Positions 1 to 64,000 of a stretch of DNA of 64,000 bases are shown in pieces. This DNA comes from Kribbella steppae (lineage in GTDB: Bacteria; Actinomycetota; Actinomycetes; Propionibacteriales; Kribbellaceae). The notes below the pieces were generated by a model, which did no database searches, was not told where the DNA came from, and saw only the letters and a list, made by a program, of their open reading frames with translations. Every line of letters starts with the position of its first letter. Positions within the stretch are counted from its first letter, which is position 1. A program made the translations under genes and the position numbers. The stretch lies in assembly GCF_004342025.1 (NCBI RefSeq), contig NZ_SLWN01000003.1, positions 434,001 through 498,000 of the forward strand. Direction: 5' to 3'.

Positions 1-321
1 AGCATGCGCCGGGCCGGTACGCTCTCGCCTCCTCCGTCCGGGGTGAATCCGATTCCGGTACTCCGGGAGAGGCTCCGTTCGGCGACCGACCCGGAGCAAA
101 CTGTGGAAGGCCCGCATCATCCTTGTGGGGTGAGCTACCGCCGCGGTTCGTGGGGCAGCATGGGGCAGGTCCGACGAATATCGGTGTCGCTCCGTCTCGA
201 ATTTCAGCGAGTCGGGTCGACCCGTGCTCAGGGGCATGCTCGAGTTCTGTTGTCGCGGTGGGGGGCCATCGCGCACCGCCCCGTCGTGACACACATTTGT
301 TGTCAATCGCCGGGAGGGGAC

Positions 322-2997
322 ATGCCGGGCGGTCAGCAGGCAGGGGAAGAGCGCGGACATCGCTCGATTCCGAGGCACGTCCACGATCAGGCGGCCATGC
401 CGGGCCCGTCGGCGATACCCAGGAAAGCGGTGGTACGGCAGCGTCTTCTGGACCTCGTGAGCCAGGGGGTGCAGAGGCCGTTGACGCTTGTCAGTGCGCC
501 CGCGGGCTTCGGAAAGACGATGCTCCTGGTCTCGTGGGAGGCACTCGGCGCCTGGGCCGGCCCGGTCAGGCACATCACGATGGACGCCGCCGCCGAACAG
601 CCTGCGGCCTTGCTGCAGTCCGTGCTCGATGGTCTGCACCGGAGGGGTTCGGCCCTGGCCGAAGAGCCCGTGCTGTTCACGACAGCGGACCTACCCGGTC
701 GACCAGGTCCGGTCACTGAGAGAGCGGCCGGGCCGGAAGCGATGGTCCTCGTGGTCGATTGCGGCGACCTCACCGTCACGCCGGAGCTCGGGGACAGCCT
801 CGACCGCCTCATCCGGGGCAATGCCGGAAGAGTACGGATCGTCCTGCTGACCCGCGCGGACCCGCAGCTGCCGCTCCATCGGTACCGACTGGCCGACACC
901 TTGACGGAGATTCGGGCCGCCGATCTGGCCTTCACGGTCGAGGAGGCCGCCGGCCTGATGCGGCACGAGAATCTTGATCTGGCCCCGGCCGAGCTGGCAG
1001 AACTCTGGGCACGAACGGATGGCTGGCCGGCGGGCCTGATGTTCGCGGCGATGCACCTGGCCGGGAAAGCCGACACCGCACAGGCCATCCGAGGGTTTCG
1101 AGGCGATGTGGGGAACGTGGCGGCGTTCCTGATGACCGAGGTGCTCCAGGCACAACCGCCCGCGCTGCGGGACTTCCTGCTCCGGACCTGCATCGTCGAC
1201 AAGCTCCGGCCCGGACTTGCCGAAGCGCTGACAGGTCGCGCTTGTGACCTTCGGTCGTTGGAGTTCATGTCCCACGGGAACGCTTTCATCCAGCGGGTGC
1301 CCGGGACCGACGACTGTTACAGCTACCAGTCACTGTTCCGCGAGTTCCTCCGAGCCCAACTCTTGTTCGAGAGATCGGCCCTGGTCCCCGTGCTGCACCG
1401 CACCGCCGCCGGCTGGTTCGCGCAGAACGGGCACCAGCTGTCGGCGGTCTGCCACGCCATCACGGCTGGTCAGTGGGGGGACGCGGCCCGGTATCTGGTG
1501 GAGGACCTCGACTTCGCGCAGCTACTCGTCGGGCGCGAACGGCGGCTCCTGAAAGAGTTGGTCGCTGACCTTCCCGACGACCTGGACGACGCGAGTGCCG
1601 CGGTGGTGCGGTCCGCACGGGCGCTCACGGAGTTCGATGTCGACCTGTGCGCCGCGGAACTGCGCAAGGCTCGATCCGGCCTGGACCAGGGGCTCCCGCC
1701 GCGGACGCTCTCCTACGAGCTGGCAATCACCGTGCTGGAAGCGGTCTCCGCAAGTCTTCAGACCGATGTCATGTCGGCGTTGGACGCCGTGCTCGCCGCT
1801 GAAGCGGCCCTCAGAGCGGTATCGGTGGGACCGAATGCCGTGCATCCCGAGCTGAAGTTGCTCGTTGCCGGATGCAAAGGCCGGGTCCTCCTCCAGCGGG
1901 GAGACTTCGCCGGCGCCGCGGAGGCGTTCTCAGCGGCGATCGCGATTGCCGAGGAAGCCGGTCTGCACGAGGCGTTGGCGGACTTCCTGGGAATGGCCGC
2001 GCTGGTCGAGGCGGTGTGGGGACATCTGCGGCGGGCTGCCGAGCTCGCCACGCAGGCCATCGCTCTGGCGGAGTCCGGAGCTCACCTGGACGAGCCCCAG
2101 TCAGCGATCGTGGCCCAGGCCTGGGTGAGTGCCGAGCAGGGTGAGCTCGCGGTAGCCCGGGACCTGGTGCACCGCGCCGGGGACGCCGTACCGACGTTCG
2201 ATACAAGAGTTCTCGCCGCCTGCGCGGCGATGGTCCGGGCAAGGGTGCTCCGGGCCGACGGAGATGTCGACCTTGCCCGTGCTGAGCTCAGGGCGGCCGC
2301 CAACAGCTATGGGGCTGTAAGTGACGAGTGGCTCGGCCAGTCCCTCGTCGTGGACGAGGCGAAGATTCTCGTGGCGCAGCACCTGCCCCGTGAGGCCATC
2401 GCCGTGGTCGAGCATTCTCCCGGCCGCGACCAGGTCGAATCGATCCTGGTGCTGCGACGGGCGGCTACCGAGGCCGGTGAGCAGGGTCCTGCGCTGCCGG
2501 CTCCGGCCGCGCAGCAGGGCACATCCCTGGAGACTCAGGTCGACAGCTGGCTGGTGCAAGCCGCGGAATCGATCAGAACCGGCGACTCCGGCCGGAGCGG
2601 ACTCCAGGTGGAGCGGGCCTTGAGACTGGCTGCGCCGGAGCACCTGCGTCGTCCGTTCTCGGAGGCGCCGCCACCACTGCGAAAGTTGCTTCAGCCAACC
2701 GGCGAACTGATGCGGCGGCACCCCTGGCTCCGCGCGCCGGGACCGGCCGATCACTCGAGTCGGACCCGAACCGAGCTGGTCATCACCGCCACCTTGAGCA
2801 GCAAGGAGCACGAGGTGCTGGAGTACCTCGCCGAACTGCTGACCACCGAAGAGATCGCCAGCACCATGTACGTCTCGGTCAACACGGTTCGCAGCCACGT
2901 GCGGAGCATCCTGCGCAAGCTGAGCGCCTCCCGACGCAACGAGGCCGTACGACGAGCTTGGGAGCTGGGCCTGCTCCCCTCCCGCCCAGAGGTCTAG
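322..2997 (+). CDS. LAL-type (MalT-like) LuxR family transcriptional regulator
   Basis: An 891-residue regulator of the large ATP-binding LuxR family. It has an N-terminal P-loop (APAGFGKT, residues 59-66), a Walker B-like strand (MVLVVDCGD, from about residue 141), a long helical TPR-like middle and a C-terminal LuxR helix-turn-helix (about 825-885, with LSSKEHEVL, TTEEIA and VSVNTVRSHVR). Such proteins are ATP-dependent activators that sense a ligand or partner through the middle region; the ligand is unknown. The frame is open back to position 4, but ATG 322 is chosen because GGGAGGGG lies just before it and the upstream 106 codons are not protein-like. The next gene, an antiporter, follows on the same strand after about 160 bp and may be a target. 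That link is inference. Confidence 0.88.
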   Translation: MPGGQQAGEERGHRSIPRHVHDQAAMPGPSAIPRKAVVRQRLLDLVSQGVQRPLTLVSAPAGFGKTMLLVSWEALGAWAGPVRHITMDAAAEQPAALLQSVLDGLHRRGSALAEEPVLFTTADLPGRPGPVTERAAGPEAMVLVVDCGDLTVTPELGDSLDRLIRGNAGRVRIVLLTRADPQLPLHRYRLADTLTEIRAADLAFTVEEAAGLMRHENLDLAPAELAELWARTDGWPAGLMFAAMHLAGKADTAQAIRGFRGDVGNVAAFLMTEVLQAQPPALRDFLLRTCIVDKLRPGLAEALTGRACDLRSLEFMSHGNAFIQRVPGTDDCYSYQSLFREFLRAQLLFERSALVPVLHRTAAGWFAQNGHQLSAVCHAITAGQWGDAARYLVEDLDFAQLLVGRERRLLKELVADLPDDLDDASAAVVRSARALTEFDVDLCAAELRKARSGLDQGLPPRTLSYELAITVLEAVSASLQTDVMSALDAVLAAEAALRAVSVGPNAVHPELKLLVAGCKGRVLLQRGDFAGAAEAFSAAIAIAEEAGLHEALADFLGMAALVEAVWGHLRRAAELATQAIALAESGAHLDEPQSAIVAQAWVSAEQGELAVARDLVHRAGDAVPTFDTRVLAACAAMVRARVLRADGDVDLARAELRAAANSYGAVSDEWLGQSLVVDEAKILVAQHLPREAIAVVEHSPGRDQVESILVLRRAATEAGEQGPALPAPAAQQGTSLETQVDSWLVQAAESIRTGDSGRSGLQVERALRLAAPEHLRRPFSEAPPPLRKLLQPTGELMRRHPWLRAPGPADHSSRTRTELVITATLSSKEHEVLEYLAELLTTEEIASTMYVSVNTVRSHVRSILRKLSASRRNEAVRRAWELGLLPSRPEV

Positions 2998-3154
2998 TCG
3001 GTCACTGCAGGAGTCCAGCACCTTGACCTGCAGCAGTTGGTACCTGCCGGTTCGAAACTGTCCCCGGCGGATGAGGCAGCCGCTGGGCGGCGACTGTCAG
3101 AGTGAATGAGCCAGTCCGGGCTGCGCGCCAGTCGCAAGGACGGAGGCGAGGGGA

Positions 3155-4462
3155 GTGACCGAGACTACGTTCGCAGTGCTCGCGCTCCTCGTCCTTGCGT
3201 GGGCAGTGACCTCGGACCTTCTGGCCCGTCTGAACATCACCGGTCCGCTGGTATTCGCCGTCGCCGGCTATGCACTGGGGAACTCTGACTGGGGTCCTCT
3301 CTCGGTGGACGTCGAGGCCCCGTCCGTCCATCTGCTCGCGGAGTTGACGCTGGCGCTCCTGTTGTTCTCGGACGCTGCCAGAGTCAACCTCTCGAGGCTG
3401 AAACGAGACGTTCGCCTGCCTGGCCGCCTGCTGGCGTTCGGCCTTCCCCTGTCCGTGGTCCTGGGCTCTCTCCTGGCCGCATGGCTCTTCGACGACTTCA
3501 CCTGGGCGCTCGCAGGCTTCGTGGGCGCCACGTTGGCTCCCACTGACGCTGCTCTCAGCGCACAGGTGATCAACGACCGCCGGATCCCGATGCGCCTGCG
3601 TCGCGCCCTCAATGTGGAAAGTGGACTCAACGACGGCATCGTCACACCGGTCGTCCTGTTCACGCTGGCTGTCGCCGCCGGCCAACTCGGGGTAGAAGGT
3701 CACGACGGCGGCTCCGACGACGGCGGCGGTGCGCTGTTCGCACTCGCCGTCGGTGTCATCGTCGGCTTGGCGATCGGGTCGGTCAGCGCCAGGCTCATGA
3801 CGGTCGGCTCTCGACGGCGCTGGATGACTACGGGCGCCCGGCGACTGACGGCATTTGCGGCTGCACTCAGCAGCTTCGCCCTCGCCGTCGCGTTCAGCGG
3901 CAACGGATTCATCGCGGCGTTCGTGGCCGGCATCGCCTTCAGAGCAGCACTGGACGACGATGCTGCCGACGAGGAGAACATCGTCGAGCTACCGGAGCTT
4001 GTCGGTGAGGTCCTGGCCTTCGCCGTCTGGTTCCTCTTCGGAGCCGCGCTGGTGCCGATCGCCGTGCACAACTTCGACTTCACCCTGCTCGCGTACGCCG
4101 TACTGAGTCTGACCGTGGTCCGCATCGTTCCGGTCGCCCTGTCCCTGCTCGGAACGGGTCTGGACCGCAAGACCGCCTTGTTCGTGGGATGGTTCGGGCC
4201 CCGCGGCCTGGCATCGGTCGTGTTCGCGCTGCTGGCGATCGAGCAGCTCGGCGACATCCCGGTGGTCGAGCAGGCCGTCGCCGTCGTCGCGCTGACTGTG
4301 TTGCTGAGTGTGGTGCTCCACGGGGTCACGGCCGGTCCGTTCGGAAGCCGCTATGTCCGCCTCGAGCAGGCCGACGAAGACCCCGGCGCCGGCCCTCGAT
4401 CACGACACCCCGCCCACGGTTCTTCGCAGTCCCCGACGCCGCTTCGAAGCGACCAGCCATGA
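3155..4462 (+). CDS. Cation:proton antiporter (CPA1/NhaP-like)
   Basis: A 435-residue polytopic membrane protein of the monovalent cation:proton antiporter family. It has about 12 hydrophobic segments, an NITGPLVF loop near the N-terminus, and the ion-binding region of CPA1 proteins (ATLAPTDAAL near residue 130 and NVESGLNDG near residue 155; the Glu-Ser...Asn-Asp pattern is typical). It should exchange Na+ or K+ for H+ across the cytoplasmic membrane. The start is GTG 3155, preceded by GGAGGCGAGGGGA. The C-terminus is short and hydrophilic with no recognisable RCK/TrkA domain. Substrate specificity cannot be read from the sequence. Confidence 0.87.
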   Translation: MTETTFAVLALLVLAWAVTSDLLARLNITGPLVFAVAGYALGNSDWGPLSVDVEAPSVHLLAELTLALLLFSDAARVNLSRLKRDVRLPGRLLAFGLPLSVVLGSLLAAWLFDDFTWALAGFVGATLAPTDAALSAQVINDRRIPMRLRRALNVESGLNDGIVTPVVLFTLAVAAGQLGVEGHDGGSDDGGGALFALAVGVIVGLAIGSVSARLMTVGSRRRWMTTGARRLTAFAAALSSFALAVAFSGNGFIAAFVAGIAFRAALDDDAADEENIVELPELVGEVLAFAVWFLFGAALVPIAVHNFDFTLLAYAVLSLTVVRIVPVALSLLGTGLDRKTALFVGWFGPRGLASVVFALLAIEQLGDIPVVEQAVAVVALTVLLSVVLHGVTAGPFGSRYVRLEQADEDPGAGPRSRHPAHGSSQSPTPLRSDQP

Positions 4463-4695
4463 CGAAGCCGCGGAGCGGAGATCATGAGTGGCGGATGAGA
4501 CTCGTCGATACCGGCCGGCATCGGGATCGCCGGTGCGGAGTACAGTCGATGCGCTGCCATTGTCGCAATGTGATTCCGACCCTCCCCGGCGAGTTCATGA
4601 CTCGAGATTTCTTCGGCGCCTTGTCGCACATGGCCGATCCAACAGTGTCAGTCAACGTTTGGCCGCTTGCGATGCAGGAAGTCAGAAGGCTTGAA

Positions 4696-4959
4696 ATGAC
4701 GGTCGATGACCATGGCGGCAGCGACCGCCAACCCGACGACGAGCTCGATCATCCACTGGTCGACAGTCGCGAGACGGCCGCGCTCAGAGAGCAGGCAACC
4801 GAAGTCCTGGCCCGGTATCACCAGATCGAGCTGGCCGAGGCAGCCATGCTGCTGTTCGTGCTGGCGGAGTATCGCGACTGCTCGGTCGATGCCCTGGCCG
4901 TTGAGGTACTACGCAAGGCGGCCGCGCGCCGTGCGACGCCCGACGAACCAGCGTCGTAG
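4696..4959 (+). CDS. Small ANTAR-like domain protein
   Basis: A short acidic protein of 87 residues if started at ATG 4696, which has GAAGG seven bases upstream; in-frame ATGs at 4597, 4630 and 4672 would lengthen it. The second half (LREQATEVLARYHQIELAEA to about DALAVEVLRK) has the helix spacing of an ANTAR RNA-binding domain, in which such proteins act as antiterminators. The first ANTAR helix is weak and no PAS or GAF sensor is attached, so the assignment is tentative. It lies between the antiporter and a LURP-one-like gene on the same strand. Confidence 0.55.
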   Translation: MTVDDHGGSDRQPDDELDHPLVDSRETAALREQATEVLARYHQIELAEAAMLLFVLAEYRDCSVDALAVEVLRKAAARRATPDEPAS

Positions 4960-5052
4960 AACCAGGTGGCCTCACCCGTCAGGGATGAAGCACCGTGTCG
5001 CCAAGGGCCTCTAGGCTCTACTGCCAGCGCTGGGGTGAGGAGAGCTCGGGTC

Positions 5053-5571
5053 ATGGGAATCCTGCGAAGAAAGCGCGGCGACGACGACGTCGAACCGCGC
5101 CGGTACCGGATGAGGGCGAAGCTGGTCTCGATCGGTGACGACTTCTGGATCGAGGACAACGAGGGCACCCGCGTGTACCGCGTGAACGGTAAGGCGCTAC
5201 GACTTCGCGACACGTTCGTGCTCGAAGACGTGTCCGGCCACGAGGTCGCGAAGATCAAGGAACGAAAACTCAGCGTGCGGGACAAGGTCTCCATCGAGCG
5301 CGACGGCGAGCGGGTCGCGACAGTCCACAAGGCGCTGGTCGGCATCCGGGACCGCTTCGCCATCGACGTCGACGACGGGCCGGATCTCAAGGCACACGGC
5401 AACATCGTCGACCACGAGTACGAGATCAGACGCGACGGCGACACGATCGCCCACATCTCGAAGCGCTGGTTCCGGGTCCGCGACACCTACGGAATAGAGA
5501 TCGCGCCGGACGAGGACGAGGCCCTCCTGCTCGCGACCGTCGTGGCACTCGAGCAGTTGACCGACGAATAG
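5053..5571 (+). CDS. LURP-one-related (LOR) family protein
   Basis: A 172-residue protein of repeated short beta strands (for example RYRMRAKLVSIGDDFWI, VYRVNGKALRLRDTF, RWFRVRDTYGIEI) that matches the LURP-one/tubby-like fold common in actinobacteria. The tandem 'R-x-R-D-x-[FY]' strands recur about every 35 residues. No catalytic motif is seen and the biochemical role is unknown; a membrane- or ligand-binding scaffold is the usual suggestion. Start ATG 5053 follows GAGGAGAG; the frame is open upstream but the shorter form fits the family. It converges on a DUF4394 gene across a strong hairpin. Confidence 0.8.
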   Translation: MGILRRKRGDDDVEPRRYRMRAKLVSIGDDFWIEDNEGTRVYRVNGKALRLRDTFVLEDVSGHEVAKIKERKLSVRDKVSIERDGERVATVHKALVGIRDRFAIDVDDGPDLKAHGNIVDHEYEIRRDGDTIAHISKRWFRVRDTYGIEIAPDEDEALLLATVVALEQLTDE

Positions 5572-5587
5572 GCCGCGCGCCCCGGCA

Positions 5588-5625
5588 CGGCCAGGCTCCG
5601 ATGGGCGGACGTCGGAGCCTGGCCG
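5588..5625. terminator. Bidirectional hairpin terminator between convergent genes
   Basis: A perfect 14-bp stem (CGGCCAGGCTCCGA paired with TCGGAGCCTGGCCG) with a 10-base loop lies between the convergent LURP-one and DUF4394 stop codons. There is no U-tract, which is common for actinobacterial terminators. Confidence 0.75.
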
Positions 5626-5630
5626 GCGGA

Positions 5631-6563
5631 CTATCGAGCGAGCGGGACGGCCAGGTCGACGACCTGCGCGTTGCTCGGGAAGGAGCCGAGGCGGGTTGCC
5701 TTGCCGGTGGTGAGGTTGATGTCGTACAGGCGGGTGCGGCCGCCGGTGTTCAGTGTTGCCAGGCCGCGGTTGTCGCCGCCTTGCGTGGAGATGTCGAACC
5801 CGGCCGACTGGCCGGCATCGACGGTGAGCTTGCCGGTGGGCGCGAGCAGGCCGGCGTTCGCCGGGGACTGGATCACGACCTGGTCGAGCATGGTGTCGAT
5901 GTCGAACAGCGTCGTCGCGGTGTTCGGGTCGAGGTCGTTGTTCGTGTACGCCGCTGCCGTGACCTGGGTCGCCGTGGTCGGCGGAGCAGGCGGCACGCCC
6001 GGGTAGGCCAGCACGCCGTCGGTGGCGGTCATACCTGCCGCGGGCGCACCGGCCGGGTCGTCGAGGTTGTGGCGCAGGTTCTGGCCGGTGTCGCTGATCA
6101 CCCGCAGCCGGTTCGCGGCCGGGTTGAAGTCGACCCCGAAGTTCTGGCCGTCCAGCGGGACGGTGAGCTGCGAGACCTTCGTGGCCCGACCGAAGCTGGA
6201 CACGGTGTTGATCGTGTAGATGCCGCCGCGATCGCCGACGCCGTACAGCTTCCCGTTCTGAACCCGGTAGTCGATACCGACGAGCCGCTGGTCGTCCTGC
6301 AGTCCCTGCACTCGCGCCGTACGCCGGATCCGGTCGGGCGAGGCGGTGCGGAACTTCACCAGCCGGCCTTTGTCGGTCAGGCCGACCACGTCAGAGCTCT
6401 GCGGCCGGGCTTTCGCGGCCGCGGCCGGTGCCGGTGCGACCGCGGCCGGCCGTGCGCCGGCCGTCGCCTGCGTCGCGTTGCTGAGGATCAGGGCCGTCGC
6501 GGGCAACGCGATCGCGGCTACCGTCGCGGCGACGACGCGGATGTGTCGTCGTGATTGGAACAT
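5631..6563 (-). CDS. Secreted DUF4394 domain protein
   Basis: A 310-residue protein with a basic N-terminus and hydrophobic signal segment (about residues 8-30, ending near ATAGA), an Ala/Pro linker, and a DUF4394 domain of roughly 240 residues. The domain is recognised by VGLTDKGRLVKF, GIDYRVQNGKLYGVGD, NFGVDFNPAANRLRVISD and the final VVDLAVPLAR. It is predicted to be a beta-propeller-like exported protein of unknown function. It is divergent from the methyltransferase at 6715, with about 150 bp between them. Confidence 0.85.
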   Translation of the reverse strand: MFQSRRHIRVVAATVAAIALPATALILSNATQATAGARPAAVAPAPAAAAKARPQSSDVVGLTDKGRLVKFRTASPDRIRRTARVQGLQDDQRLVGIDYRVQNGKLYGVGDRGGIYTINTVSSFGRATKVSQLTVPLDGQNFGVDFNPAANRLRVISDTGQNLRHNLDDPAGAPAAGMTATDGVLAYPGVPPAPPTTATQVTAAAYTNNDLDPNTATTLFDIDTMLDQVVIQSPANAGLLAPTGKLTVDAGQSAGFDISTQGGDNRGLATLNTGGRTRLYDINLTTGKATRLGSFPSNAQVVDLAVPLAR

Positions 6564-6714
6564 GCTGATTCACCTCTCGGTCGCGGCGCCGATCCACCTC
6601 TCGCGGCCGGTCGCCGGGCGGAGCCGCCGGTGGGCCCAACTCCGGCGGCGTCTCAACCACCTCTTCGTCGCCACCAACCGATCGGATGTGCGCGGATGCG
6701 CCTAGCCTGGCTGG

Positions 6715-7506
6715 ATGGAGGGGGAGCGGGCTGACGAGATTGCGGTGAACCGCGAGCTGTGGGCGCTGGTCAACGAGCGCTACACCGGTCCGGCGGCGGA
6801 GGCGCTGTGGTCCAGGCCGGAGATGGTCTGGGGTTTGTACGACGTGCCTGAGCGACAACTCGGCGTACTCGGGGACGTCGACGGCCTCGACGTACTCGAA
6901 CTGGCCTGCGGTACGGCGTACTGCTCGGCCTGGCTCACCAGGTCCGGCGCCCGCGTGGTCGCCGCTGACCTGTCGGCTGAACAGCTCCGGACGGCTCGCG
7001 ACCTGCAGCGCCGTACAGGACCCGCCTTCCCGCTTGTGCAGGCGGACGCCGAACACGTGCCGCTCGCGAGCGGCTCCTTCGACCTCGTCGTCAGCGAACA
7101 CGGCGCCGCGGCGTGGTGCGACCCGGAACGCTGGCTGGCCGAGGCGGCACGAGTACTGCGGCCCGGTGGACGGCTCGTGTTCCTCACCAACAGCTTGCTG
7201 TCCGCGCTCTGCGTACCGGACGACGAGGGTGTCGCCACCAACAGCCTGCAACGCGGACAGCGCGCCGCCTACCACGTCCGCTGGCCAGGTGGCGGCGCCG
7301 AGTTCCACCCCTCCCATGGCGACTGGATCCGGCTTCTGCGCCGGTTCGGCTTCAGCGTCGAAGCCCTGCACGAGCTCTACGCCCCACCGGACGCGCCAGA
7401 CCACCCCTTCTACGAGATCGTCACCACCGCCTGGGCGTCCCAGTGGCCCGCCGAAGAACTCTGGGTGGCCTGGCGCACCACGGCGGCTGTCACCCGCAAC
7501 GGATGA
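6715..7506 (+). CDS. Class I SAM-dependent methyltransferase
   Basis: A 263-residue Rossmann-fold methyltransferase. The SAM-binding motif I is LDVLELACGTAYC (about residues 60-72, the G-rich loop being ELACGTAY), followed by the acidic strand-2 end VVAADLSAEQL, and a post-motif DLVVSEHGAAAWCDP. The substrate is unknown. The start ATG 6715 has no clear ribosome-binding site; TAGCCT about 12 bases upstream could be a -10 element of a near-leaderless message. The small membrane protein at 7561 follows on the same strand. Confidence 0.85.
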   Translation: MEGERADEIAVNRELWALVNERYTGPAAEALWSRPEMVWGLYDVPERQLGVLGDVDGLDVLELACGTAYCSAWLTRSGARVVAADLSAEQLRTARDLQRRTGPAFPLVQADAEHVPLASGSFDLVVSEHGAAAWCDPERWLAEAARVLRPGGRLVFLTNSLLSALCVPDDEGVATNSLQRGQRAAYHVRWPGGGAEFHPSHGDWIRLLRRFGFSVEALHELYAPPDAPDHPFYEIVTTAWASQWPAEELWVAWRTTAAVTRNG

Positions 7507-7560
7507 GGCGCCGACGGCTGATCCCGCCGAGAATCGACAGCGACCGGGAGGGGAATCAGC

Positions 7561-7770
7561 ATGTGGTACGTGATCATGTTCTCCGGGCTGGCGATCCTGT
7601 GTGTGGTCGTGGTGCTGATCCGCAACGCCCGCGTCAAGGCCGCCCGCGAACGCACCGCGTCACCGGAACGCACGGCCCACACCCACACCCACGCCGAGGA
7701 GGACCGCGCTCGCAACGAGCGCAAGCGCCGCCGCGCGCAGTCGAAGGCGGACCGCCGCAAGCGCCACTGA
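7561..7770 (+). CDS. Small single-pass membrane protein with basic tail
   Basis: A 69-residue protein with one N-terminal transmembrane helix (about residues 3-21) followed by a highly charged tail rich in Arg, Lys, Glu and His that ends RKRRRAQSKADRRKRH. A good ribosome-binding site (GGGAGGGGA) precedes ATG 7561. No family is recognised. A short dyad (CAGCCGG / CCGGCTG, from 7774) follows the stop and may be a weak terminator towards the convergent transglycosylase gene. Confidence 0.7.
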   Translation: MWYVIMFSGLAILCVVVVLIRNARVKAARERTASPERTAHTHTHAEEDRARNERKRRRAQSKADRRKRH

Positions 7771-7848
7771 CCAGCCGGCCAGGACTCAGCCGGCTGATCT
7801 TCTCGTGTGCATGACGCTGCCCGTCGCTGTACGCCGGGACCCGGCCGG

Positions 7849-9714
7849 CTAGCGCGGGGAGCCTGCGGCCTTGCACGCGTTCTGCGGTGTGCACCGGTGC
7901 CGGTCCTTGTCGTCCCGAGCCGGGGACTGTTCCGGGGAATCGTCGGGGCAGGTCTCGGAGGGCTGGGCCGGTGGAGGGGTCGGGGTTGGGGGGCAGGCAG
8001 GTCGGGCGAGGGCTCGGCCGACTACTTGGCGCATCGCCGGGGCCCAGCCGACCGCGGCCGTGGTCGGCTCCTGCGCCGGGGTGGGCTCGGCGGACGGTGC
8101 CGACGTGGACGAGCCGGACTTGGACGGCTCGGACGGCTTCGGCTCTGACTCGGACGGTTTGGACTCGGTCGCCTTCGGCGCGGGCGGTCGCTTCGTGGCC
8201 GGCTCGGACGGTCCTGGCTCGGATGGTCGCGTCGTGCGCGCCTCGGACGGTACTGGCTCGGTCGGTCGCGTCGTGCCCTGCCCGGACGGTGCCGGATTGG
8301 GCGGTCGCGTCGTGGCCGGCTCGGACGGGTTCGGGGTGGTTGTCGGCTCGGGTTCGGAGGGACGGGTCGGCGCGGACGGTCGGGTCTGCGTCGGTTCGGG
8401 GGCGGCCGGGGTCGGGTTGGTCGTCGGTCGTGGTTGGGGTGGTCGTACGGTCGGCGGCTCGGAGGGCGTGGTCGGGGCCGGTTCGCGGATGGCGGTTTTG
8501 CCGGGGCTGGGGGCAGCCGGGGTCGGCTGGTCCGGCGGCGGGGTTGTCGTCCGCGGGCGGCTCACGCCGCGGGGTGGCGGCGCCGAGGGTTCGGTCCGTT
8601 GCACGGGCGCAGGCTGGGCAACCACCGCGTCGTCCGGCTGCGGATTGGTGGGCCAGGGTCGCGCTGCCGGCGGGGCGGCCGTCCAGGGCCGCTCAGTCGG
8701 GGGATCGGCGGTCCAGGGAGGCGCCGCGGGGGAATCGGCAGCCCAGCGGCGCGCTGCCGGGGGATCGACGGGGTCGTTCGGGAGTTGGTCGCCGGTTGAC
8801 GGCAGCCCGATGACTCGGCCGGCCTGGTACATCCGGGCCAGCGCGAGGACTACCCGGACGTAGGAGTCGGCGTTGTTGTAGCGCCGTACCGCCTGCGCTG
8901 CCCGGCCCGGATCGCGCAGGTCCGACGTACCGGTGCACAGGTACTGGGCGGCGCCCTGCGCGGCGTCGAACATGTTGTTCGGGTCGCCGAACCCGTCGCC
9001 GTTGCCGTCCGCGTTCACCGCGCGCCAGGTCGACGGGATGAACTGCATCGGACCCACCGCGCGGTCGTACTCGGAGTCCCCGTCGAGCGCGCCGTCGTCG
9101 GAGTCGCGGATCAGCGCGACGTTCGGCCGGCCATCGAGCGGGATGCCGCGGATCCGCCGGGTCGCCGAGCCGTCGTCGCGCAGCTGGGCGCCACCGAACT
9201 GGCCGTGGTTGGACTCCACCCGCCCGATCGCAGCGAGCAGCGTCCACGGCACCCCGCAACCGGGGTCGCTGACTGCCAACCGGGCCTCGGCCTGCTTGTA
9301 CGCCCGCAAGGCGACGTCCGGGATCCCGCTCTCGCCGAGAGCCGTGATCACCGGACCACCTGAGAGCACCATCTGCACCGGTTTCGCCACCCGACCCGGC
9401 CCGACTGGGACAGCGACCAACTGCTCCGGCTCGACGAACTCGGCCAGTGCCTCGTCCTCGATGAACGGATCGACCGCTGGTGCGTCCGCAGCCCCGGCCG
9501 CGTCGTACCCACCGGTGGCCGGACGGTCGGGGAGCGGCGCGGTCGCCAACGCTGCGAGGGTGACCACCGCGGCGACCGCACCTGCCAACTGCCAGCGACT
9601 CCCGGTCGACCCTGACCTCACCGCGGTCCGGGGCGCCGGCCGGCCGGCGCGATGCCGGCCTTGGTGTCGTCGCCCGTGTCGCTTGACGAACTTGTGCAGT
9701 CCGGGCACTCGCAT
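7849..9714 (-). CDS. Secreted lytic murein transglycosylase with Pro/Ser/Thr-rich tail
   Basis: A 621-residue exported peptidoglycan hydrolase. After a basic cytoplasmic stretch comes a signal/anchor helix (about 41-61), then a lytic transglycosylase domain (about 120-310) of the MltB-like type found in actinobacteria. The catalytic Glu is probably E167 in AAIGRVESNHG; other marks are DRAVGPMQFIPSTW, a DGNGDG calcium-like loop and AAQYLC. Residues about 320-600 are low complexity, rich in Pro, Ser and Thr with many SEP-type units (RPSEPEP, RPSEPGP), which would span the wall. It cleaves glycan strands outside the membrane. A roughly 200-base leader precedes it. Confidence 0.88.
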   Translation of the reverse strand: MRVPGLHKFVKRHGRRHQGRHRAGRPAPRTAVRSGSTGSRWQLAGAVAAVVTLAALATAPLPDRPATGGYDAAGAADAPAVDPFIEDEALAEFVEPEQLVAVPVGPGRVAKPVQMVLSGGPVITALGESGIPDVALRAYKQAEARLAVSDPGCGVPWTLLAAIGRVESNHGQFGGAQLRDDGSATRRIRGIPLDGRPNVALIRDSDDGALDGDSEYDRAVGPMQFIPSTWRAVNADGNGDGFGDPNNMFDAAQGAAQYLCTGTSDLRDPGRAAQAVRRYNNADSYVRVVLALARMYQAGRVIGLPSTGDQLPNDPVDPPAARRWAADSPAAPPWTADPPTERPWTAAPPAARPWPTNPQPDDAVVAQPAPVQRTEPSAPPPRGVSRPRTTTPPPDQPTPAAPSPGKTAIREPAPTTPSEPPTVRPPQPRPTTNPTPAAPEPTQTRPSAPTRPSEPEPTTTPNPSEPATTRPPNPAPSGQGTTRPTEPVPSEARTTRPSEPGPSEPATKRPPAPKATESKPSESEPKPSEPSKSGSSTSAPSAEPTPAQEPTTAAVGWAPAMRQVVGRALARPACPPTPTPPPAQPSETCPDDSPEQSPARDDKDRHRCTPQNACKAAGSPR

Positions 9715-9930
9715 GATCTCGATTCCCTCCGCCGATCCGCCGGTGCGGTGCAGTCCCGCTTTCCCAGGTGTTCGGGGCGGACCGCACCCCGGATCGGTTC
9801 ATGGTTGCTTCGCTGAACTGGAGTGCGAGGAGCCAAGACCGGACGGCTGCTGGATGCGGCAGTTGGCGACGTACGAGTGGAGAGAAGGACCGCCGCACCC
9901 TCGGACAGCCAACAACGCAAACGGCAGCTA
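9715..9930 (-). other. Long 5' leader of the transglycosylase gene
   Basis: About 200 bases without a supported gene lie upstream of the transglycosylase start. On the minus strand the last part holds GGGGTGCGGTCC, CCCGAACACC and GGCGGATCGGCGGAGGG. Transglycosylase and Rpf genes in actinobacteria often have a c-di-AMP riboswitch, but the hallmark GTCAGCTAACC is absent here, so no riboswitch is called. It is listed as a structured-looking leader only. Confidence 0.3.
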
Positions 9931-9959
9931 GCCGGCGAGGGCGTGGCGGTCGGGTGAGG

Positions 9960-10325
9960 TTAGACGCGGATCCAGTCGGTGCAGGTGTCTGCGCCGGTGC
10001 CGTGGTTGGTGTTTTCGCAGAGCATCATGTAGATGGCGCCGACCGGGAAGTACGCGGTGTCACAGCCACTGTCGCCGCCGTCCCACTCGACCACGGGATC
10101 GCGGCCCGCACCCTGTGTCCAGATCGCGTAGACGGCGTTGCCATCCACTTCCCGGTCGCAGACGCTGCCATGGCCGTGCGTCTCGCTCACGCTGATGAAA
10201 TCCTTGCCCTGGTAAAAGTAGTTGTAATGTGCCGCCGCCGTCGGAGCTGTTGCCATGAGCAACGGCGGTACGGCGAGCAGCGCGGTCGCACCGACGGTCA
10301 GCCGGCGGATCTTGTCCCTGTTCAT
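9960..10325 (-). CDS. Small secreted cysteine-containing protein
   Basis: A 121-residue protein with a clear Sec signal peptide (NRDKIRRL basic end, hydrophobic core to about residue 32, cleavage near TAAAH) and a mature part of about 90 residues with four Cys (CDRE, GCDT, MLCEN, DTCTD), which fits two disulfides. ATG 10325 follows GGGAGAG. No family is recognised; it could be an extracellular inhibitor or wall protein, which is only a guess. The frame is open further upstream, but the signal peptide fixes the start. Confidence 0.75.
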   Translation of the reverse strand: MNRDKIRRLTVGATALLAVPPLLMATAPTAAAHYNYFYQGKDFISVSETHGHGSVCDREVDGNAVYAIWTQGAGRDPVVEWDGGDSGCDTAYFPVGAIYMMLCENTNHGTGADTCTDWIRV

Positions 10326-10435
10326 TACTCTCCCGAGACGGTTGTCGAAACAAATCTTGACCTTCGCAAGTCTCGACAGCCGGCCGTGCTGAGTCTTTGT
10401 CGCAGCGTGCACAGCCCTTGTACGACGGTGCACTC

Positions 10436-11566
10436 CTAGTCCCGGACGAGGGCCTCGGCGAGGACTGGGTAGGTGGTGTAGCCCTCGGGGCCCTGGGTGT
10501 AGAGGGTGTCCTCTTCGATCGTGTTCAGGGGAGCGTCCAGCGCGAAGCGTGCCGGTAGGTCGGGATTCGCGAGGAAGGCACGGCCGTAGGAGACGAGATC
10601 GGCCAGGCCTTCGGCGAGGATCTTCTCGCCGACTGAACGCGTGGTTGCCTCGCCGTTCTCGCCGACGTTCGCGATCAGGGTTCCGCTCCACCCGGGACGC
10701 AGGTCGGCCAGCATGGGGAACGGCGTTTCACCGGTCCGTACGCCGGGACGCTCGGCGTCGGTCAGATGGAGGTAACCGAGGCCGAGCGTGTCGAGTTCCG
10801 CGAGCAGGGCACGGTAGACGGGCAGCGGGTCGGCCTCGTGCATCCCGAACTGCGGGTTCCCCGGTGACAGCCGCAGTGCGGTCCGCCCGGCGCCGATCTC
10901 CTCGGCGACCCTGGTCACGCACTCGACCGCGAAGCGGATCCGATCGGCGGTCGAGTTTCGCCCGTACCGGTCGTCGCGCAGGTTGGTGTTGTCTGCCAGG
11001 AACTGGTGGATCAGATAGCTGTTGGCACCGTGCAGTTCGACCCCGTCGAATCCCGCGGTGATGGCGCCGCGGGCCGCGGCAGCATGATCTTCGATCGCGA
11101 CGCGGATGTCGGCGCGTGTCATCGTGCGGGGCAGCGGAGGGTCCGCCTTGCCGCCGTCCCGGATGTGCACGGGGCCGGGGACCGGCACGGACGACGGACC
11201 GGCGGGAATGTCCCCGGCGATGCGCGAGAGTGGGTGTCCCTGCCGTCCGCCGTGCATCAGTTGGGCGAAGATCCTGCCGCCCGCGTTGTGTACGGCGTCG
11301 GTGACTCGTCGCCAGCCGTCGATGTGGGCGGTCGTTTCCAGACCAGGGATCCGCCACTCGCTCTGGCCGCGCCGGCTCGGCCAGATACCTTCGCTGATGA
11401 GCAGTCCGGCGGTGGCGCGCTGGGCGTAGAAATCGGCGACGAACGGTAGCGGACTTCCGTCCTTGGTGGCGCGGAACCGGGTCATGGGCGCCAGCACGAT
11501 GCGATTCGGGAGGTGCAGCGCGGGGCCGGCCAGGGAATACGCGTCGAACAGAGAGGCAGTGGTCAC
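10436..11566 (-). CDS. Alkene reductase, old yellow enzyme family
   Basis: A 376-residue FMN-dependent ene-reductase (NemA/OYE class). Marks include NRIVLAPMTRFRA near residue 21, the Q-L-x-H-G-G-R segment (about 102-108), and the active-site HGANSYLIHQFL, in which H179 and N182 bind the substrate carbonyl and Y184 is the proton donor. The family reduces activated C=C bonds, quinones or nitro compounds with NAD(P)H. The start is GTG 11566. The promoter upstream has a dyad inside the -35/-10 spacer typical of MerR-family control, which fits a response to electrophiles. Confidence 0.9.
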   Translation of the reverse strand: MTTASLFDAYSLAGPALHLPNRIVLAPMTRFRATKDGSPLPFVADFYAQRATAGLLISEGIWPSRRGQSEWRIPGLETTAHIDGWRRVTDAVHNAGGRIFAQLMHGGRQGHPLSRIAGDIPAGPSSVPVPGPVHIRDGGKADPPLPRTMTRADIRVAIEDHAAAARGAITAGFDGVELHGANSYLIHQFLADNTNLRDDRYGRNSTADRIRFAVECVTRVAEEIGAGRTALRLSPGNPQFGMHEADPLPVYRALLAELDTLGLGYLHLTDAERPGVRTGETPFPMLADLRPGWSGTLIANVGENGEATTRSVGEKILAEGLADLVSYGRAFLANPDLPARFALDAPLNTIEEDTLYTQGPEGYTTYPVLAEALVRD

Positions 11567-11573
11567 GGAAGGA

Positions 11574-11604
11574 CGGTAAAAGTTGACACCAATGTCAGGG
11601 TCAA
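11574..11604 (-). promoter_or_regulatory. MerR-type promoter/operator of the ene-reductase gene
   Basis: On the minus strand a -35 TTGACC (11599-11604) and a -10-like TTTTACC (11574-11581) flank the inverted repeat TGACA-N4-TGTCA (11584-11597). A dyad placed inside a long spacer is the layout used by MerR/SoxR-family activators. The inferred transcription start is only a few bases from GTG 11566. No MerR gene is present in the window. Confidence 0.6.
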
Positions 11605-11635
11605 GGTCCGCTGGGCGCCTCGAGCGGTAGCTACA

Positions 11636-12280
11636 TCACGGGTTGTACTGGCTCCAGGTGTGGTTGACCTGGCGGATGACGGCCAGGACCAGGGCTGTGA
11701 GGGTGGTGAGGGCGGCGGCGAGCCCGATGATGACCGCCGCGCTGAGGTTGAGGCCGAACGAGCCGGCCACCATGCCGGCCAGGGCGCCGATAAGCAGGGC
11801 GACGATGATGCTGACGAGCATCGCGATGCTGGACAGGTACTGCGCGGCCGGGATGCGGGTGTGGTGGGTGCCGTAGGTGCGCATGAGGCCGGGGACGTCC
11901 TCCTGGTGGCCGGTGATGAAGTAGGGCTCGGCTTCGGGGGCGAGGTCGAGGTAGCCGCGCCGGAGCCTGTTCATGCCGGCGACCAGATGGACGTCCTCGC
12001 TGTTGAGTTGGACGAGCCGGATGACGGTGGCCAGGCCGATGACGATCACCAGGGGGATGAGCAGGAGGGCGAAGAGTCGGAAGCCGAGGCCGAAGTCGGT
12101 GCTGTCGGCAACCAACGCCAGCGCGACCACGCTGGCGGACACCACGGTCACGAACCAGTTCGCCCGACTGAAGCTCTCGCTCCAGGCGAGGCTGCGCGTC
12201 GCCAGGAGACTCCAGTGCTCGGTCGACAAGACCTGAGCCCGCAGGGATTCCGGTGCGGTCCGAGGGTCCTGCTCGGGCAT
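11636..12280 (-). CDS. Four-helix membrane protein of unknown function
   Basis: A 214-residue protein with two hydrophobic hairpins: helices at about 45-65 and 75-95, then a hydrophilic stretch with a YLDLAPEAEPYF motif, then two more helices at about 150-200. Start ATG 12280 follows AGGAG; the open frame upstream of it is not used. No family is recognised with certainty. It lies 84 bp downstream of the frameshifted ABC gene on the same strand and may be co-transcribed with it. Confidence 0.7.
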   Translation of the reverse strand: MPEQDPRTAPESLRAQVLSTEHWSLLATRSLAWSESFSRANWFVTVVSASVVALALVADSTDFGLGFRLFALLLIPLVIVIGLATVIRLVQLNSEDVHLVAGMNRLRRGYLDLAPEAEPYFITGHQEDVPGLMRTYGTHHTRIPAAQYLSSIAMLVSIIVALLIGALAGMVAGSFGLNLSAAVIIGLAAALTTLTALVLAVIRQVNHTWSQYNP

Positions 12281-12363
12281 CGTCGACTCCTGGCTTCTCC
12301 GTCTCACCGACGGACGCGGTAGCGAATGTGGGCAGCCTCGCGCCAGCGAACCAAGACGGGCTT

Positions 12364-14108
12364 TCAAACTCCTTTCACGCCGGGGGCCGAGCTGGTGCTG
12401 CCGGACCCTGCACTGACGCCAAGCGTCCAGAACGCGGCGTACCGGCCGTCGTGGCGGAGGAGGTCGTCGTGACTGCCCTGCTCCACGATCCGGCCGGCGT
12501 CCAGGAAGACGACGTGGTCGGCGCGTTGGATGGTGCCGAGGCGGTGGGCGACCATCACGACCGTCCGGCCGGTCATCAGGTGATCGAGGGCCTCGTGGAC
12601 TGCTGCTTCGTTCAGCGGATCCAGCGCGGAGGTCACTTCGTCCAGCAGGACGACAGGGGCGTCCTTCAGCAGGGCGCGTGCGATCGAGACGCGCTGGCGC
12701 TCGCCACCTGACAGGAGTGCACCGCCCTCGCCGACGTTCGTCTCCCAGCCGCCGGGCAGTCGCTCGATCACTTCGTCCAACCGTGCCGCTGTCGCTGCCG
12801 CCCGTACCTCGGCATCGCTCGCGTCGGGACGGCCGAGGCGCACGTTCTCCTCGATCGTGCCGTCGAAGAGATAGACGTTCTGGAAGACGATGGCGATCTG
12901 CGCCATCAACACCTCGGTGCTGATTGAGCGCACGTCCACACCCCCGACGCGGACCGCACCTGAGTCCACGTCGTAGAACCGCGCGAGCAACTGCAGCAGG
13001 GTGCTCTTACCAGCACCCGACGGTCCGACGACGGCGAGCCGTTGACCCTGCACAACAGACAAGGACAGGTTGTCGATCACCGTCCGGTCGCCCTGCCGGA
13101 ACGTCACGGACTCGAACGACAGGTCGTGGTGTTCCGGGCGCCGAGGCTCGCGCGGTTCCGGCAGCGGCTCAGTGCGCAACAACGTATCGAGCCTGGCCAG
13201 CACGGCCCGCGCGCCGCGGAGTTTGCCGCCGATATCCGCCAGCGACAGCAGCGGATCCGCGCACCGAGCGGCCAGCACCAGGATCGCCAGAAGCTCTGCC
13301 GCACCGAGGTTTCCACCGAGCGCGAGATAGGTGCCCAGGACAAGCAATACGGTGAACACGCCCTGTACGACGAAGGCCAGGCCGACCACACCGGGCAGGG
13401 CCGACAACGTCGTACGTCGGGATGCCCGCTGGAGCTCCTGCAAGGAGTCGTCGAGCGACTGGAAGCGTTCGACGGTCCGCCCGCCGGCTCGCAGAACCGG
13501 CTGAGCCTGGAGATATTCGATGACCCGCCCAGTGGCCTCCTGCTCGCGTTCGGCGCGCGCCGAGTCGTTGGCCGCCATCGAGCGACCCGTCCAGACCTGG
13601 ATCGCCGCCACGATCGGTACGGCGACCAACGCGGCCAACCCCAGTTGCCACTGGAAGGCAAGCATCACGACGACGATCGTCAGCGGCGTCACGCAGGCAG
13701 AGATGAACGGTGACAGCAGATGCGCGATCACACCCATCGCCTGCAGGACACCGCCGCTGGCCAGCACGGACACCTTCCCGACACGACCTCCGCTGTACCA
13801 GCCGAGAGGCAACCTGGCCAGGTGATCGCCGATCCGGTGATACATGCCGTGCAACAACGTCGTCCCGGCTCGGAAACCGGACAGATCACTGGTGTAGCGC
13901 AGTACCGCATAGACAGCGACCACCGTCCCGAACGCGATCAGCCAGGGCCAGGCGTCGCCTGGTGAGCTTCCGACAGTGCCCGCAGTACCGGAACCAGCAA
14001 TGCGTAGGACAAGCCTTCAAGAATCGCGGTCGTGGTCATCAGGGCCACGGTGCGTCGCACCGGCCGGGCGTACTCGGGTCCCAGCACTCGCAACAGCATC
14101 CGAATCAT
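12364..14108 (-). pseudogene. ABC transporter half (permease + ATPase), frameshifted near its 5' end
   Basis: The 519-residue main frame (GTG 13923 to 12364) begins inside the second membrane helix and carries a full nucleotide-binding domain: Walker A GPSGAGKST, signature LLSGGERQR, Walker B VVLLDEVTSALD and H-loop VAHR. The missing first helix is encoded in another frame from ATG 14108, which overlaps the upstream stop as ATGA and runs 56 codons to a TGA at 13938. Joining them needs a one-base insertion; the GGG run at 13979-13981 is a good place, giving VLRGTVGSSPGDAWPW. It is either a real frameshift or a sequencing error. The intact protein would pair with the half-transporter encoded at 14105-15808. 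Confidence 0.8.
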
Positions 14109-15808
14109 CGAACCTCACGTCCTCTCCAGAACGCGGCGAACTTCCCGTTCTGTGCCAGTAGTTCTGCAGGCCGGCCGCGTTCGACGATCGACCCGTTCTC
14201 CAGCAGTACGACGGTGTCCGCGTCGGCCACCGTCTCCAGTCGATGCGCGATGACCAGGATCGTCCGACCGTCCAGCGTCGCCAGCGCACGGCGTACGGCG
14301 TGCTCGGTCTGCGGATCGGCGAACGCGGTCGCCTCGTCGAGCACCAGAACGGGGGTGTCGGCGAGCAGTGCGCGGGCGATCGAGATCCGCTGTGCCTCGC
14401 CACCCGACAGCCCGGTGTCCTCGCCGATCACCGACTCGTAGCCGCGCGGCAGTTCGAGAATGCGATCGTGGATGTTCGCCAGCTTGGCGGCGCGGACCAC
14501 GTCGTCGAGATCGGCCTGCGGCACTGCCAACGCAATGTTGTCCGCCACCGACGCGCGCAGCAGGCGAACATCCTGGAAGACGAACGACACCATGCGATAC
14601 AGCTCCTGGCTGCCCAGCGAGCGCAGATCGACACCGCCCAGGACGACCGAGCCGTGCGTCGGGTCGAAGAACCGAGGCAACAGCTGAACCAGCGTGGACT
14701 TCCCACTTCCCGACGGCCCGACGATCGCGGTGACCGTCCCCGGCTCGAGCACCAGGTCGACGCCGCGCAGTACTTCGTGATCGTCGTCGTACCCGAACCG
14801 GACGTCACGCAGCTCCACCCGATGCCCCTGCGGTGCGACCGGACGCGCCGGCTCCGGTAGCGACTGCACCGCGAGCACGTCCCGGATCCGGCCGACCGCA
14901 CGTCGGGCGGCCTGCATGTCGTCGAAGCCGTGGCCGAGGGCGGCCACCGGTGCGGTCAGTCCCAGTCCGAGTAGCAGGAAGGGCAGTAGATCGGCCGCCG
15001 GCATGCCGCCGTTCGTGATCAGAGTCGCACCGCCGATCAGCACGACGAGCAGCACGAACGGCGGCGCGAGCGCCAGCTGCATCCCAGCGGCGATCACGGA
15101 CATCCCGCGCACCCACCGGTAGAACGTGCGGACGAAATCGTCCGCGGCCGTGAGGAACTTGTGGTGGGCGCGGCCGGCTCCGCCGAACGCCTTGACCACC
15201 GCGATGCCCTCGACGAATTCGACGACCGAACTCGCGATCCGTCCCATCGCCACATCGAATTCGGCCTGCTCGTTCGTCCGCACCGGGGTCATCATCAGCG
15301 GAACCAGCGCCACGGCCAGGAGCACCGGGATCAGCGTGATCAGGGTGAGTCGCCAGTCGATGGTGAACAGGTAGATCAGCGACACCAGCGGCACCACAAA
15401 GGCGGCGATGAGCTCGCCGGGGGTGTGGGCGATGAACGGATGTACGGCGCTCACGTCGTCCCCGACCACCTTGGCCAGTTCGCCCGTACGGCGCTTGGAG
15501 AACCAGCCGATCGGGACGCGACCCAGCCGCGCGGCCAACTGCCGGCGGAACGACAGTTGCACCTGGTCGTCCAGTGCATGCCCGATTCCGGCGGACGTGG
15601 CCGTGGCCAGCAGCCGGACCAACAGGCCGGCCGCACCCACGATCACGACGGTCCAGACATGCCCGGGATCAACCGGGTCAGGCAACAGCAGCACGCGGCC
15701 GATTTCGACAACCGCCAACAGCGGCGCCAATCCCGCGACAGCGCCGATGACCTGCAGGAACACAACGGCGGCGAAGGTCCCTCGGTAGGGGCGCAACAGG
15801 CTCGTCAT
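14105..15808 (-). CDS. ABC transporter half (permease + ATPase), IrtA/IrtB-like
   Basis: A 567-residue type IV ABC protein with six membrane helices (about 15-300) and a C-terminal ATPase: Walker A GPSGSGKST, Q-loop VFQDVRLL, signature LSGGEAQR, Walker B VLVLDEATAF and H-loop IAHRLE. It should form a heterodimer with the following half-transporter. It starts ATGA-overlapped with the hydrolase gene and ends ATGA-overlapped with the next, so the three are translationally coupled. Such pairs often move siderophores, peptides or drugs; the hydrolase partner hints at an ester-containing substrate (siderophore or lipid), which is inference. Confidence 0.88.
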   Translation of the reverse strand: MTSLLRPYRGTFAAVVFLQVIGAVAGLAPLLAVVEIGRVLLLPDPVDPGHVWTVVIVGAAGLLVRLLATATSAGIGHALDDQVQLSFRRQLAARLGRVPIGWFSKRRTGELAKVVGDDVSAVHPFIAHTPGELIAAFVVPLVSLIYLFTIDWRLTLITLIPVLLAVALVPLMMTPVRTNEQAEFDVAMGRIASSVVEFVEGIAVVKAFGGAGRAHHKFLTAADDFVRTFYRWVRGMSVIAAGMQLALAPPFVLLVVLIGGATLITNGGMPAADLLPFLLLGLGLTAPVAALGHGFDDMQAARRAVGRIRDVLAVQSLPEPARPVAPQGHRVELRDVRFGYDDDHEVLRGVDLVLEPGTVTAIVGPSGSGKSTLVQLLPRFFDPTHGSVVLGGVDLRSLGSQELYRMVSFVFQDVRLLRASVADNIALAVPQADLDDVVRAAKLANIHDRILELPRGYESVIGEDTGLSGGEAQRISIARALLADTPVLVLDEATAFADPQTEHAVRRALATLDGRTILVIAHRLETVADADTVVLLENGSIVERGRPAELLAQNGKFAAFWRGREVR

Positions 15809-16776
15809 GCGGCGAGATGGTCGCGCAGGAAGGCAGTGATCCGTTCCCGCGCGGCTTTGGCCTGCGGCACCAGGTTCGGCATGCTGAGGAACGCGTGCCC
15901 CGCGCGGTCGTGTTCGGACACCTGCACGGGCGTCCCGGCTTCGCGCAGCCGGTCGGCGTACGCACGTCCGTGATCGGCGACTGGATCGAGGACAGGTATC
16001 ACCACGAGCGCCGGCGCCAGGCCGCTCACGTCGTCGGCGTACAGAGGCGACACCGCACGAGGATCCTCACTGTGCGGAACGGCCAACTCGCGGAACATCT
16101 TGATCCGCGACCGGGTGAGGGTCGGGCTGTCGGCGTACGTGGTCATCGAGGGGTAGTCCAACGCCGTCGAGGTCAGGTCGGCGCACGGATTGACCAGCAC
16201 CTGGGCCCGCAGTGGGAGGCCGCATTCCCTGGCCCGGATGGCGGACAGGGCAGCGACCATCGAGCCGGCACTCTCGCCGAAGACGGCGACCCGGGCCGGG
16301 TCGATTCCCCACTGCGCGGGCTGATCGAGGATGTGCCGCAGTACGTCCCAACCGTCGTCGACAGCTGCCGACAGGGGAGTCTTGGGGTCGACGAGTCGGT
16401 GCTCGACCGAGACGACCACGGCGGGGAGTTGTACGGCGACGTGACTGTTGATCCAGTCGGACTGCACCGCCGTACCCATGAATCCGCCGCCGTGCACGTG
16501 AACCACCAGCGGCAAGGCACCTTGGCGAGACGGGCGGTACACGCGCACCGGGAGTTCACGGTCCGCCAGCGCCACCTGCTGCCAGCCGATCTTCGCGCCG
16601 CGGTCCGGGAACCCGGTGATCACTCGTGCCAGACCGGAAGCGAGCTTGCGGTTCTGCGCGTCCCGGAAGGCGAGCAGCTCCTCGATCGACAGCGCCGGAT
16701 AGTCCGGTTCCTTCCGTACGACGTGCAGCAGCCGGATGCCCAGCGGCGGCTGCTGCACAGTGGTGGTGACGCTCAT
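15805..16776 (-). CDS. Alpha/beta hydrolase, HSL-type esterase
   Basis: A 323-residue hydrolase of the hormone-sensitive lipase group. It has the oxyanion motif HGGG (95-98) and the nucleophile elbow GESAG with S169; the acid is probably the Asp in PVLDPVADHG and the base the His in RAGHAF. It cleaves carboxylic esters of unknown origin. It heads a three-gene operon with two ABC half-transporters and is divergent from a TetR gene across a 30-bp dyad, so it is probably induced when the TetR ligand, perhaps the hydrolase substrate, is present. Confidence 0.88.
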   Translation of the reverse strand: MSVTTTVQQPPLGIRLLHVVRKEPDYPALSIEELLAFRDAQNRKLASGLARVITGFPDRGAKIGWQQVALADRELPVRVYRPSRQGALPLVVHVHGGGFMGTAVQSDWINSHVAVQLPAVVVSVEHRLVDPKTPLSAAVDDGWDVLRHILDQPAQWGIDPARVAVFGESAGSMVAALSAIRARECGLPLRAQVLVNPCADLTSTALDYPSMTTYADSPTLTRSRIKMFRELAVPHSEDPRAVSPLYADDVSGLAPALVVIPVLDPVADHGRAYADRLREAGTPVQVSEHDRAGHAFLSMPNLVPQAKAARERITAFLRDHLAA

Positions 16777-16796
16777 CTCTGCTCCTCGACGGTTTC

Positions 16797-16826
16797 GCTA
16801 CTATGAGTATCGATACCGAAAGTAGC
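16797..16826. promoter_or_regulatory. 30-bp dyad, probable TetR operator
   Basis: The core GTATCGATAC is a perfect 10-bp palindrome and the flanks GCTACT...AGTAGC extend it symmetrically to 30 bp. It is the only large dyad in the 71-bp gap between the divergent TetR and hydrolase genes and overlaps both expected promoter regions. Confidence 0.72.
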
Positions 16827-16847
16827 ATAACTGGATAGGCTGGCACC

Positions 16848-17411
16848 ATGGCCCGAGCAAGCACCCCCGCCAGACCGCCCGGACGGCCCCGCGCCGGGAT
16901 CGACGCCGAGGTTTACGCGGCCACGCTGAGCACGATCCACGAGCTCGGCTACACCCGCGCCACCGTCGACCGGATCGCCGCCGCGGCGGGTGTTGCGAAG
17001 ACGACGATCTACCGTCGCTGGCCGTCCAAGGGCGCGTTGATCACGGCCTGCCTGGTGGACGCGTTCGGCCCGCTGCCGCTGAACCAGGACGACAGCCCGG
17101 CGCAGATCCTGGAATCGGGCTTCCGCCTCGCCGCGGCGAAGATCGGCGAACCGGGCGTCGGCGCGGCGTTCGCGGGCGTGTTCACCGACGCCATCGGCGA
17201 TCCCGAGCTGCGCCACGTCCTGTCCACCCAACTGCAGGACCCCTACCGGCTCGTGCTCGAGGAGGCGCTCGGCGAATCGACGCAGCGGATCCTCTTCTTC
17301 ATCGACGTCACGATCGGTGCGTTGCTGCACCGGATGGGCATGACCGGCGAGCCGATGGTCGAGGAGGACGTCGACGCCCTCATGAGAATGATCCTCCGCG
17401 AACTCGGCTGA
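16848..17411 (+). CDS. TetR family transcriptional regulator
   Basis: A 187-residue repressor with an N-terminal TetR helix-turn-helix (GYTRATVDRIAAAAGV then KTTIYRRWPSKGAL, about residues 27-62) and a C-terminal ligand domain of the type found in AcrR-like proteins. It is divergent from the hydrolase/ABC operon and probably represses both through the dyad at 16797-16826. The effector is unknown. Confidence 0.88.
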   Translation: MARASTPARPPGRPRAGIDAEVYAATLSTIHELGYTRATVDRIAAAAGVAKTTIYRRWPSKGALITACLVDAFGPLPLNQDDSPAQILESGFRLAAAKIGEPGVGAAFAGVFTDAIGDPELRHVLSTQLQDPYRLVLEEALGESTQRILFFIDVTIGALLHRMGMTGEPMVEEDVDALMRMILRELG

Positions 17412-17503
17412 CCAGACCTCGCACTCAAGAGCTGATGTGACGCCGGGGGCTGCTCAACCGATTTCGTCCTCGGGCCGCTGTTCCCCGGCCGAACGCCCGG
17501 CCG

Positions 17504-17761
17504 GGGGCCGGCCTGGTGTACGCCGGATCGACGGGCTGCAGCCGGGTCGCGGGGACCAGGACGGTCAACTGTGATATCCCGGCGCTGGCCAGCGGTGCCA
17601 CGACCACCCGGACGTTCGCGGCCGACGCTGGCCTGCTCACGCTCGGATCCCTGGTCGCGACGGCGAAGCGCACCGCGAGTTCGCCGACCGACCCGAATGC
17701 GGCGAACGACCAGGCGAGCCGCACCTGCACAGCACTCACCAGCCTGATCGTCAGGTGCTGA
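17504..17761 (+). pseudogene. C-terminal remnant of a DUF11/CARDB-type surface protein
   Basis: The plus frame from about 17504 to the TGA at 17761 reads as the end of a DUF11-type extracellular repeat (LVYAGSTGCSRVAGTRTVNC, DIPALASGATTTRTF, SPTDPNAANDQ, TCTALTSLIV). No domain start, signal peptide or ribosome-binding site is seen, and upstream codons are not protein-like. A classic terminator follows 45 bp downstream, as expected for the true 3' end of a former gene. The call rests on family pattern recognition. Confidence 0.45.
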
Positions 17762-17806
17762 TCGGCTGACGCAAATCGCCACCAGGTCGTCGAATCTGGT
17801 GTTCCG

Positions 17807-17853
17807 GCCGGCGGCCGCGGGAGTCGTACCCCGCGGTCGCCGGCTCTTTTTCT
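17807..17853 (+). terminator. Rho-independent terminator
   Basis: A 15-bp stem (GCCGGCGGCCGCGGG with CCCGCGGTCGCCGGC, one G-U pair) with an 8-base loop is followed directly by TCTTTTTCT. It is the clearest U-tract terminator of the window and lies after the DUF11 remnant. Confidence 0.88.
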
Positions 17854-17895
17854 GCCTACGTCTTGCATCCGGGGCGGGACGGGGTTTACGGTCCC

Positions 17896-17928
17896 GGTTA
17901 ACGTTTAAGTGTGCATAGATGAGCACTT
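17896..17928 (+). promoter_or_regulatory. Candidate LacI-family operator upstream of the sugar importer
   Basis: Two dyads lie 20-50 bp before the binding-protein start: GGTTAACGTTTAAG with a central AACGTT palindrome (17900-17905), the usual LacI-type core, and an imperfect palindrome AAGTG...CACTT (17907-17928). The LacI regulator gene closes the same operon, so autoregulated control is likely. Confidence 0.5.
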
Positions 17929-17948
17929 GGTCTTGACTTGGAGCAACT

Positions 17949-19583
17949 ATGATCAGTCGGCGGCGATTCCTGCAGGTTGGCGGTGCCGTGGTGGGCGCGG
18001 CGATGGCCGGGCCTACGCTGGCGGCCTGTGGCGACGGCGGTACGGCGAACGGCGGGGCGAAGGCCTCGAGTGAGCTGACTCTGCCGACGTACAAGCCGTT
18101 CGAGGGCCTGCGGCCCGACTTGGCGGGGGCCGAATCGGGGCTGGAGCCGGGCTTCCTGCAGTTCCCGTCGGACGCGATCTCGAGTGTGAAGGCGCCGCCG
18201 CTGAAGAACGCGGTCAGTGCGCTGACCGAGACGTTCGCGACGCCTCCGCCGCCGATGGGCAGCAACCCGATGTGGCAGTCACTGAACCAGGCCCTCGGTG
18301 CTGAGCTGAAGCTCACCATCGGCACCGACCCGGGATACCCGGAGAAGTTCGCCACCCTGCTGGCCAGCGACTCGCTGCCGGACCTGATGTGGCTGCCGCC
18401 GAACCAGGGCATCCCGAACATCGGCCCGATGCTGGAGGCCAAGTTCCAGGACCTGACGACGTACCTGTCCGGCGACGCCGTCCTGGAGTACCCGAACCTG
18501 GCCGCGCTGAAGCCGGCGTCCTGGAAGACCGCGGTGGTGAACGGGAAGATCTGGGGCGCTCCGATCCCGTCGACGCCGTTCGGTCAGGTGATGATGGGCA
18601 ACCCGCGGACCTGGCAGAAGGTCGGCGGCCTGCAGAGCGCCACCGCGGACGAGTTCTTTGCCAAATGCAAGGAACTCAGCTCCGGCACGAACTACGCGCT
18701 CGAGCCGGCCATCATCAACATGCTGCACATGTTCGGTGAGTGGTTCGGTGCCCCGAACGGCTGGCGGGTGAACCAGGACCGCTCGCTCACCCACCTGTAC
18801 GAGACCGACAACTACAAGGCCGCGGTCGAGTACGCCGCCAAGCTGTGGGCGGCCAAGGTCTTCTATCCGGACCTCAACCTGGCCGACGCCACCCCGAAGA
18901 CCGTGAACGGCCAGATCGCCGCGCAGGTCGTGGTGGGACCGCGGGCGACCGACGACTTCCGGCGGCTCGACCCGACCCTGTTCGTCGACACGCTGATCCC
19001 GTTCGGCCACGACGGCAAGGCGAAGCCGGTCTACGACATGGGCTACGGCACGGTCGGGTTCACGCCGTTCAAGAAGACCGACGAGGGCCGGATCCGCGAG
19101 CTGCTCGCGCTGGTCGACTACCTGTCCGCGCCGTTCGGCACCAAGGAGTACCTGCAGAAGAACTTCGGTGTCGCCGGCCAGCAGTACCAGCTGGACGCGA
19201 AGAAGAACCCGGTGCTGACCAAGGCCGGCACCCAGCAGGCGCCCGGCCTGGTCAGCGCGTTGCAGATCATGACTGCACCGGAGAGCGTGATCTTCAACCC
19301 GGCGTTCCCCGAGGACACCAAGCAGATCTACGCCACCGAGCAGAAGCTGCTCCAGTTCGCGATGCGCAACCCGACCGCGGGCACCTACTCCGACACCTCC
19401 AGCAAGGTCGGGCCGAAGCTGACCGCGGCGTTCCGCGACACGATCGTCGACATCGTCACCGGCCGGCAGAAGATCTCGGCGTACGACGAGGCGCTCAAGC
19501 GCTGGAAGAGCGGCGGCGGCGACAAGATGCGCGGCGAGTTCGAGGCGGTGCTGCCGTCGAGCGTCCCGGTCACGGGGTCCTGA
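17949..19583 (+). CDS. Extracellular solute-binding lipoprotein of a CUT1-type importer
   Basis: A 544-residue family 1 solute-binding protein. It has a Tat-type signal (SRRRFLQ) and a lipobox LAAC with the lipidated Cys at residue 27, so it should be anchored to the outer face of the membrane. The size and fold (TIGTDPGYPEKFATLLAS, GKIWGAPIPS) match LplA/YtcQ-like proteins that bind oligosaccharides. Two permease genes follow at once (3-bp gap, then ATGA overlap). The sugar cannot be named. Confidence 0.9.
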   Translation: MISRRRFLQVGGAVVGAAMAGPTLAACGDGGTANGGAKASSELTLPTYKPFEGLRPDLAGAESGLEPGFLQFPSDAISSVKAPPLKNAVSALTETFATPPPPMGSNPMWQSLNQALGAELKLTIGTDPGYPEKFATLLASDSLPDLMWLPPNQGIPNIGPMLEAKFQDLTTYLSGDAVLEYPNLAALKPASWKTAVVNGKIWGAPIPSTPFGQVMMGNPRTWQKVGGLQSATADEFFAKCKELSSGTNYALEPAIINMLHMFGEWFGAPNGWRVNQDRSLTHLYETDNYKAAVEYAAKLWAAKVFYPDLNLADATPKTVNGQIAAQVVVGPRATDDFRRLDPTLFVDTLIPFGHDGKAKPVYDMGYGTVGFTPFKKTDEGRIRELLALVDYLSAPFGTKEYLQKNFGVAGQQYQLDAKKNPVLTKAGTQQAPGLVSALQIMTAPESVIFNPAFPEDTKQIYATEQKLLQFAMRNPTAGTYSDTSSKVGPKLTAAFRDTIVDIVTGRQKISAYDEALKRWKSGGGDKMRGEFEAVLPSSVPVTGS

Positions 19584-19586
19584 TAG

Positions 19587-20540
19587 ATGCTGAAGAAAGC
19601 GGTCACCCGGCGGCAGGTGAAGAAGAACCTGCCGCTCGGGGTGCGGTGGCGGCGGGACTGGCAGATGGTGCTGCTGATGGTCCCCGGCGTGGTGTTCCTG
19701 CTGGTGTTCTTCTACCTGCCGGTGATCGGGAACCTGGTCGCGTTCCAGGACTTCCAGCCGTACCTCGGCATCATGCACAGCGAGTGGAACGGCCTGCAGA
19801 ACTTCGTCAACCTGTACGACAATCCCGACTTCTGGGATGCGCTGCGGAACACGCTGATCCTGGCGGCGGTGCAGTTGCTGCTGTTCTTCCCGGTGCCGCT
19901 GGCGCTGGCGCTGATCGTGGACTCGCTGGTCAGCAACCGGGTCAGGCGCTGGTTCCAGACCATCGCGTACCTGCCGCACTTCCTGTCCTGGGTGCTGGTG
20001 ATCACGCTGTTCCAGCAGTCGCTCGGTGGGGCCGGGTTCGTCAACAACCTGCTCCGGCAGGCCGGGCTGGACCCGATCCCGTTCATGACGAACCCGGACA
20101 CCTTCCCGTTGCTGGTAGTCACGCAGCTGATCTGGAAGGACGCCGGCTGGGCGATGATCATCTTCCTCGCCGCGCTGACCGCCGTGGACGTCTCGCTCTA
20201 CGAGGCCGCGGCGGCGGACGGCGCCGGTCGCTGGCGGCGGCTCTGGCACATCACGCTGCCGTCGATGCGGACCGTGATCGTGTTGCTGCTGATTCTGCGG
20301 ATCGGCGACATCCTGAGTGTCGGGTTCGAGCAGTTCATCCTGCAACGCGACTCGGTCGGCCCGGGTGCGGCCGAAGTACTGGACACCTTCACGTACTACG
20401 CGGGTGTCGTCGGCGGCGACTGGAGCAGCGGGGCTGCCGCCGGTCTGGCGAAGGGCGTAGTCGGCGCGCTGCTGTTGTGGGGCGCAAACTCGCTCGCTCA
20501 TCGGCTCGGTGAGCCCGGAATCTTTCAGAGGCGCTCATGA
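19587..20540 (+). CDS. ABC sugar permease, LplB-like
   Basis: A 317-residue inner-membrane permease with six helices and the EAA loop (YEAAAADGAGRWRRLWHITLP, about 210-230) that docks on the ATPase. It pairs with the next permease to form the channel of a CUT1 importer. No ATP-binding subunit is encoded here; actinobacterial CUT1 systems commonly use a shared MsiK-type ATPase. The stop overlaps the next start (ATGA at 20537). Confidence 0.9.
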   Translation: MLKKAVTRRQVKKNLPLGVRWRRDWQMVLLMVPGVVFLLVFFYLPVIGNLVAFQDFQPYLGIMHSEWNGLQNFVNLYDNPDFWDALRNTLILAAVQLLLFFPVPLALALIVDSLVSNRVRRWFQTIAYLPHFLSWVLVITLFQQSLGGAGFVNNLLRQAGLDPIPFMTNPDTFPLLVVTQLIWKDAGWAMIIFLAALTAVDVSLYEAAAADGAGRWRRLWHITLPSMRTVIVLLLILRIGDILSVGFEQFILQRDSVGPGAAEVLDTFTYYAGVVGGDWSSGAAAGLAKGVVGALLLWGANSLAHRLGEPGIFQRRS

Positions 20541-21412
20541 GACCCATTTGGAAAGAGAGTCCGTCCCCGCTCTACCAGTCGATCAAGGCCGTCGTACTCG
20601 GTGGGTTCGCGCTGGTGATCGTGATTCCGATCATGGTGGTGATCTCGACGTCGCTGGCCAGTGATGGCGACATCATCGACGCTGGCGGGTACGTGCTGTG
20701 GCCGTCGCATCCGACGCTGAAGGCGTACGAGACGCTCTTCAGCGGCGGGTTGATGGGCCGGGCGATCATGGTCAGTGTTTTCGTGACAGTCGTCGGTACG
20801 GCGATCGCCCTCGCGGTCACGATCGCGTTGGCCTACGCGACGTCGCGGCCGGTGTTGTTCGGGCGGCCGGTGCTGTTGATGGTGTTGTTCACGTTGCTGT
20901 TCGCGCCGGGGATCATCCCGATGTTCCTGGTGGTCAAGCAACTCGGTCTGCTCGACAGCTTGTGGTCGCTGATCCTGCCGGGCGCGCTCGGCGCATTCAA
21001 TTTCGTCGTACTGCGCACCTTCTTCATGAACGTGCCGGGTGAGCTGCTGGAGAGTGCGCGGATCGACGGGGCGAGCGACTTCACCATCCTGCGGCGGATC
21101 GTGATGCCGTTGTCGAAGGCCGTGATCGCGGTGGTCGGGCTGTTCTACGCGGTCGGGTTCTGGAACGCGTTCTTCAACGCGCTGCTGTACCTGAACGACA
21201 CGTCGAAATGGCCCGTCCAGGTGATCCTGCGGACGTACGTCCTACAGGGCAAGTCGCTGTCCGCCGACCAGCTCGGAGTGGAGCCGCTGCCGCAACCGCA
21301 GTCGCTGCAGATGGCGGTCGTGGTGGTCGCGCTGGTGCCGATCGCGATGGTCTACCCGTTCCTGCAGCGGCACTTCACCAAGGGTGTGATCACCGGCGCG
21401 GTCAAGGGTTGA
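20537..21412 (+). CDS. ABC sugar permease, LplC/YtcP-like
   Basis: A 291-residue permease with six helices. The EAA loop lies at about 170-190 (LESARIDGASDFTILRRIVMP), and the protein ends VITGAVKG, typical of the LplC/YtcP group. It is translationally coupled to the first permease. The pair moves an oligosaccharide delivered by the lipoprotein encoded at 17949. Confidence 0.9.
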   Translation: MRPIWKESPSPLYQSIKAVVLGGFALVIVIPIMVVISTSLASDGDIIDAGGYVLWPSHPTLKAYETLFSGGLMGRAIMVSVFVTVVGTAIALAVTIALAYATSRPVLFGRPVLLMVLFTLLFAPGIIPMFLVVKQLGLLDSLWSLILPGALGAFNFVVLRTFFMNVPGELLESARIDGASDFTILRRIVMPLSKAVIAVVGLFYAVGFWNAFFNALLYLNDTSKWPVQVILRTYVLQGKSLSADQLGVEPLPQPQSLQMAVVVVALVPIAMVYPFLQRHFTKGVITGAVKG

Positions 21413-21459
21413 CGGCTTATCCCGAGAATCGGCTGGCGGCTTCTGCAAGAATCAATCAC

Positions 21460-22479
21460 ATGGCGATGGGGCAAGCTTCTGCGGCCGACCGCCCGACGCT
21501 GCGCATGGTCGCAGCCGAGGCCGGGGTGTCGGTCGCGACCGTGTCGTACGTACTGTCCGGCCGGCATCGCAGCCACACCATCAAGGACTCGACCGCCGAC
21601 CGGGTCCGCGAGGCCGCGACCAAGCTGGGCTACCGGCGCAACGACGCGGCCCGTGCGATCCGCACCGGCAAGTCGGACCTCGTGCTGCTGTCGCTCAGTG
21701 TGCTCGCCGATCCGTGGTCGCAGGCGGTCGCGGCCACGGTCAGCGAAGCGGTCAGCCCGCTCGGGAAGACCGCGCTGATCGTCGCGGACGGTGACTGGCG
21801 GACAGTGTTGTCGAACCGGACCCCGGACGTGATCTTCATCGACAGCGTCACCCCGGACCCGCAGCAGATCGCCGAATTGGAGGCGTTCGCGGCACAGGGT
21901 GTGCAGATCGTGGCGTTCAGCGAGACGCTGGAGCCGCGGGGCTTCGACGTGATCCGGTCGGGTGCCGAGCCGCGCTGTCATCTGGCCGTGGAGCATCTGC
22001 TCGAGCACCACACCAGGGTCGGCGCGCTGACCTCCCGGACGTCGGGATTCGCTCGGTTCGACGCGTACCTCAACACGATGCGGGCGGCCGGGCGGCCGAT
22101 CCGGGACGAGGACATCGAGATCTTCGAGCGTCACCCGGAAGGCGCCTACCGGGCCGCGATGGCGTTGCTGACCAAGCCGGACCGTCCGACGGCGATCTAC
22201 TGTACGACGGACTTCGCGGCGATCGCCGCGGTCCGGGCTGCGCATCGACTGCGGATCGACGTACCTCGGGATCTGGCGGTGGTCGGCGTCGGGAACACGC
22301 CTGAAGGGGAGCACCTGGACCCGTCGCTGTCGACGGTCGGACCGGTCGGCTTCAACGACGCGCTGGCGCGGATCATCGTCGGCCGGCTGAAGGATCGGGA
22401 GGGGGCGCCTGGCGAGGTGTTCGACTTCCCCTGGCAACTGATCGTGCGAGACTCTTCGCATGTTTCAACCGGAGGGTGA
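21460..22479 (+). CDS. LacI family transcriptional regulator
   Basis: A 339-residue repressor with an N-terminal LacI helix-turn-helix (LRMVAAEAGVSVATVSYVLS), hinge helix (RVREAATKLGYRRNDAARAI) and a periplasmic-binding-protein-like sensor domain. Start ATG 21460 or 21466; the ribosome-binding site is weak. It lies 47 bp after the second permease and probably controls the importer by sensing its sugar. Its 3' end overlaps the next gene by 20 bp. Confidence 0.9.
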   Translation: MAMGQASAADRPTLRMVAAEAGVSVATVSYVLSGRHRSHTIKDSTADRVREAATKLGYRRNDAARAIRTGKSDLVLLSLSVLADPWSQAVAATVSEAVSPLGKTALIVADGDWRTVLSNRTPDVIFIDSVTPDPQQIAELEAFAAQGVQIVAFSETLEPRGFDVIRSGAEPRCHLAVEHLLEHHTRVGALTSRTSGFARFDAYLNTMRAAGRPIRDEDIEIFERHPEGAYRAAMALLTKPDRPTAIYCTTDFAAIAAVRAAHRLRIDVPRDLAVVGVGNTPEGEHLDPSLSTVGPVGFNDALARIIVGRLKDREGAPGEVFDFPWQLIVRDSSHVSTGG

Positions 22480-23209
22480 CGGCTGGGAGCCGGTGACTGT
22501 CGGCGAGTCCGACACCTCGGTCTACCGGCGGACTGATGTCTTCGCCAAGTGCTGCTCTCCGGCCGGTGTGGAGGAGCTGCGGGACGAGCGGGATCGGGCC
22601 GAGTGGCTGGCTGGGACACACTTGCCGGGGGCAACGGTAGTGGATTGGCTCGAGTCGGCCGACGGCGCTTGTCTGGTGACGACGGCTGTGCCTGGCGTTG
22701 CGGGGACCGAGTTGCCGGAATCCCTTCAGCTGAAGGCGATGGAGAGTCTCGGCCGGACGTTGCGAGAACTGCATTCGCTGCGCGACTGCCCGTTCGAGCG
22801 CCCGCTGGCGTCGGTGATCGCGACGGCGGAGGACGTAGTACGACGGGATGCCGTCAATCCTGCCTTCCTCACTGACGAGTGGCGCCTGCTTTCGTCGAAG
22901 GAGCTGCTGGATCGAGTGGTTGCTGAGCGCCCCTATATCGAAGCGGGCGTTGACCTCGCCGTCTGCCACGGCGACGCCTGCCTGCCGAACGTCTTCTTCG
23001 ATCCGGCCACGCTGGAGGTCACCGGCCTCATCGACGTCGGCCGCCTCGGCATCGCCGACCGCTACTCCGACCTCGCCCTCATCGCGATCCAACTCCATGA
23101 CGAGTGGTCCGCCGACGCCGCGCCCTTCCTCGCTGCCTACGGCCTGCCGGCGCCGGACCAGCGGCGCCTGGAGTTCTACCGCCTGCTGGACCCACTGACC
23201 TGGGGCTGA
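22460..23209 (+). CDS. Aminoglycoside phosphotransferase, APH(3'')-like
   Basis: A 249-residue kinase of the APH family. It has the catalytic loop CHGDACLPNVFFD and the magnesium motif GLIDVGRLGIADRYSDLALI, and it ends LLDPLTWG. The central DGACLVTTAVPGV, CPFERPL and NPAFLTDE segments resemble the streptomycin 3''-kinases of the APH(3'')-Ib group, so phosphorylation of streptomycin-like aminoglycosides is plausible. It starts inside the LacI gene (20-bp overlap) without a good ribosome-binding site, so it may be translated by coupling. Whether it gives resistance cannot be told from sequence. Confidence 0.82.
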   Translation: MFQPEGDGWEPVTVGESDTSVYRRTDVFAKCCSPAGVEELRDERDRAEWLAGTHLPGATVVDWLESADGACLVTTAVPGVAGTELPESLQLKAMESLGRTLRELHSLRDCPFERPLASVIATAEDVVRRDAVNPAFLTDEWRLLSSKELLDRVVAERPYIEAGVDLAVCHGDACLPNVFFDPATLEVTGLIDVGRLGIADRYSDLALIAIQLHDEWSADAAPFLAAYGLPAPDQRRLEFYRLLDPLTWG

Positions 23210-23275
23210 CTGCGCCGGCTGGGACTACGGCGTCTCGCTGCACCGCTGCCCGTTGCGTTAGGCAACTATCATCTG

Positions 23276-23304
23276 TTGTCCACAGGGGTGATGACTTGTG
23301 GATA
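23276..23304 (+). other. Pair of DnaA-box-like 9-mers
   Basis: TTGTCCACA (23276-23284) and TTGTGGATA (23296-23304) lie 20 bp apart upstream of the HNH gene. Both fit the actinobacterial DnaA box closely. There is no dnaA, dnaN or repeated box cluster, so this is not an origin; it may be a titration or regulatory site. Confidence 0.4.
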
Positions 23305-23384
23305 ACGCGGTCTTGCCGAATTCCCTTGAAAACAAGGGGTTCTGGCTTTGAAAACTGTCGGAGGGCGTGTCTAGAGTTGGCGGT

Positions 23385-25775
23385 ATGGAACTCCTGGGCG
23401 AGCGGCCGGTGTGGTCGATGAGTGGCGTCGAGATGCTGACGACTCTCGACGCGGTGAAGGCTGAGGTCGCCCGCCTCCAGACCTACGGTCTACACATCGT
23501 CGCCGGCATCGAGAACACCGGGTACGCCGAAGAGATCGGCGCCCACGACACCGCTCGGCTGTTGACCTTCCGCTACCGCCTCGACAGCGTCGAAGCCCAC
23601 CGCGACGTCCGCCTGGCCCGAGCCCTCCCCAAGTACGCGACCGTCTCCGCGGCCCTGCCCGACACCACCTCAGCAACATCCGCCGCCGACCTCTCCACCA
23701 CCCACCCCGACGACATCGACCCAATCGGCGACCCAGACGTCGATGGCACTGCAGCCGCTCGTGCTACCGCTGACGGCGCTACCGCTGACGGCGCTTCAGC
23801 TGACGGCGCTTCAGCTGACGGCGCTTCAGCTGACGGCCGTACCGCTGACGGTGGTGCCGCTGACGGTGGTGCCGCTGACGGTGGTGCCGCTGACGGTGGT
23901 GCCGATGACGGTGGTGCCGATGACGGTGGTGCGGGGGAGGCTGCCGGTGGCGTGGGTGAGCGACCCCTCCACCCAGCCCAGGCCCAGGCGATCGTGTGGG
24001 CGTTAGACCGTGTCGCTGCCAGGGTGCCGCTGGAGCATCTAGCGGTAGCCGAAGAACAGCTGGTCGGCCTTGCCAGTCACCTGTCGCCAGGTCAGTTACG
24101 CAGGGCAGGCAAGGAGATCGGCGACCTGCTGGACAGCGATGGCCCTGGGCCTGACGAGGACAAGGCCTACCTCCGGGAGTCCCTGACACTGGCCAACGCC
24201 GAGAACGGGGTGAAGTTCCGCGGCTTCCTGGCCAACGAGAACGCCGAACTCCTCCGCGCCCTGACCCACGCCGGCGCCCGCCCCCACAAAACCATCGACG
24301 GCGAACTCGACCCTCGCCCCCGCGACAAGCGCCAGGCCGACGCCCTCACCAGCGCCCTGACCATCGCCGCCGCAGCCACCGACACCGGCTACACGCCACC
24401 CCCCAACACTCGCCCCGCCCCCGGCGACACGCCACCCGCCAACGCTCGCCCCGCCACACCCACCGCCACACCGACAGCCACCGCTACCGGCGCCGCCGCC
24501 CAGGCAGCCGCCGAGACCGGGCCCATCGAGTCCGGGCCTACTGAGACCGGGCCCACCGAGACCGGGCCCACTGAGACTGGGCCTACCGAGACCGGTGACG
24601 CTGCAACCACCGACCCGGCTCGTGCGGCGACCAGCACCGACAACGCTCGTGCTGGCGGATCCGATAGCGCTGCCGGTGGGTGGGTGCCGGGGTTCGGGGC
24701 CAAGGCGAACATCACCGTCACCATCGACTTCAACGACCTCAAGGCCGCCACCGCGGATGCAACCGGCCAGCTCGTGTACGGCGACGCGCTGTCGGCAGCC
24801 GCGATCCGCCGGCTGGCCTGCGACGCCAAGATCATCCCACTCGTCCTCGGTTCCAACTCCGAACCACTCGACGTCGGACGCTCCGAACGCCTGGTCAACC
24901 GCGCGATGCGCCGCGCCCTGAACGCCCGCGACAAGGGATGCGTCGTCTGCGGCGCCCCACCCATCCACTGCGACGCCCACCACGTCCGCTCCTGGATCGA
25001 CGGCGGCCCAACCGCCATCTCGAACCTGGTGCTGCTCTGCCGCCGCCACCACATCGACCTGCACGCCGGTCACTGGACCATCACCATCACCAACGGCACA
25101 GTCCAAGTCTCCCGCCCCACCTGGGCCGACCCGCCGCCCCGACCAAACACCCGCCACCCCGCCCAACAACAATCGCCTGCCCACAACCGCGTCGGTGCAC
25201 CACCCCCGAACAGCACCGCAGCCCGCTCCGATGCGCATGGCGCCCCCGTCTCACCGCCCGACACCGCGCGCCCGAGTGGCGCCGCAACCTGGCTTGGTGT
25301 GAACAGCGCCGCGAGACACAGTCCGCCCACCTCACCCCATGCGGCATCGGAAGCTCCTGCTGCGATGGATGGTGTGGTGCTGACGGGCGGCGCTTCGGAA
25401 GGTGGTGCGTTGGACGGTCGTGCGTTGGATGGCGAGGTGTCTGGCCGGGGACGTGGCGACAACAGCGACGGTCCCAGCTCGGGAGACGCTACTCGCCTTG
25501 ATTGCTGGGGTGAGGAGGAATCGTCTGCCTCTGCGCAGACTTCGCGCTCCGTCAACCGTTGGCCTGACGACGAGACCCGCCGGGAGGCGGCCCGCTTCGC
25601 CGTCTGGGGAGACACCTCGGCAGGCGATGCGGCTGCTGACTCCCACGGCGTGGACGGTGCAGGACTCGATCCACGGGGCGATAGTCCCTTCGATCCGTGG
25701 GGCGGTGCGGCGCTCGCCGACGAGGCTGTGCTCCCACCGGCGACCGCTGGCCTCCATCCAGGCCCTAGCGGCTGA
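23385..25775 (+). CDS. DUF222/HNH endonuclease family protein (13E12 type)
   Basis: A 796-residue member of the actinobacterial 13E12 family. It has an N-terminal DUF222 region split by low-complexity inserts, and a C-terminal HNH nuclease (GCVVCGAPPIHCDAHHV, then WIDGGPT, NLVLLCRRHH; about residues 520-565) with the zinc CxxC and the metal-binding HH. The last 210 residues are unstructured. Two 15-bp minisatellites encode a (TADGx)n stretch and an (ETGPT)n stretch. Start ATG 23385; no clear ribosome-binding site. The family's role is unsettled; members are multicopy and mobile-looking. Confidence 0.87.
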   Translation: MELLGERPVWSMSGVEMLTTLDAVKAEVARLQTYGLHIVAGIENTGYAEEIGAHDTARLLTFRYRLDSVEAHRDVRLARALPKYATVSAALPDTTSATSAADLSTTHPDDIDPIGDPDVDGTAAARATADGATADGASADGASADGASADGRTADGGAADGGAADGGAADGGADDGGADDGGAGEAAGGVGERPLHPAQAQAIVWALDRVAARVPLEHLAVAEEQLVGLASHLSPGQLRRAGKEIGDLLDSDGPGPDEDKAYLRESLTLANAENGVKFRGFLANENAELLRALTHAGARPHKTIDGELDPRPRDKRQADALTSALTIAAAATDTGYTPPPNTRPAPGDTPPANARPATPTATPTATATGAAAQAAAETGPIESGPTETGPTETGPTETGPTETGDAATTDPARAATSTDNARAGGSDSAAGGWVPGFGAKANITVTIDFNDLKAATADATGQLVYGDALSAAAIRRLACDAKIIPLVLGSNSEPLDVGRSERLVNRAMRRALNARDKGCVVCGAPPIHCDAHHVRSWIDGGPTAISNLVLLCRRHHIDLHAGHWTITITNGTVQVSRPTWADPPPRPNTRHPAQQQSPAHNRVGAPPPNSTAARSDAHGAPVSPPDTARPSGAATWLGVNSAARHSPPTSPHAASEAPAAMDGVVLTGGASEGGALDGRALDGEVSGRGRGDNSDGPSSGDATRLDCWGEEESSASAQTSRSVNRWPDDETRREAARFAVWGDTSAGDAAADSHGVDGAGLDPRGDSPFDPWGGAALADEAVLPPATAGLHPGPSG
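23766..23930 (+). repeat. 11 x 15-bp in-frame minisatellite
   Basis: Eleven head-to-tail 15-bp units (consensus gccgctgacggtggt with variants) encode Ala/Thr/Ser-Ala-Asp-Gly-Gly/Ala pentapeptides inside the DUF222 region. Identical neighbouring units show recent slippage or unequal exchange. Confidence 0.92.
24513..24596 (+). repeat. 5.5 x 15-bp in-frame minisatellite
   Basis: Units of the form gagaccgggcccacc encode ETGPT/ETGPI pentapeptides in the linker between DUF222 and the HNH domain. Confidence 0.9.
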
Positions 25776-26584
25776 CGACAGATCAGGCCAATCAGGCTCG
25801 TGGTCTCGCGCGACCGCGCGTGCCTGATCGACCTCAGCAACGGGAAGACGTTCGAGCGCGGCCGGCCGAGGTGATTGCGCCCCGGGTTCTTCAGCTCGAC
25901 CGCCGTACGATCTTGGCGCGGGACAACCGCTGCGGCCGGGTTGGCCCGAGCACGCAGCGCCACCTTTCCCGCGAGCCGCCCGTTCCCGGAGCCGCCCGTC
26001 TCTGACGCCCACACTTCCCAGACCTCAGATTCGCCGCCCGCTCGAGTGCGATGACTCTCGTCTGCAGCGGGTGCGTTGCCTGCCATCTGTCGACTCTGGC
26101 GATCGTTACGCCGGGCAGAGGCGCAGCGGCGGGGGTGGCCCAAGTACGCGGCCCCACCTACGCCGCGAAGCCACCCGTGCCTAGAGCTGGCCGGCTCTCG
26201 CGCCACACAGTTCCCAGACCTCGGATTCGCCGCCCGCTCGAGTGGGATGATTCTCGTCTGCAGCGGGCGCGTTGCCTGCCATCTGTCGACTCTGGCGATC
26301 GTTGCGCCTGGCAGAGCCGCAGCATCCTTGCGAAGGGAAGGCGGCCTACGTCGGCGCGTACGACCTCATCGAACCGCGCTCCGCTTGGTTCCGCGTGCTC
26401 CCTCGTCGAACCCGCGCTCCGCTTTGAACTCGCCTGGATGCTGGGAAGCTCCCCACAGTCGTTCCCGCCTGCTGTCCGACGGTATTGAGATGCTGGTCGA
26501 GTGCCTGGCGGCGCAGCCGACGACGTCGGCCTGGGCTGATCCGCAGGTCTTGAACCTCACTAGGGCGATAGACGACCTGCGGGC
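25776..26584. other. Non-coding stretch after the HNH gene
   Basis: About 810 bases without a convincing gene. Open frames on both strands lack ribosome-binding sites and family features. It holds a 118-bp direct duplication (26010-26127 and 26206-26323). The last 100 bases before 26587 read on the plus strand as a plausible C-terminus (DGIEMLVECLAAQPTTSAW then RAIDDLRA), which may be the tail of a decayed gene. Confidence 0.55.
26010..26323. repeat. Direct 118-bp duplication at a 196-bp offset
   Basis: Positions 26010-26127 and 26206-26323 align without gaps at an offset of 196 bases with roughly ten mismatches. Both contain CCGCCCGCTCGAGTG and GCCATCTGTCGACTCTGGCG. The copies are old enough to have diverged but keep their length. 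Confidence 0.85.
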
Positions 26585-26616
26585 TTGACCTCAACTTCTG
26601 TTGAGGTTGCACACTC
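26585..26616 (+). promoter_or_regulatory. MerR/SoxR-type promoter of the PPOX gene
   Basis: A -35 TTGACC (26585-26590) overlaps a perfect inverted repeat ACCTCAAC-TTCT-GTTGAGGT (26588-26607); a -10-like CACACT follows after a long spacer. The CCTCAA/TTGAGG arms resemble SoxR boxes. ATG 26623 is so close that the message would be nearly leaderless. Confidence 0.65.
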
Positions 26617-26622
26617 GGCCGC

Positions 26623-27015
26623 ATGAGCATCTTCACCGCATCGGAGCTTGCGTACCTGGGTCAGCAGAAGCTTGGCCGGCTGGCCACCAAGGCGCCCGGC
26701 GGGACGCTGCAGAACAACCCCGTCGGGTACTTCGTGAACGCCGAGGAGGGCTACATCGACATCGGAGGGCACGGCATGGGCGGCAGCCGGAAGTTCCACA
26801 ACGTGCAAGCCGATCCGCAGGTGAGCCTGGTAGTGGACGATCTCTCCACCGAGCAGGGGTGGGTGGTCCGGGGTGTCGAGATCCGCGGCCGCTCCGAGGC
26901 AATCGCCGACGTCGAACCGCCGATGCCTGGCTTCAGCCGGGAGATCATCCGGATCTACCCCGAGCGCATCCTCAGCTGGGGCCTAGACGGAAGCAGCCGG
27001 CGCAACGTGGCCTAG
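26623..27015 (+). CDS. PPOX class F420-dependent oxidoreductase
   Basis: A 130-residue split-barrel flavin/deazaflavin protein of the pyridoxamine-phosphate-oxidase-like superfamily. It is recognised by LAYLGQQKLGRLAT, QNNPVGYFVN, GSRKFHNVQADPQVSLVVDD and EIIRIYPERILSWGLD, which match the actinobacterial F420-dependent group. It may reduce quinones or other small molecules with F420H2. The SoxR/MerR-like dyad in its promoter suggests redox or electrophile induction. No other gene shares its transcript clearly. Confidence 0.88.
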   Translation: MSIFTASELAYLGQQKLGRLATKAPGGTLQNNPVGYFVNAEEGYIDIGGHGMGGSRKFHNVQADPQVSLVVDDLSTEQGWVVRGVEIRGRSEAIADVEPPMPGFSREIIRIYPERILSWGLDGSSRRNVA

Positions 27016-27083
27016 CCCTGGCTGCTCTTGCGGACGAACGCGAGGCATCGCGCTCGCGGGATCTCGGGAGCGACTGCGACCGC

Positions 27084-27284
27084 CGCGGGAGGTCGCGAGG
27101 TCCGCCGGCGTGAGTGCTGCGGGAGGTCGCGAGGTCTACCGGCGTGAGTGCTGCGGGAGGTCGCGAGGTCTACCGGCGTGAGTGCTGCGGGAGGTCGAGG
27201 TCTACCGGCGTGAGTGCTGCGGGAGGTCGCGAGGTCCGCCGGCGTGAGTGCTGCGGGAAGTCGCTGGATTCACCGGCGTGAGCA
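27084..27284 (+). repeat. Tandem array of six 34-bp units
   Basis: Head-to-tail units start at 27084, 27118, 27152, 27186, 27218 and 27252, with a consensus beginning TGCGGGAGGTCGCGAGGTCT and ending ACCGGCGTGAGTGC. The fourth copy lacks 2 bp and the sixth is degenerate. There are no spacers, so it is not CRISPR. Each unit holds the palindrome TCGCGA. It lies between the PPOX and MOSC genes. Confidence 0.93.
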
Positions 27285-27350
27285 TCGTACGGGTCGGGTG
27301 CGATGTTGGCGTCTGGGGTCGGGTGGACGGGTCCTCGTAGTGTGGGGGAC

Positions 27351-27893
27351 GTGCAGATCGCGGTGGAGGTTGTCGCTTTGATGGTCTCGCCGGTCCATGC
27401 GTTCGAGGGGCGCCCGCAGGACGGGCCGCGGGCGGATCCGTCAGCGGTTGGCCGCGACGAGGTCGAGATCCGGGCCGAGCTAGGCATCGTCGGCGACCGG
27501 TACTTCGGCCAGACAGTTCACCGGAACGCCGCAGTCACCTTCCTCGACGCCGCCGCCATGGACGACCTCGCCGAGACCCTGCAGCTCCCCGCAGCCCCAG
27601 ACCCCCTGCTCCTCCGCCGCAACATCATCCTTCGCGGCTTCCCGATCGACACCCTCGCCGCCCACCGAGCCTCCGACGGCACCCGCATCCCCGGCCGCCG
27701 CTTCGCGCTGAACTCCGGCGCCGGCCCGATCGAATTCCAGGCCCACCGTCCAGCCAACCCCTGCGCCTGGATGGACGCCGTACTAGCCCCCGGCGCCTTC
27801 AAAGCCCTCCGAGGCCACGCCGGCATCCGCACCACCCCACTGACGTCTGGCTCCCTCCACCTAGGCCCAGCCTCCCTCACCGTCCTCGACTGA
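27351..27893 (+). CDS. MOSC domain protein
   Basis: A 180-residue MOSC (molybdenum cofactor sulfurase C-terminal) protein of the short, stand-alone bacterial type. Marks are VSPVHAFEGRP, ELGIVGDRYFGQ, RRNIILRGF and the conserved Cys in RPANPCAWMD, which could carry sulfur. Start GTG 27351 follows GGGGGA and is preferred to the ATG at 27303, which lies just after the repeat array. Such proteins bind Mo/W cofactor or transfer sulfur; the partner is unknown. Confidence 0.85.
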   Translation: MQIAVEVVALMVSPVHAFEGRPQDGPRADPSAVGRDEVEIRAELGIVGDRYFGQTVHRNAAVTFLDAAAMDDLAETLQLPAAPDPLLLRRNIILRGFPIDTLAAHRASDGTRIPGRRFALNSGAGPIEFQAHRPANPCAWMDAVLAPGAFKALRGHAGIRTTPLTSGSLHLGPASLTVLD

Positions 27894-27936
27894 GCGGTTT
27901 CGGAGGTTTTTCGGTGGGTGGGGTTACCTTCGGAAG

Positions 27937-28695
27937 GTGCGGCGGTGGTTGGTTGGTGCGGTTGTGGTGGCGGCTGGGCTGGTTGGGTGTGCTGATGTGG
28001 CAGGCCCGGCGAGCGAGACGTCTGACCGAGTGACGCCTACTGCTGAACCGAGTGCGACACCGGGTACGCCGACACGCACCACATCGCCCAGTCCAACGGC
28101 CTCGCCGTCCGCGCCGCGGACGCCTAGCCCAACGGCCTCGCCGTCTGGGCCGCGGACGCCCAGCCCGACGGCGACTCGGACGACGACAACTGTCGCGAGT
28201 ATGGCGATTCCGGCGATCGGGGTACGGCGGCTTCGGGTGGTTCCGTACGTCGGGACCGCGGATGATCGGCCCGGTACGGTCATCCAGGATCGCGGGGTCG
28301 CGGCCAGTCCGCGCGGGAAGGCCGGTGGGGTGGGACCGGGCCAGATCGGCAACTACATCATCACCGCGCATCGGACCACGCATGGGCGCCCGTTCGGCCA
28401 GGTTCCTGAGTTGACGAATGGTGACCACATCCTGGTGACCGCGAACGGGTTCGTCTACGACTACGTGATCAACCGGACCATGACGATCTCGTTCCGCAAG
28501 CCGGCCGAGAAGGCCCAACAGAACGCCGCCGTCCCCGGCCGACCGGGTGTGGCCCCGACCCAGGCGATGATCACCCTCTCCACCTGCGCCACCCCCGAGG
28601 ACCACGCTGCCGGCAACTTCTGGAGCGACGCACTGGGCAACCCCGAACACCGCATCAACAAGATCGGCACCCTGGTGGCCGCACGTCCCGCCTAA
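27937..28695 (+). CDS. Class E/F-like sortase lipoprotein
   Basis: A 252-residue exported transpeptidase. The N-terminus has a signal with lipobox LVGC (Cys 18), then a Ser/Thr/Pro-rich linker with repeats of the PSPTASPS type, and a sortase fold from about residue 88. Catalytic residues seen are His in TAHRTTHG, Cys in TLSTCATPEDH and Arg in NPEHRINKIG. It would attach surface proteins or act on another amide; no sorting-signal substrate is encoded nearby. Start GTG 27937 has only a weak ribosome-binding site. Its stop overlaps that of the convergent monooxygenase gene. Confidence 0.86.
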   Translation: MRRWLVGAVVVAAGLVGCADVAGPASETSDRVTPTAEPSATPGTPTRTTSPSPTASPSAPRTPSPTASPSGPRTPSPTATRTTTTVASMAIPAIGVRRLRVVPYVGTADDRPGTVIQDRGVAASPRGKAGGVGPGQIGNYIITAHRTTHGRPFGQVPELTNGDHILVTANGFVYDYVINRTMTISFRKPAEKAQQNAAVPGRPGVAPTQAMITLSTCATPEDHAAGNFWSDALGNPEHRINKIGTLVAARPA

Positions 28696-29867
28696 CTCCC
28701 GGCAGGGTGGAGCATTTGGATCAGCGTTATGGGTTTGCCGGTTACCGCGGTGGGCGCCAGGCGGTTGAGGAGGGGGAGCCGGAGCAGGTGGAGCGCGACT
28801 CGGCGGCCGACGAGTTGGAGGTTGGACGCCGGGAGGAACCAGCGGGCGGCTGAGCGGCCGACGCGTTGTTTGGCTTCGACTTCAGGGCGCCACAGCTGTT
28901 CGTACTCGGTCAGAGCGGCCTCGATCGACTCCGCCCGCCGGAGGCATTCGGCCAGGACGTAGGCTCCCGCGATTCCGAGGGATGCGCCTTGGCCGGCCAG
29001 GAGTGAGACCGCGTACGCCGCGTCGCCGAGCAGGACGACCCGGCCCTTGCTCCAGGTCGGCATCACGATCTGCGCCACCTGGTCGTAGTAGATCTCCTCC
29101 GGCGAAGGACACAGCTCCAGCGCCTCAGGCACCACCCATCCCAGTTCGCTGTACGACGCCCGGATCGCCTCGCGTGGTTCGGCCGGCGGCGACGGGTCCG
29201 CCGTACGGTGCACCGCGAACGACGCCACCCGCCCGTCCCGCAGACCGTAGAAACCGAACTGACTCCCGATTGTGTCGGTCAGCACGAACCGACCGTTGAC
29301 CGCCGCGTGGATGTCCGGAGCATCGAAGGTGTAGGCAGCGGTGTGGAAGCCGAGATGACGCAGGTACGACGACTCGGGCCCGAAGACCAACCGCCGTACC
29401 GTCGAATGGATGCCGTCGGCACCTATCAGCAACTCCGCATCGACTGACGACCCGTCGTCCAACTCGATCCGTACGCCGTCGTCCAACGGCGTCACGTTCT
29501 CCACGCCGGCGCCGTACCGGAGGTCCACTCCAGCCGGCAGGGTGGAGCGCAGTACCCGCTCGAGGTCCGGGCGCATCACGCTCACCAGCGCGCCCTCGGC
29601 GAACTGCCGCAGGTTCATTCCGGCCCGTCGGCGGCCGTGGTCGTCGACCAGCACGGCCTCGACCACGTGATAGCCGACGTCCTTCAATGCAGGCAGCAGT
29701 CCCATCGCCTCGATCGCGTCGTACCCAGGGCCGAAGAAGTCGATCATGTAGCCCTGGGTGCGCGGGCTCGGCGTGCGTTCGACGACGATCACGTCGTGCC
29801 CGAGCGCCGCCAGCCGATTCGCGACGGCCAGCCCGGCAATGCCGGCTCCGCAGACGATCGCTCTCAT
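28692..29867 (-). CDS. FAD-dependent monooxygenase
   Basis: A 391-residue group A flavin monooxygenase (PHBH fold). It has the dinucleotide motif GAGIAG near the N-terminus, the DG motif (LLIGADGIHSTVRR) and the GD motif (VVLLGDAAYAVSLLAGQGAS). It hydroxylates an aromatic or polyketide-like substrate with NAD(P)H; tetracycline-type inactivation is one family activity but is not shown here. It is translationally coupled (ATGA) to the upstream TetR gene. Confidence 0.88.
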   Translation of the reverse strand: MRAIVCGAGIAGLAVANRLAALGHDVIVVERTPSPRTQGYMIDFFGPGYDAIEAMGLLPALKDVGYHVVEAVLVDDHGRRRAGMNLRQFAEGALVSVMRPDLERVLRSTLPAGVDLRYGAGVENVTPLDDGVRIELDDGSSVDAELLIGADGIHSTVRRLVFGPESSYLRHLGFHTAAYTFDAPDIHAAVNGRFVLTDTIGSQFGFYGLRDGRVASFAVHRTADPSPPAEPREAIRASYSELGWVVPEALELCPSPEEIYYDQVAQIVMPTWSKGRVVLLGDAAYAVSLLAGQGASLGIAGAYVLAECLRRAESIEAALTEYEQLWRPEVEAKQRVGRSAARWFLPASNLQLVGRRVALHLLRLPLLNRLAPTAVTGKPITLIQMLHPAGS

Positions 29868-30418
29868 GACACCAGCCTCCGCAGGACGTCCGCCGTACCC
29901 TCGCTACTCGAGCCGAGGCCACGGTGCAGCAGGATGCCGTCGATGGCGGCGGCGAGTACGGCGGCAGTCGCAGCGGGATCCGGGACCTGCTGGACCGCGA
30001 GCCAATCGCCGACGCGCTGCCGGAAGTCTGCAACGAGGGCCGCGAGTTGCTCGCGCAGGCGATCGTCGCGGGTGGCGGCCAAGTAGGCCTCGACGAACAG
30101 CAGCGACATCGGGTCGACACCGGAGTGCGGCTCGATCGACGCGAGCATCGCATCGATGGCCTCGGCTGGTGTCTTGGCCGCGGTGAACTGCTCGTCGGTG
30201 GCGGTCAGCATGTGCCGCATCGCGGTGACGACGGCCTCGCTGAGCACCGCCTGCACCGACGGGAAGTGGTAGTGCACGACGCTCGGCGTGACCCCGGCGC
30301 GGTCGGCCAGGACCCGCGTGCTCACCGCGGACCAGCCGCGCTCCGGGATCAACTCCGCCGCCGCGGCCAGCAATCGCTGCCGCACCTCCTGCCCGCGGAC
30401 AGCTGCGGGTGACGTCAT
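29864..30418 (-). CDS. TetR family transcriptional regulator
   Basis: A 184-residue repressor with a TetR helix-turn-helix (GWSAVSTRVLADRAGVTPSV then VHYHFPSVQAVL). A strong ribosome-binding site (AGGAGGTGA) precedes ATG 30418. Its stop overlaps the start of the FAD monooxygenase gene, so the two form a self-regulated operon. Candidate operators lie at 30435-30472. Confidence 0.88.
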   Translation of the reverse strand: MTSPAAVRGQEVRQRLLAAAAELIPERGWSAVSTRVLADRAGVTPSVVHYHFPSVQAVLSEAVVTAMRHMLTATDEQFTAAKTPAEAIDAMLASIEPHSGVDPMSLLFVEAYLAATRDDRLREQLAALVADFRQRVGDWLAVQQVPDPAATAAVLAAAIDGILLHRGLGSSSEGTADVLRRLVS

Positions 30419-30434
30419 TCGGTCACCTCCTGGG

Positions 30435-30472
30435 CGATTGCCCTGAACACTCGTCCTGTACGATCGCCCTGA
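30435..30472 (-). promoter_or_regulatory. Candidate operator of the TetR/monooxygenase operon
   Basis: An 11-of-12 direct repeat (CGATTGCCCTGA at 30435, CGATCGCCCTGA at 30461) brackets the imperfect dyad GAACA-N7-TGTAC (30445-30461). All lie 15-55 bp upstream of the TetR start. Confidence 0.4.
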
Positions 30473-30544
30473 TTTTAGAACCTACGACGGCAAGGGGCAA
30501 CACGGGGTGGTCAACGCCCGGCGGTCGGGCCGCCAGGGAAGGGA

Positions 30545-30967
30545 CTACTTGCGGCCGAACTTCCACCACTTGGGTTTGTTGGCCTTGATCTCGTCGTCGG
30601 TCAGCGGCGGCGGGACCGGCGGCCGGGACTCCTCGGTGAGGAAGTTGCCGGACTCGGTGTCGTACGGCGTGACGCCGAGCAGGCGGCTGATCTCCATCAC
30701 GATCGGGATCGAGCGCGGGCCGTCGTTCAGGTAGAAGGTGATGTCGCGGACGTCGACACCCTTGCCGATCGTCATCTCGACGTCGAACTCGTCGCTCCGC
30801 AGCGCCAGCCAGGACGGCTTGCTCGCGTCGACGTCCGGTACCACCTCACGGACCTTCGCCACCACGTCTGTCGACGTACCGAGCGAAGGCGGCTCGTATC
30901 CGTCTGGAATGTCGTCGAGGCGTCGTACGCCTCCAGGTCCTCGCATCGCGTACACAGCCCAACTCAT
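30545..30967 (-). CDS. Conserved hypothetical protein
   Basis: A 140-residue soluble protein. The N-terminal half (WAVYAMRGPGGVRRLDDIPD, LGTSTDVVAKVREVVP) and a beta-rich middle (FDVEMTIGKGVDVRDITFYL) look ordered; the C-terminus is Pro-rich and ends KPKWWKFGRK. No signal peptide, membrane helix or catalytic motif is seen. I do not recognise a characterised family. It stands alone between the TetR operon and a methyltransferase gene. Confidence 0.7.
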   Translation of the reverse strand: MSWAVYAMRGPGGVRRLDDIPDGYEPPSLGTSTDVVAKVREVVPDVDASKPSWLALRSDEFDVEMTIGKGVDVRDITFYLNDGPRSIPIVMEISRLLGVTPYDTESGNFLTEESRPPVPPPLTDDEIKANKPKWWKFGRK

Positions 30968-31004
30968 GACCCCAGCATCCCCTACCCGGGTGCACCGGCA
31001 ACAG

Positions 31005-31748
31005 TCAGGCCGCTGGTTTGCGGGCGGCCAATATCGCGAAGGTCAGATACTCACCCTGGTCGGCCTCGAGCATGTCGAGTGCACCGTCGCGGTTGCCGCG
31101 GTGTTCGGAGACGGCCTGGGCCCAGGTGAGCCAGTCGTGCCAGCCGGAATCTTGCAGCCGGGCCGCGGTGACCTCGACGAGTTCGGTGATCTCCCACTGG
31201 AACCGCCACCAGTCGGCGGTGTGCCAGGCGATCGCCTCCCAACCGACCAGCTTCTTGATGTGGTCGGGGATGTACCCGAGGTCGCGGATCTCGGTCCGCA
31301 GCGCCGGAGTCGCGACGCCGAGTTGACCGCCAGGCTTGAGGAACTGGACGAGGTACGCGAGATAGCCGTCGGCCGTACCGAAGTACTCGTACGCGTCGAT
31401 GCACACGATCGCGTCGAAGAACCCCTGCGCGAACGGCAGCGCGTGTGCCTCCGCTTTCACCGGTACGACGCCGTCCATCTCCTGCGACGCGATGTGAGCA
31501 GCCGCCTCGCTCGGCTCGATCCACAGGTCGGCCGCCCAGACCTGTACGCCGTACTCCTTCGCCAGGAACACCGACGTCGAACCCTTGCCGGACCCGAGAT
31601 CGAGGACGCGCATCCCGGGCCGGAGATCCAGGTCGTTGGCCAGATCTTCGAGCAGCCACAGCGGATGCGGCCCCATGTCGCCGTTCAGCAACCACTCGGC
31701 GTCGTACCCGTTGGACCGGGGATACTCGTCCCGCTTCAGCTCCACCAC
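31005..31748 (-). CDS. Class I SAM-dependent methyltransferase
   Basis: A 247-residue methyltransferase with motif I RVLDLGSGKGSTS (about residues 47-59), strand 2 VWAADLWI, and a motif IV-like FFDAIVCIDAYEYFG. The start (YDAEWLLNGDMGPHPLWLLE) matches a common actinobacterial subgroup. The substrate is unknown. It is divergent from a second methyltransferase at 31812; the 60-bp gap must hold both promoters. Confidence 0.86.
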   Translation of the reverse strand: MVELKRDEYPRSNGYDAEWLLNGDMGPHPLWLLEDLANDLDLRPGMRVLDLGSGKGSTSVFLAKEYGVQVWAADLWIEPSEAAAHIASQEMDGVVPVKAEAHALPFAQGFFDAIVCIDAYEYFGTADGYLAYLVQFLKPGGQLGVATPALRTEIRDLGYIPDHIKKLVGWEAIAWHTADWWRFQWEITELVEVTAARLQDSGWHDWLTWAQAVSEHRGNRDGALDMLEADQGEYLTFAILAARKPAA

Positions 31749-31811
31749 GCGCGCAGCGTAGCGCGATCAAAACGGGATGCGCCGGGAATTTTCGCCAAGC
31801 AGAGTGGGGAA

Positions 31812-32606
31812 ATGGTTGAACTCGATCCGCTCATCCGCGCCTTCTACCGCGACCGCTATGTCGAGGACGATCGGCTTGCCCGCTCCGGGCACGGCCGGCT
31901 CGAGTTCCTCCGGACCCAGGAGCTCCTCCGTCGCTGGCTGCCGCCGAAGTCCGTCGTACTCGACGTCGGCGGAGCAACCGGCGCGCACGCCCGCTGGCTC
32001 GCGTCCGACGGTCATCACGTCACGCTGGTCGATCCGGTCGTCGAACATGTCCAGCAAGCCACCACGATCGGAACCTTCGAAGCTGTCGTCGGCGATGCGC
32101 GCCACCTTGATCAGCCGGACGCGAGCGTCGACGTGACGCTGCTCCTCGGCCCGCTGTACCACCTGGTCGAGGCCGCCGACCGGGCTCAGGCTCTCAGCGA
32201 AGCCGCCCGCGTGACCAGACCCGGCGGCCTGGTAGTTGCCGCAGGCATCAACCGGTACGCCGGCCTGCTCGAGTACGGCAGCAGCGGCGCACTCACCGAA
32301 ACCAACGAGCGCGAGTTCATCGAAGCGTTCGAGACCGGCCGGAACCACGACGACCCGAACGGTTTCACCAACGCCTATTTCCACCACGCCGACGAGTTGA
32401 CGGCTGAGTTCGCGGCCGTCGGTCTCGCCGACATCGAAACGCTCGGCGTTGAAGGCCCGGCCATCACCGTCCTCCACTTCGCCACGCCGGAGGAGGCCGA
32501 CACTCTCCTCCCGTCAGCGATCCGCCTTGCCCGACGGCTCGAAGCCGACCCCCGGCTGATCTCCGCGAGCTTCCACTTCCTGGCCCGCGGCACGGTCGGT
32601 CAGTAG
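31812..32606 (+). CDS. Class I SAM-dependent methyltransferase
   Basis: A 264-residue methyltransferase with motif I VVLDVGGATGAHARWLA, VTLVDPVVEHV, and DVTLLLGPLYHLVEAADRAQAL in place of motif IV-V. The LGPLYHL signature is typical of a small-molecule subgroup. Start ATG 31812 follows GTGGGGAA. It converges on an SDR gene with a 7-bp overlap of the 3' ends. Confidence 0.86.
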   Translation: MVELDPLIRAFYRDRYVEDDRLARSGHGRLEFLRTQELLRRWLPPKSVVLDVGGATGAHARWLASDGHHVTLVDPVVEHVQQATTIGTFEAVVGDARHLDQPDASVDVTLLLGPLYHLVEAADRAQALSEAARVTRPGGLVVAAGINRYAGLLEYGSSGALTETNEREFIEAFETGRNHDDPNGFTNAYFHHADELTAEFAAVGLADIETLGVEGPAITVLHFATPEEADTLLPSAIRLARRLEADPRLISASFHFLARGTVGQ

Positions 32607-33367
32607 ACGGAGTAGCCGCCGTCGACGACCACGACGGAGCCGGTCATGAAGGACGAGGCCGGGCTGGCGAGGTAGACGACGGTGGGGGCGATCTCCTCGG
32701 GAGTTGCGTAGCGCTGGAGTGGCGCGTCGAGGATCCAGTTCTGGCGGAATTCGGGACGATCCACGGGCGACATGTCGGTCTTCACGTAACCGGGGGCGAT
32801 CGCGTTCACGCGGATCCCGTGCGACGCCCATTCGGCGGCAAGGCTCCTGGTCAGGTGGTGCACGGCGGCCTTGGACGCGTTGTACGACGCCTGCCATTGC
32901 GGCCTGTTGACGATCTGCGCGGACATGCTGCCGACGTTGACGATCACGCCGCCACCGGCGTCGATCATTCCGGGTGCGACCGCCGTACTGCAGTTCCACA
33001 GCGCGGTCAGGTTCAGATCGAGGACCTGCTGCCACTCCTCGGGCGGTACCTCGAGGGCCGGGCGGTGGATCGCGACACCGGCGTTGTTCACCAGTACGTC
33101 GATCCCGCCCAGCTCGGCGGTCACCTCCGCGACAAGACGTCGTACGTCGCCCACAGCGGTGATGTCGGCCTCGACGGCGAGCCCACGGCGGCCGCGGGCC
33201 TCGATCTCGGCGACGACCGCCGCGTTCCGGTCGACGTCCCGGGCGGCGATCGCGACATCCGCGCCGGCCTCGGCCAGGGCGAGGGCGAAGGCGCGACCGA
33301 GGCCGCGGTTGCCGCCGGTGATCAGGGCCCGGCGGCCGGTCAGGCGGAAGGTGTCCAGCGCGTTCAT
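32600..33367 (-). CDS. SDR family NAD(P)-dependent oxidoreductase
   Basis: A 255-residue classical short-chain dehydrogenase. It has the cofactor motif TGGNRGLG, the NNAG motif, catalytic Ser in VGSMSAQ and the YNASK Tyr/Lys pair, and the C-terminal end resembles gluconate 5-dehydrogenase-like SDRs. Start ATG 33367 follows GAGGAG; the open frame upstream is not used. A 13-bp dyad lies 20 bp upstream. The substrate is unknown. Confidence 0.88.
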   Translation of the reverse strand: MNALDTFRLTGRRALITGGNRGLGRAFALALAEAGADVAIAARDVDRNAAVVAEIEARGRRGLAVEADITAVGDVRRLVAEVTAELGGIDVLVNNAGVAIHRPALEVPPEEWQQVLDLNLTALWNCSTAVAPGMIDAGGGVIVNVGSMSAQIVNRPQWQASYNASKAAVHHLTRSLAAEWASHGIRVNAIAPGYVKTDMSPVDRPEFRQNWILDAPLQRYATPEEIAPTVVYLASPASSFMTGSVVVVDGGYSVY

Positions 33368-33387
33368 CCAGTGCTCCTCGGTGGTTG

Positions 33388-33400
33388 TTACTCGGAGTAA
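33388..33400 (-). promoter_or_regulatory. Dyad TTACTC-G-GAGTAA upstream of the SDR gene
   Basis: A perfect 6-bp inverted repeat around one base lies 20 bp before the SDR start and would overlap its promoter. The binding factor is unknown. Confidence 0.4.
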
Positions 33401-33565
33401 GTCGGCAGGCGGTGGTAGCGAAACGATGTCAAAAGCAGCAATGCGGTATCCGCGGCGGGGTGACAAGGCTTAACATCTTGCGGCGGTTCCGGAGGGGGTC
33501 CGGGCCGCGGATCAGCTGAGTGGGGGGACCGGCGGAGTCCGGTACTGGGGAGAAGCGGGGACATC

Positions 33566-34753
33566 ATGGCGGACAAGCCGGCGCCGAAGCCTGGCCATTT
33601 TCTGCCCGGAGGGGCGGGCAGGGACGAGGCGACCGACGGCGGATCCACGCCCGGATCGGGCCCACTGACCGCGCCGACGCCACGGCTGGGAGCAGACAAC
33701 CCGGCCGGGCCGCCGCAGTTGTCGGGGTCCCGGCTGGAGTCGCGGCGATCGGTGCAACTCTCCGGCACCCGGCTCGGCCCGCCACCGCCCAACGATCCGG
33801 CCGCCGCGGCCTATCGAGCCGTCTACGCACCCGAGCCGATCCCGTTCGTACCCAAGAAGCGGTCGAAGGCGCTGATCGCGGCCATCGTGGTCGCCGCGCT
33901 GGTGGTCATCGGCGGTGGTGTCGCCCTCGCCGCGAAGGTGCTGCCGTCGTACGACGACCTCATCGCCAATCCACTCGGTACGCCGTCCTACCATCCATCC
34001 GGCGTACCGAAGCCGTCCGGCAAGCCCACACCGGACCTCGTCGTACAGAAGGAGAACCCCTTCTACGCCACCGGTCCGATGGCCACCGTGAAGTGCCAGG
34101 AGCCCGCGTACCGGCCGACGTCGAAGGAGAACATCCGCTCGTACTACCAGGCCCTGATCGCCTGCATGGACAGCGCGTGGGAGCCGCTCGTCATCGAGGC
34201 CGGGTTCGAGTTCCGCTCGCCGCGGCTGATCGTGTTCGACGAGGGCGAGGAGACGGCGTGCGGGGTCCAGGAGAACGTTTCGTCGTACTGCGCTGACGAA
34301 CAGGGCGGCAGCGTCACGATGCCGTGGCAGGAGCTGACCGAGGAGTATCCGCAGCACAAGGCGAACGTCCGGGTCGACATGGCCCAGTCGCTCGGTTTCG
34401 TGTACGGCGCCCACCTGCAGAACCTGACCGGAATCTTCGACGCGACCGACAACCTGCGCGACACCGAACCGACCGAGGCGGCACGACTGGAGATGGATCG
34501 GCGCCAGGCGCTGCAGGCGAACTGTCTGTCGGCCGCGTTCTTCGGCGCGGCCAAGGCCAGCTTCCCGCTGCGCGGCGAACTGCTGACCCAGTGGAGCTGG
34601 CTGATCAAGCACAGCGGCGACGAGCACTCCGAGGACAAGGTCCGCGATCACGGGTCGGCCAAGAGTCTGGCGCTGTGGATGAACCAGGGCTTTGCCAGCA
34701 CCGATCCCGGCACCTGCAACACTTTCGTGGCATCATCCGCCAAGGTCGGCTGA
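33566..34753 (+). CDS. Membrane-anchored pseudo-metallopeptidase (neutral zinc metallopeptidase family), copy 1
   Basis: A 395-residue type II membrane protein: cytoplasmic Pro-rich part (1-98) with PKPGHFLPGGAG near the start, one helix (about 102-123), then an extracytoplasmic domain of the YpfJ-like neutral zinc metallopeptidase family. The active site is destroyed: HEYGH of the third paralogue is FVYGA here (H to F278, E to V279, H to A282) and the distal Glu ligand is A315. Conserved Cys pairs (VKCQEP/ACMDSAW, ACGV/YCAD, NCL/TCNTF) remain, so the fold is probably kept. ATG 33566 follows a GGGGA. It heads a three-gene operon. It may be a binding or regulatory pseudoenzyme. Confidence 0.82.
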   Translation: MADKPAPKPGHFLPGGAGRDEATDGGSTPGSGPLTAPTPRLGADNPAGPPQLSGSRLESRRSVQLSGTRLGPPPPNDPAAAAYRAVYAPEPIPFVPKKRSKALIAAIVVAALVVIGGGVALAAKVLPSYDDLIANPLGTPSYHPSGVPKPSGKPTPDLVVQKENPFYATGPMATVKCQEPAYRPTSKENIRSYYQALIACMDSAWEPLVIEAGFEFRSPRLIVFDEGEETACGVQENVSSYCADEQGGSVTMPWQELTEEYPQHKANVRVDMAQSLGFVYGAHLQNLTGIFDATDNLRDTEPTEAARLEMDRRQALQANCLSAAFFGAAKASFPLRGELLTQWSWLIKHSGDEHSEDKVRDHGSAKSLALWMNQGFASTDPGTCNTFVASSAKVG

Positions 34754-34781
34754 GAACGGGAACGAGCGATGGGGACGAGCG

Positions 34782-36155
34782 ATGCCTGAGGAGCACCCGG
34801 ACGCAGAACCATCGTCCACGGCCGGCGTATCCACGCCGGCCGATCCAGGCGTGACGCCCGGCCCGGGTACGCCGCCGTCCGGGGGTGGCTCGCCGAAGCC
34901 CGGGCACTTCCTGCCAGGCGGCGCCGGCGACATCCTGACCGACGGCGACCGTGCACGTGCCGCGGACCGCCGCCAGTCGCTCGACCTGGGCAAGGCCCGC
35001 ACCGTCACCGGACCCGTCGACCCGACTCTGCGGAAGAAAGCGCGTCCGCTCCCGCCGCACCCCGGCACCGAGGCCGGGTTCGGCGCGCCTCCGCCCGCCC
35101 CGTTGACCGGTGCCCCTCTCACACCGCTGGCCGGCACCCGCCGTACCGGCAGCTCCCGTCCGGTCGGCTGGCACTCGCCGTCGTCGCGGACCGGAGCCCA
35201 GTTCTCCGCCGAACCGCCGCCGACCACGCCGCCCCGGCAGTACTCCAAGGCAGTGATCGCCGGACTGTCCGCGCTCACGCTGCTCCTGGTCACCGGTGGC
35301 ACGTTCGCGGGCTTCAAGCTCATCGACTCCTACGACTCCGTCGACAGCCCGATGGCCCGCCCCACGGTCAGGAAGTCCGAGCCCCCGCTTCCCGTCCCGG
35401 CCGACCCCACGGTGACCGTGACCGTCCAGCCGGTCCCCGACCTGGTCCGCCTCCGCCAGAACAAGCTCTACACGGTCGGCAAGGTCCCCTCGGTCAACTG
35501 CAAGGAACCGGCCATCAAGCCGAACTCCCAGTCGGCGATCCTGAAGTACTACCAGGCCTTCCTGCCCTGCCTGAACAAGGCGTGGGCACCGCTGGTGAAG
35601 AAGGCCGGCTACGACTTCCACCCGCCGCGGCTGGTTCTGCAGAGCAAGCAGGCGAAGTCGGCCTGCGAGAAGGACATCGGCGGCGTCAACTACTACTGCG
35701 AGACCGCTGACGTGATCAGCCTCAACTGGCAGGCCGATCTCGCGAACTACCGGAAAGACCCGCTGGGGACGCGGGCCTGGATGATGGACGCGATCGCCGG
35801 CATGTACGGCTATCACGTCCAGTACCTGACCGAGATCCTGACCGCGGCGATGTCCCGCAAGGGCTGGGCGAAGACAGAACCGGAGAAGCTCGAGTGGACC
35901 CGGCGGCGCGGACTGCAGTCGGACTGTCTGGGAGCTGCCTTCCTGGGCGCCAACAAGAAGTCGCTCGGTCTCACCGGCGCGAAGCTGGACAGCTGGGAGT
36001 ACCAGAAGAAGCACAGCGGTGACGATGACGAGCCGAAGAAGCCGCGCATTCATGGTTCGTTCAAGAACACCTGGCTCTGGAGCAGCGCCGGCTTCAAGTC
36101 CACCGATCCTGGCTCCTGCAACACGTTCGCCGCCCTCGCGAACAAGGTCAGCTGA
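34782..36155 (+). CDS. Membrane-anchored pseudo-metallopeptidase, copy 2
   Basis: A 457-residue paralogue of the preceding protein: cytoplasmic Pro-rich region (1-152) with the same PKPGHFLPGGAG motif at 38-49, one helix (about 157-178), and the same extracytoplasmic domain. HExxH is replaced by GMYGY (G340, M341, Y344) and the distal ligand by G377, so zinc binding is not expected. The structural Cys are retained (VNCKEP, PCLNKAW, ACEK, YYCE, SDCLG, SCNTF). Start ATG 34782 follows GGGGA, 28 bp after copy 1. The stop overlaps the start of copy 3 by one base (TGATG). Confidence 0.82.
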   Translation: MPEEHPDAEPSSTAGVSTPADPGVTPGPGTPPSGGGSPKPGHFLPGGAGDILTDGDRARAADRRQSLDLGKARTVTGPVDPTLRKKARPLPPHPGTEAGFGAPPPAPLTGAPLTPLAGTRRTGSSRPVGWHSPSSRTGAQFSAEPPPTTPPRQYSKAVIAGLSALTLLLVTGGTFAGFKLIDSYDSVDSPMARPTVRKSEPPLPVPADPTVTVTVQPVPDLVRLRQNKLYTVGKVPSVNCKEPAIKPNSQSAILKYYQAFLPCLNKAWAPLVKKAGYDFHPPRLVLQSKQAKSACEKDIGGVNYYCETADVISLNWQADLANYRKDPLGTRAWMMDAIAGMYGYHVQYLTEILTAAMSRKGWAKTEPEKLEWTRRRGLQSDCLGAAFLGANKKSLGLTGAKLDSWEYQKKHSGDDDEPKKPRIHGSFKNTWLWSSAGFKSTDPGSCNTFAALANKVS

Positions 36156-37069
36156 TGTCAGCTACGGCGAAGGGCGCCGGCCTGGCGATCATCGCCGTAC
36201 TGGTTGCTGTTGTCGCCGGGGCCGCCACCCACCCGGCAGCACCCGCTGTCGCGGAGTCCGCGGTCACGCCGGCCCCGACGGCTCCGACAGCGACAGCGTC
36301 GGCCAAGCCTCGGTCGGCGACCTCGGCCTCGCCGTCGACGAACGATCCGACGTTGGTGCCGATCAAGAGTGGGCTCTACAAAGCGGGCCGGGTGCCGGCG
36401 GTGAGCTGCAAGCTGCCGAGCAAGCTGGTGCGGACGCGGGCCGGGCTGCTCGCCTACGCGAGGCTGATGGTGGGGTGCATGCAGCGAGCATGGACGCCGC
36501 TGGTCGTCCGCGCCGGCTTCTACCTGCCGACTCCCCGGATCGACGCCTACGTGGAGGGCAAGCCGACGGGCACCCAGCTGTGTGACAACCCGCCTCGGCA
36601 TACCGATGCGTTCTACCGCAGCTCGGGAAGTGTCATCTGTTTCGAGTGGCAGGAGTACGCCGACCCGGACAGCGACCCGGTCTGGGATCTGATCGACTTC
36701 CAGGAGATGCTCGCGCACGAGTACGGTCACCATCTCCAGGACACGGTCGACATCCTGCGGACCTACGTGTTCGTCCACGCCGGCGGATCCGAGGCGGTGC
36801 AGTTGGAGGACGAGCGACGCCTGGAACTGCAGGCGAGTTGCCTGGGCGCGGCATTCCTCGGCGCGCACAAGCGGTCGCTCCGATTGACCGGCGGACGGCT
36901 CGACCTCTGGGAAGACATGGTCAAGTACACCGGGGACGAGTACAACCCGGACAACATCCGCGACCACGGCTCCCGCAAGAACCACGGCTATTGGAGCCTC
37001 CGCGCCTTCGCCTCCACCAACCCGTCGTCCTGCAACACCTTCTCCGCCCCGGCGAAGCGAGTCAGCTGA
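36155..37069 (+). CDS. Neutral zinc metallopeptidase, copy 3 (catalytic residues intact)
   Basis: A 304-residue exported protein with a signal sequence (about 8-27) instead of a long cytoplasmic part, a Ser/Thr/Pro linker, and the metallopeptidase domain. Here the site is complete: H188-E189-Y-G-H192 in LAHEYGHHLQD and E224 in RRLELQASC as third ligand. The Cys pattern matches copies 1 and 2. It is probably the only active enzyme of the trio; substrate unknown. Its 3' end overlaps the convergent GNAT gene by 8 bp. How it relates functionally to the two inactive paralogues is inference. Confidence 0.86.
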   Translation: MSATAKGAGLAIIAVLVAVVAGAATHPAAPAVAESAVTPAPTAPTATASAKPRSATSASPSTNDPTLVPIKSGLYKAGRVPAVSCKLPSKLVRTRAGLLAYARLMVGCMQRAWTPLVVRAGFYLPTPRIDAYVEGKPTGTQLCDNPPRHTDAFYRSSGSVICFEWQEYADPDSDPVWDLIDFQEMLAHEYGHHLQDTVDILRTYVFVHAGGSEAVQLEDERRLELQASCLGAAFLGAHKRSLRLTGGRLDLWEDMVKYTGDEYNPDNIRDHGSRKNHGYWSLRAFASTNPSSCNTFSAPAKRVS

Positions 37070-37547
37070 GCTTGAGCTTGAACCCCTCGTGGGAGTTGGT
37101 GAAGCCGAGGCGTTCGTAGAAGCGGTGAGCCTCGGTGCGGGTCTTGTCCGAGGTGAGCTGGACCAGGGTGCAGCCGCGGTTGCGGGACTCCTCGACGGCC
37201 CACTCCATCAGCGTCGTACCGAGGCCTGAACCGCGGGCGGAGGCTGCGACCCGGACGGCTTCGACCAGACCGCGGGAGGAGCCGCGGCGGGAGAGGCCGG
37301 GAATGATGGTGAGCTGGAGGGTGCCGATCAGGTCGCCGTTGCGTTCGGCAACCACCAGGACTTGGTTCGGGTCGGACTCGATGGCCTTGAAGGCCTTCAG
37401 GTACGGCGTCAGATCGTCGACCGACTCGCGGGTCGCGCCGAGCTGATCGTCGGCGATCATCGCCACGATCCCGGCCACGTCGGCGGCGGTGGCCCGGCGG
37501 ATCACGGCGACCGGGGTGGCGGGCTGGGCAGCGGTCTCGTCGGTCAT
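37062..37547 (-). CDS. GNAT family N-acetyltransferase
   Basis: A 161-residue acetyltransferase with the acetyl-CoA loop in RVAASARGSGLGTTLMEWAV (R-G-x-G-L-G) and the C-terminal HRFYERLGFTNSHEGFKLKL typical of the family. The acceptor is unknown. It is monocistronic and convergent with the metallopeptidase trio. Confidence 0.87.
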   Translation of the reverse strand: MTDETAAQPATPVAVIRRATAADVAGIVAMIADDQLGATRESVDDLTPYLKAFKAIESDPNQVLVVAERNGDLIGTLQLTIIPGLSRRGSSRGLVEAVRVAASARGSGLGTTLMEWAVEESRNRGCTLVQLTSDKTRTEAHRFYERLGFTNSHEGFKLKLS

Positions 37548-37624
37548 GCGCCCAGTTTCTCAACCCGCTTGACCGGTTCACCCCTCGGGGTAACCAGTGA
37601 ACCGCCCGGACGGTGATTGCCTTA

Positions 37625-37767
37625 TGCAAGGACTCTTCCTTGCAATCGTTGTTTTACATGCCTGAGACAACTGTTTGGGGTGCACGGCGTGGGGCACGGG
37701 GAATACTAGACACCACTGCATCCGCCCGTGCCGGAGTCGTGTGCGGTGTGTGCGCGGCAGCGGATGC
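37625..37767 (+). other. Hairpins in the leader of the channel gene
   Basis: A perfect dyad TGCAAGGA-CTCT-TCCTTGCA lies at 37625-37644, and a longer-range pair GCATCCGC (37718) / GCGGATGC (37760) ends 25 bp before the start of the MscS-like gene. The first could be an operator, the second a leader structure. No known riboswitch is recognised. Confidence 0.35.
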
Positions 37768-37792
37768 GGGCCAGTCCGGAAGGAAAGTCCTG

Positions 37793-38698
37793 ATGTCTGC
37801 GTTAGCGATCGACTTCACGCAGCCCTTTGAAGATGCCTTTGGCAAACTTCTCGGATTCATCCCGAACTTGCTCGGCGGTCTCGTCATCCTGGTGGTCGGC
37901 TACTTCGTCGCCAAGGTGCTCGGGAAACTCGTCGGCAAGCTGCTCGGCAAGGTCGGCTTCGACCAGTGGATGGAACGAGCCGGTGTGTCCGGCGTCCTGC
38001 AGCGGTCCGGCACGGGGCTGACCGCTTCGGCGATGCTGGGCAAGGTCGTGTTCTGGTTCGTGTTCCTGATCAGCTTCACGATGTTCGCCTCGGCGCTCGG
38101 CGTACCGGAGATCTCGGCGTTCATGAGCGACATGCTCGGCTACATCCCGCGGATCTTCGCCGCGATCGTGATCATCTGCCTGGCCGCGCTGTTCGCGAAC
38201 TTCCTGGCCGCGATCATCCGCGGTGCCACCGGCAACGAAACGCTGGCCAAAGTGGGCAAGTACGCGGTCCTGGTGTACGCCGCCTTCGCCGCGCTGACCC
38301 AGCTCGGTATCGCGGTCCAGCTGACCGGCAACACCCTGCTGATCGTGCTCGCCGGCGCCGCGCTGGCGATGGGTCTCGCCTTCGGCCTCGGTGGTCGTGA
38401 GATGGCGAGCCGGGCGCTCGGCAACCTCTTCGACCGCAACATGATCAAGCCCAACCCGGCCCCGTCCAACGGCACGATGCCGTCGAACGGTACCTACGAC
38501 CAGGGCACGATGCCGGCGAACGGCACGGCCGGCGCCGACCAGGGTGCGTACCAGCAGAGCGGCTACCAGCAGGCTGGTTACGAGCAGGGCAGCTACCCGC
38601 CTGCTCAGGAACACCACGCCACTCACGCTGCCCCGCAGTCCGGCGGCTGGTCCAACGGCACCACCCCCGACGGCAACTGGCAGGGCGGCCAACGCTGA
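37793..38698 (+). CDS. MscS-like mechanosensitive channel / conserved TM-helix protein
   Basis: A 301-residue membrane protein with four or five helices, an amphipathic KVLGKLVGKLLGKVGFDQWM segment and two copies of the short 'conserved TM helix' repeat of MscS-related proteins, ending in AGAALAMGLAFGLGGRE. The hydrophilic tail (from about residue 215) is rich in Asn, Gly, Gln, Tyr and His (QQSGYQQAGYEQGSY). It lacks the large MscS beta domain, so channel function is inferred from relatives. Start ATG 37793 follows GGAAGGAAAG. Confidence 0.82.
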   Translation: MSALAIDFTQPFEDAFGKLLGFIPNLLGGLVILVVGYFVAKVLGKLVGKLLGKVGFDQWMERAGVSGVLQRSGTGLTASAMLGKVVFWFVFLISFTMFASALGVPEISAFMSDMLGYIPRIFAAIVIICLAALFANFLAAIIRGATGNETLAKVGKYAVLVYAAFAALTQLGIAVQLTGNTLLIVLAGAALAMGLAFGLGGREMASRALGNLFDRNMIKPNPAPSNGTMPSNGTYDQGTMPANGTAGADQGAYQQSGYQQAGYEQGSYPPAQEHHATHAAPQSGGWSNGTTPDGNWQGGQR

Positions 38699-38810
38699 CC
38701 CAACCCCACCCCCGCACGCCTCCGCACTCCCACGCCGGTGGGAGCCGGATGGCGAACCTCATGTGGGATCGGTGCCCCACCTGGGCTACCGGGTCGTGAA
38801 GCCCTGATGC

Positions 38811-38873
38811 ACTGAGCCCGATCCACCGATGAGATCGGTGGATCGGGCTCAGTCGGAGGCCTGGTGCCAGGCC
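38811..38873. terminator. Double hairpin between convergent genes
   Basis: A perfect 20-bp stem with a 3-base loop (left arm starting ACTGAGCCCGATCCACCG, 38811-38853) is followed by a second perfect 7-bp hairpin GGCCTGG-TG-CCAGGCC (38858-38873). They lie between the convergent channel gene and the gene at 38884 and should stop transcription from both sides. Confidence 0.85.
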
Positions 38874-38883
38874 CGCGGGAGAT

Positions 38884-39411
38884 TCAGTTCTGCGCGTCCG
38901 GGCCGGCGCGGCGGACGTCTTCCACCTTGGTCATGGCTTCGCGGAGGTCGGCGAGCCAGGTTTCGCTGTGCTGGGCGACGAGTTTGACGCACCAGCCGAG
39001 GGCGTCGCTGCGCGAGCGGGCCACGCCGGCGTCGACGAGGGTGTCGAGGACCTGGCGCTCGGGCTGGCGGAGTCGCGTCATCACCGGTGCGGACAACGAC
39101 GTGAAGATGGTCCGGGTGTCACCGCACAGGACGCCCCAGGCGACCTTGCGGCGGGTCGCGTGCTCGAGTTCGCGGGCGATCTCGATCCGGCGCTCCCGGG
39201 TGTCCTCCCGGTACTGCTTGATCCGGCCCTCTTCAGCGGCGGAGCGCTCGGCCGCGCTCACGTCACCCTTCTGCTCGGGCGCCGTGATCCGCCCGACGAT
39301 CAGAATCTCGTCCCGGTCGATCGTCAGTTCCGGCTCACCCTCGAACCACTCCGCCGGCAGCCGCCCGGTCAACCAGCCCCGCACCCGCTCAACCTCAGTC
39401 TGCGTACTCAT
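38884..39411 (-). CDS. Conserved actinobacterial protein with RHH-like C-terminal segment
   Basis: A 175-residue soluble protein. Charged N-terminal half (WLTGRLPAEWFEGEPELTI, RIKQYREDTRERRIEIARE), then WGVLCGDTRTIFTSLSAPVM and a segment VLDTLVDAGVARSRSDALGW with the spacing of ribbon-helix-helix repressors. I recognise it as widespread in actinobacteria but uncharacterised. Its ATG sits on the edge of a perfect 16-bp palindrome, so the message is probably leaderless and the gene may be autoregulated. Confidence 0.75.
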   Translation of the reverse strand: MSTQTEVERVRGWLTGRLPAEWFEGEPELTIDRDEILIVGRITAPEQKGDVSAAERSAAEEGRIKQYREDTRERRIEIARELEHATRRKVAWGVLCGDTRTIFTSLSAPVMTRLRQPERQVLDTLVDAGVARSRSDALGWCVKLVAQHSETWLADLREAMTKVEDVRRAGPDAQN

Positions 39412-39426
39412 GTAATCATGATTACA
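39411..39426 (-). promoter_or_regulatory. Perfect 16-bp palindrome at the start codon
   Basis: TGTAATCATGATTACA is its own reverse complement. Its last base on the minus strand is the A of the start codon of the preceding gene. It contains a -10-like TAATCA at the spacing expected for a leaderless transcript, so a bound protein would block RNA polymerase. Confidence 0.65.
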
Positions 39427-39510
39427 CCACTACACCCGGCCTTTTCAAGCACGCCGGAGTGGGGAGCGCCGCGCCGGACGGTCAAGGCATGACGCTGTCG
39501 ACGCCTGAGC

Positions 39511-39819
39511 TCAGGCGGCCGACTGTGAAGCGAACGCGGCCCGTAGCGCCGCCTGAGCCGACGGCGATGCGGCAGTGTGGTCCAGCCCCAGGAGGGCGGC
39601 GCCGACGACCGGGGGTACGTCGACTACGCGTGGGAGCGCCTTGGGGGCGACTTCGCAGAGGAGGCGTACGACGGTTTCGACCAGGAGCGGGTGGCCGGCG
39701 GTGAGGGCCGCCCAGATCGCCTCCTCGGCGAGTTGTTGCCCACCGCCCCAATCCCCGGACAGCTTCCCGAGCGCCGGAAACCGCGCGGTCCGCCCGTCCG
39801 GCAACAGCTTGGCATCCAT
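39511..39819 (-). pseudogene. Deletion remnant of a BadF/BadG-type (N-acetylglucosamine) kinase
   Basis: A 102-residue frame joins two separate pieces of a BadF-type sugar kinase: LGKLSGDWGGGQQLAEEAIW from the middle, and HPLLVETVVRLL to VPPVVGAALLGLDH from the C-terminus. The N-terminal phosphate-binding half and the segment between the pieces are missing, yet the frame is open. It begins 4 bp after the ROK regulator stop (TAGGAGTATG), so it could be translated by coupling. ROK regulators and such kinases are usual neighbours. No kinase activity is expected. Confidence 0.65.
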
Positions 39820-39823
39820 ACTC

Positions 39824-41011
39824 CTAGGGAATGGGTGGACCTGCGGTGTCGAAGACTTCGTCTCGGGTGGTGGTCAGGGCGGACTGCAGGGCTCCGGCGA
39901 GGACCGGGTCCTCGTGGATCGCAGTCATCAACAGGCGTGGTCGGGGTACGGCGAGCTCGGCCAGTTCGTCCTGGACGAGTCCGCGCAGGCGTTCACCACC
40001 GGCGGTGATGACGCCGCCCGCGAGGACGATCAGCTCGGGGTCGACGACCGCGACGATCGCGGCTAGACCGACGGCCAACCGGTGGGCGAACTCGTTCAGT
40101 ACGGCGTCGCCGGCACCCTCGGCCTGCAACGCGGCCGCGATGGCGGCTTGCGCCGTCCGCGCTTTCAGACCGTGCTCGCGGGCGAGCCGGAGGACGGGTT
40201 CGCCGCCGGCCAGTTCCTGGAAGCCGCCGGCGTTGTTCCGGCTGACGTTGCGGACGAGCGGCGTACCGGGAAGCGGCAGGAAGGCGACCTCGCCGGCACC
40301 GCCGGTGGCACCGCGGTGCAGCTGGCCGTTGATGACGATCGCGGCGCCGATGCCCTCCTCGCCCCAGAGCAGGACGAAGTTGTCGCTGTCCTTGGCGTGG
40401 CCGACCCGCTGCTCGGCGATAGCCGCGAAGTTGACGTCGTTGTCGACCTCCAGCGGTACGGCGATCGCCGCCGCCAGTTCGTCGAGCAGGTGCGGGGCGT
40501 GCCAGCCGGGCAGGTGGGTTGCGTACCGCAGCCGGCCGGTGGTTGGGTCGAAACCGCCCGGGGTGCCGATCGAGACGCGGTGCAGGCGACCGCGGTTCAG
40601 GCCGGCCTCGCCGGCGGCGCCGTCGATCGCCTTGATCACCCGCTCGACCGTGCCCTTGGCGCTGCGGCCCGGCGTGGGTAGCTCGTAGCTGCCGACCACC
40701 TTGCCGGTCAGATCGGCGACGGCCGAGCGGATCCGGGCCGGCGTGACGTCGAGGCCGGCGACGTACGCGGTGTCGCCGTTGATCTCGTACAGCTGGGCGT
40801 TCGGGCCCGGACGGCCCGCGGAGGTGCCGCTCGCGCGGACCAGGCCGGCCGCCTCCAGCCGCGCGAGCAGCTGCGACGCGGTCGGCTTGGACAGGCCGGT
40901 GAGGTTGCCGAGGGTGGTGCGGGACAGCGGGCCCTGGGCGACCAGCAGGTCCAGGGCGGCGCGGTCGTTCATCGCGCGGAGCAGGCGGGGAGTTCCGGGT
41001 GTCGTAACCAT
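39824..41011 (-). CDS. ROK family transcriptional regulator
   Basis: A 395-residue ROK repressor/activator with an N-terminal winged helix (LVAQGPLSRTTLGNLTGLSK, PTASQLLARLEAAGLV) and a C-terminal sugar-kinase-like domain (GLDVTPARIRSAVADLTG, VDNDVNFAAIAEQ, GAAIVINGQLHRGATGGAGE). The zinc-binding CxCGxxGC of typical ROK proteins is absent after GAGEVAFLPL, as in some regulators. It probably senses an amino sugar. It is followed by a decayed kinase and is divergent from an ABC exporter; a ROK-type palindrome lies upstream at 41073. Confidence 0.88.
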   Translation of the reverse strand: MVTTPGTPRLLRAMNDRAALDLLVAQGPLSRTTLGNLTGLSKPTASQLLARLEAAGLVRASGTSAGRPGPNAQLYEINGDTAYVAGLDVTPARIRSAVADLTGKVVGSYELPTPGRSAKGTVERVIKAIDGAAGEAGLNRGRLHRVSIGTPGGFDPTTGRLRYATHLPGWHAPHLLDELAAAIAVPLEVDNDVNFAAIAEQRVGHAKDSDNFVLLWGEEGIGAAIVINGQLHRGATGGAGEVAFLPLPGTPLVRNVSRNNAGGFQELAGGEPVLRLAREHGLKARTAQAAIAAALQAEGAGDAVLNEFAHRLAVGLAAIVAVVDPELIVLAGGVITAGGERLRGLVQDELAELAVPRPRLLMTAIHEDPVLAGALQSALTTTRDEVFDTAGPPIP

Positions 41012-41072
41012 GAGCTAACCCTGCCTCCGATCGCGCTGTCCGTCGCGTTGCCGCGCTCGTCTGATGAACTGT

Positions 41073-41087
41073 TAGGAAAGTTTCCTA
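41073..41087. promoter_or_regulatory. Probable ROK operator
   Basis: TAGGAAA-G-TTTCCTA is a perfect 7-bp inverted repeat around one base, 61 bp upstream of the ROK start. The sequence is very close to the motif commonly bound by actinobacterial ROK regulators of sugar genes. Confidence 0.65.
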
Positions 41088-41139
41088 TTGATGCGAGACC
41101 GTACGGCGGGACGGGCGAGGGTGTCAACGCACTCGCGTG

Positions 41140-41157
41140 AGTTAGGGTTGCCTAACT
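41140..41157. promoter_or_regulatory. Palindrome AGTTAGG-N4-CCTAACT abutting the ABC start codon
   Basis: A perfect 7-bp inverted repeat with a 4-base centre ends one base before ATG 41158. It overlaps a -10-like TAGGGT, so the transcript would be leaderless. The TTAGG/CCTAA arms recall DtxR/IdeR iron boxes, but the 19-bp consensus does not fit fully. Confidence 0.5.
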
Positions 41158-42833
41158 ATGTCAAGTGGGGAACTGTTGTGGCGGGCCGTACGGCGGCATC
41201 GCGGCCGGATGATCGTCGGGGTCCTGGTGTTGTCGTTGCATCAGGCGACCGAGGCAGCGGTGCCGGTGGCGATCGGCATCTTCGTGGACCGGGCGGTGGC
41301 GAGCGGCGACGTGCAGCCGTTGCTCTGGTGCGTGCTGATGATGGTCGTGCTGTTCGCGGTGCTGTCGAACGCGTGGAAGACCGGCGCGCGCCAGGTGGTG
41401 CGCGCGATCGAGTACGAGACCCATGCGTTGCGGTTGGAGATCGCTCAGCGGGTCCTGGACCCTCGCGGGCATCGCACCGGGTTGCGGTCCGGCGAGCTGT
41501 TGTCGGTCGCGACATCCGACGCTGAGAAGGCCGCGCTGGTGATGCGGTCCGTCTCGATCGGGGTTGCAGCGTCGACGGCGCTGGTGGTGTCGTCGGTGTC
41601 GCTGCTGCTGGTCGACGTACCACTCGGGCTTGGTGTGCTGATCGGCGTACCGCTGCTGGTACTGGGGAATCAGGCGTTGTCGCCGCTGTTGACCCGTCGT
41701 ACATCCAGTCAGCAGGAGGCGGTGGCAACGACGACGGCACTCGCAACCGACCTGGTTGGCGGCTTGCGGACGTTGCGGGGGATCGGAGCGCAGCACAACG
41801 CGGCAGCGCGCTATCGGCGGTCCAGCCAGGACACACTGCGGGCGACTTTGCGTGCGGCCAACACCAATGGGCTGCAGGACGGCGTGACCACTGCACTGAG
41901 CGGACTGCTGCTGGCAGCTGTTGCTGGCGTGTCCGGGTGGTTCGCGTTGACTGACCGGATCACCATCGGTGAGCTGATCACAGTGGTCGGTTTGGCACAG
42001 TTCGTCGCGGAGCCGGTCGGTTCGCTTGGGTATGCCAGCCAGGTCGCCGCTATGGCTCGTGCATCGGCCGGCCGGCTGGCGTCTGTGCTGTCGTCGCCAC
42101 CACTGATCGCCACTGGTACGGCGACGACGGTGGACCCGTCGAAGCCGCTACTGGAACTGGTGGATGTGTCCTACAAGTCCTTGTCCGCAGTGGATCTCGC
42201 ACTCCGACCCGGAGAGCTCGTGGGAGTGCTGTGCTACGACCCACGCGATGCAGACGCATTGCTGACCGTTGTGGCTGGTCGTGCCCCCGAACACACGTGG
42301 AGAAGGTCCGGGCGACTGGCAAGCTGCTCGTGGGTGGTACGGAGATCGAGGAGCTCGACATCGACGCCGTACGACGGACTGTCCTGCCGGAGCAGCACGA
42401 CACGGACCTGTTCGAGGGGACGCTGCGGAGCAACCTGCTGGTCGAGTCGCCATCGATGGAGCGAGTGATGACGGCTGCCGGAGCTGCAGACCTGATCGAC
42501 GAGCTCGACCGTCCGCTGGCCGACCGTGGTCAATCACTGTCGGGTGGACAGCGTCAACGACTCGGACTGGCCCGGGCATTGCTGGCGGAGCCGCCGCTGC
42601 TCGTGTTGCACGACCCGAGTACGGCGGTGGATGCGGTCACCGAGGAGCTGCTGGCGGAAGGTCTTGCTGAGGTGCGAGACGGGCTGACGACGTTGGTGCT
42701 CACCAGCAGCCCGGCGCTGCTCGGCAAGATGCATCGGGTGATCGTCGTGTCGGATGGCGAAGTGGTTGCCGAAGGCATTCATGCCGAGCTCGCCGCCGGC
42801 GACGTCGCCTACCAGGAAGCGGTACTGCGATGA
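41158..42833 (+). pseudogene. ABC exporter half with degenerate ATPase, frameshifted in the ATPase domain
   Basis: Six membrane helices and the first part of the ATPase domain lie in one frame (41158 to about 42290); the rest lies in another (about 42290-42833, from VEKVRATGKLLVGG). One missing base in the C5 run at 42284-42288 would restore the frame. Walker A is degenerate (GVLCYDPRDADALL instead of GxxGxGKS), Walker B reads LLVLHDPST with no catalytic Glu, and the H-loop His is Ser; the signature LSGGQRQR is canonical. It is the inactive-site partner of the next protein, to which it is ATGA-coupled. The frameshift may be real or a sequencing error. Confidence 0.8.
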
Positions 42834-44617
42834 GCTTGCTGCCGGTCGCCGGGCCGCGGGCGACGTGGGCCGTGTTGTGGCAGGAGATCCGCCGGCTGCC
42901 GGGGTTGTCTGTGCTCGCGGCCGCGGTGATCACCGTTGCGAGTGCGGCCGGTCTCGTTGCGCCGTGGGCGCTCGGCGTACTGGTCGACGACATTGCCGAT
43001 GGTGCTGACCGCTCGGCCGTCGTCCGCGTGGTCGCGTTGATCGGCGGCGCCGCGGTGGTTTCCGGAGTGCTCACCGCCGTCGGCGTGACGCTGGTCGCGC
43101 GGGTGGGCGAAACGGTGCTGGCGCGGATCCGCGAGAAGGTGATCGACCGGGTGCTGCAGTTGCCGGCGCCGGTGCTGGACAAGGTGCGCACGGGTGACCT
43201 GTTGTCCCGGGTCGGCGACGACGTGGCATCGGTCGCGACGGCGCTGACGCAGGTCGGGCCGGCCTTCCTGTCGGCCACGTTGACGATCGCGCTGACCGCG
43301 GTCGGGATGTTCGCGCTCGACTGGCGGCTGGGGCTGGCCGGGCTGCTCGCCGTACCGATGTACCTCTGGGCCCTGCGGTGGTACCTGCCGCGTTCGGCGC
43401 CGTTCTACCGCGACGAGCGGGTGGCGATGGGGGAGCGGTCGGAGGCGATCATCGCGTCGCTGCGCGGTAGCGCGACCGTCCGCGCGTACCAGCTGGAAGA
43501 CGTGCAGCTGGGGAAGATCGAGCACACCTCGGCCGCCGCGCGGGACATCTCGCTGAAGGTCTTCAAGCTGTTCAGCTTCTTCTCGTCCCGGATCAACCAC
43601 GCCGAGTTCGTCGGCCTGACCTCGATCCTGGTGACCGGGTTCTTCCTGGTCCGCGGGGATGCGGTCAGCGTCGGTGCCGTGACGGCGGCCGCGCTGTACT
43701 TTCACCGGCTGTTCAACCCGATCGGCATGCTGCTGATGGAGTTCGACCAGTTCCAGACCGCGTCCGCGGGGCTGGCCCGGTTGGCCGGCGTACTGGAGAT
43801 TCCAGCGGTTGAAGAGCCGCCTGAGGGTCCTGCCCCGGCTGACGCGTCGCTGGAGTTGGTGAACGTCGGGCACGCGTACGACGGACCACGTGTGCTGGAC
43901 GGGGTGTCGCTGCGGTTCGAGCCCGCTGAGCGGGTCGCACTGGTCGGTGCTTCGGGTGCCGGCAAGACGACGCTGGCTGCGATTGCTGCTGGGGTCCTGA
44001 CTCCCACTGTCGGCACGGTGCGACTCGGTGGAGTGGATGTGCGTGAGCTGGGCGAGGACCGGACCCGGGCGCAGGTTGCCCTGCTGAGTCAAGAGGTGCA
44101 TGTGTTCTCGGGGCCGCTGGTGGACGATGTGCGACTGGCTCGGGCCGACGCTGATGACTCTGAGGTGGCGGACGCGCTGGAACGAGTCGGCGCACTCGCA
44201 TGGGTGCGTGCGCTACCGGATGGTGTGGACACAATTGTTGGAGAGAGCGGTCATCAATTGACCGGTGCGCAGGCGCAGCAGGTCGCCTTTGCCCGGCTGG
44301 TGCTCGCTGACCCGCCGATCGCCGTACTGGATGAGGCTACGGCTGAAGCGGGTAGTGCTGGTGCGCGCGAGCTCGAGCGAGCCAGTGTTGCTGCCACGGA
44401 GGGGCGTACGACGTTGGTCGTGGCACACCGGTTGACGCAGGCCGAGCAGGCGGACCGGATCGTCGTACTGGAGCACGGGCGGGTGGTCGAGTCGGGCACG
44501 CATGAGTCGCTGCTGGCCGATGACGGCCGGTATGCCCAGCTGTGGCACAGCTGGACGGGTACTAGTCAGCCAGCGTTGCCAGCAGGGCGAACGAGACCAG
44601 CCAGTGCGTCGACATGA
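42830..44617 (+). CDS. ABC exporter half (permease + ATPase), catalytic partner
   Basis: A 595-residue type IV ABC protein with six helices (about 25-310) and a C-terminal ATPase. Walker A GASGAGKTT, Walker B IAVLDEATAE and H-loop VVAHR are intact, but the signature is LTGAQAQQ instead of LSGGQ. With the partner at 41158, only one composite ATP site (Walker A/B from here, LSGGQ from the partner) would hydrolyse ATP. Such heterodimers export drugs, peptides or siderophores. The 3' end overlaps the convergent DUF2891 gene by 56 bp. Confidence 0.87.
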   Translation: MSLLPVAGPRATWAVLWQEIRRLPGLSVLAAAVITVASAAGLVAPWALGVLVDDIADGADRSAVVRVVALIGGAAVVSGVLTAVGVTLVARVGETVLARIREKVIDRVLQLPAPVLDKVRTGDLLSRVGDDVASVATALTQVGPAFLSATLTIALTAVGMFALDWRLGLAGLLAVPMYLWALRWYLPRSAPFYRDERVAMGERSEAIIASLRGSATVRAYQLEDVQLGKIEHTSAAARDISLKVFKLFSFFSSRINHAEFVGLTSILVTGFFLVRGDAVSVGAVTAAALYFHRLFNPIGMLLMEFDQFQTASAGLARLAGVLEIPAVEEPPEGPAPADASLELVNVGHAYDGPRVLDGVSLRFEPAERVALVGASGAGKTTLAAIAAGVLTPTVGTVRLGGVDVRELGEDRTRAQVALLSQEVHVFSGPLVDDVRLARADADDSEVADALERVGALAWVRALPDGVDTIVGESGHQLTGAQAQQVAFARLVLADPPIAVLDEATAEAGSAGARELERASVAATEGRTTLVVAHRLTQAEQADRIVVLEHGRVVESGTHESLLADDGRYAQLWHSWTGTSQPALPAGRTRPASAST

Positions 44618-45536
44618 AGTCGCCTTCGGTCACTGTGGGCAGGACAGCCTCGACCTGACGGTCGGCACCCGCCCGCAGTACGTCGGCAACGTCTGGAAGC
44701 GTCGGCGCGATCGTGCGGAGCTGCCAGGCACGTGAGAGCGCCAGACCGGACAGGTGCGCCAGCTGGCCGTCGCCGGAGTCGTCGGTCGTCGGCACCTCTA
44801 GCAGGTGCTGATGCGCGTCCGTGCCGAGGCCGGGGAGGAACGCGGTCAGCCAGGTCTTGTACTCGTCCTCCGGCAGGACGCGGCGCATCAGCTCCGCCTC
44901 GGTCAGCGCCGGCGACAGGAAGTCGGTGCCGGACGGCTCGAAGCGGGTGTCGTACGCCGTGTCCTGGCCGAACCACTCGATCGCTCGGTCGCGAATCGCG
45001 TCGACCACATCGGTCCGGCCGAGGTCGTCGTACGCCTCGAGGAGCAGTGCGAGTGCGAAGGCGCTGTTGAGGTGGACGCCGTGCCGGACCGGATAGGCCT
45101 GTCGTGGCAGCCAGCCGAGGACGAGCTCGGCGATCACGTCACCCAGCGGAGTCAGGTTGTTTGCCTGCGGCAACTTGGCGTTCCGCACAGCTGCGACCAG
45201 CATCGCCGCCCAGGCCCAGCCGTACGGGCGTTCGTACGACGGCCGATCGCGCAGGTACGCCGCCTCGGTCGCGATTGCCTCGGCGGTCAACCGCCGGTCG
45301 AGAACCTCGATCGGACGCCGGCCGACCTGGTCCGGAGCGAGAGTGAGCAACCGGACCAGGGACCACTGCATGTGCGCGCTCGAGTGCCAGTCGTACGAGC
45401 CGTGGAAGGCGGGATGCAACCGCGCCGGGGTCACATCCACGTCGTCCGGGCCGAGCGATGCGTGCGCGGCGCCATACGGATAAGGGGTTTCGAGCACCTC
45501 ACAGGCGATCTCGGCCCAGCCGGCGGCGTACTTCAT
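44562..45536 (-). CDS. DUF2891 family protein
   Basis: A 324-residue soluble protein of the DUF2891 family, probably an alpha/alpha barrel. It is recognised by HPAFHGSYDWHSSAHMQWSL near residue 45, RPYGWAWAAML, and GTDFLSPALTEAELMRRVL. The conserved His and Asp residues suggest a metal or hydrolase site, but no reaction is known to me. Start ATG 45536 follows AGGAG, 8 bp after the DUF979 stop, so it is the third gene of an operon with two membrane proteins. Confidence 0.85.
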   Translation of the reverse strand: MKYAAGWAEIACEVLETPYPYGAAHASLGPDDVDVTPARLHPAFHGSYDWHSSAHMQWSLVRLLTLAPDQVGRRPIEVLDRRLTAEAIATEAAYLRDRPSYERPYGWAWAAMLVAAVRNAKLPQANNLTPLGDVIAELVLGWLPRQAYPVRHGVHLNSAFALALLLEAYDDLGRTDVVDAIRDRAIEWFGQDTAYDTRFEPSGTDFLSPALTEAELMRRVLPEDEYKTWLTAFLPGLGTDAHQHLLEVPTTDDSGDGQLAHLSGLALSRAWQLRTIAPTLPDVADVLRAGADRQVEAVLPTVTEGDFMSTHWLVSFALLATLAD

Positions 45537-45544
45537 CAGGACTC

Positions 45545-46516
45545 CTAGAAGGCGAAGACGTACATCAGGACGATGTTGCAGGCCAGCAGCGGGACCGCGG
45601 TCGGGATCTGCGCCTTGATCGGACCGTACTGGTCCTTCATCTCGAGCAAGGCGGCCGGCACCAGGTTGAAGTTGGCGGCCATCGGCGTACACAGGGTGCC
45701 GCAGAAACCGGCCAGCATGCCGATCGCGAACACGACCGCCGGCGTACCGTCGAACTGCTGCACCAGCAGCGGCCAGCCGACCGCGGCCGTCATGACCGGG
45801 AACGCGGCGAACGCGTTGCCCATGATGATCGTGAAGACCGCCATGCCGATGCAGTACAGCGCCACCGCGGCGATCAGCGAGCCCTTCGGCACGAGGTGAT
45901 CGGTGATGCGGCCGACCGCTTGGCCGACGCCGGAGGCGTTGAACAGCAGGCCGAGGGTGGCCAGCATCTGCGGCAGGATCGCGGCCCAGCCGATGTGTTC
46001 CAGCAACCGCCGGCCCTCGTGCAGCGGGACCGTCGGCGACTTCGGTTTGAGGATCACCATGCCGACCGCGAGGGCGAGCAGCGAGGCGACGCCGAGGCCG
46101 ATGATGGTGGCGGATCCGTTCTGCAGCAGGAGTTCGCCGTCGCTCAGTTTCACCTTGGCCAGCCAGGCGCCGAAGATCGCCGCGACCACCGGGATCACCA
46201 GCGCCGGCAGGAAGAGCTTGTTGCCGAAACGGTCGGCGAAGCGGACCCGCTCGGCCGGCGTGGTGGTCTGCTCGTGGCCGCGGCCCGGGACGCCGGAACC
46301 GGCGAGGACCGCGAGGCCGATCACCGCGATACCGAGCAGCCAGGCCGGTGCCTGCTTGTTGACCACGAACGTGCCGTAGCCGAACGAGACACCGAGAATG
46401 CCCCAGAACGCCGCGCTGCCGAGGCGCTTCGGATTGCTGCGGTCATTGACCACCTGCAGGGCGATCAGGACGAAGAACAGTCCGCAGAGCCAGTAGAACC
46501 ACTCGACCTTGATCAT
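45545..46516 (-). CDS. DUF979 family membrane protein
   Basis: A 323-residue membrane protein with about nine helices, matching DUF979 (LFFVLIALQVVNDRSNPKR, GNAFAAFPVMTAAVG, GFCGTLCTPMAANFN). It starts with an ATGA overlap on the DUF969 gene and the two are predicted to form one permease. In other bacteria DUF969/DUF979 pairs occur near pyroglutamate or peptide metabolism genes, so a 5-oxoproline-like substrate is possible; this comes from general knowledge and is not shown here. Confidence 0.86.
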   Translation of the reverse strand: MIKVEWFYWLCGLFFVLIALQVVNDRSNPKRLGSAAFWGILGVSFGYGTFVVNKQAPAWLLGIAVIGLAVLAGSGVPGRGHEQTTTPAERVRFADRFGNKLFLPALVIPVVAAIFGAWLAKVKLSDGELLLQNGSATIIGLGVASLLALAVGMVILKPKSPTVPLHEGRRLLEHIGWAAILPQMLATLGLLFNASGVGQAVGRITDHLVPKGSLIAAVALYCIGMAVFTIIMGNAFAAFPVMTAAVGWPLLVQQFDGTPAVVFAIGMLAGFCGTLCTPMAANFNLVPAALLEMKDQYGPIKAQIPTAVPLLACNIVLMYVFAF

Positions 46517-47214
46517 CGGGTCACCTGCTCGTTGTCGGCCTTGACCGCGGCGTGCAGCTTGTCGAGTTGGCGATCGAGCAGCAGCAGCCGGGTGCCGTGG
46601 ATGAGCAGCGCGCAGATGCCGGTCGGGATCGCCCAGAGCGCGATGTCGATCGCCTCCAGTTGCAGCCCGTACGTCGCGTCCACGAAGCCCGTGATCAGCA
46701 GGATCGAGCCGATCGCGACGAAGATGTCTTCGCCGAAGAACAGCCCGACCGTGTCGGCACTGGCGGAGAAGCCCTTGATCTTCTCCTGCAGTTTCTCGGG
46801 CAGTGGGCCGTAGCGTCGCTCCGCGGCGCCGGCTGCCATCGGGGCGATCAGCGGCCGGACCGCCTGGGCCGGGCCGCCGATGCTGGTCAGGCCGAGCGCC
46901 GCCGTACCCTGCCGGATCAGCAGGTAGATGGCCAGCAACCGGCCGGTGGTGAGGACTTTCAGCTTGCCGATCAGCTTGCGGGCCTGCTGCTGCAGGCCGT
47001 AACGCTCGATCAGCCCGATCACGGGCAACGTGACGATGAAGACGGTGACGGACCGGCTGCCGGCGAACCCGTCGCCGAAGGCGTTCAGGATCTTGACCGG
47101 TGACAGGCCGCCGATCAGGCCGGCGACGATACCGGCCGCGGTGACGACCAGCATCGAGTTCAGTCGCAGGGCGAACCCGACGACGACCACCGCGATGGCG
47201 AGCAGAACCCACAT
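46513..47214 (-). CDS. DUF969 family membrane protein
   Basis: A 233-residue membrane protein with about six helices, matching DUF969 (FALRLNSMLVVTAAGIVAG, AFGDGFAGSRSVTVFIV, LGLTSIGGPAQAVRPLIAPM). ATG 47214 follows GGGAGGAA. It is the first gene of the DUF969-DUF979-DUF2891 operon, behind a large dyad at 47265-47292. It is predicted to be one half of a two-part permease. Confidence 0.87.
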   Translation of the reverse strand: MWVLLAIAVVVVGFALRLNSMLVVTAAGIVAGLIGGLSPVKILNAFGDGFAGSRSVTVFIVTLPVIGLIERYGLQQQARKLIGKLKVLTTGRLLAIYLLIRQGTAALGLTSIGGPAQAVRPLIAPMAAGAAERRYGPLPEKLQEKIKGFSASADTVGLFFGEDIFVAIGSILLITGFVDATYGLQLEAIDIALWAIPTGICALLIHGTRLLLLDRQLDKLHAAVKADNEQVTR

Positions 47215-47264
47215 GGTTCCTCCCGGGGACGGACGGACGCGATGCTGGCCACCATAAGAGATTG

Positions 47265-47292
47265 TTGAACGATCCTGCAATGGATCATTCAA
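47265..47292 (-). promoter_or_regulatory. 28-bp dyad, candidate GntR-type operator
   Basis: TTGAACGATCC (47265-47275) and GGATCATTCAA (47282-47292) form an 11-bp inverted repeat with one mismatch around TGCAAT, 50 bp upstream of the DUF969 start. The shape suits a FadR-type GntR or IclR repressor; none is encoded nearby. Confidence 0.6.
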
Positions 47293-47366
47293 ACAAGTTT
47301 GGAAAAGGGCATGTCAAAACTCGCCGTGACCGCGTGAGTCCGGCGAGTTCCGACAGTCGGTGCGGG

Positions 47367-48044
47367 TTAGGGGAGACGCCAGTCGACCGGGGCGGCGCCC
47401 TGTTCGGCCAGGAGGGCGTTGACGCGGCTGAACGGGCGGGAGCCGAAGAAACCGCGGTCGGCCGACATCGGGCTCGGGTGGGCGCTCTCGACGTACGGCG
47501 TACTGCCCAGCATCGGCTTCAGGGTCTGGGCGTCGCGGCCCCACAGGATCGCGACCAGCGGGCCGCCGCGCTTCACCAGCGCATGGATCGCCTGCTCGGT
47601 GACGGTCTCCCAGCCCTTGCCGCGGTGCGCACCCGACTTGCCCGGCTGCACGGTCAGCACTCTGTTGAGCATCAGCACGCCCTGGTCCGCCCACGGCGTC
47701 AGGTCACCGTTCGACGGCGCCGGTACGCCGACGTCCGCCATCAACTCGCGGTAGATGTTGGCCAGGCTGCGCGGGATCGGCCGGACGTCCGGCGCGACCG
47801 AGAAACTCAGCCCGACCGGGTGCCCCGGCGTCGGGTACGGGTCCTGGCCGACGATCAGCACCTTCACCTGCTGCAACGGCTGCTGGAACGCGCGCAGCAC
47901 GTTCTCACCCGCCGGCAGGTACGGCCGCCCGGCCGCGATCTCCGCCCGCAGGAACTCGCCCATCTTCGCGACCGTGCCCTCAACCGGCGCCAGCGCCTCA
48001 GCCCAGTCGGTAGCCACCAGATCCGTCAACGTCTTAGGACTCAC
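47367..48044 (-). CDS. ung: Uracil-DNA glycosylase, family 1
   Basis: A 225-residue DNA repair enzyme that removes uracil from DNA. The water-activating loop GQDPYP (D68) and the minor-groove/Leu loop [13 protein letters not shown] are intact, as are the uracil-specificity segment MLNRVLTVQ and the FFGSRPFS end. Length and motifs are standard. ATG 48044. Confidence 0.95.
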
Positions 48045-48081
48045 CCGCCACAGTTTCGCAGGACCGATGCGACGGCAGCAA

Positions 48082-48744
48082 TCAGGGGCGGAACAGCTCG
48101 ACCGGATCGTCCAGCGATTCGGCTTCGCCGGTCGACGGGTTCACTCGGAAGTCGCTGGTGAGCGGCATCTGGTCGTAGCCGAACGTCGTGAGCCGCAACG
48201 ATCCCTGCTCGCGACCGGTCCGGGCATAGGCATGAGCCAGCACCCGCTCGCGGATCTCGTCCTCGTCGAACTCGGGCCCGCCGTCCATCCGCACCGACCG
48301 GTGCGTGCCGAGGACCGTGCCGTCCTCGGTGTGAACCGCCAGATCCAGCTGCTGTGCCGCCGACTTCAGGTCGAACACCGCGTTCGGTGTCATGTCGTAG
48401 ATGATCCCGACCGCTGAGGCGCTGGTCGGGAGGTTCGCGCTGCCGCCGTTGCTGACCTGCAGCCAGAACGTCAGGAAGTTCGTCTTGAGGTAGACGGTGT
48501 TGTCCCGCCGCGTCGGGAACGAGAACCCGAGGACCGTGGTCATCGGGGTCTGCGGCGTCACGATGTACGCCTCGGCCCAACTCGGCTGGAAACCGGTGAA
48601 GCGCTCCGGCGTCTGCGTCCGGTAGGCGCTCAGCAGAACATTCGCAAAGACCTGCAGCTCCGGGAAACCCGCGTCGACCTGAGCCCACGCGGCCCCCGAC
48701 GAGGCGGACTTGGTCAACGGACTGGTGAAAAAGATGCCCGACAT
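48082..48744 (-). CDS. Hypothetical protein of unknown family
   Basis: A 220-residue soluble protein; ATG 48744 follows GGGGGGAA. No signal peptide or membrane helix is evident. The N-terminal part ([40 protein letters not shown]) looks beta-rich, and the end carries [21 protein letters not shown] do not recognise a domain. It lies 37 bp upstream of ung on the same strand, with no other partner. Confidence 0.65.
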
Positions 48745-48899
48745 TGTTCCCCCCACGCATGCTCGATACCCCGTGTGCCCCAGCTCTCAGTAAGGCACCG
48801 GCCGCCGACCCGCGCAAGACCCACGTCCGCCCGCGGGTTCGCCTGAAGTTCGCGTGTCGCTCAACCCCACGTCTTGACCCGCACGATACAAAGGACCCG

Positions 48900-48929
48900 G
48901 CCCCGCAAAGGTATGAGCTTGCGGGGCCT
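48900..48929. terminator. Hairpin terminator downstream of the DUF1990 gene
   Basis: A perfect 10-bp stem GGCCCCGCAA / TTGCGGGGCC with a 10-base loop lies just after the DUF1990 stop on the minus strand. There is no U-tract in that direction; on the plus strand it is followed by TTTGCT. Confidence 0.7.
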
Positions 48930-48932
48930 TTG

Positions 48933-49496
48933 CTATGGGGTGGCGAGGCGGCGGAGGGCTTGGGCGTAGCGGCGGGCGGCCTGTTGCTGGGCTTTGCGGG
49001 TGACAGGGCCGCCGAGGCGGGTGTACCAGGTGGCGGGGCGGCTGTAGGCGCGGACGGTGAAGTGGATGCCGTCGGGTTCGCGGGAGACGACGAAGGACTC
49101 CTCGCCGGATGCGGGATGGCCTTGCAGGGTGCCGTAGCCGAAGCCGATCCGGTCGGGTTCGTCGATCGTCCAGACCACGCGGCACGGGACCGGGAGGCCC
49201 AGTAGGCCCAACGGGGTCGCGGTGCGGAGGCGGCCGATCAGCATGCCGGGGCCGAGGCGGCCGAGGGTGTTCGTGCCGATGGTCGCGGGACTGTCCGTGG
49301 CTGTCATCGGCAGGCCGGCGGCGCGGTGCATCCGCCAGTTCAGCAAGGCCTCGCCGGCGCGACGGAACACCTCGTCACCCTCGCCGATCCGGGCCTTGTA
49401 CTCGAGACGGTGGTAGCCCCGCGGCGTCTCGTCGTACCGGGTGGAGCCGACCACGTCGTAGGAGAATCGCAGCCCGTCCAGGTCCTCGAGCTTCAT
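48933..49496 (-). CDS. DUF1990 family protein
   Basis: A 187-residue protein of the DUF1990 family, related to START/SRPBCC-like lipid-binding folds. It is recognised by FSYDVVGSTR, GYHRLEYKARIGEGDEVF, ALLNWRMHRAAGL and GYGTLQGHPASGEESFVV. Function unknown. Its ATG overlaps the YndJ-like stop (ATGA), which matches the usual YndJ/DUF1990 pairing. Confidence 0.86.
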   Translation of the reverse strand: MKLEDLDGLRFSYDVVGSTRYDETPRGYHRLEYKARIGEGDEVFRRAGEALLNWRMHRAAGLPMTATDSPATIGTNTLGRLGPGMLIGRLRTATPLGLLGLPVPCRVVWTIDEPDRIGFGYGTLQGHPASGEESFVVSREPDGIHFTVRAYSRPATWYTRLGGPVTRKAQQQAARRYAQALRRLATP

Positions 49497-50293
49497 CCGG
49501 CTCCTTCCGTCGTACCGAGTCGTCGCCAGGCCAGCAGCCCGCACAGCGCGAAGCCGACCGCGTTCGCCAGGCCGTGGGTGGCGACCATCCATTCCAACGG
49601 TAGATACGGCGTCGCGACCACGTGCCCCAAGGCCCAGCTCAGCGCCAGGAGCATAGTCGCGACGAGCACCGCGGCAGAGATCGTGAGCAGTACGCCGGTG
49701 GTCCGGTCAACCTGGCGTGCTCGGCGCCAGAGGTTCCACCCGACCAGCCACATCCCGGCGGTCAGTACGGCGGCTCCGGCGAGCTCGACCGGATCGCCGA
49801 GGAAGAACCCGAGCAGCACGATCCCGGTGCCGAGCGGAACGCTGATTGCCGCGGCGTCGCCGGCCGTCGTACGCGGTCCGGCGACCAGGAAGGCGATCAG
49901 CGCGGCCGCGAACCCGGCGAAGTGGAAGTGGGCGACCGTGAGCGAGAGGACGGTCAGATCGAAGCCGAAGAGTTCGTACGACGATCGCTCGGCAACCAAC
50001 GCGAGTGCGGCGATCGACGGCGTCGCGAGGGCGGTGTAGAGCGCGATCTCGCGCGGCCGCAGGCGCTTGTGCCGCAGGAAGTCGCGGACGGCGAGTGCGA
50101 TCAGGCCGAGCGTCCCGGCCAGATAGATCGATGCCAACGTGATCGAGACAGCACCACGGGGAAGCCAGAGCGAGATCACCCCGGGTACGGCGAACGCGAA
50201 CCACCAGCGTGCGCTGAACGGCAGCAGGGTGAGCCCGAGCGGCACGATGACGAGCATGCCCAGGCTCACCACTGCATGGACGAGAGCGATCAA
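49493..50293 (-). CDS. YndJ-like membrane protein
   Basis: A membrane protein of about 266 residues with eight or nine helices, resembling YndJ. It includes the HFHFAGFAAALIAFLV segment and a C-terminal ATHGLANAVGFALCGLLAW. The start is uncertain: TTG 50293 overlaps the LCP stop (TTGA), while GTG 50272 and GTG 50269 are alternatives. It sits between LCP and DUF1990 genes with overlaps on both sides, so all three are one operon. Confidence 0.8.
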   Translation of the reverse strand: MIALVHAVVSLGMLVIVPLGLTLLPFSARWWFAFAVPGVISLWLPRGAVSITLASIYLAGTLGLIALAVRDFLRHKRLRPREIALYTALATPSIAALALVAERSSYELFGFDLTVLSLTVAHFHFAGFAAALIAFLVAGPRTTAGDAAAISVPLGTGIVLLGFFLGDPVELAGAAVLTAGMWLVGWNLWRRARQVDRTTGVLLTISAAVLVATMLLALSWALGHVVATPYLPLEWMVATHGLANAVGFALCGLLAWRRLGTTEGAG

Positions 50294-51294
50294 CTGCTCT
50301 TCAGACCGCTGGTCTTGTCCTCCTTGAGCGCCTGGAAGAGCGCCTTCGCCTTGGCGGTGTCCCACTTGACCGAGGAACCCTTGTAGCTGGTGTCGGACAC
50401 CGGGACGGTGAGGGTGACGCCGTCACTGCCCCCGGCGACCGCCTTCATCGCCAGCGCGAACTTGATCATGTCCATCGGGCCGCTGTCGTTGTCGATGGTC
50501 AGCGCGTCGGCGCTCGCCGTACCCAGCTTGTAGTAGCGGACCGGGTTGAGGAACGTCCAGGGTGACACCGCCTTGTCCGCCACCGCGCCGATCATCTCGC
50601 GCTGGCGCTGCACGCGGCCGAGGTCGCCGAGCGGGTCGGACTTGCGGGCGCGGACGTAGCCGAGCGCGTTGGTGCCGTTGAGTTGCTGGCAGCCGGCCGG
50701 CAGGTTGATGTGCGCGTCCTTGTCCTTCATTGCCTTAGGCAAGCACATCTTCACCCCGCCGACACCGTCGATGATCCCGGCGAATCCGCCGAAGCCGATC
50801 TCGACGTAGTTGTCCACCCGCAGACCGGTCACGCCTTCGACCGTCTCGACCAGCAGCTTCGGCCCGCCGAACGCGAAGGCGGCGTTGATCTTGTTGTGGC
50901 CGTGTTCGGGGATCGGCACGTAACTGTCCCGCGGCAGGCTGATCAGCGCGGTCGGCCCGGACTCGGGCACATGCAGCAGCATGATCGTGTCGGTGCGCCG
51001 CCCCTCCGCATTGCCGGTGCCCAGCTTGGCGCGTTCGGCCGGGCTGAGGCCCTCACGGCTGTCGGAGCCGACGAGCAGGTACGTCGTGCCGGGCGTGTCG
51101 GCCGGGCGCTCACCTGTTGGCATGGCATCGGTCTTGTCGATCCGTCCCCACGCGTACAGCGGTACGCAGATCAGGGTGAGGAGGAACAGCAGGACGATCA
51201 GACCGATGACGCGGCCGAACCAGTTGCGCCGCTTCTTCGGCTTGGCCGGCGGTCGGTTCACGTATCGCGGGTCGATGGGCTGCGGTTGACTCAT
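50290..51294 (-). CDS. LytR-CpsA-Psr (LCP) family protein
   Basis: A 334-residue protein with a basic cytoplasmic end, one helix (about 27-50) and an extracytoplasmic LCP domain. Marks are YLLVGSDSREGL, GRRTDTIMLLHV, ISLPRDSYVPIP, KINAAFAFGG and YVRARKSDPLGDLGRVQRQ, with the Arg/Asp residues that bind the pyrophosphate of polyprenyl-linked glycans. It should transfer wall polymers (teichoic acid or arabinogalactan-type) to peptidoglycan. Start ATG 51294. A 15-bp dyad TTCTACC-G-GGTAGAA (51346-51360) lies upstream. Confidence 0.9.
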   Translation of the reverse strand: MSQPQPIDPRYVNRPPAKPKKRRNWFGRVIGLIVLLFLLTLICVPLYAWGRIDKTDAMPTGERPADTPGTTYLLVGSDSREGLSPAERAKLGTGNAEGRRTDTIMLLHVPESGPTALISLPRDSYVPIPEHGHNKINAAFAFGGPKLLVETVEGVTGLRVDNYVEIGFGGFAGIIDGVGGVKMCLPKAMKDKDAHINLPAGCQQLNGTNALGYVRARKSDPLGDLGRVQRQREMIGAVADKAVSPWTFLNPVRYYKLGTASADALTIDNDSGPMDMIKFALAMKAVAGGSDGVTLTVPVSDTSYKGSSVKWDTAKAKALFQALKEDKTSGLKSS

Positions 51295-51377
51295 ACCCAC
51301 GACCGTATCGGGGTCAGGCGTTCAAGACGTCACCCCAGTGAATGGTTCTACCGGGTAGAAAGTCGGTCCCGCCTCCT

Positions 51378-52217
51378 TCAGAAGGAGGAAATCCGGCCGG
51401 AAATCGAACCAGATCGCCGGAACGCGCGTGGTGACAGGCCGACACGCGCGGTGAACAAGCGGGTGAAGTACGCCGGATCGTCGTACCCGACCCGCCGTGC
51501 GATCGTCGCGACGGACAGGTCCTCCTCCGCGAGCAAAGCCTTGGCTGTGTTGAGTCTTGTGGTCAAGACCAGTTCCTGTGGTGTGGAGCCGGTCGTACGA
51601 CGCACGGCCTCGCGCAGCTCGCGGACACTGAGTTCTAGCTCGGCGGCATAGTCCTGAATGCTCAGCGCCTTGCACGCGAGCCCAGCCAGCTGACCAGCCA
51701 CGTCGTCATCCGGTGGCGGTGCGGCCAGGGCGATGAGGTCGAACACAGCAGCAACAGTCTGTACGGCGTTGTGCGTCGTGCTGACGCGTAGCAGCCGGGT
51801 GAATGCTCGGTCGATGGGTCGGGGATCGGAGTACCGCCGTACTGGCTGGCTGGGATCGAGGTGGCCCAGTGTGGTGAGTGCTGCTGTTGCTGGGCCGCTG
51901 AACAGCGTCCAGGCCGAGCGCCAGCGTGTGGTGGGTCGGTAGCCGTGCAGGACGCCAGGGTAGAGCCAGAGCATGGCCGGCGCGTGGACCTCGAACAACT
52001 GCCGGTCTGGGCCGTGCAACAGGTGTCCGCGGCCCTCCTTGATCCAGACGAGTGCGTGACACCCGAGGGCGCGTTCCGGCGTTGGCCCGCGAGGGTTCTC
52101 CCCCTCGCCAGCGCCCAGGCAGAAGAGTCCAAGTTGGCGTTCGGATTGACCAGGAGTCAGGTAGATCGACCAGTTCAGCACCTGACAAGAGTCCAAGAAG
52201 CCGCCCTCGGTGTCCAT
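51378..52217 (-). CDS. AraC family transcriptional regulator
   Basis: A 279-residue regulator with an N-terminal cupin-like sensor (HALVWIKEGRGHLLHGPDRQ, APAMLWLYPGVLHGYRP) and a C-terminal AraC double helix-turn-helix (LELSVRELREAVRRTTGSTP, DLSVATIARRVGYDDPAYFT, RVGLSPRAFR). Start ATG 52217. It is divergent from a PhyH dioxygenase gene with only 27 bp between the start codons, a strong hint that it controls that gene. Confidence 0.88.
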   Translation of the reverse strand: MDTEGGFLDSCQVLNWSIYLTPGQSERQLGLFCLGAGEGENPRGPTPERALGCHALVWIKEGRGHLLHGPDRQLFEVHAPAMLWLYPGVLHGYRPTTRWRSAWTLFSGPATAALTTLGHLDPSQPVRRYSDPRPIDRAFTRLLRVSTTHNAVQTVAAVFDLIALAAPPPDDDVAGQLAGLACKALSIQDYAAELELSVRELREAVRRTTGSTPQELVLTTRLNTAKALLAEEDLSVATIARRVGYDDPAYFTRLFTARVGLSPRAFRRSGSISGRISSF

Positions 52218-52244
52218 TCCGGTGGACCGCCGGTGACGGATGGA

Positions 52245-53045
52245 ATGGGTCGTGTGCTGACTTCCAACGGTTATGTGCTCGACGAATCCCCACGGCGGCT
52301 CGGTGCGCTGAGCGTCGTACCGGATGAGGAGCGTGCGGACCTTCCGCGGTTGCGTGAGCGGCTGCGGCGGGACGGGTACCTGTTCCTGACCGGGCTGCTG
52401 GATCCCGAGGTGGTGCTGGGCTTCCGGCAGTACTACTTCGGCCTGACCGGAGCGGTCATCGATCGGGCGTCGTACCGGAAGGTGCTGTTCGACCAGATTG
52501 TGCCGGGACCGGAGTACGGCGCCTTCTGCGCGCAGCCGGCCATCAAGGGGTGGTTCGAGTGGTTCCTGGGCGGTGAGCCGTTCCTGCACAAGCGGAAGAT
52601 CATCCGGCAGATCGCACCGGGTGAGGACGGGATCGGTACGGCGACGCAGGCCCACTACGACCTGGTGTACCTCAGGGAGGGCAGTGACCAGGTCTTGTCC
52701 GCGTGGATCCCGCTCGGCGACTGCCCGGTCGCCCGCGGCGGGCTCGCGTACCTCGAAGGCAGTCACCACCGGGTGCTCGAGGAGGAGGCCGCGGAACTGC
52801 TCAAGCGCCCGGCTGCGTCGATGACCGCGGACCTGCCCGGGCTCGCCGACGAGTACGACGCCCGGTGGCTGGTCACCGACTACGCGGCCGGGGACGTGGT
52901 CATCCACACCGCGCACACGATCCACGCAGCCCTGGACAATGTCTCCGAGGGCATCCGGCTGTCCACCGACATTCGCTACCAGCGGTCCGACGAGGCCATC
53001 GACGGGCGGTGGCAGAACCACTGGCACGACCAGGACTGGCTGTGA
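52245..53045 (+). CDS. Phytanoyl-CoA dioxygenase (PhyH) family protein
   Basis: A 266-residue Fe(II)/2-oxoglutarate oxygenase. The metal ligands are His and Asp in AHYDLVYLREG (HxD) and the distal His in HTIHAALDNVSEG, with Arg in GIRLSTDIRYQ for 2-oxoglutarate. It has the PhyH core (RDGYLFLTGLLDPEVVLGFR, RGGLAYLEGSHH). The substrate is unknown; catabolic or secondary-metabolite hydroxylation is possible. Start ATG 52245 or GTG 52254. It is regulated probably by the divergent AraC protein. Confidence 0.87.
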   Translation: MGRVLTSNGYVLDESPRRLGALSVVPDEERADLPRLRERLRRDGYLFLTGLLDPEVVLGFRQYYFGLTGAVIDRASYRKVLFDQIVPGPEYGAFCAQPAIKGWFEWFLGGEPFLHKRKIIRQIAPGEDGIGTATQAHYDLVYLREGSDQVLSAWIPLGDCPVARGGLAYLEGSHHRVLEEEAAELLKRPAASMTADLPGLADEYDARWLVTDYAAGDVVIHTAHTIHAALDNVSEGIRLSTDIRYQRSDEAIDGRWQNHWHDQDWL

Positions 53046-53093
53046 TCGCCCAACGACGACCGTGCGGCCGGCAAAGTTCCCGTAACGGCGGGG

Positions 53094-53141
53094 TTGACCG
53101 AAATGCGGGCGCTTCTCGCTAACGACAATCATTTCGGTTAA
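53094..53141 (+). promoter_or_regulatory. Inverted repeat in the HU promoter region
   Basis: TTGACCGAAATG (53094-53105) and CATTTCGGTTAA (53130-53141) match as a 12-bp inverted repeat with one mismatch, 24 bp apart. The left arm starts with a -35-like TTGACC and GCTAAC lies about 18 bp further, so the dyad overlaps the likely promoter of the HU gene. Confidence 0.5.
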
Positions 53142-53205
53142 GGTGCTGCTCGATCGACCGGCAGCGGCTGAGGTGCCGCCCGGCGGGACGAGTCTGAGGA
53201 GAGCC

Positions 53206-53499
53206 GTGAATCGCAACGAGCTGGTCGCCGGCGTGGCGCAGAAGGCAGGCATTCCGCGGAACCAGGCCGAGAAGGTCCTCGACGCACTGGGCGACGTCGT
53301 CACCGAGGCCGTGCACAAGGGCGACAAGGTGTCGCTGACAGGTCTGCTGAGCATCGAGCGGGTGATGCGCGCGCCGCGCACCGGCCGCAACCCGCAGACC
53401 GGTGAGCCACTGTCCATCCCGGCCGGCTACTCCGTCCGCCTGTCCTGCGGCAGCCGTCTGAAGGCTGCCGCCCGTGGAGACCTCCGTACGATTTCCTGA
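53206..53499 (+). CDS. HU family DNA-binding protein
   Basis: A 97-residue nucleoid protein: MNRNELVAGVAQKAGIPRNQ helices, VSLTGLLSIERVMRAPRTGRNPQTG beta arm with the Pro-tipped DNA-bending loop, and a short C-terminus. It lacks the long Lys/Ala/Pro tail of mycobacterial HupB, so it is the small actinobacterial HU form. GTG 53206 follows TGAGGAG. Confidence 0.93.
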   Translation: MNRNELVAGVAQKAGIPRNQAEKVLDALGDVVTEAVHKGDKVSLTGLLSIERVMRAPRTGRNPQTGEPLSIPAGYSVRLSCGSRLKAAARGDLRTIS

Positions 53500-53509
53500 C
53501 GGTGTCCCG

Positions 53510-54541
53510 TCAGCGCTGTACTGCGGTGACCCAGTACGGCGTGGTGGGCGTCGGTGTGGTCGTGAACCGGGCATTCGGCAGGTAGAGACGCTTGCCGAAG
53601 GCCGCAACGGTCGTCGGCACGTCGAAGGTCGAGCTGGTGATCTCACGGGCCAGCGAACCCTTGGTGCCGGCGCGGTTGAGCGTGACGACCGCGACCTTGT
53701 TCAGCTGGTTCTGTACGACGTACAGGGTCCGGCCGATCGTCAGCAGGCCGTCGCCGCTCGTCATCGGGGCACTGAGAGCCACCTGCTTCGTGACACCGGT
53801 CCACGGGTTCACCCGGAACAGCAGCCCGGTCGACGACTGCACGATGATCAGCGCACGACGGTCCGGCGTCAGCGTGATGCCGTTGGCGTTGAACCCCGGC
53901 TGGTGCATGTAGTCGCCGGTCAACGGGATCGTGCGGACGGCGGACTGCCCGAGCAGCTTTCCGTGACGACCGAACGGCACCTTGTAGATGACCGCCTTCT
54001 GCGAGTCGGTGAACCACGCGGCGTTCCGGCCCAGGACCACGTCGTTGACGAACGTCTGAGCGTCCGCGGCCAGCGCATACGTCGCCAGGATCTTGCCGGT
54101 GCGGGTGTCGACCACCCGGGCGTTCCCGGCCGGTCCGCCGGCGACGAACAGTCGGCCGCGGTTGTCGATCTTCAGGCCGACAGACGGCGTACCAGGCCCC
54201 TGGCTGATGACCTTGCCCTCGCCTGTCCGCAGGCTGGCGGCGTAGATGTCGCCATCGGCCAGCGAGCCGAAGTACGCCGTACTGCCTCTGATCGCGATGC
54301 CCTCGGGCCGGAACCCGTTCGGCAGGTCGAACCTGGCCGGGAAGGCACTGGCGGCCGACGCCTTGGCGGTGCCGAAGCGGATCGGGTCGCACAGGCCGTC
54401 GTCGACCGAGTGCTTGACGGTTGACGATCCCGGCGCCGGTGCCGGCGCTACCGGTGAGCTGGTGGCAGCCGCCGACGTGGTGACGAGTCCCAGGATCAGT
54501 GCGGGCAGGCCGAGTGCGGCCGTGAGGCTACGGATGAACAT
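53510..54541 (-). CDS. Secreted beta-propeller protein (SMP-30/NHL-like), copy 1
   Basis: A 343-residue exported protein with a signal peptide (to about residue 27), a Pro/Ala linker, and a beta propeller of repeated strands (FRPEGIAIRGSTAYFGSLAD, GLKIDNRGRLFVAGG, FVNDVVLGRNAAWFTDS, ANGITLTPDRRALIIVQSS). It ends TPYWVTAVQR. Relatives are sometimes labelled superoxide dismutase or gluconolactonase-like; no such activity is supported here. ATG 54541 follows GGGGAGGAA. The next upstream gene is a paralogue. Confidence 0.84.
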   Translation of the reverse strand: MFIRSLTAALGLPALILGLVTTSAAATSSPVAPAPAPGSSTVKHSVDDGLCDPIRFGTAKASAASAFPARFDLPNGFRPEGIAIRGSTAYFGSLADGDIYAASLRTGEGKVISQGPGTPSVGLKIDNRGRLFVAGGPAGNARVVDTRTGKILATYALAADAQTFVNDVVLGRNAAWFTDSQKAVIYKVPFGRHGKLLGQSAVRTIPLTGDYMHQPGFNANGITLTPDRRALIIVQSSTGLLFRVNPWTGVTKQVALSAPMTSGDGLLTIGRTLYVVQNQLNKVAVVTLNRAGTKGSLAREITSSTFDVPTTVAAFGKRLYLPNARFTTTPTPTTPYWVTAVQR

Positions 54542-54600
54542 GAGTGCTTCCTCCCCTGGAGAGTTTCACCGTAGGACAGCCAGCCGCACTCGGGAACGGC

Positions 54601-55536
54601 TCAGCGTTTGACCGCGGTGACCCAGTACGGCGTGGTCGGAGTGGGCGGTGTAGTGAAGCGGGCGTTCGGGAGGTACAGGCGCGACCCGAAGGCTGCCGCC
54701 GTGGTCGGTACGTCGAACGCCGGGCTGGTGATGTTGTCGACCAGGTGACCCGTGGTGCCCGACGGGTTGAGCTTGAGCACCGCGATGTTGTTGAGCCGGT
54801 TCTGGACGACGTACAGGGTGGTGCCGATGACCAGCAGGCCGTCGCCGTTCGTCATCACGAGGTCACCGATGTCGATGCGCTGCGTGACACCGGTGTCCGG
54901 GTCGACCCGGAACAGGAAGCCGGTGGACGACTGGACGATGATCAGGGCGCGGCCGTCCGGGGTGAGTGCGATGCCATTGGCGTTGTTGACGTCCGGGGTG
55001 TGCTGGTAGTCACCGCTGTAGGCGATGGTCTCCACCGCGGACTGTGCGGGCAGCGTGCCGTCGCGGCCGAGCGGGACCTTGTAGAACACGGGCTTCCGCG
55101 AGTCCGTGAACCAGGCCGCGTCCTTGCTCAGGATCACGTCGTTCACGAACGTCGGGGCTGCTGTGGTGAAGGTGTAGCTGGCGAGCACGTCGCCGGTGTG
55201 GGTGTCGATGACGCGGCCGTTGCCACCCGCGGCACCGGCCACGAACAGCCGGCCTCGGTGGTCCACCTTCATCCCGAGCGATCCGGTGCCCGGTCCCTGG
55301 CTGATCACCTCGCCCTCGCCGGTCTTCAGGTCGGCGGCGTAGATGTCGCCGTCGAGCCGCGAGCCGAAGTACGCCGTACCGCGGTCGATCGCGATCCCTT
55401 CCGGCTGGAACCCGGCGGGCAACTCGATCCGGGTGGGGAACGTCGTCTGGTGTGCGGAGGCCGAGGTGCTGACGAGGCCGAGCATCAGCGCGGGAACGCT
55501 GAGAACGGCAGTGAGCCGACGGACAAGGCGTGGCAT
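54601..55536 (-). CDS. Secreted beta-propeller protein (SMP-30/NHL-like), copy 2
   Basis: A 311-residue paralogue of the protein encoded at 53510, with a signal peptide ending near STSASA and the same propeller blades in order (FQPEGIAIDRGTAYFGSRLD, GMKVDHRGRLFVAG, FVNDVILSKDAAWFTDS, ANGIALTPDGRALIIVQSS), ending TPYWVTAVKR. It lacks the linker insert of copy 1. ATG 55536 follows AGGAGG. The pair arose by tandem duplication and is separated by only 59 bp. Confidence 0.84.
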   Translation of the reverse strand: MPRLVRRLTAVLSVPALMLGLVSTSASAHQTTFPTRIELPAGFQPEGIAIDRGTAYFGSRLDGDIYAADLKTGEGEVISQGPGTGSLGMKVDHRGRLFVAGAAGGNGRVIDTHTGDVLASYTFTTAAPTFVNDVILSKDAAWFTDSRKPVFYKVPLGRDGTLPAQSAVETIAYSGDYQHTPDVNNANGIALTPDGRALIIVQSSTGFLFRVDPDTGVTQRIDIGDLVMTNGDGLLVIGTTLYVVQNRLNNIAVLKLNPSGTTGHLVDNITSPAFDVPTTAAAFGSRLYLPNARFTTPPTPTTPYWVTAVKR

Positions 55537-55683
55537 GGGCGGGTCCTCCTGATCCGGTGCCTTCACGATTCAGTGCTTTACCCGGAAGAACGGCATGGCC
55601 CTGTGGATAGTTCAATGCCGCCGTGCCGGTCACCGGGTACTGTCGCTGGCAGTCAGATCACGCACTGAAGGAGTAGGGCAGGG

Positions 55684-57639
55684 ATGACAGCAGGGATCGA
55701 TATTTCGGGTCTGTCCGACGCCGTGCGGCCGCAGGACGACCTGTATCCGCACGCGAACGGGCCGTGGCTGGAACAGCACGAGATCCCGGCGGACAAAGCC
55801 ATCTACGGTGCGTTCCACGCGCTGTCGGACACCGCCGAGCAGGACGTCCGCGCCATCGTCGAGAAGACGGTCGCCGCCGGTCATCCGGACGGCAGCGAGG
55901 CGCGCAAGGTCGCCGACCTCTACAGCAGCTTCATGGACGAGGAGACGATCGAGCGGCTCGGCGCCGAACCGATCGCCGACCAGCTCGCCCTGGTCCGCGG
56001 GATCCAGGACATCGGCGACCTCGTCGCCGCTCTCGGCACGCTCGAACTGCAAGGTGTGTCCAGCGTGTTCCACACCTGGATCGACGCCGACGCGAAGAAG
56101 TCCGACGAGTACATCGTCTACTTCATGCAGGGCGGTATCAGCCTGCCGGACGAGTCCTACTACCGCGAGGACACCTTCGCCGAGATCCGTACGGCGTACG
56201 TCGCGCACGTCACCCGCATGCTCGAGCTGGCCGGACTGCCCGACGCGGCCGGAGCCGCCGAGCGGATCATGGAGCTGGAGACGCGGATCGCGGCCGGGCA
56301 CTGGGACCGGGTCAAGGATCGCGACGTCACGCTGACCTACAACAAGCTCGACCGGGCCGGGCTCGACGAGCTGACCCCCGGGTTCGACTGGTCGCGGTGG
56401 CTCGAGGGCGCCGGCGTACCGGCGAGCGCGATCGAGCAGATCGTCGTCCGGGAGCCGGACTTCTTCACCGCGGCCGCGGGGGCGCTGCAGGAGATCGGGC
56501 TGGAGCGGTGGAAGGAATGGCTGAGCTGGCGGATCGTGCACGACGCGGCCCCGCTGCTGAGCAAGGCGTTCGTGGACGAGAACTTTGCCTTCTACGGCAA
56601 GACGCTGACCGGTGCGCCCGAGCTGCGCGAGCGGTGGAAGCGCGGTGTCGGCGTAGTCGAGTCGGCGCTCGGTGAGGCGCTCGGCAAGCTGTACGTCGCC
56701 GAGCACTTCCCGCCGGCCGCGAAGGCCCGGATGGTCGAGCTGGTGGCGAACCTGGTCGAGGCCTACCGGCAGCGGATCGATGCGCTCGACTGGATGGGGC
56801 CTGACACCCGGCAACGCGCGCTGGACAAGCTCGGCGCGTTCGTCCCGAAGATCGGCTACCCCGACAAATGGAAGGACTACAGCGCGCTCGAGACCGATCC
56901 GGCCGACCTGTTCGGCAACGTGCGCCGGTCGGTCGCGGTGGAGACCGCGCGGGAGCTGGCCAAGCTCGGCCAGCCGGTGGACCGGGCCGAATGGAAGATG
57001 ACGCCGCAGACGGTCAACGCGTACTACAACCCGCGGATGAACGAGATCGTCTTCCCGGCCGGCATCCTGCAGCCGCCGTTCTTCGACCTGGATGCCGACG
57101 ACGCGGTCAACTACGGCGCGATCGGCGCGGTGATCGGGCACGAGATCGGGCACGGCTTCGACGACCAGGGCTCCCGGTACGACGGCGACGGCAACATCAA
57201 CGACTGGTGGACCGACGACGACCGGGCCGCCTTCGAGCAGCGCACCGACAAGCTGGTCGCGCAGTACGAGGTCCTCGAGCCGGCCGAGACGCCCGGGCAG
57301 CACGTGAACGGCAAGCTCACCCTGGGCGAGAACATCGGTGACCTGGGCGGCCTGTCGATCGCGTACGTCGCCTATCAGCTCTCACTCGACGGCGCCGAGC
57401 CGCCGGTGATCGACGGGCTGACCGGGAGCCAGCGGTTCTTCCTGTCCTGGGCGAACGCGTGGTCGACCAAGACGCGACCGGAAGAGGCGGCCCGGCGGCT
57501 GGCGATCGACCCGCACTCGCCGCCCGAGTTCCGCTGCAACGCGGTGGTGAAGAACATCGACGAGTTCCATCAGACCTTCGAGATCACCGAGGGCGACGGC
57601 ATGTGGCTGGCGCCGGAGGACCGCGTCCGGATCTGGTAA
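55684..57639 (+). CDS. M13 family zinc metallopeptidase (PepO/neprilysin type)
   Basis: A 651-residue endopeptidase with the full M13 architecture. N-terminal lobe from RPQDDLYPHANGPWLEQHEI; the substrate motif NAYYNP near residue 445; zinc site H486-E487-I-G-H490 (VIGHEIGHGFDDQGS) and third ligand E549 in ENIGDLGG with D553; C-terminal RVRIW. There is no signal peptide, so it is cytoplasmic and probably degrades peptides. ATG 55684 follows GGCAGGG. It converges on the M24B gene. Confidence 0.93.
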   Translation: MTAGIDISGLSDAVRPQDDLYPHANGPWLEQHEIPADKAIYGAFHALSDTAEQDVRAIVEKTVAAGHPDGSEARKVADLYSSFMDEETIERLGAEPIADQLALVRGIQDIGDLVAALGTLELQGVSSVFHTWIDADAKKSDEYIVYFMQGGISLPDESYYREDTFAEIRTAYVAHVTRMLELAGLPDAAGAAERIMELETRIAAGHWDRVKDRDVTLTYNKLDRAGLDELTPGFDWSRWLEGAGVPASAIEQIVVREPDFFTAAAGALQEIGLERWKEWLSWRIVHDAAPLLSKAFVDENFAFYGKTLTGAPELRERWKRGVGVVESALGEALGKLYVAEHFPPAAKARMVELVANLVEAYRQRIDALDWMGPDTRQRALDKLGAFVPKIGYPDKWKDYSALETDPADLFGNVRRSVAVETARELAKLGQPVDRAEWKMTPQTVNAYYNPRMNEIVFPAGILQPPFFDLDADDAVNYGAIGAVIGHEIGHGFDDQGSRYDGDGNINDWWTDDDRAAFEQRTDKLVAQYEVLEPAETPGQHVNGKLTLGENIGDLGGLSIAYVAYQLSLDGAEPPVIDGLTGSQRFFLSWANAWSTKTRPEEAARRLAIDPHSPPEFRCNAVVKNIDEFHQTFEITEGDGMWLAPEDRVRIW

Positions 57640-57697
57640 CGCACGAACCGGTGGCTCGGTTGACTACCAGCTCCGGCAGTTTCGGCTCACCAACAGT

Positions 57698-57732
57698 CCG
57701 GCAGCTCGCCGCCATCGGCGGCGAGCTGCCGG
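57698..57732. terminator. Bidirectional hairpin terminator
   Basis: A perfect 16-bp stem (CCGGCAGCTCGCCGCC with its complement) and a 3-base loop ATC lie between the convergent M13 and M24B genes. There is no U-tract. Confidence 0.8.
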
Positions 57733-57763
57733 GTGTAGCTGGTGGGAAGGTCCTTGCCGCTCG

Positions 57764-59257
57764 CTAGGAAGCCATCCAGTTCTGCAGGCCCTCGATGTCG
57801 CGCGGCATGGCTTCGGACAGGTTCTCGGCGCCCTCGTCGGTGATCAGGATGTCGTCCTCGATCCGGATGCCGATACCGCGCAGATCCTCCGGCACGGTCA
57901 GGTCGTCGGCCTGGAAGTACAGGCCCGGCTCGACGGTGAGCACGTACCCGGTCTGCAGGTCGCCCTTGCGGTACTTCTCCTCGCGCGCGGCCGAGCAGTC
58001 GTGCACGTCGAGACCGAGCATGTGGCTGACGCCGTGCAGGGTGTAGCGCTGGTAGAGCATGCTCTCCGGGTCGAGTGCCTCCTCGGCCGACACCGGCAGC
58101 AGTTCCATCGCGTCGAGGCCGTGCACGATGACCTCCATCGCGGCCTCGTGCGCGGTCCGGAACGTGACACCCGGCCGGAGCGCATCGATGCCGGCGTTCT
58201 GCGCGTCGAGCACCAGCTGGTACAGGTCACGCTGACGCGGGGTGAACTCGCCGCTGACCGGCAGCGTGCGGGTGATGTCCGCGGTGTAGAGCTGGCGGTT
58301 CTCCACCCCCATGTCCAGCAGCATCAGGGTGCCGTCGACGACCGCGCCGTCGTTCTCGATCCAGTGCAGCGTGGTCGCGTGCGGTCCGGCCGCGGCGATC
58401 GAGGTGTAGCCGACGTCGTTGCCTTCGGCCCGGGCCCGGCGCCAGAACGTGCCCTCGATCCAGCGTTCGCCGTACTCGCGGACCTTGTCCATCTCAGCGA
58501 GCACGTCGGAGAAGCCGCGGTGCGTGATCGCGACCGCGTTCCGCAACTGCTCGATCTCGAACGGGTCCTTGACCAGCCGGAGCTCGGACAGCGTCGCGGC
58601 CAGCTCCCGGTCCCGGTCGGCGTCCGTCTTCGCGCCACTCAGCAACGAGGCGATCGACGTGTCCTCACCCCGCCGTACCCGGGTCGGTACGTCGCCCTTG
58701 AGCGCGTCCGCAAGCCGGTCGACCTGCCGGGTCTCGACGCCGAACTCCTTGGCGGTCTCGGTCAGCGACGGACGCCGGCCGGCCCACAGTTCGCCGTACA
58801 TCCGGTCACGCCAGAACTCCTCTCCCTCGCTGCGGTCGGAGCGCGGGCGGAAGTACAGCACCGAGTCGTGGCCGCTGGTGCCGTTCGGCTCCAGCACCAG
58901 GACCGCGTCGGAGGTCTGGTCGCCGGCCAGCCAGACGTAGTCGGTGTGCGGGCGGAAGACGAAGTCGGTGTCGTTCGACCGGACCTTGTACGTCCCGGCC
59001 GGGATCACCAGCCGCTCGCCGGGGAACGCCTGCGACAGCGCGTCCCGCCGCTTCGCCGCCCACACCCCGACGTCGCTGAGCGTCACGTCCTGTCGCTCGG
59101 AGTCGGCCCAGCCGGAGTTCATGAACGCCCGGAGCTTCGGGTTCGGCTCGTTGTCGTGCGACGCGGTCTTCGGCGCGGCGGCGGTCGCCTCGGCGGTGGC
59201 CTCGGCGGCGGTGGTCTCGACGGTCTCGGCTGTGGTGGTCTCGGTCGTGTCGGTCAT
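57764..59257 (-). CDS. Aminopeptidase P family protein (M24B, Xaa-Pro aminopeptidase)
   Basis: A 497-residue metalloaminopeptidase. The first 30 residues are Thr/Ala/Glu repeats (TETTTAETVETTAAEATAEA) of no known fold, then an N-terminal creatinase-like domain and the pita-bread domain. Metal ligands are seen in LLDMGVENRQLYTADITRT (Asp pair), HGVSHMLGLDVHD (His), LTVEPGLYF (Glu) and GIRIEDDILIT (Glu). It cleaves N-terminal residues before Pro. It follows panD by 57 bp and may share its transcript. Confidence 0.91.
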   Translation of the reverse strand: MTDTTETTTAETVETTAAEATAEATAAAPKTASHDNEPNPKLRAFMNSGWADSERQDVTLSDVGVWAAKRRDALSQAFPGERLVIPAGTYKVRSNDTDFVFRPHTDYVWLAGDQTSDAVLVLEPNGTSGHDSVLYFRPRSDRSEGEEFWRDRMYGELWAGRRPSLTETAKEFGVETRQVDRLADALKGDVPTRVRRGEDTSIASLLSGAKTDADRDRELAATLSELRLVKDPFEIEQLRNAVAITHRGFSDVLAEMDKVREYGERWIEGTFWRRARAEGNDVGYTSIAAAGPHATTLHWIENDGAVVDGTLMLLDMGVENRQLYTADITRTLPVSGEFTPRQRDLYQLVLDAQNAGIDALRPGVTFRTAHEAAMEVIVHGLDAMELLPVSAEEALDPESMLYQRYTLHGVSHMLGLDVHDCSAAREEKYRKGDLQTGYVLTVEPGLYFQADDLTVPEDLRGIGIRIEDDILITDEGAENLSEAMPRDIEGLQNWMAS

Positions 59258-59314
59258 CGTCGACCAGTCCTCATCTCGGCGCGCGGGGGTGTGCGGTTCA
59301 GCCCCGGGTGATGG

Positions 59315-59740
59315 CTAGGTGTGCAGTTGGTCGCCGCGGAGCGTGCCGCTGTCGGGCAGCGCCTCGGCGGGGTCCGAGCCGATGCGGGTGATCGCATTGT
59401 GCTCGTCCACGAAGACTACGCTCGGCTCGAACACCTTCGCCTCCGCGGTGTCGAACATCCCGTACGCGATCAGGATGACCAGGTCGCCCGGATGGATCAG
59501 ATGCGCCGCGGCCCCGTTGATCCCGACCACCCCGGACCCGCGCGGCCCCTCGATCAGGTACGTCGACAGCCGGTTGCCGTTGGTGATGTCGACGATGTCC
59601 ACCTTCTCGCCGGGCAACAGATCGGCCGCGTCCATCAATTCCGCGTCCAGCGTGCAGGACCCCACGTAGTCCAGATCCGCCTGCGTCACCGTTGCCCGGT
59701 GCACCTTGGACTTCATCATCTCGCGCCACATGCGCGCCAT
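59315..59740 (-). CDS. panD: Aspartate 1-decarboxylase
   Basis: A 141-residue pyruvoyl enzyme that makes beta-alanine for pantothenate and coenzyme A. The self-cleavage site is Gly27-Ser28 in [12 protein letters not shown], and the [20 protein letters not shown] start, [14 protein letters not shown] and [14 protein letters not shown] are standard. ATG 59740 or 59731 could be the start. No other pan gene is nearby. Confidence 0.93.
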
Positions 59741-59827
59741 GATCCAGCCCAGCCCCCACCCCGTCAGTAACCCCCATCACCCCAACCGGTTCAGCCCGGC
59801 CGATCGGGCCCGGGCGCGGAGGCCTGA

Positions 59828-59883
59828 ACAGGAAGTGGGGGTCTGCGACAGGTTATTTCGTGTCGCAGACCCCTGTTTCCTGT
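59828..59883 (-). terminator. Extended two-part hairpin after the MMPL gene
   Basis: An outer 7-bp stem ACAGGAA/TTCCTGT, a 3x3 internal loop and an inner perfect 13-bp stem GGGGTCTGCGACA/TGTCGCAGACCCC with a 10-base loop. It lies 24 bp after the MMPL stop and about 90 bp before panD, so it should end the MMPL transcript. Confidence 0.75.
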
Positions 59884-59906
59884 GCAGGCCCCGCCTGCAC
59901 CGACGG

Positions 59907-62099
59907 TCAGCGGGCGGCTAGCTCCGGTTCGCGGCGATCAGCCTCGGGCAGCCGGCGGCGGAGGGAGTCGCCTTCTACGTCGACGTTGGGGAGGAGGCGG
60001 TTGAGCCAGCGGGGGAGGTACCAGGCGGAGCGGCCCAGGAGGGCCATGACGGCCGGGACGAGGGTCATCCGGACCACGAACGCGTCGATGGCGACCGCGA
60101 GGGCCAGACCGAAGCCCATCTCGCGGATCAGGGTCTGGCTGGACAGGATGAAGCCGGAGAAGACGGCGGTCATGATGATCGCTGCGGCGGTCACGACGCG
60201 GGCGCCGTGAGCGAACCCGTCGACGACGGCCGCCCGCGGCTCGGCGCCGTGGACGTGTTCCTCCCGCATCCGGGTGACCAGGAAGATCTGGTAGTCCATC
60301 GCGAGACCGAAGACCACGCCGATCAGGAAGATCGGCAGCATGCTGATCACCGGCCCGGTCTGCCCCTCGATCCCGAAGAGCCCGGCCAGCCAGCCCCATT
60401 GAAACACCGCGACCACCGCACCGAACGTCGCCGCGACCGTGAGCAGGAAGCCGAGGGTCGCCTTGAGCGGTACCAGCAACGATCGGAACACCAGCATCAG
60501 CAGCAGGAACGCGAGTCCGACCACCAGCGCCAGGTAGGGCACGAGTGCGTCGCGGAGCTTGTCCGAGAAGTCGATGCTGATCCCGGTCGCCCCGGTGACG
60601 GCCACCTCGGTGTTGTCGTTCTCCGGCAACGCCCGGATCGCCTGGACCAGGTCGGCCGTCTGCGTCGTCCCCGGACCGCTGGCCGGGATGACCGTCAGCA
60701 ACGCCGTGTCCCCGGCCGGGTTGAACGTCGGCGGCGTCACCATCGTCACATCCGGCAGCCCGCGTACGGCGGTCGCCGTGGCAGCGGCCGCAGTCCGCGG
60801 ATCGGCCGACCCGCCCGCGTCGACGACCACCATCAGCGGACCGTTGAACCCGGGACCGAAGCCCTCGGAGAGCAGGTCGTACGCCTTGCGCTGGGTGGAG
60901 TCGGGAGCCGCGGTGCTGTCGTCGGGCAGCCCGAGTTCGAGATCGGTCGCCGGGATCGCCAGCGCACCGAGGCCGATCACTGTGACCAGCAGCACCGCCA
61001 CCGGCCGGCGGGTGACGAACTGTCCCCACCGGCGCCCGGCGGACATGCGACCGGTCGCCTCGGGATCGCCGGACCGCAGGCCCGGGATCCGGCCGCCGAG
61101 GACCCGCCGACCGGCGAAGCCCAGCAGCGCGGGCAGCAACGAGAGTGCGATCGCAACGGCCAGTACGACGGTGAAGGCCGCGGCCAACCCCATCTGGGTG
61201 AGGAACGGGATGTCGACGACGACCAGCCCGGCCAGCGCGATCACCACGGTCAGACCGGCGAACACCACCGCGGATCCGGCCGTGCCGACCGCGCGGCCGG
61301 CCGCCTCCTCGGGTTCCAGACCCGTGCCCAGTTCGTGCCGGTACCGCGACATGATGAACAACGCGTAGTCGATCGACACCGCCAGCCCGATCATCAACGC
61401 CAGGATCGGTGTGCCGGACCCGATGTCCATGAAGCCGGTCGCGGCGGTGATCGCGGTGACCCCGATCCCGATCCCGATGATTGCCGACAGCAACGGTAGG
61501 CCGGCCGCGATCAGCGAGCCGAAGGTGATCAGCAGGACGACGGCCGCGACGCCGATACCGATCACCTCGGTCAGGCTCTGCTCGTCCTGCGCCTGCATGG
61601 CGTCACCGCCGTACTCGACCGTGAGGCCGGCCGCGCGCGCCGGCTCGACCGCGGTGGCCACCGCCTCCTGCGCCTCGGGCGTCACCTCCTGGGCGCTGAC
61701 GTCGTACGTGACCTGGGCGTAGCCGGTGCGGCCGTCGGCGGAGATCGCCTTGGCGGTAAAGGGATCCAGGACCCTGGCCACCTGCGGGGCGTCGGTGATC
61801 CGGTCCAGGGTCTGGCGCACCTGCGCGGCGTTGGCCGTGTCCGTGAGCTTCTGGCCCTCGGCTACCTGGAAGACGACCCGGGCCGTCCCCGCGTCGGCGC
61901 CGGCCTGCGGGAACCGCTCACCGAGCAGGTCGGCCGCGCGCTGCGACTCGGTCCCCGGGATCGAGAAGGCGTCGGACGTCGGACCGGAGAGTGTGGCCGC
62001 ACCGGCGACACCCGTGGCCAGCAGACCAAGCCATACCAGCACCACCAGCCGACGCCGGCGGAACGCGAACCGGCCGAGCCGGTAGAGGAAGGTAGCCAT
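59907..62099 (-). CDS. MMPL family RND transporter
   Basis: A 730-residue transporter with two RND modules, each one helix + extracytoplasmic loop + five helices (about 12 in total). Marks are LMIGLAVSIDYALFIMSRYR in the first half and GLAMDYQIFLVTRMREE in the second, each with the Asp-Tyr pair of the proton relay. It should export lipids or drugs by proton motive force. A two-component system lies 80 bp upstream on the same strand and may control it. Confidence 0.92.
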   Translation of the reverse strand: MATFLYRLGRFAFRRRRLVVLVWLGLLATGVAGAATLSGPTSDAFSIPGTESQRAADLLGERFPQAGADAGTARVVFQVAEGQKLTDTANAAQVRQTLDRITDAPQVARVLDPFTAKAISADGRTGYAQVTYDVSAQEVTPEAQEAVATAVEPARAAGLTVEYGGDAMQAQDEQSLTEVIGIGVAAVVLLITFGSLIAAGLPLLSAIIGIGIGVTAITAATGFMDIGSGTPILALMIGLAVSIDYALFIMSRYRHELGTGLEPEEAAGRAVGTAGSAVVFAGLTVVIALAGLVVVDIPFLTQMGLAAAFTVVLAVAIALSLLPALLGFAGRRVLGGRIPGLRSGDPEATGRMSAGRRWGQFVTRRPVAVLLVTVIGLGALAIPATDLELGLPDDSTAAPDSTQRKAYDLLSEGFGPGFNGPLMVVVDAGGSADPRTAAAATATAVRGLPDVTMVTPPTFNPAGDTALLTVIPASGPGTTQTADLVQAIRALPENDNTEVAVTGATGISIDFSDKLRDALVPYLALVVGLAFLLLMLVFRSLLVPLKATLGFLLTVAATFGAVVAVFQWGWLAGLFGIEGQTGPVISMLPIFLIGVVFGLAMDYQIFLVTRMREEHVHGAEPRAAVVDGFAHGARVVTAAAIIMTAVFSGFILSSQTLIREMGFGLALAVAIDAFVVRMTLVPAVMALLGRSAWYLPRWLNRLLPNVDVEGDSLRRRLPEADRREPELAAR

Positions 62100-62180
62100 G
62101 CCGTCGATCGTTCCGGTCGGCCGTTGTAGCCCGCGTCGGTCAGCCGTGGGCTTCTCGACGTACCGCGGACGCCGTACGAG

Positions 62181-62879
62181 CTACTGCGTCTGCGGTACGT
62201 CGGCCGGCAGCGTCGTACCGGGACGGACCAAGCCGGTCTGGTAGGCGAGCACGACCAGTTGGGCGCGGTCGCGGCAGTCGAGTTTCACCATCGCGCGATT
62301 GACGTGCGTCTTCGCGGTCGAAGGGGACAGCACCAGGCGTACGGCGATCTCGTCGTTGGTCAGCCCGAGAGCGACCAGGCTGACGATCTCCCGCTCCCGG
62401 TCGGTGAGGACGTCGAGGGCGGACGGGCCGACGTCCTGGCCGATCCGCGGCTCGGCCAGGAAACGGTTCATCAGACCGCGGACCGCCTTCGGCGAGAGCA
62501 GTGCGTCGCCGCGGGCCACCACCCGGATCGCGTTGATCAGCTCGGCCGGCTCGACACTCTTGCCGAGGAACCCGCTGGCTCCGGACCGGATCGCCTCGAA
62601 GACGTACTCGTCCACCTCGAACGTGGTCAGGATCAGCACCCTCACCCCGGCCAGCGCCTCGTCCGCGGTGATCAGCCGGGTCGCCGCGAGCCCGTCGACC
62701 TCCGGCATCCGGATGTCCATCAGGATCACGTCGGCCCGCTCGCTCCGGGCCCGTTCGACCGCCTCCCGGCCGTTCGACGCCTCAGCAACGACCTCCAAAT
62801 CGGGTGCTGAGTTCACCAGCACCCGGAACCCGCTGCGGATCAGCGTCTGATCGTCGGCCAGCAGCACCCGGATCGTCAC
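62181..62879 (-). CDS. NarL/FixJ-type response regulator
   Basis: A 232-residue regulator: receiver domain with acidic pocket (VLLADDQ) and phosphoacceptor D55 in VILMDIRMPEVDG, Lys in GFLGKSVEPAEL, then a LuxR helix-turn-helix (LTDREREIVSLVALGLTNDE, LVLSPSTAKTHVNRAMVKL). Start GTG 62879 follows GGGAG. It is downstream of, and overlaps, the histidine kinase gene and is probably its partner. Confidence 0.93.
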   Translation of the reverse strand: MTIRVLLADDQTLIRSGFRVLVNSAPDLEVVAEASNGREAVERARSERADVILMDIRMPEVDGLAATRLITADEALAGVRVLILTTFEVDEYVFEAIRSGASGFLGKSVEPAELINAIRVVARGDALLSPKAVRGLMNRFLAEPRIGQDVGPSALDVLTDREREIVSLVALGLTNDEIAVRLVLSPSTAKTHVNRAMVKLDCRDRAQLVVLAYQTGLVRPGTTLPADVPQTQ

Positions 62880-64000
62880 CTACGACTCCCGTCTCGAGAG
62901 GAAGAACAGCATGGACACCGAACCCGCCACCGGGCTCGGGGCCCGTCCGCAACTCCCCACCGACCGCTTCCACGCGCTCCCGCATTCCCAGCAAACCGTG
63001 GCCGGCGCCGAGTGGGGTTGAGGAGAGCGCTACGCCAGAGGGGCTGGCCCCGGAGAGTGCAGGCCCGGAGGGTGCGGCGCCGGCGCCGGGCGGCGTGGTC
63101 GACGTTGCCGTCCGGACGGCCGCCGGGCCCGGGGTCGAGGCGGTGTTGGTGATGTCGATGGTCAGGGCGCCCGCTCGGCGGCTCAGGCGGATCTTCGCGG
63201 CCGCGCCCGGAGCGTGTTTGAGGACGTTGGTGAGGGACTCCTGCACGATGCGGTACGCCGTCAGTTCGATCACGTCGGGGAGTGGGCCGAGCGAGTCCGG
63301 CAGTTGCCAGTCGACCTTGACCCCGGCGGCGGCGAACGAGTCGACCAGCGCACCCACTTCGTGCAATGACGGAGTAGGGGCGGTCGGCAACGACGTACCG
63401 GAGCGTCGGAGGACGCCGAGCAGAACGGTGAGTTCCTGCAGGACCGTCCGGCCGCCTTCGCGGACCAGGCTGAGCGCGCGCTCGGCCTCCTCCGGCTGGG
63501 TGCGCAGGACATGCGCGGCGACCCCGGACTGCACGTTCATCAGCGCGATGTGGTGAGCGATCACGTCGTGCAGCTCGTGGGCGATCCGCAACCGCTCCTC
63601 GATCACCCGCCGCTGTGCCTCCTCGTCGCGGGACTGCTCAGCGCGCATCGCGCGTTCCTCCAGCTCCTGCAGGTAGGCCCGCCGATACCGGGTCGCCTCG
63701 CCGATCGCGGCCCCGAACAGCACCACCAGGCCGTTCACCAGGTTCGCGAACAGTTCACCGTCGGTGTAGACCGCTGCCGCGACCACGGTGGCCGCGACCA
63801 CGGACACGATCGCCGACGCCCGGGTACGCCGGTCCGTCTGCAGCACCACCATGTACGCCGAGCACGCCATGAACAGCCCGATCGGGCTCTTCGCCTGCTG
63901 GGTGATGGTGAACGTGACCCCGAGGGCCGTGGTCAGCCCGAGGACGACGACCGGAGCCCGTCGCCGGAACACCATCGCCACCGCGGCGGCGATGACCAGC
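62782..64000 (-). CDS. Sensor histidine kinase (NarL-type, HisKA_3), 5' end beyond window
   Basis: At least 406 residues; the frame runs off the window at 64000. It has four or more membrane helices, then the dimerisation H-box ERLRIAHELHDVIAHHIALM, an N-box YRIVQESLTNVLKHA and a G-box GHGLLGMRERVEAVGG. A Pro/Ser/Ala-rich insert of about 45 residues splits the ATPase lid. The frame overlaps the response regulator gene by 98 bp, so its last 33 residues are coded in that gene's second frame, which is unusual. Confidence 0.88.
   Translation of the reverse strand, partial: LVIAAAVAMVFRRRAPVVVLGLTTALGVTFTITQQAKSPIGLFMACSAYMVVLQTDRRTRASAIVSVVAATVVAAAVYTDGELFANLVNGLVVLFGAAIGEATRYRRAYLQELEERAMRAEQSRDEEAQRRVIEERLRIAHELHDVIAHHIALMNVQSGVAAHVLRTQPEEAERALSLVREGGRTVLQELTVLLGVLRRSGTSLPTAPTPSLHEVGALVDSFAAAGVKVDWQLPDSLGPLPDVIELTAYRIVQESLTNVLKHAPGAAAKIRLSRRAGALTIDITNTASTPGPAAVRTATSTTPPGAGAAPSGPALSGASPSGVALSSTPLGAGHGLLGMRERVEAVGGELRTGPEPGGGFGVHAVLPLETGVVGDDPGAAGRRSDADPQRVPGAGELSTRFGGRC

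Follow-up and report, generated by a model that had tools for sequence, protein, structure and literature searches.

Our analysis revealed that the genus Kribbella carries a fixed, membrane-anchored pseudoenzyme of the YpfJ-type metallopeptidase family (PF04228) next to a live anchored paralogue. The locus lies in the window, a stretch of 64,000 nucleotides from a 9.1 Mb Kribbella genome whose nearest relative is K. turkmenica; K. capetownensis, K. pittospori, and K. antiqua were among the further relatives compared. The pseudoenzyme, copy 1, is genuine and old, and is under purifying selection like its live neighbors. Judged by phylogeny, its zinc-site loss is shown to have a single origin. 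The adjacent copy 2 has also lost its catalytic site, a loss that, on comparison of the orthologues, is private to the window species and recent. The three PF04228 paralogues are arranged head to tail on the + strand as a single operon:

33566..34753, + strand: copy 1, membrane-anchored pseudopeptidase, 395 aa (PF04228, 44.2 bits; orthologues in 35 of 38 Kribbella genomes)
34782..36155, + strand: copy 2, membrane-anchored paralogue of 457 aa, whose catalytic site is lost in this genome alone (orthologues in 38 of 38 genomes)
36155..37069, + strand: copy 3, exported and catalytically intact paralogue, 304 aa (HEYGHHLQ and ELQASC)

The gene layout and the profile scores bear out the preliminary description of three PF04228 paralogues in one operon. 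Copy 2 starts with an ATG at 34782, leaving a gap of 28 bases after the stop of copy 1, and copy 3 starts at 36155 inside the stop codon of copy 2 (TGATG overlap). With copies 2 and 3 scoring 35.3 and 28.3 bits, all three exceed the PF04228 gathering cut-off of 23.2 bits. The likeness among the copies is not due to chance, given the pairwise BLAST E-values of 1e-44 to 1e-73. Each copy contains six Cys at matching positions, in line with the common Cys pattern first reported, and the residues named there were exactly right: F278, V279, A282, and A315 in copy 1, G340, M341, Y344, and G377 in copy 2, and H188, E189, H192, and E224 in copy 3. The HExxH motif with the downstream Glu zinc ligand is found in copy 3 and is missing from copies 1 and 2, which are thus PF04228 relatives by descent rather than active members.

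YpfJ and KPN_02809 (PF04228, NF050010) belong to the same HMM domain family as the three copies and likewise have a Cys-containing extracytoplasmic domain; the HExGHH...ELQA signature is common to the live members. Unlike YpfJ and KPN_02809, the Kribbella copies 1 and 2 are tandem anchored paralogues with PGHFLP tails and without a zinc site, and all three copies score only 30-48 bits, below the curated cut-off of 250 bits, against the NF050010 Zn_HExGHH_YpfJ equivalog (47.8, 30.6, and 30.1 bits for copies 1-3). For KPN_02809, the H171S substitution nearly abolished the activity and lowered zinc binding (PMC3269727). This mutant supports, by analogy, that copies 1 and 2 would be unable to cleave, and both zinc and proteolysis are predicted to be absent from them.

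In the AlphaFold2 models of copies 1 and 2, the domains reached pLDDT values of mostly 80-98 and the tails were disordered. Comparison with solved structures by VIA-align gave a best Z of only 7.7 for copy 1 (3o0y) and only 8.2 for copy 2 (3o0y and neprilysin 6sh1). The best solved matches were mostly zincins at these middling Z-scores, so that membership in PF04228 rests on the HMM and not on structure matches. Foldseek returned no match below 1e-3 in the PDB (E above 0.1), and searching by sequence for solved relatives found none at E up to 1. PMC3650047, considered as the "Zn_peptidase" paper, was set aside as it concerns Zn_peptidase_2 (PF04298), a different family.

Copy 1 consists of a Pro-rich tail of ~100 residues followed by one transmembrane segment and a six-Cys ectodomain, in which the zinc site has been replaced:

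33866..33937, + strand: transmembrane segment of copy 1, ~residues 101-124 (hydropathy peak 2.83; helix 101-125 in the AlphaFold2 model)
34397..34420, + strand: substituted HExxH segment of copy 1, FVYGAHLQ (column counts in 34 aligned rows)
34508..34510, + strand: A315 of copy 1, replacing the third zinc ligand Glu (A in 30 and S in 4 of 34 rows)

The catalytic segment of copy 1 was found in 35 of the 38 Kribbella genomes, and the zinc site is gone in every one of the 35. The first-His position is occupied by F or Y in all 34 aligned rows and the catalytic-Glu position by V in 30 of them, and the aligned orthologues have V, A, L, or I at the second-His position. Next to the lost site, Y280, H283, L316, Q317, and C320 are invariant among the aligned orthologues. 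In the tree, copy 1 forms a single clade with a support of 100, within a locus-specific clade also holding copies 2 and 3. The dN/dS values of close pairs were 0.12-0.34 for copy 1, the same range as for live copy 2 (0.12-0.31). Copy 1 thus combines the loss of catalytic residues in all orthologues with purifying selection, as we demand of a pseudoenzyme, whereas copy 2 is live in all 37 other genomes. The possibility raised at the outset, that copy 1 might be decaying and absent from close relatives, does not agree with a protein dead in 35/35 genomes at such dN/dS values. Of the two anchored pseudoenzymes originally proposed, copy 1 therefore stands, backed by conserved synteny, conserved substituted residues, and selection, and copy 2, dead here only, falls as a conserved one.

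Copy 1 is absent in genomes G008 and G032. In G031 (L135 ~1835-2190), it comprises an intact PGHFLP tail and transmembrane segment followed by a stop; the ectodomain is deleted, and only its last residues remain downstream. In K. antiqua (G005, L132:5273-6594), a single frameshift at about residue 255 divides copy 1 into two parts that are still ~69-81% identical to the window protein, for which reason the frameshift may be a sequencing or draft error. Using a copy 1 profile, we found no orthologue outside Kribbella among 294 genomes of the order, including the 38 Kribbella genomes, and 396 of the phylum. The relatives outside Kribbella are related at the domain level only, and the two inspected are live (G053, HEYGHHVQ; G527, HEYGHHIQ).

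The order kept across Kribbella is the dead anchored copy 1, the live anchored copy 2, and 0-3 further copies that are usually live and exported, with a convergent GNAT gene and then a mechanosensitive channel gene downstream. Copy 1 lies immediately upstream of copy 2 wherever it is present (in one genome, a contig ends within the locus), and copy 3 varies in presence and number. Synteny together with conserved non-catalytic residues, suggested beforehand as the mark of a system, thus holds for dead copy 1 with live copy 2 but not for the dead-dead-live order. The latter was ruled out as a conserved unit and is not a conserved system, since each of the other 37 Kribbella genomes has an intact copy 2; copy 3 is variable, and the order occurs in this genome only.

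Two minor observations concern the locus. A window gene at 38884-39411 (- strand), which adjoins the conserved mechanosensitive channel gene, matched the model of the ATP-binding transcription factor AbmR with 264 bits (cut-off 160). The genome G028 (L158) has the Kribbella locus and falls in the same genus as the window, so that its label, Streptomyces sp. SID13031, looks wrong.

The Pro-rich tails of copies 1 and 2, ~100 and 155 residues long, precede the transmembrane segment, which agrees with the long cytoplasmic parts ascribed to both in the preliminary description. They share a short motif:

33590..33607, + strand: PGHFLP motif in the cytoplasmic tail of copy 1, near-invariant across the copy 1 group (A1)
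34899..34916, + strand: PGHFLP motif in the cytoplasmic tail of copy 2, the second of two genome matches

A degenerate PGHFLP motif matched the six-frame translation of the 9.1 Mb genome only twice, at the N-termini of copies 1 and 2, and the reversed-motif control had zero matches in the same genome. Across the genus, the motif occurs mostly at the copy 1/copy 2 locus. The most divergent copy 2 tail belongs to G032, which is without copy 1 (20 of 52 conserved tail columns changed), but the tail is not degraded in G008 or G031, each with 4/52 conserved columns changed. Decay of the copy 2 tail as a rule upon loss of copy 1 was accordingly rejected.

Because copy 1 is a fixed pseudoenzyme and shares a rare tail motif with the live anchored paralogue that adjoins it, we read it as a non-catalytic subunit or regulator. 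Our tentative preference, held with somewhat less than even confidence, is a Kribbella-specific anchored YpfJ-type peptidase pair in which copy 1 has no catalytic role of its own and instead partners or regulates the protease next to it. The zinc site of copy 1 disappeared in a single event no later than the root of the genus, and the protein would have been retained as a non-catalytic subunit. It may associate in the membrane with the adjacent live copy 2, and could bind or position the substrate or else hold copy 2 in check. The shared PGHFLP-type tails might bind a common cytoplasmic partner or help to pair copies 1 and 2. In the window species, the catalytic site of copy 2 has recently gone as well, whereas its tail, anchor, and disulfide scaffold remain; any proteolysis from the operon would then have to come from the exported copy 3. 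We infer the topology, the physical association, the direction of regulation, and the hand-over of catalysis to copy 3. A more far-reaching version, a new membrane protease complex confined to Kribbella, in which the fixed pseudoprotease partners the live anchored paralogue via the PGHFLP tails and in which one species has moved catalysis to an exported subunit, leaving two dead anchored ones, seems unlikely to us.

Alternatively, copy 1 could be a free-standing binding protein at the cell surface, with the peptidase cleft repurposed as the receptor or adhesin site for a peptide or a component of the wall; its place beside copy 2 would then be due only to tandem duplication. The tree supports such an origin by tandem duplication, and three genomes retain copy 2 without an intact copy 1. 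Copy 1 is not strictly required for copy 2, which is intact in G008, G032, G031, and G005. Co-evolution of the two copies was also no higher than for a linked control: the mirror-tree comparison of copies 1 and 2 gave a partial correlation of 0.52, not above the 0.50 of the linked GNAT gene, which makes this test uninformative on their interaction. The sensing or substrate-presenting complex put forward at the outset gains no support from this comparison. We consider a free-standing binder somewhat unlikely, however, as the two genes have stayed neighbors in the same order throughout the genus and both proteins retain the rare tail motif. The full-length scaffold and six Cys retained by copy 1, with the site filled by hydrophobic or aromatic residues, would also suit an inhibitor or decoy of the live paralogues, acting by substrate capture or inactive dimers. 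The copy 2 of this species, which retains its tail and anchor while the domain changes, might then have converged on the same role. Sequence cannot separate an inhibitor from an activating partner, though, and we regard the decoy role as rather improbable.

Copy 2 has a Pro-rich tail of ~155 residues, one transmembrane segment, and a six-Cys ectodomain, with substitutions at the catalytic positions:

35247..35333, + strand: transmembrane segment of copy 2, ~residues 156-184 (hydropathy; helix 156-184 in the model)
35799..35822, + strand: substituted HExxH segment of copy 2, GMYGYHVQ (H340G, E341M, and H344Y versus 36/36 aligned orthologues)
35910..35912, + strand: G377 of copy 2, replacing the third zinc ligand Glu (E377G versus 36/36 aligned orthologues)

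Orthologues of copy 2 occur in 38/38 genomes, and HExxH and ELQ are intact in all 37 others, the nearest relative included. The window copy 2 breaks 12 of 88 near-invariant columns, with the catalytic columns among them. Of the unique amino-acid changes on its terminal branch, 22 lie in the domain and 1 in the tail or anchor; for the sister genome, the numbers are 9 and 11, respectively (Fisher p = 3.5e-4). With many changes in the domain and almost none in the tail and anchor, the peptidase domain seems to be freed from catalytic constraint. The N/S ratio of the domain on this branch showed no significant excess over synonymous change compared with relatives (p = 0.11).

Copy 2 could simply be decaying, functionless and redundant after copy 3, which would be compatible with any role of copy 1 and which we regard as possible, if short of probable. 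All four catalytic residues are lost, the domain has evolved faster, and both are seen only in this genome, where a live copy 3 is present. On the other hand, the reading frame of 457 codons is uninterrupted, and the single unique change in the tail and anchor is fewer than in relatives. Against its nearest relative, copy 2 shows a dN/dS below 1 (0.38), but the loss may be younger than most of the divergence that this value covers. Copy 2 is always live in genomes where the locus has no other live member, and its loss arose in a genome with a live copy 3; as one event, this tie to copy 3 is only suggestive.

A further dead paralogue, a predicted lipoprotein with an LLAGC lipobox (L128:3236-4180, G004:C286), carries IAGLYGYHVQ, strikingly near the IAGMYGYHVQ of the window copy 2, yet belongs to another clade. 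No third match to the motif occurs in the 38 Kribbella genomes, which suggests either convergence or a favored form of pseudo-site.

Pseudo-subunits of metallopeptidases are already a known kind, and the following systems are precedents for the proposed role of copy 1. The alpha and beta subunits of the mitochondrial processing peptidase and the bacterial two-gene M16B peptidases are homologous inactive and active metallopeptidase partners, encoded in bacteria by a two-gene operon, and their inactive subunit aids substrate binding (PMC11266112). As in Kribbella, inactive and active homologues are encoded side by side, but M16B is another peptidase family with a demonstrated complex, and the Kribbella pair is membrane-anchored and only proposed to associate. 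The degenerate LytM factors EnvC, NlpD, ActS, and DipM are inactive bacterial metallopeptidase domains that lie outside the cytoplasm and regulate hydrolases, LytM-type activators among them (PMC10268282, PMC10336132, PMC8360153); they belong to a different family and act on wall hydrolases instead of a tandem paralogue. iRhom is a membrane pseudoprotease with a cytoplasmic tail that controls a membrane metalloprotease (PMC6451368, PMC13277793). Unlike copy 1, it is a polytopic, eukaryotic member of the rhomboid family whose partner is not a paralogue. A literature search covering few subscription papers found no account of inactive PF04228 members or of such an arrangement, and the metallopeptidase pseudoenzymes with known roles that we found described are mostly eukaryotic or of the LytM and M16 families. 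In Kribbella, a member of the little-studied YpfJ family is fixed throughout the genus as a pseudoenzyme, next to a live paralogue. With either part lost in nature, the locus provides an evolutionary series of dead and live, live alone, dead with dead and live, and tail and anchor only, which lets the role of a protease pseudo-subunit be tested directly.

Copy 3 is likely to be the catalytic subunit in the window species. A signal-like segment at the N-terminus precedes its domain, and the zinc site is retained:

36716..36739, + strand: intact HExxH segment of copy 3, HEYGHHLQ
36824..36826, + strand: E224 of copy 3, the third zinc ligand

PF04228 is expanded in Kribbella, with 9-15 copies per genome in 38/38 genomes. 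Among the other Kribbella paralogues, sampled by regions, all but one keep HExxH and the third Glu. The exception, from a second Kribbella PF04228 cluster (L196:8620-9546, G035), has its second His changed (MAHEYAHSVQ) and lies on a long branch. Four live PF04228 paralogues form a second cluster in L137 (G000:C3:262500-279500). The open frame of one of them spans 673 codons, against 779-832 in relatives, which points to a very long N-terminal extension.
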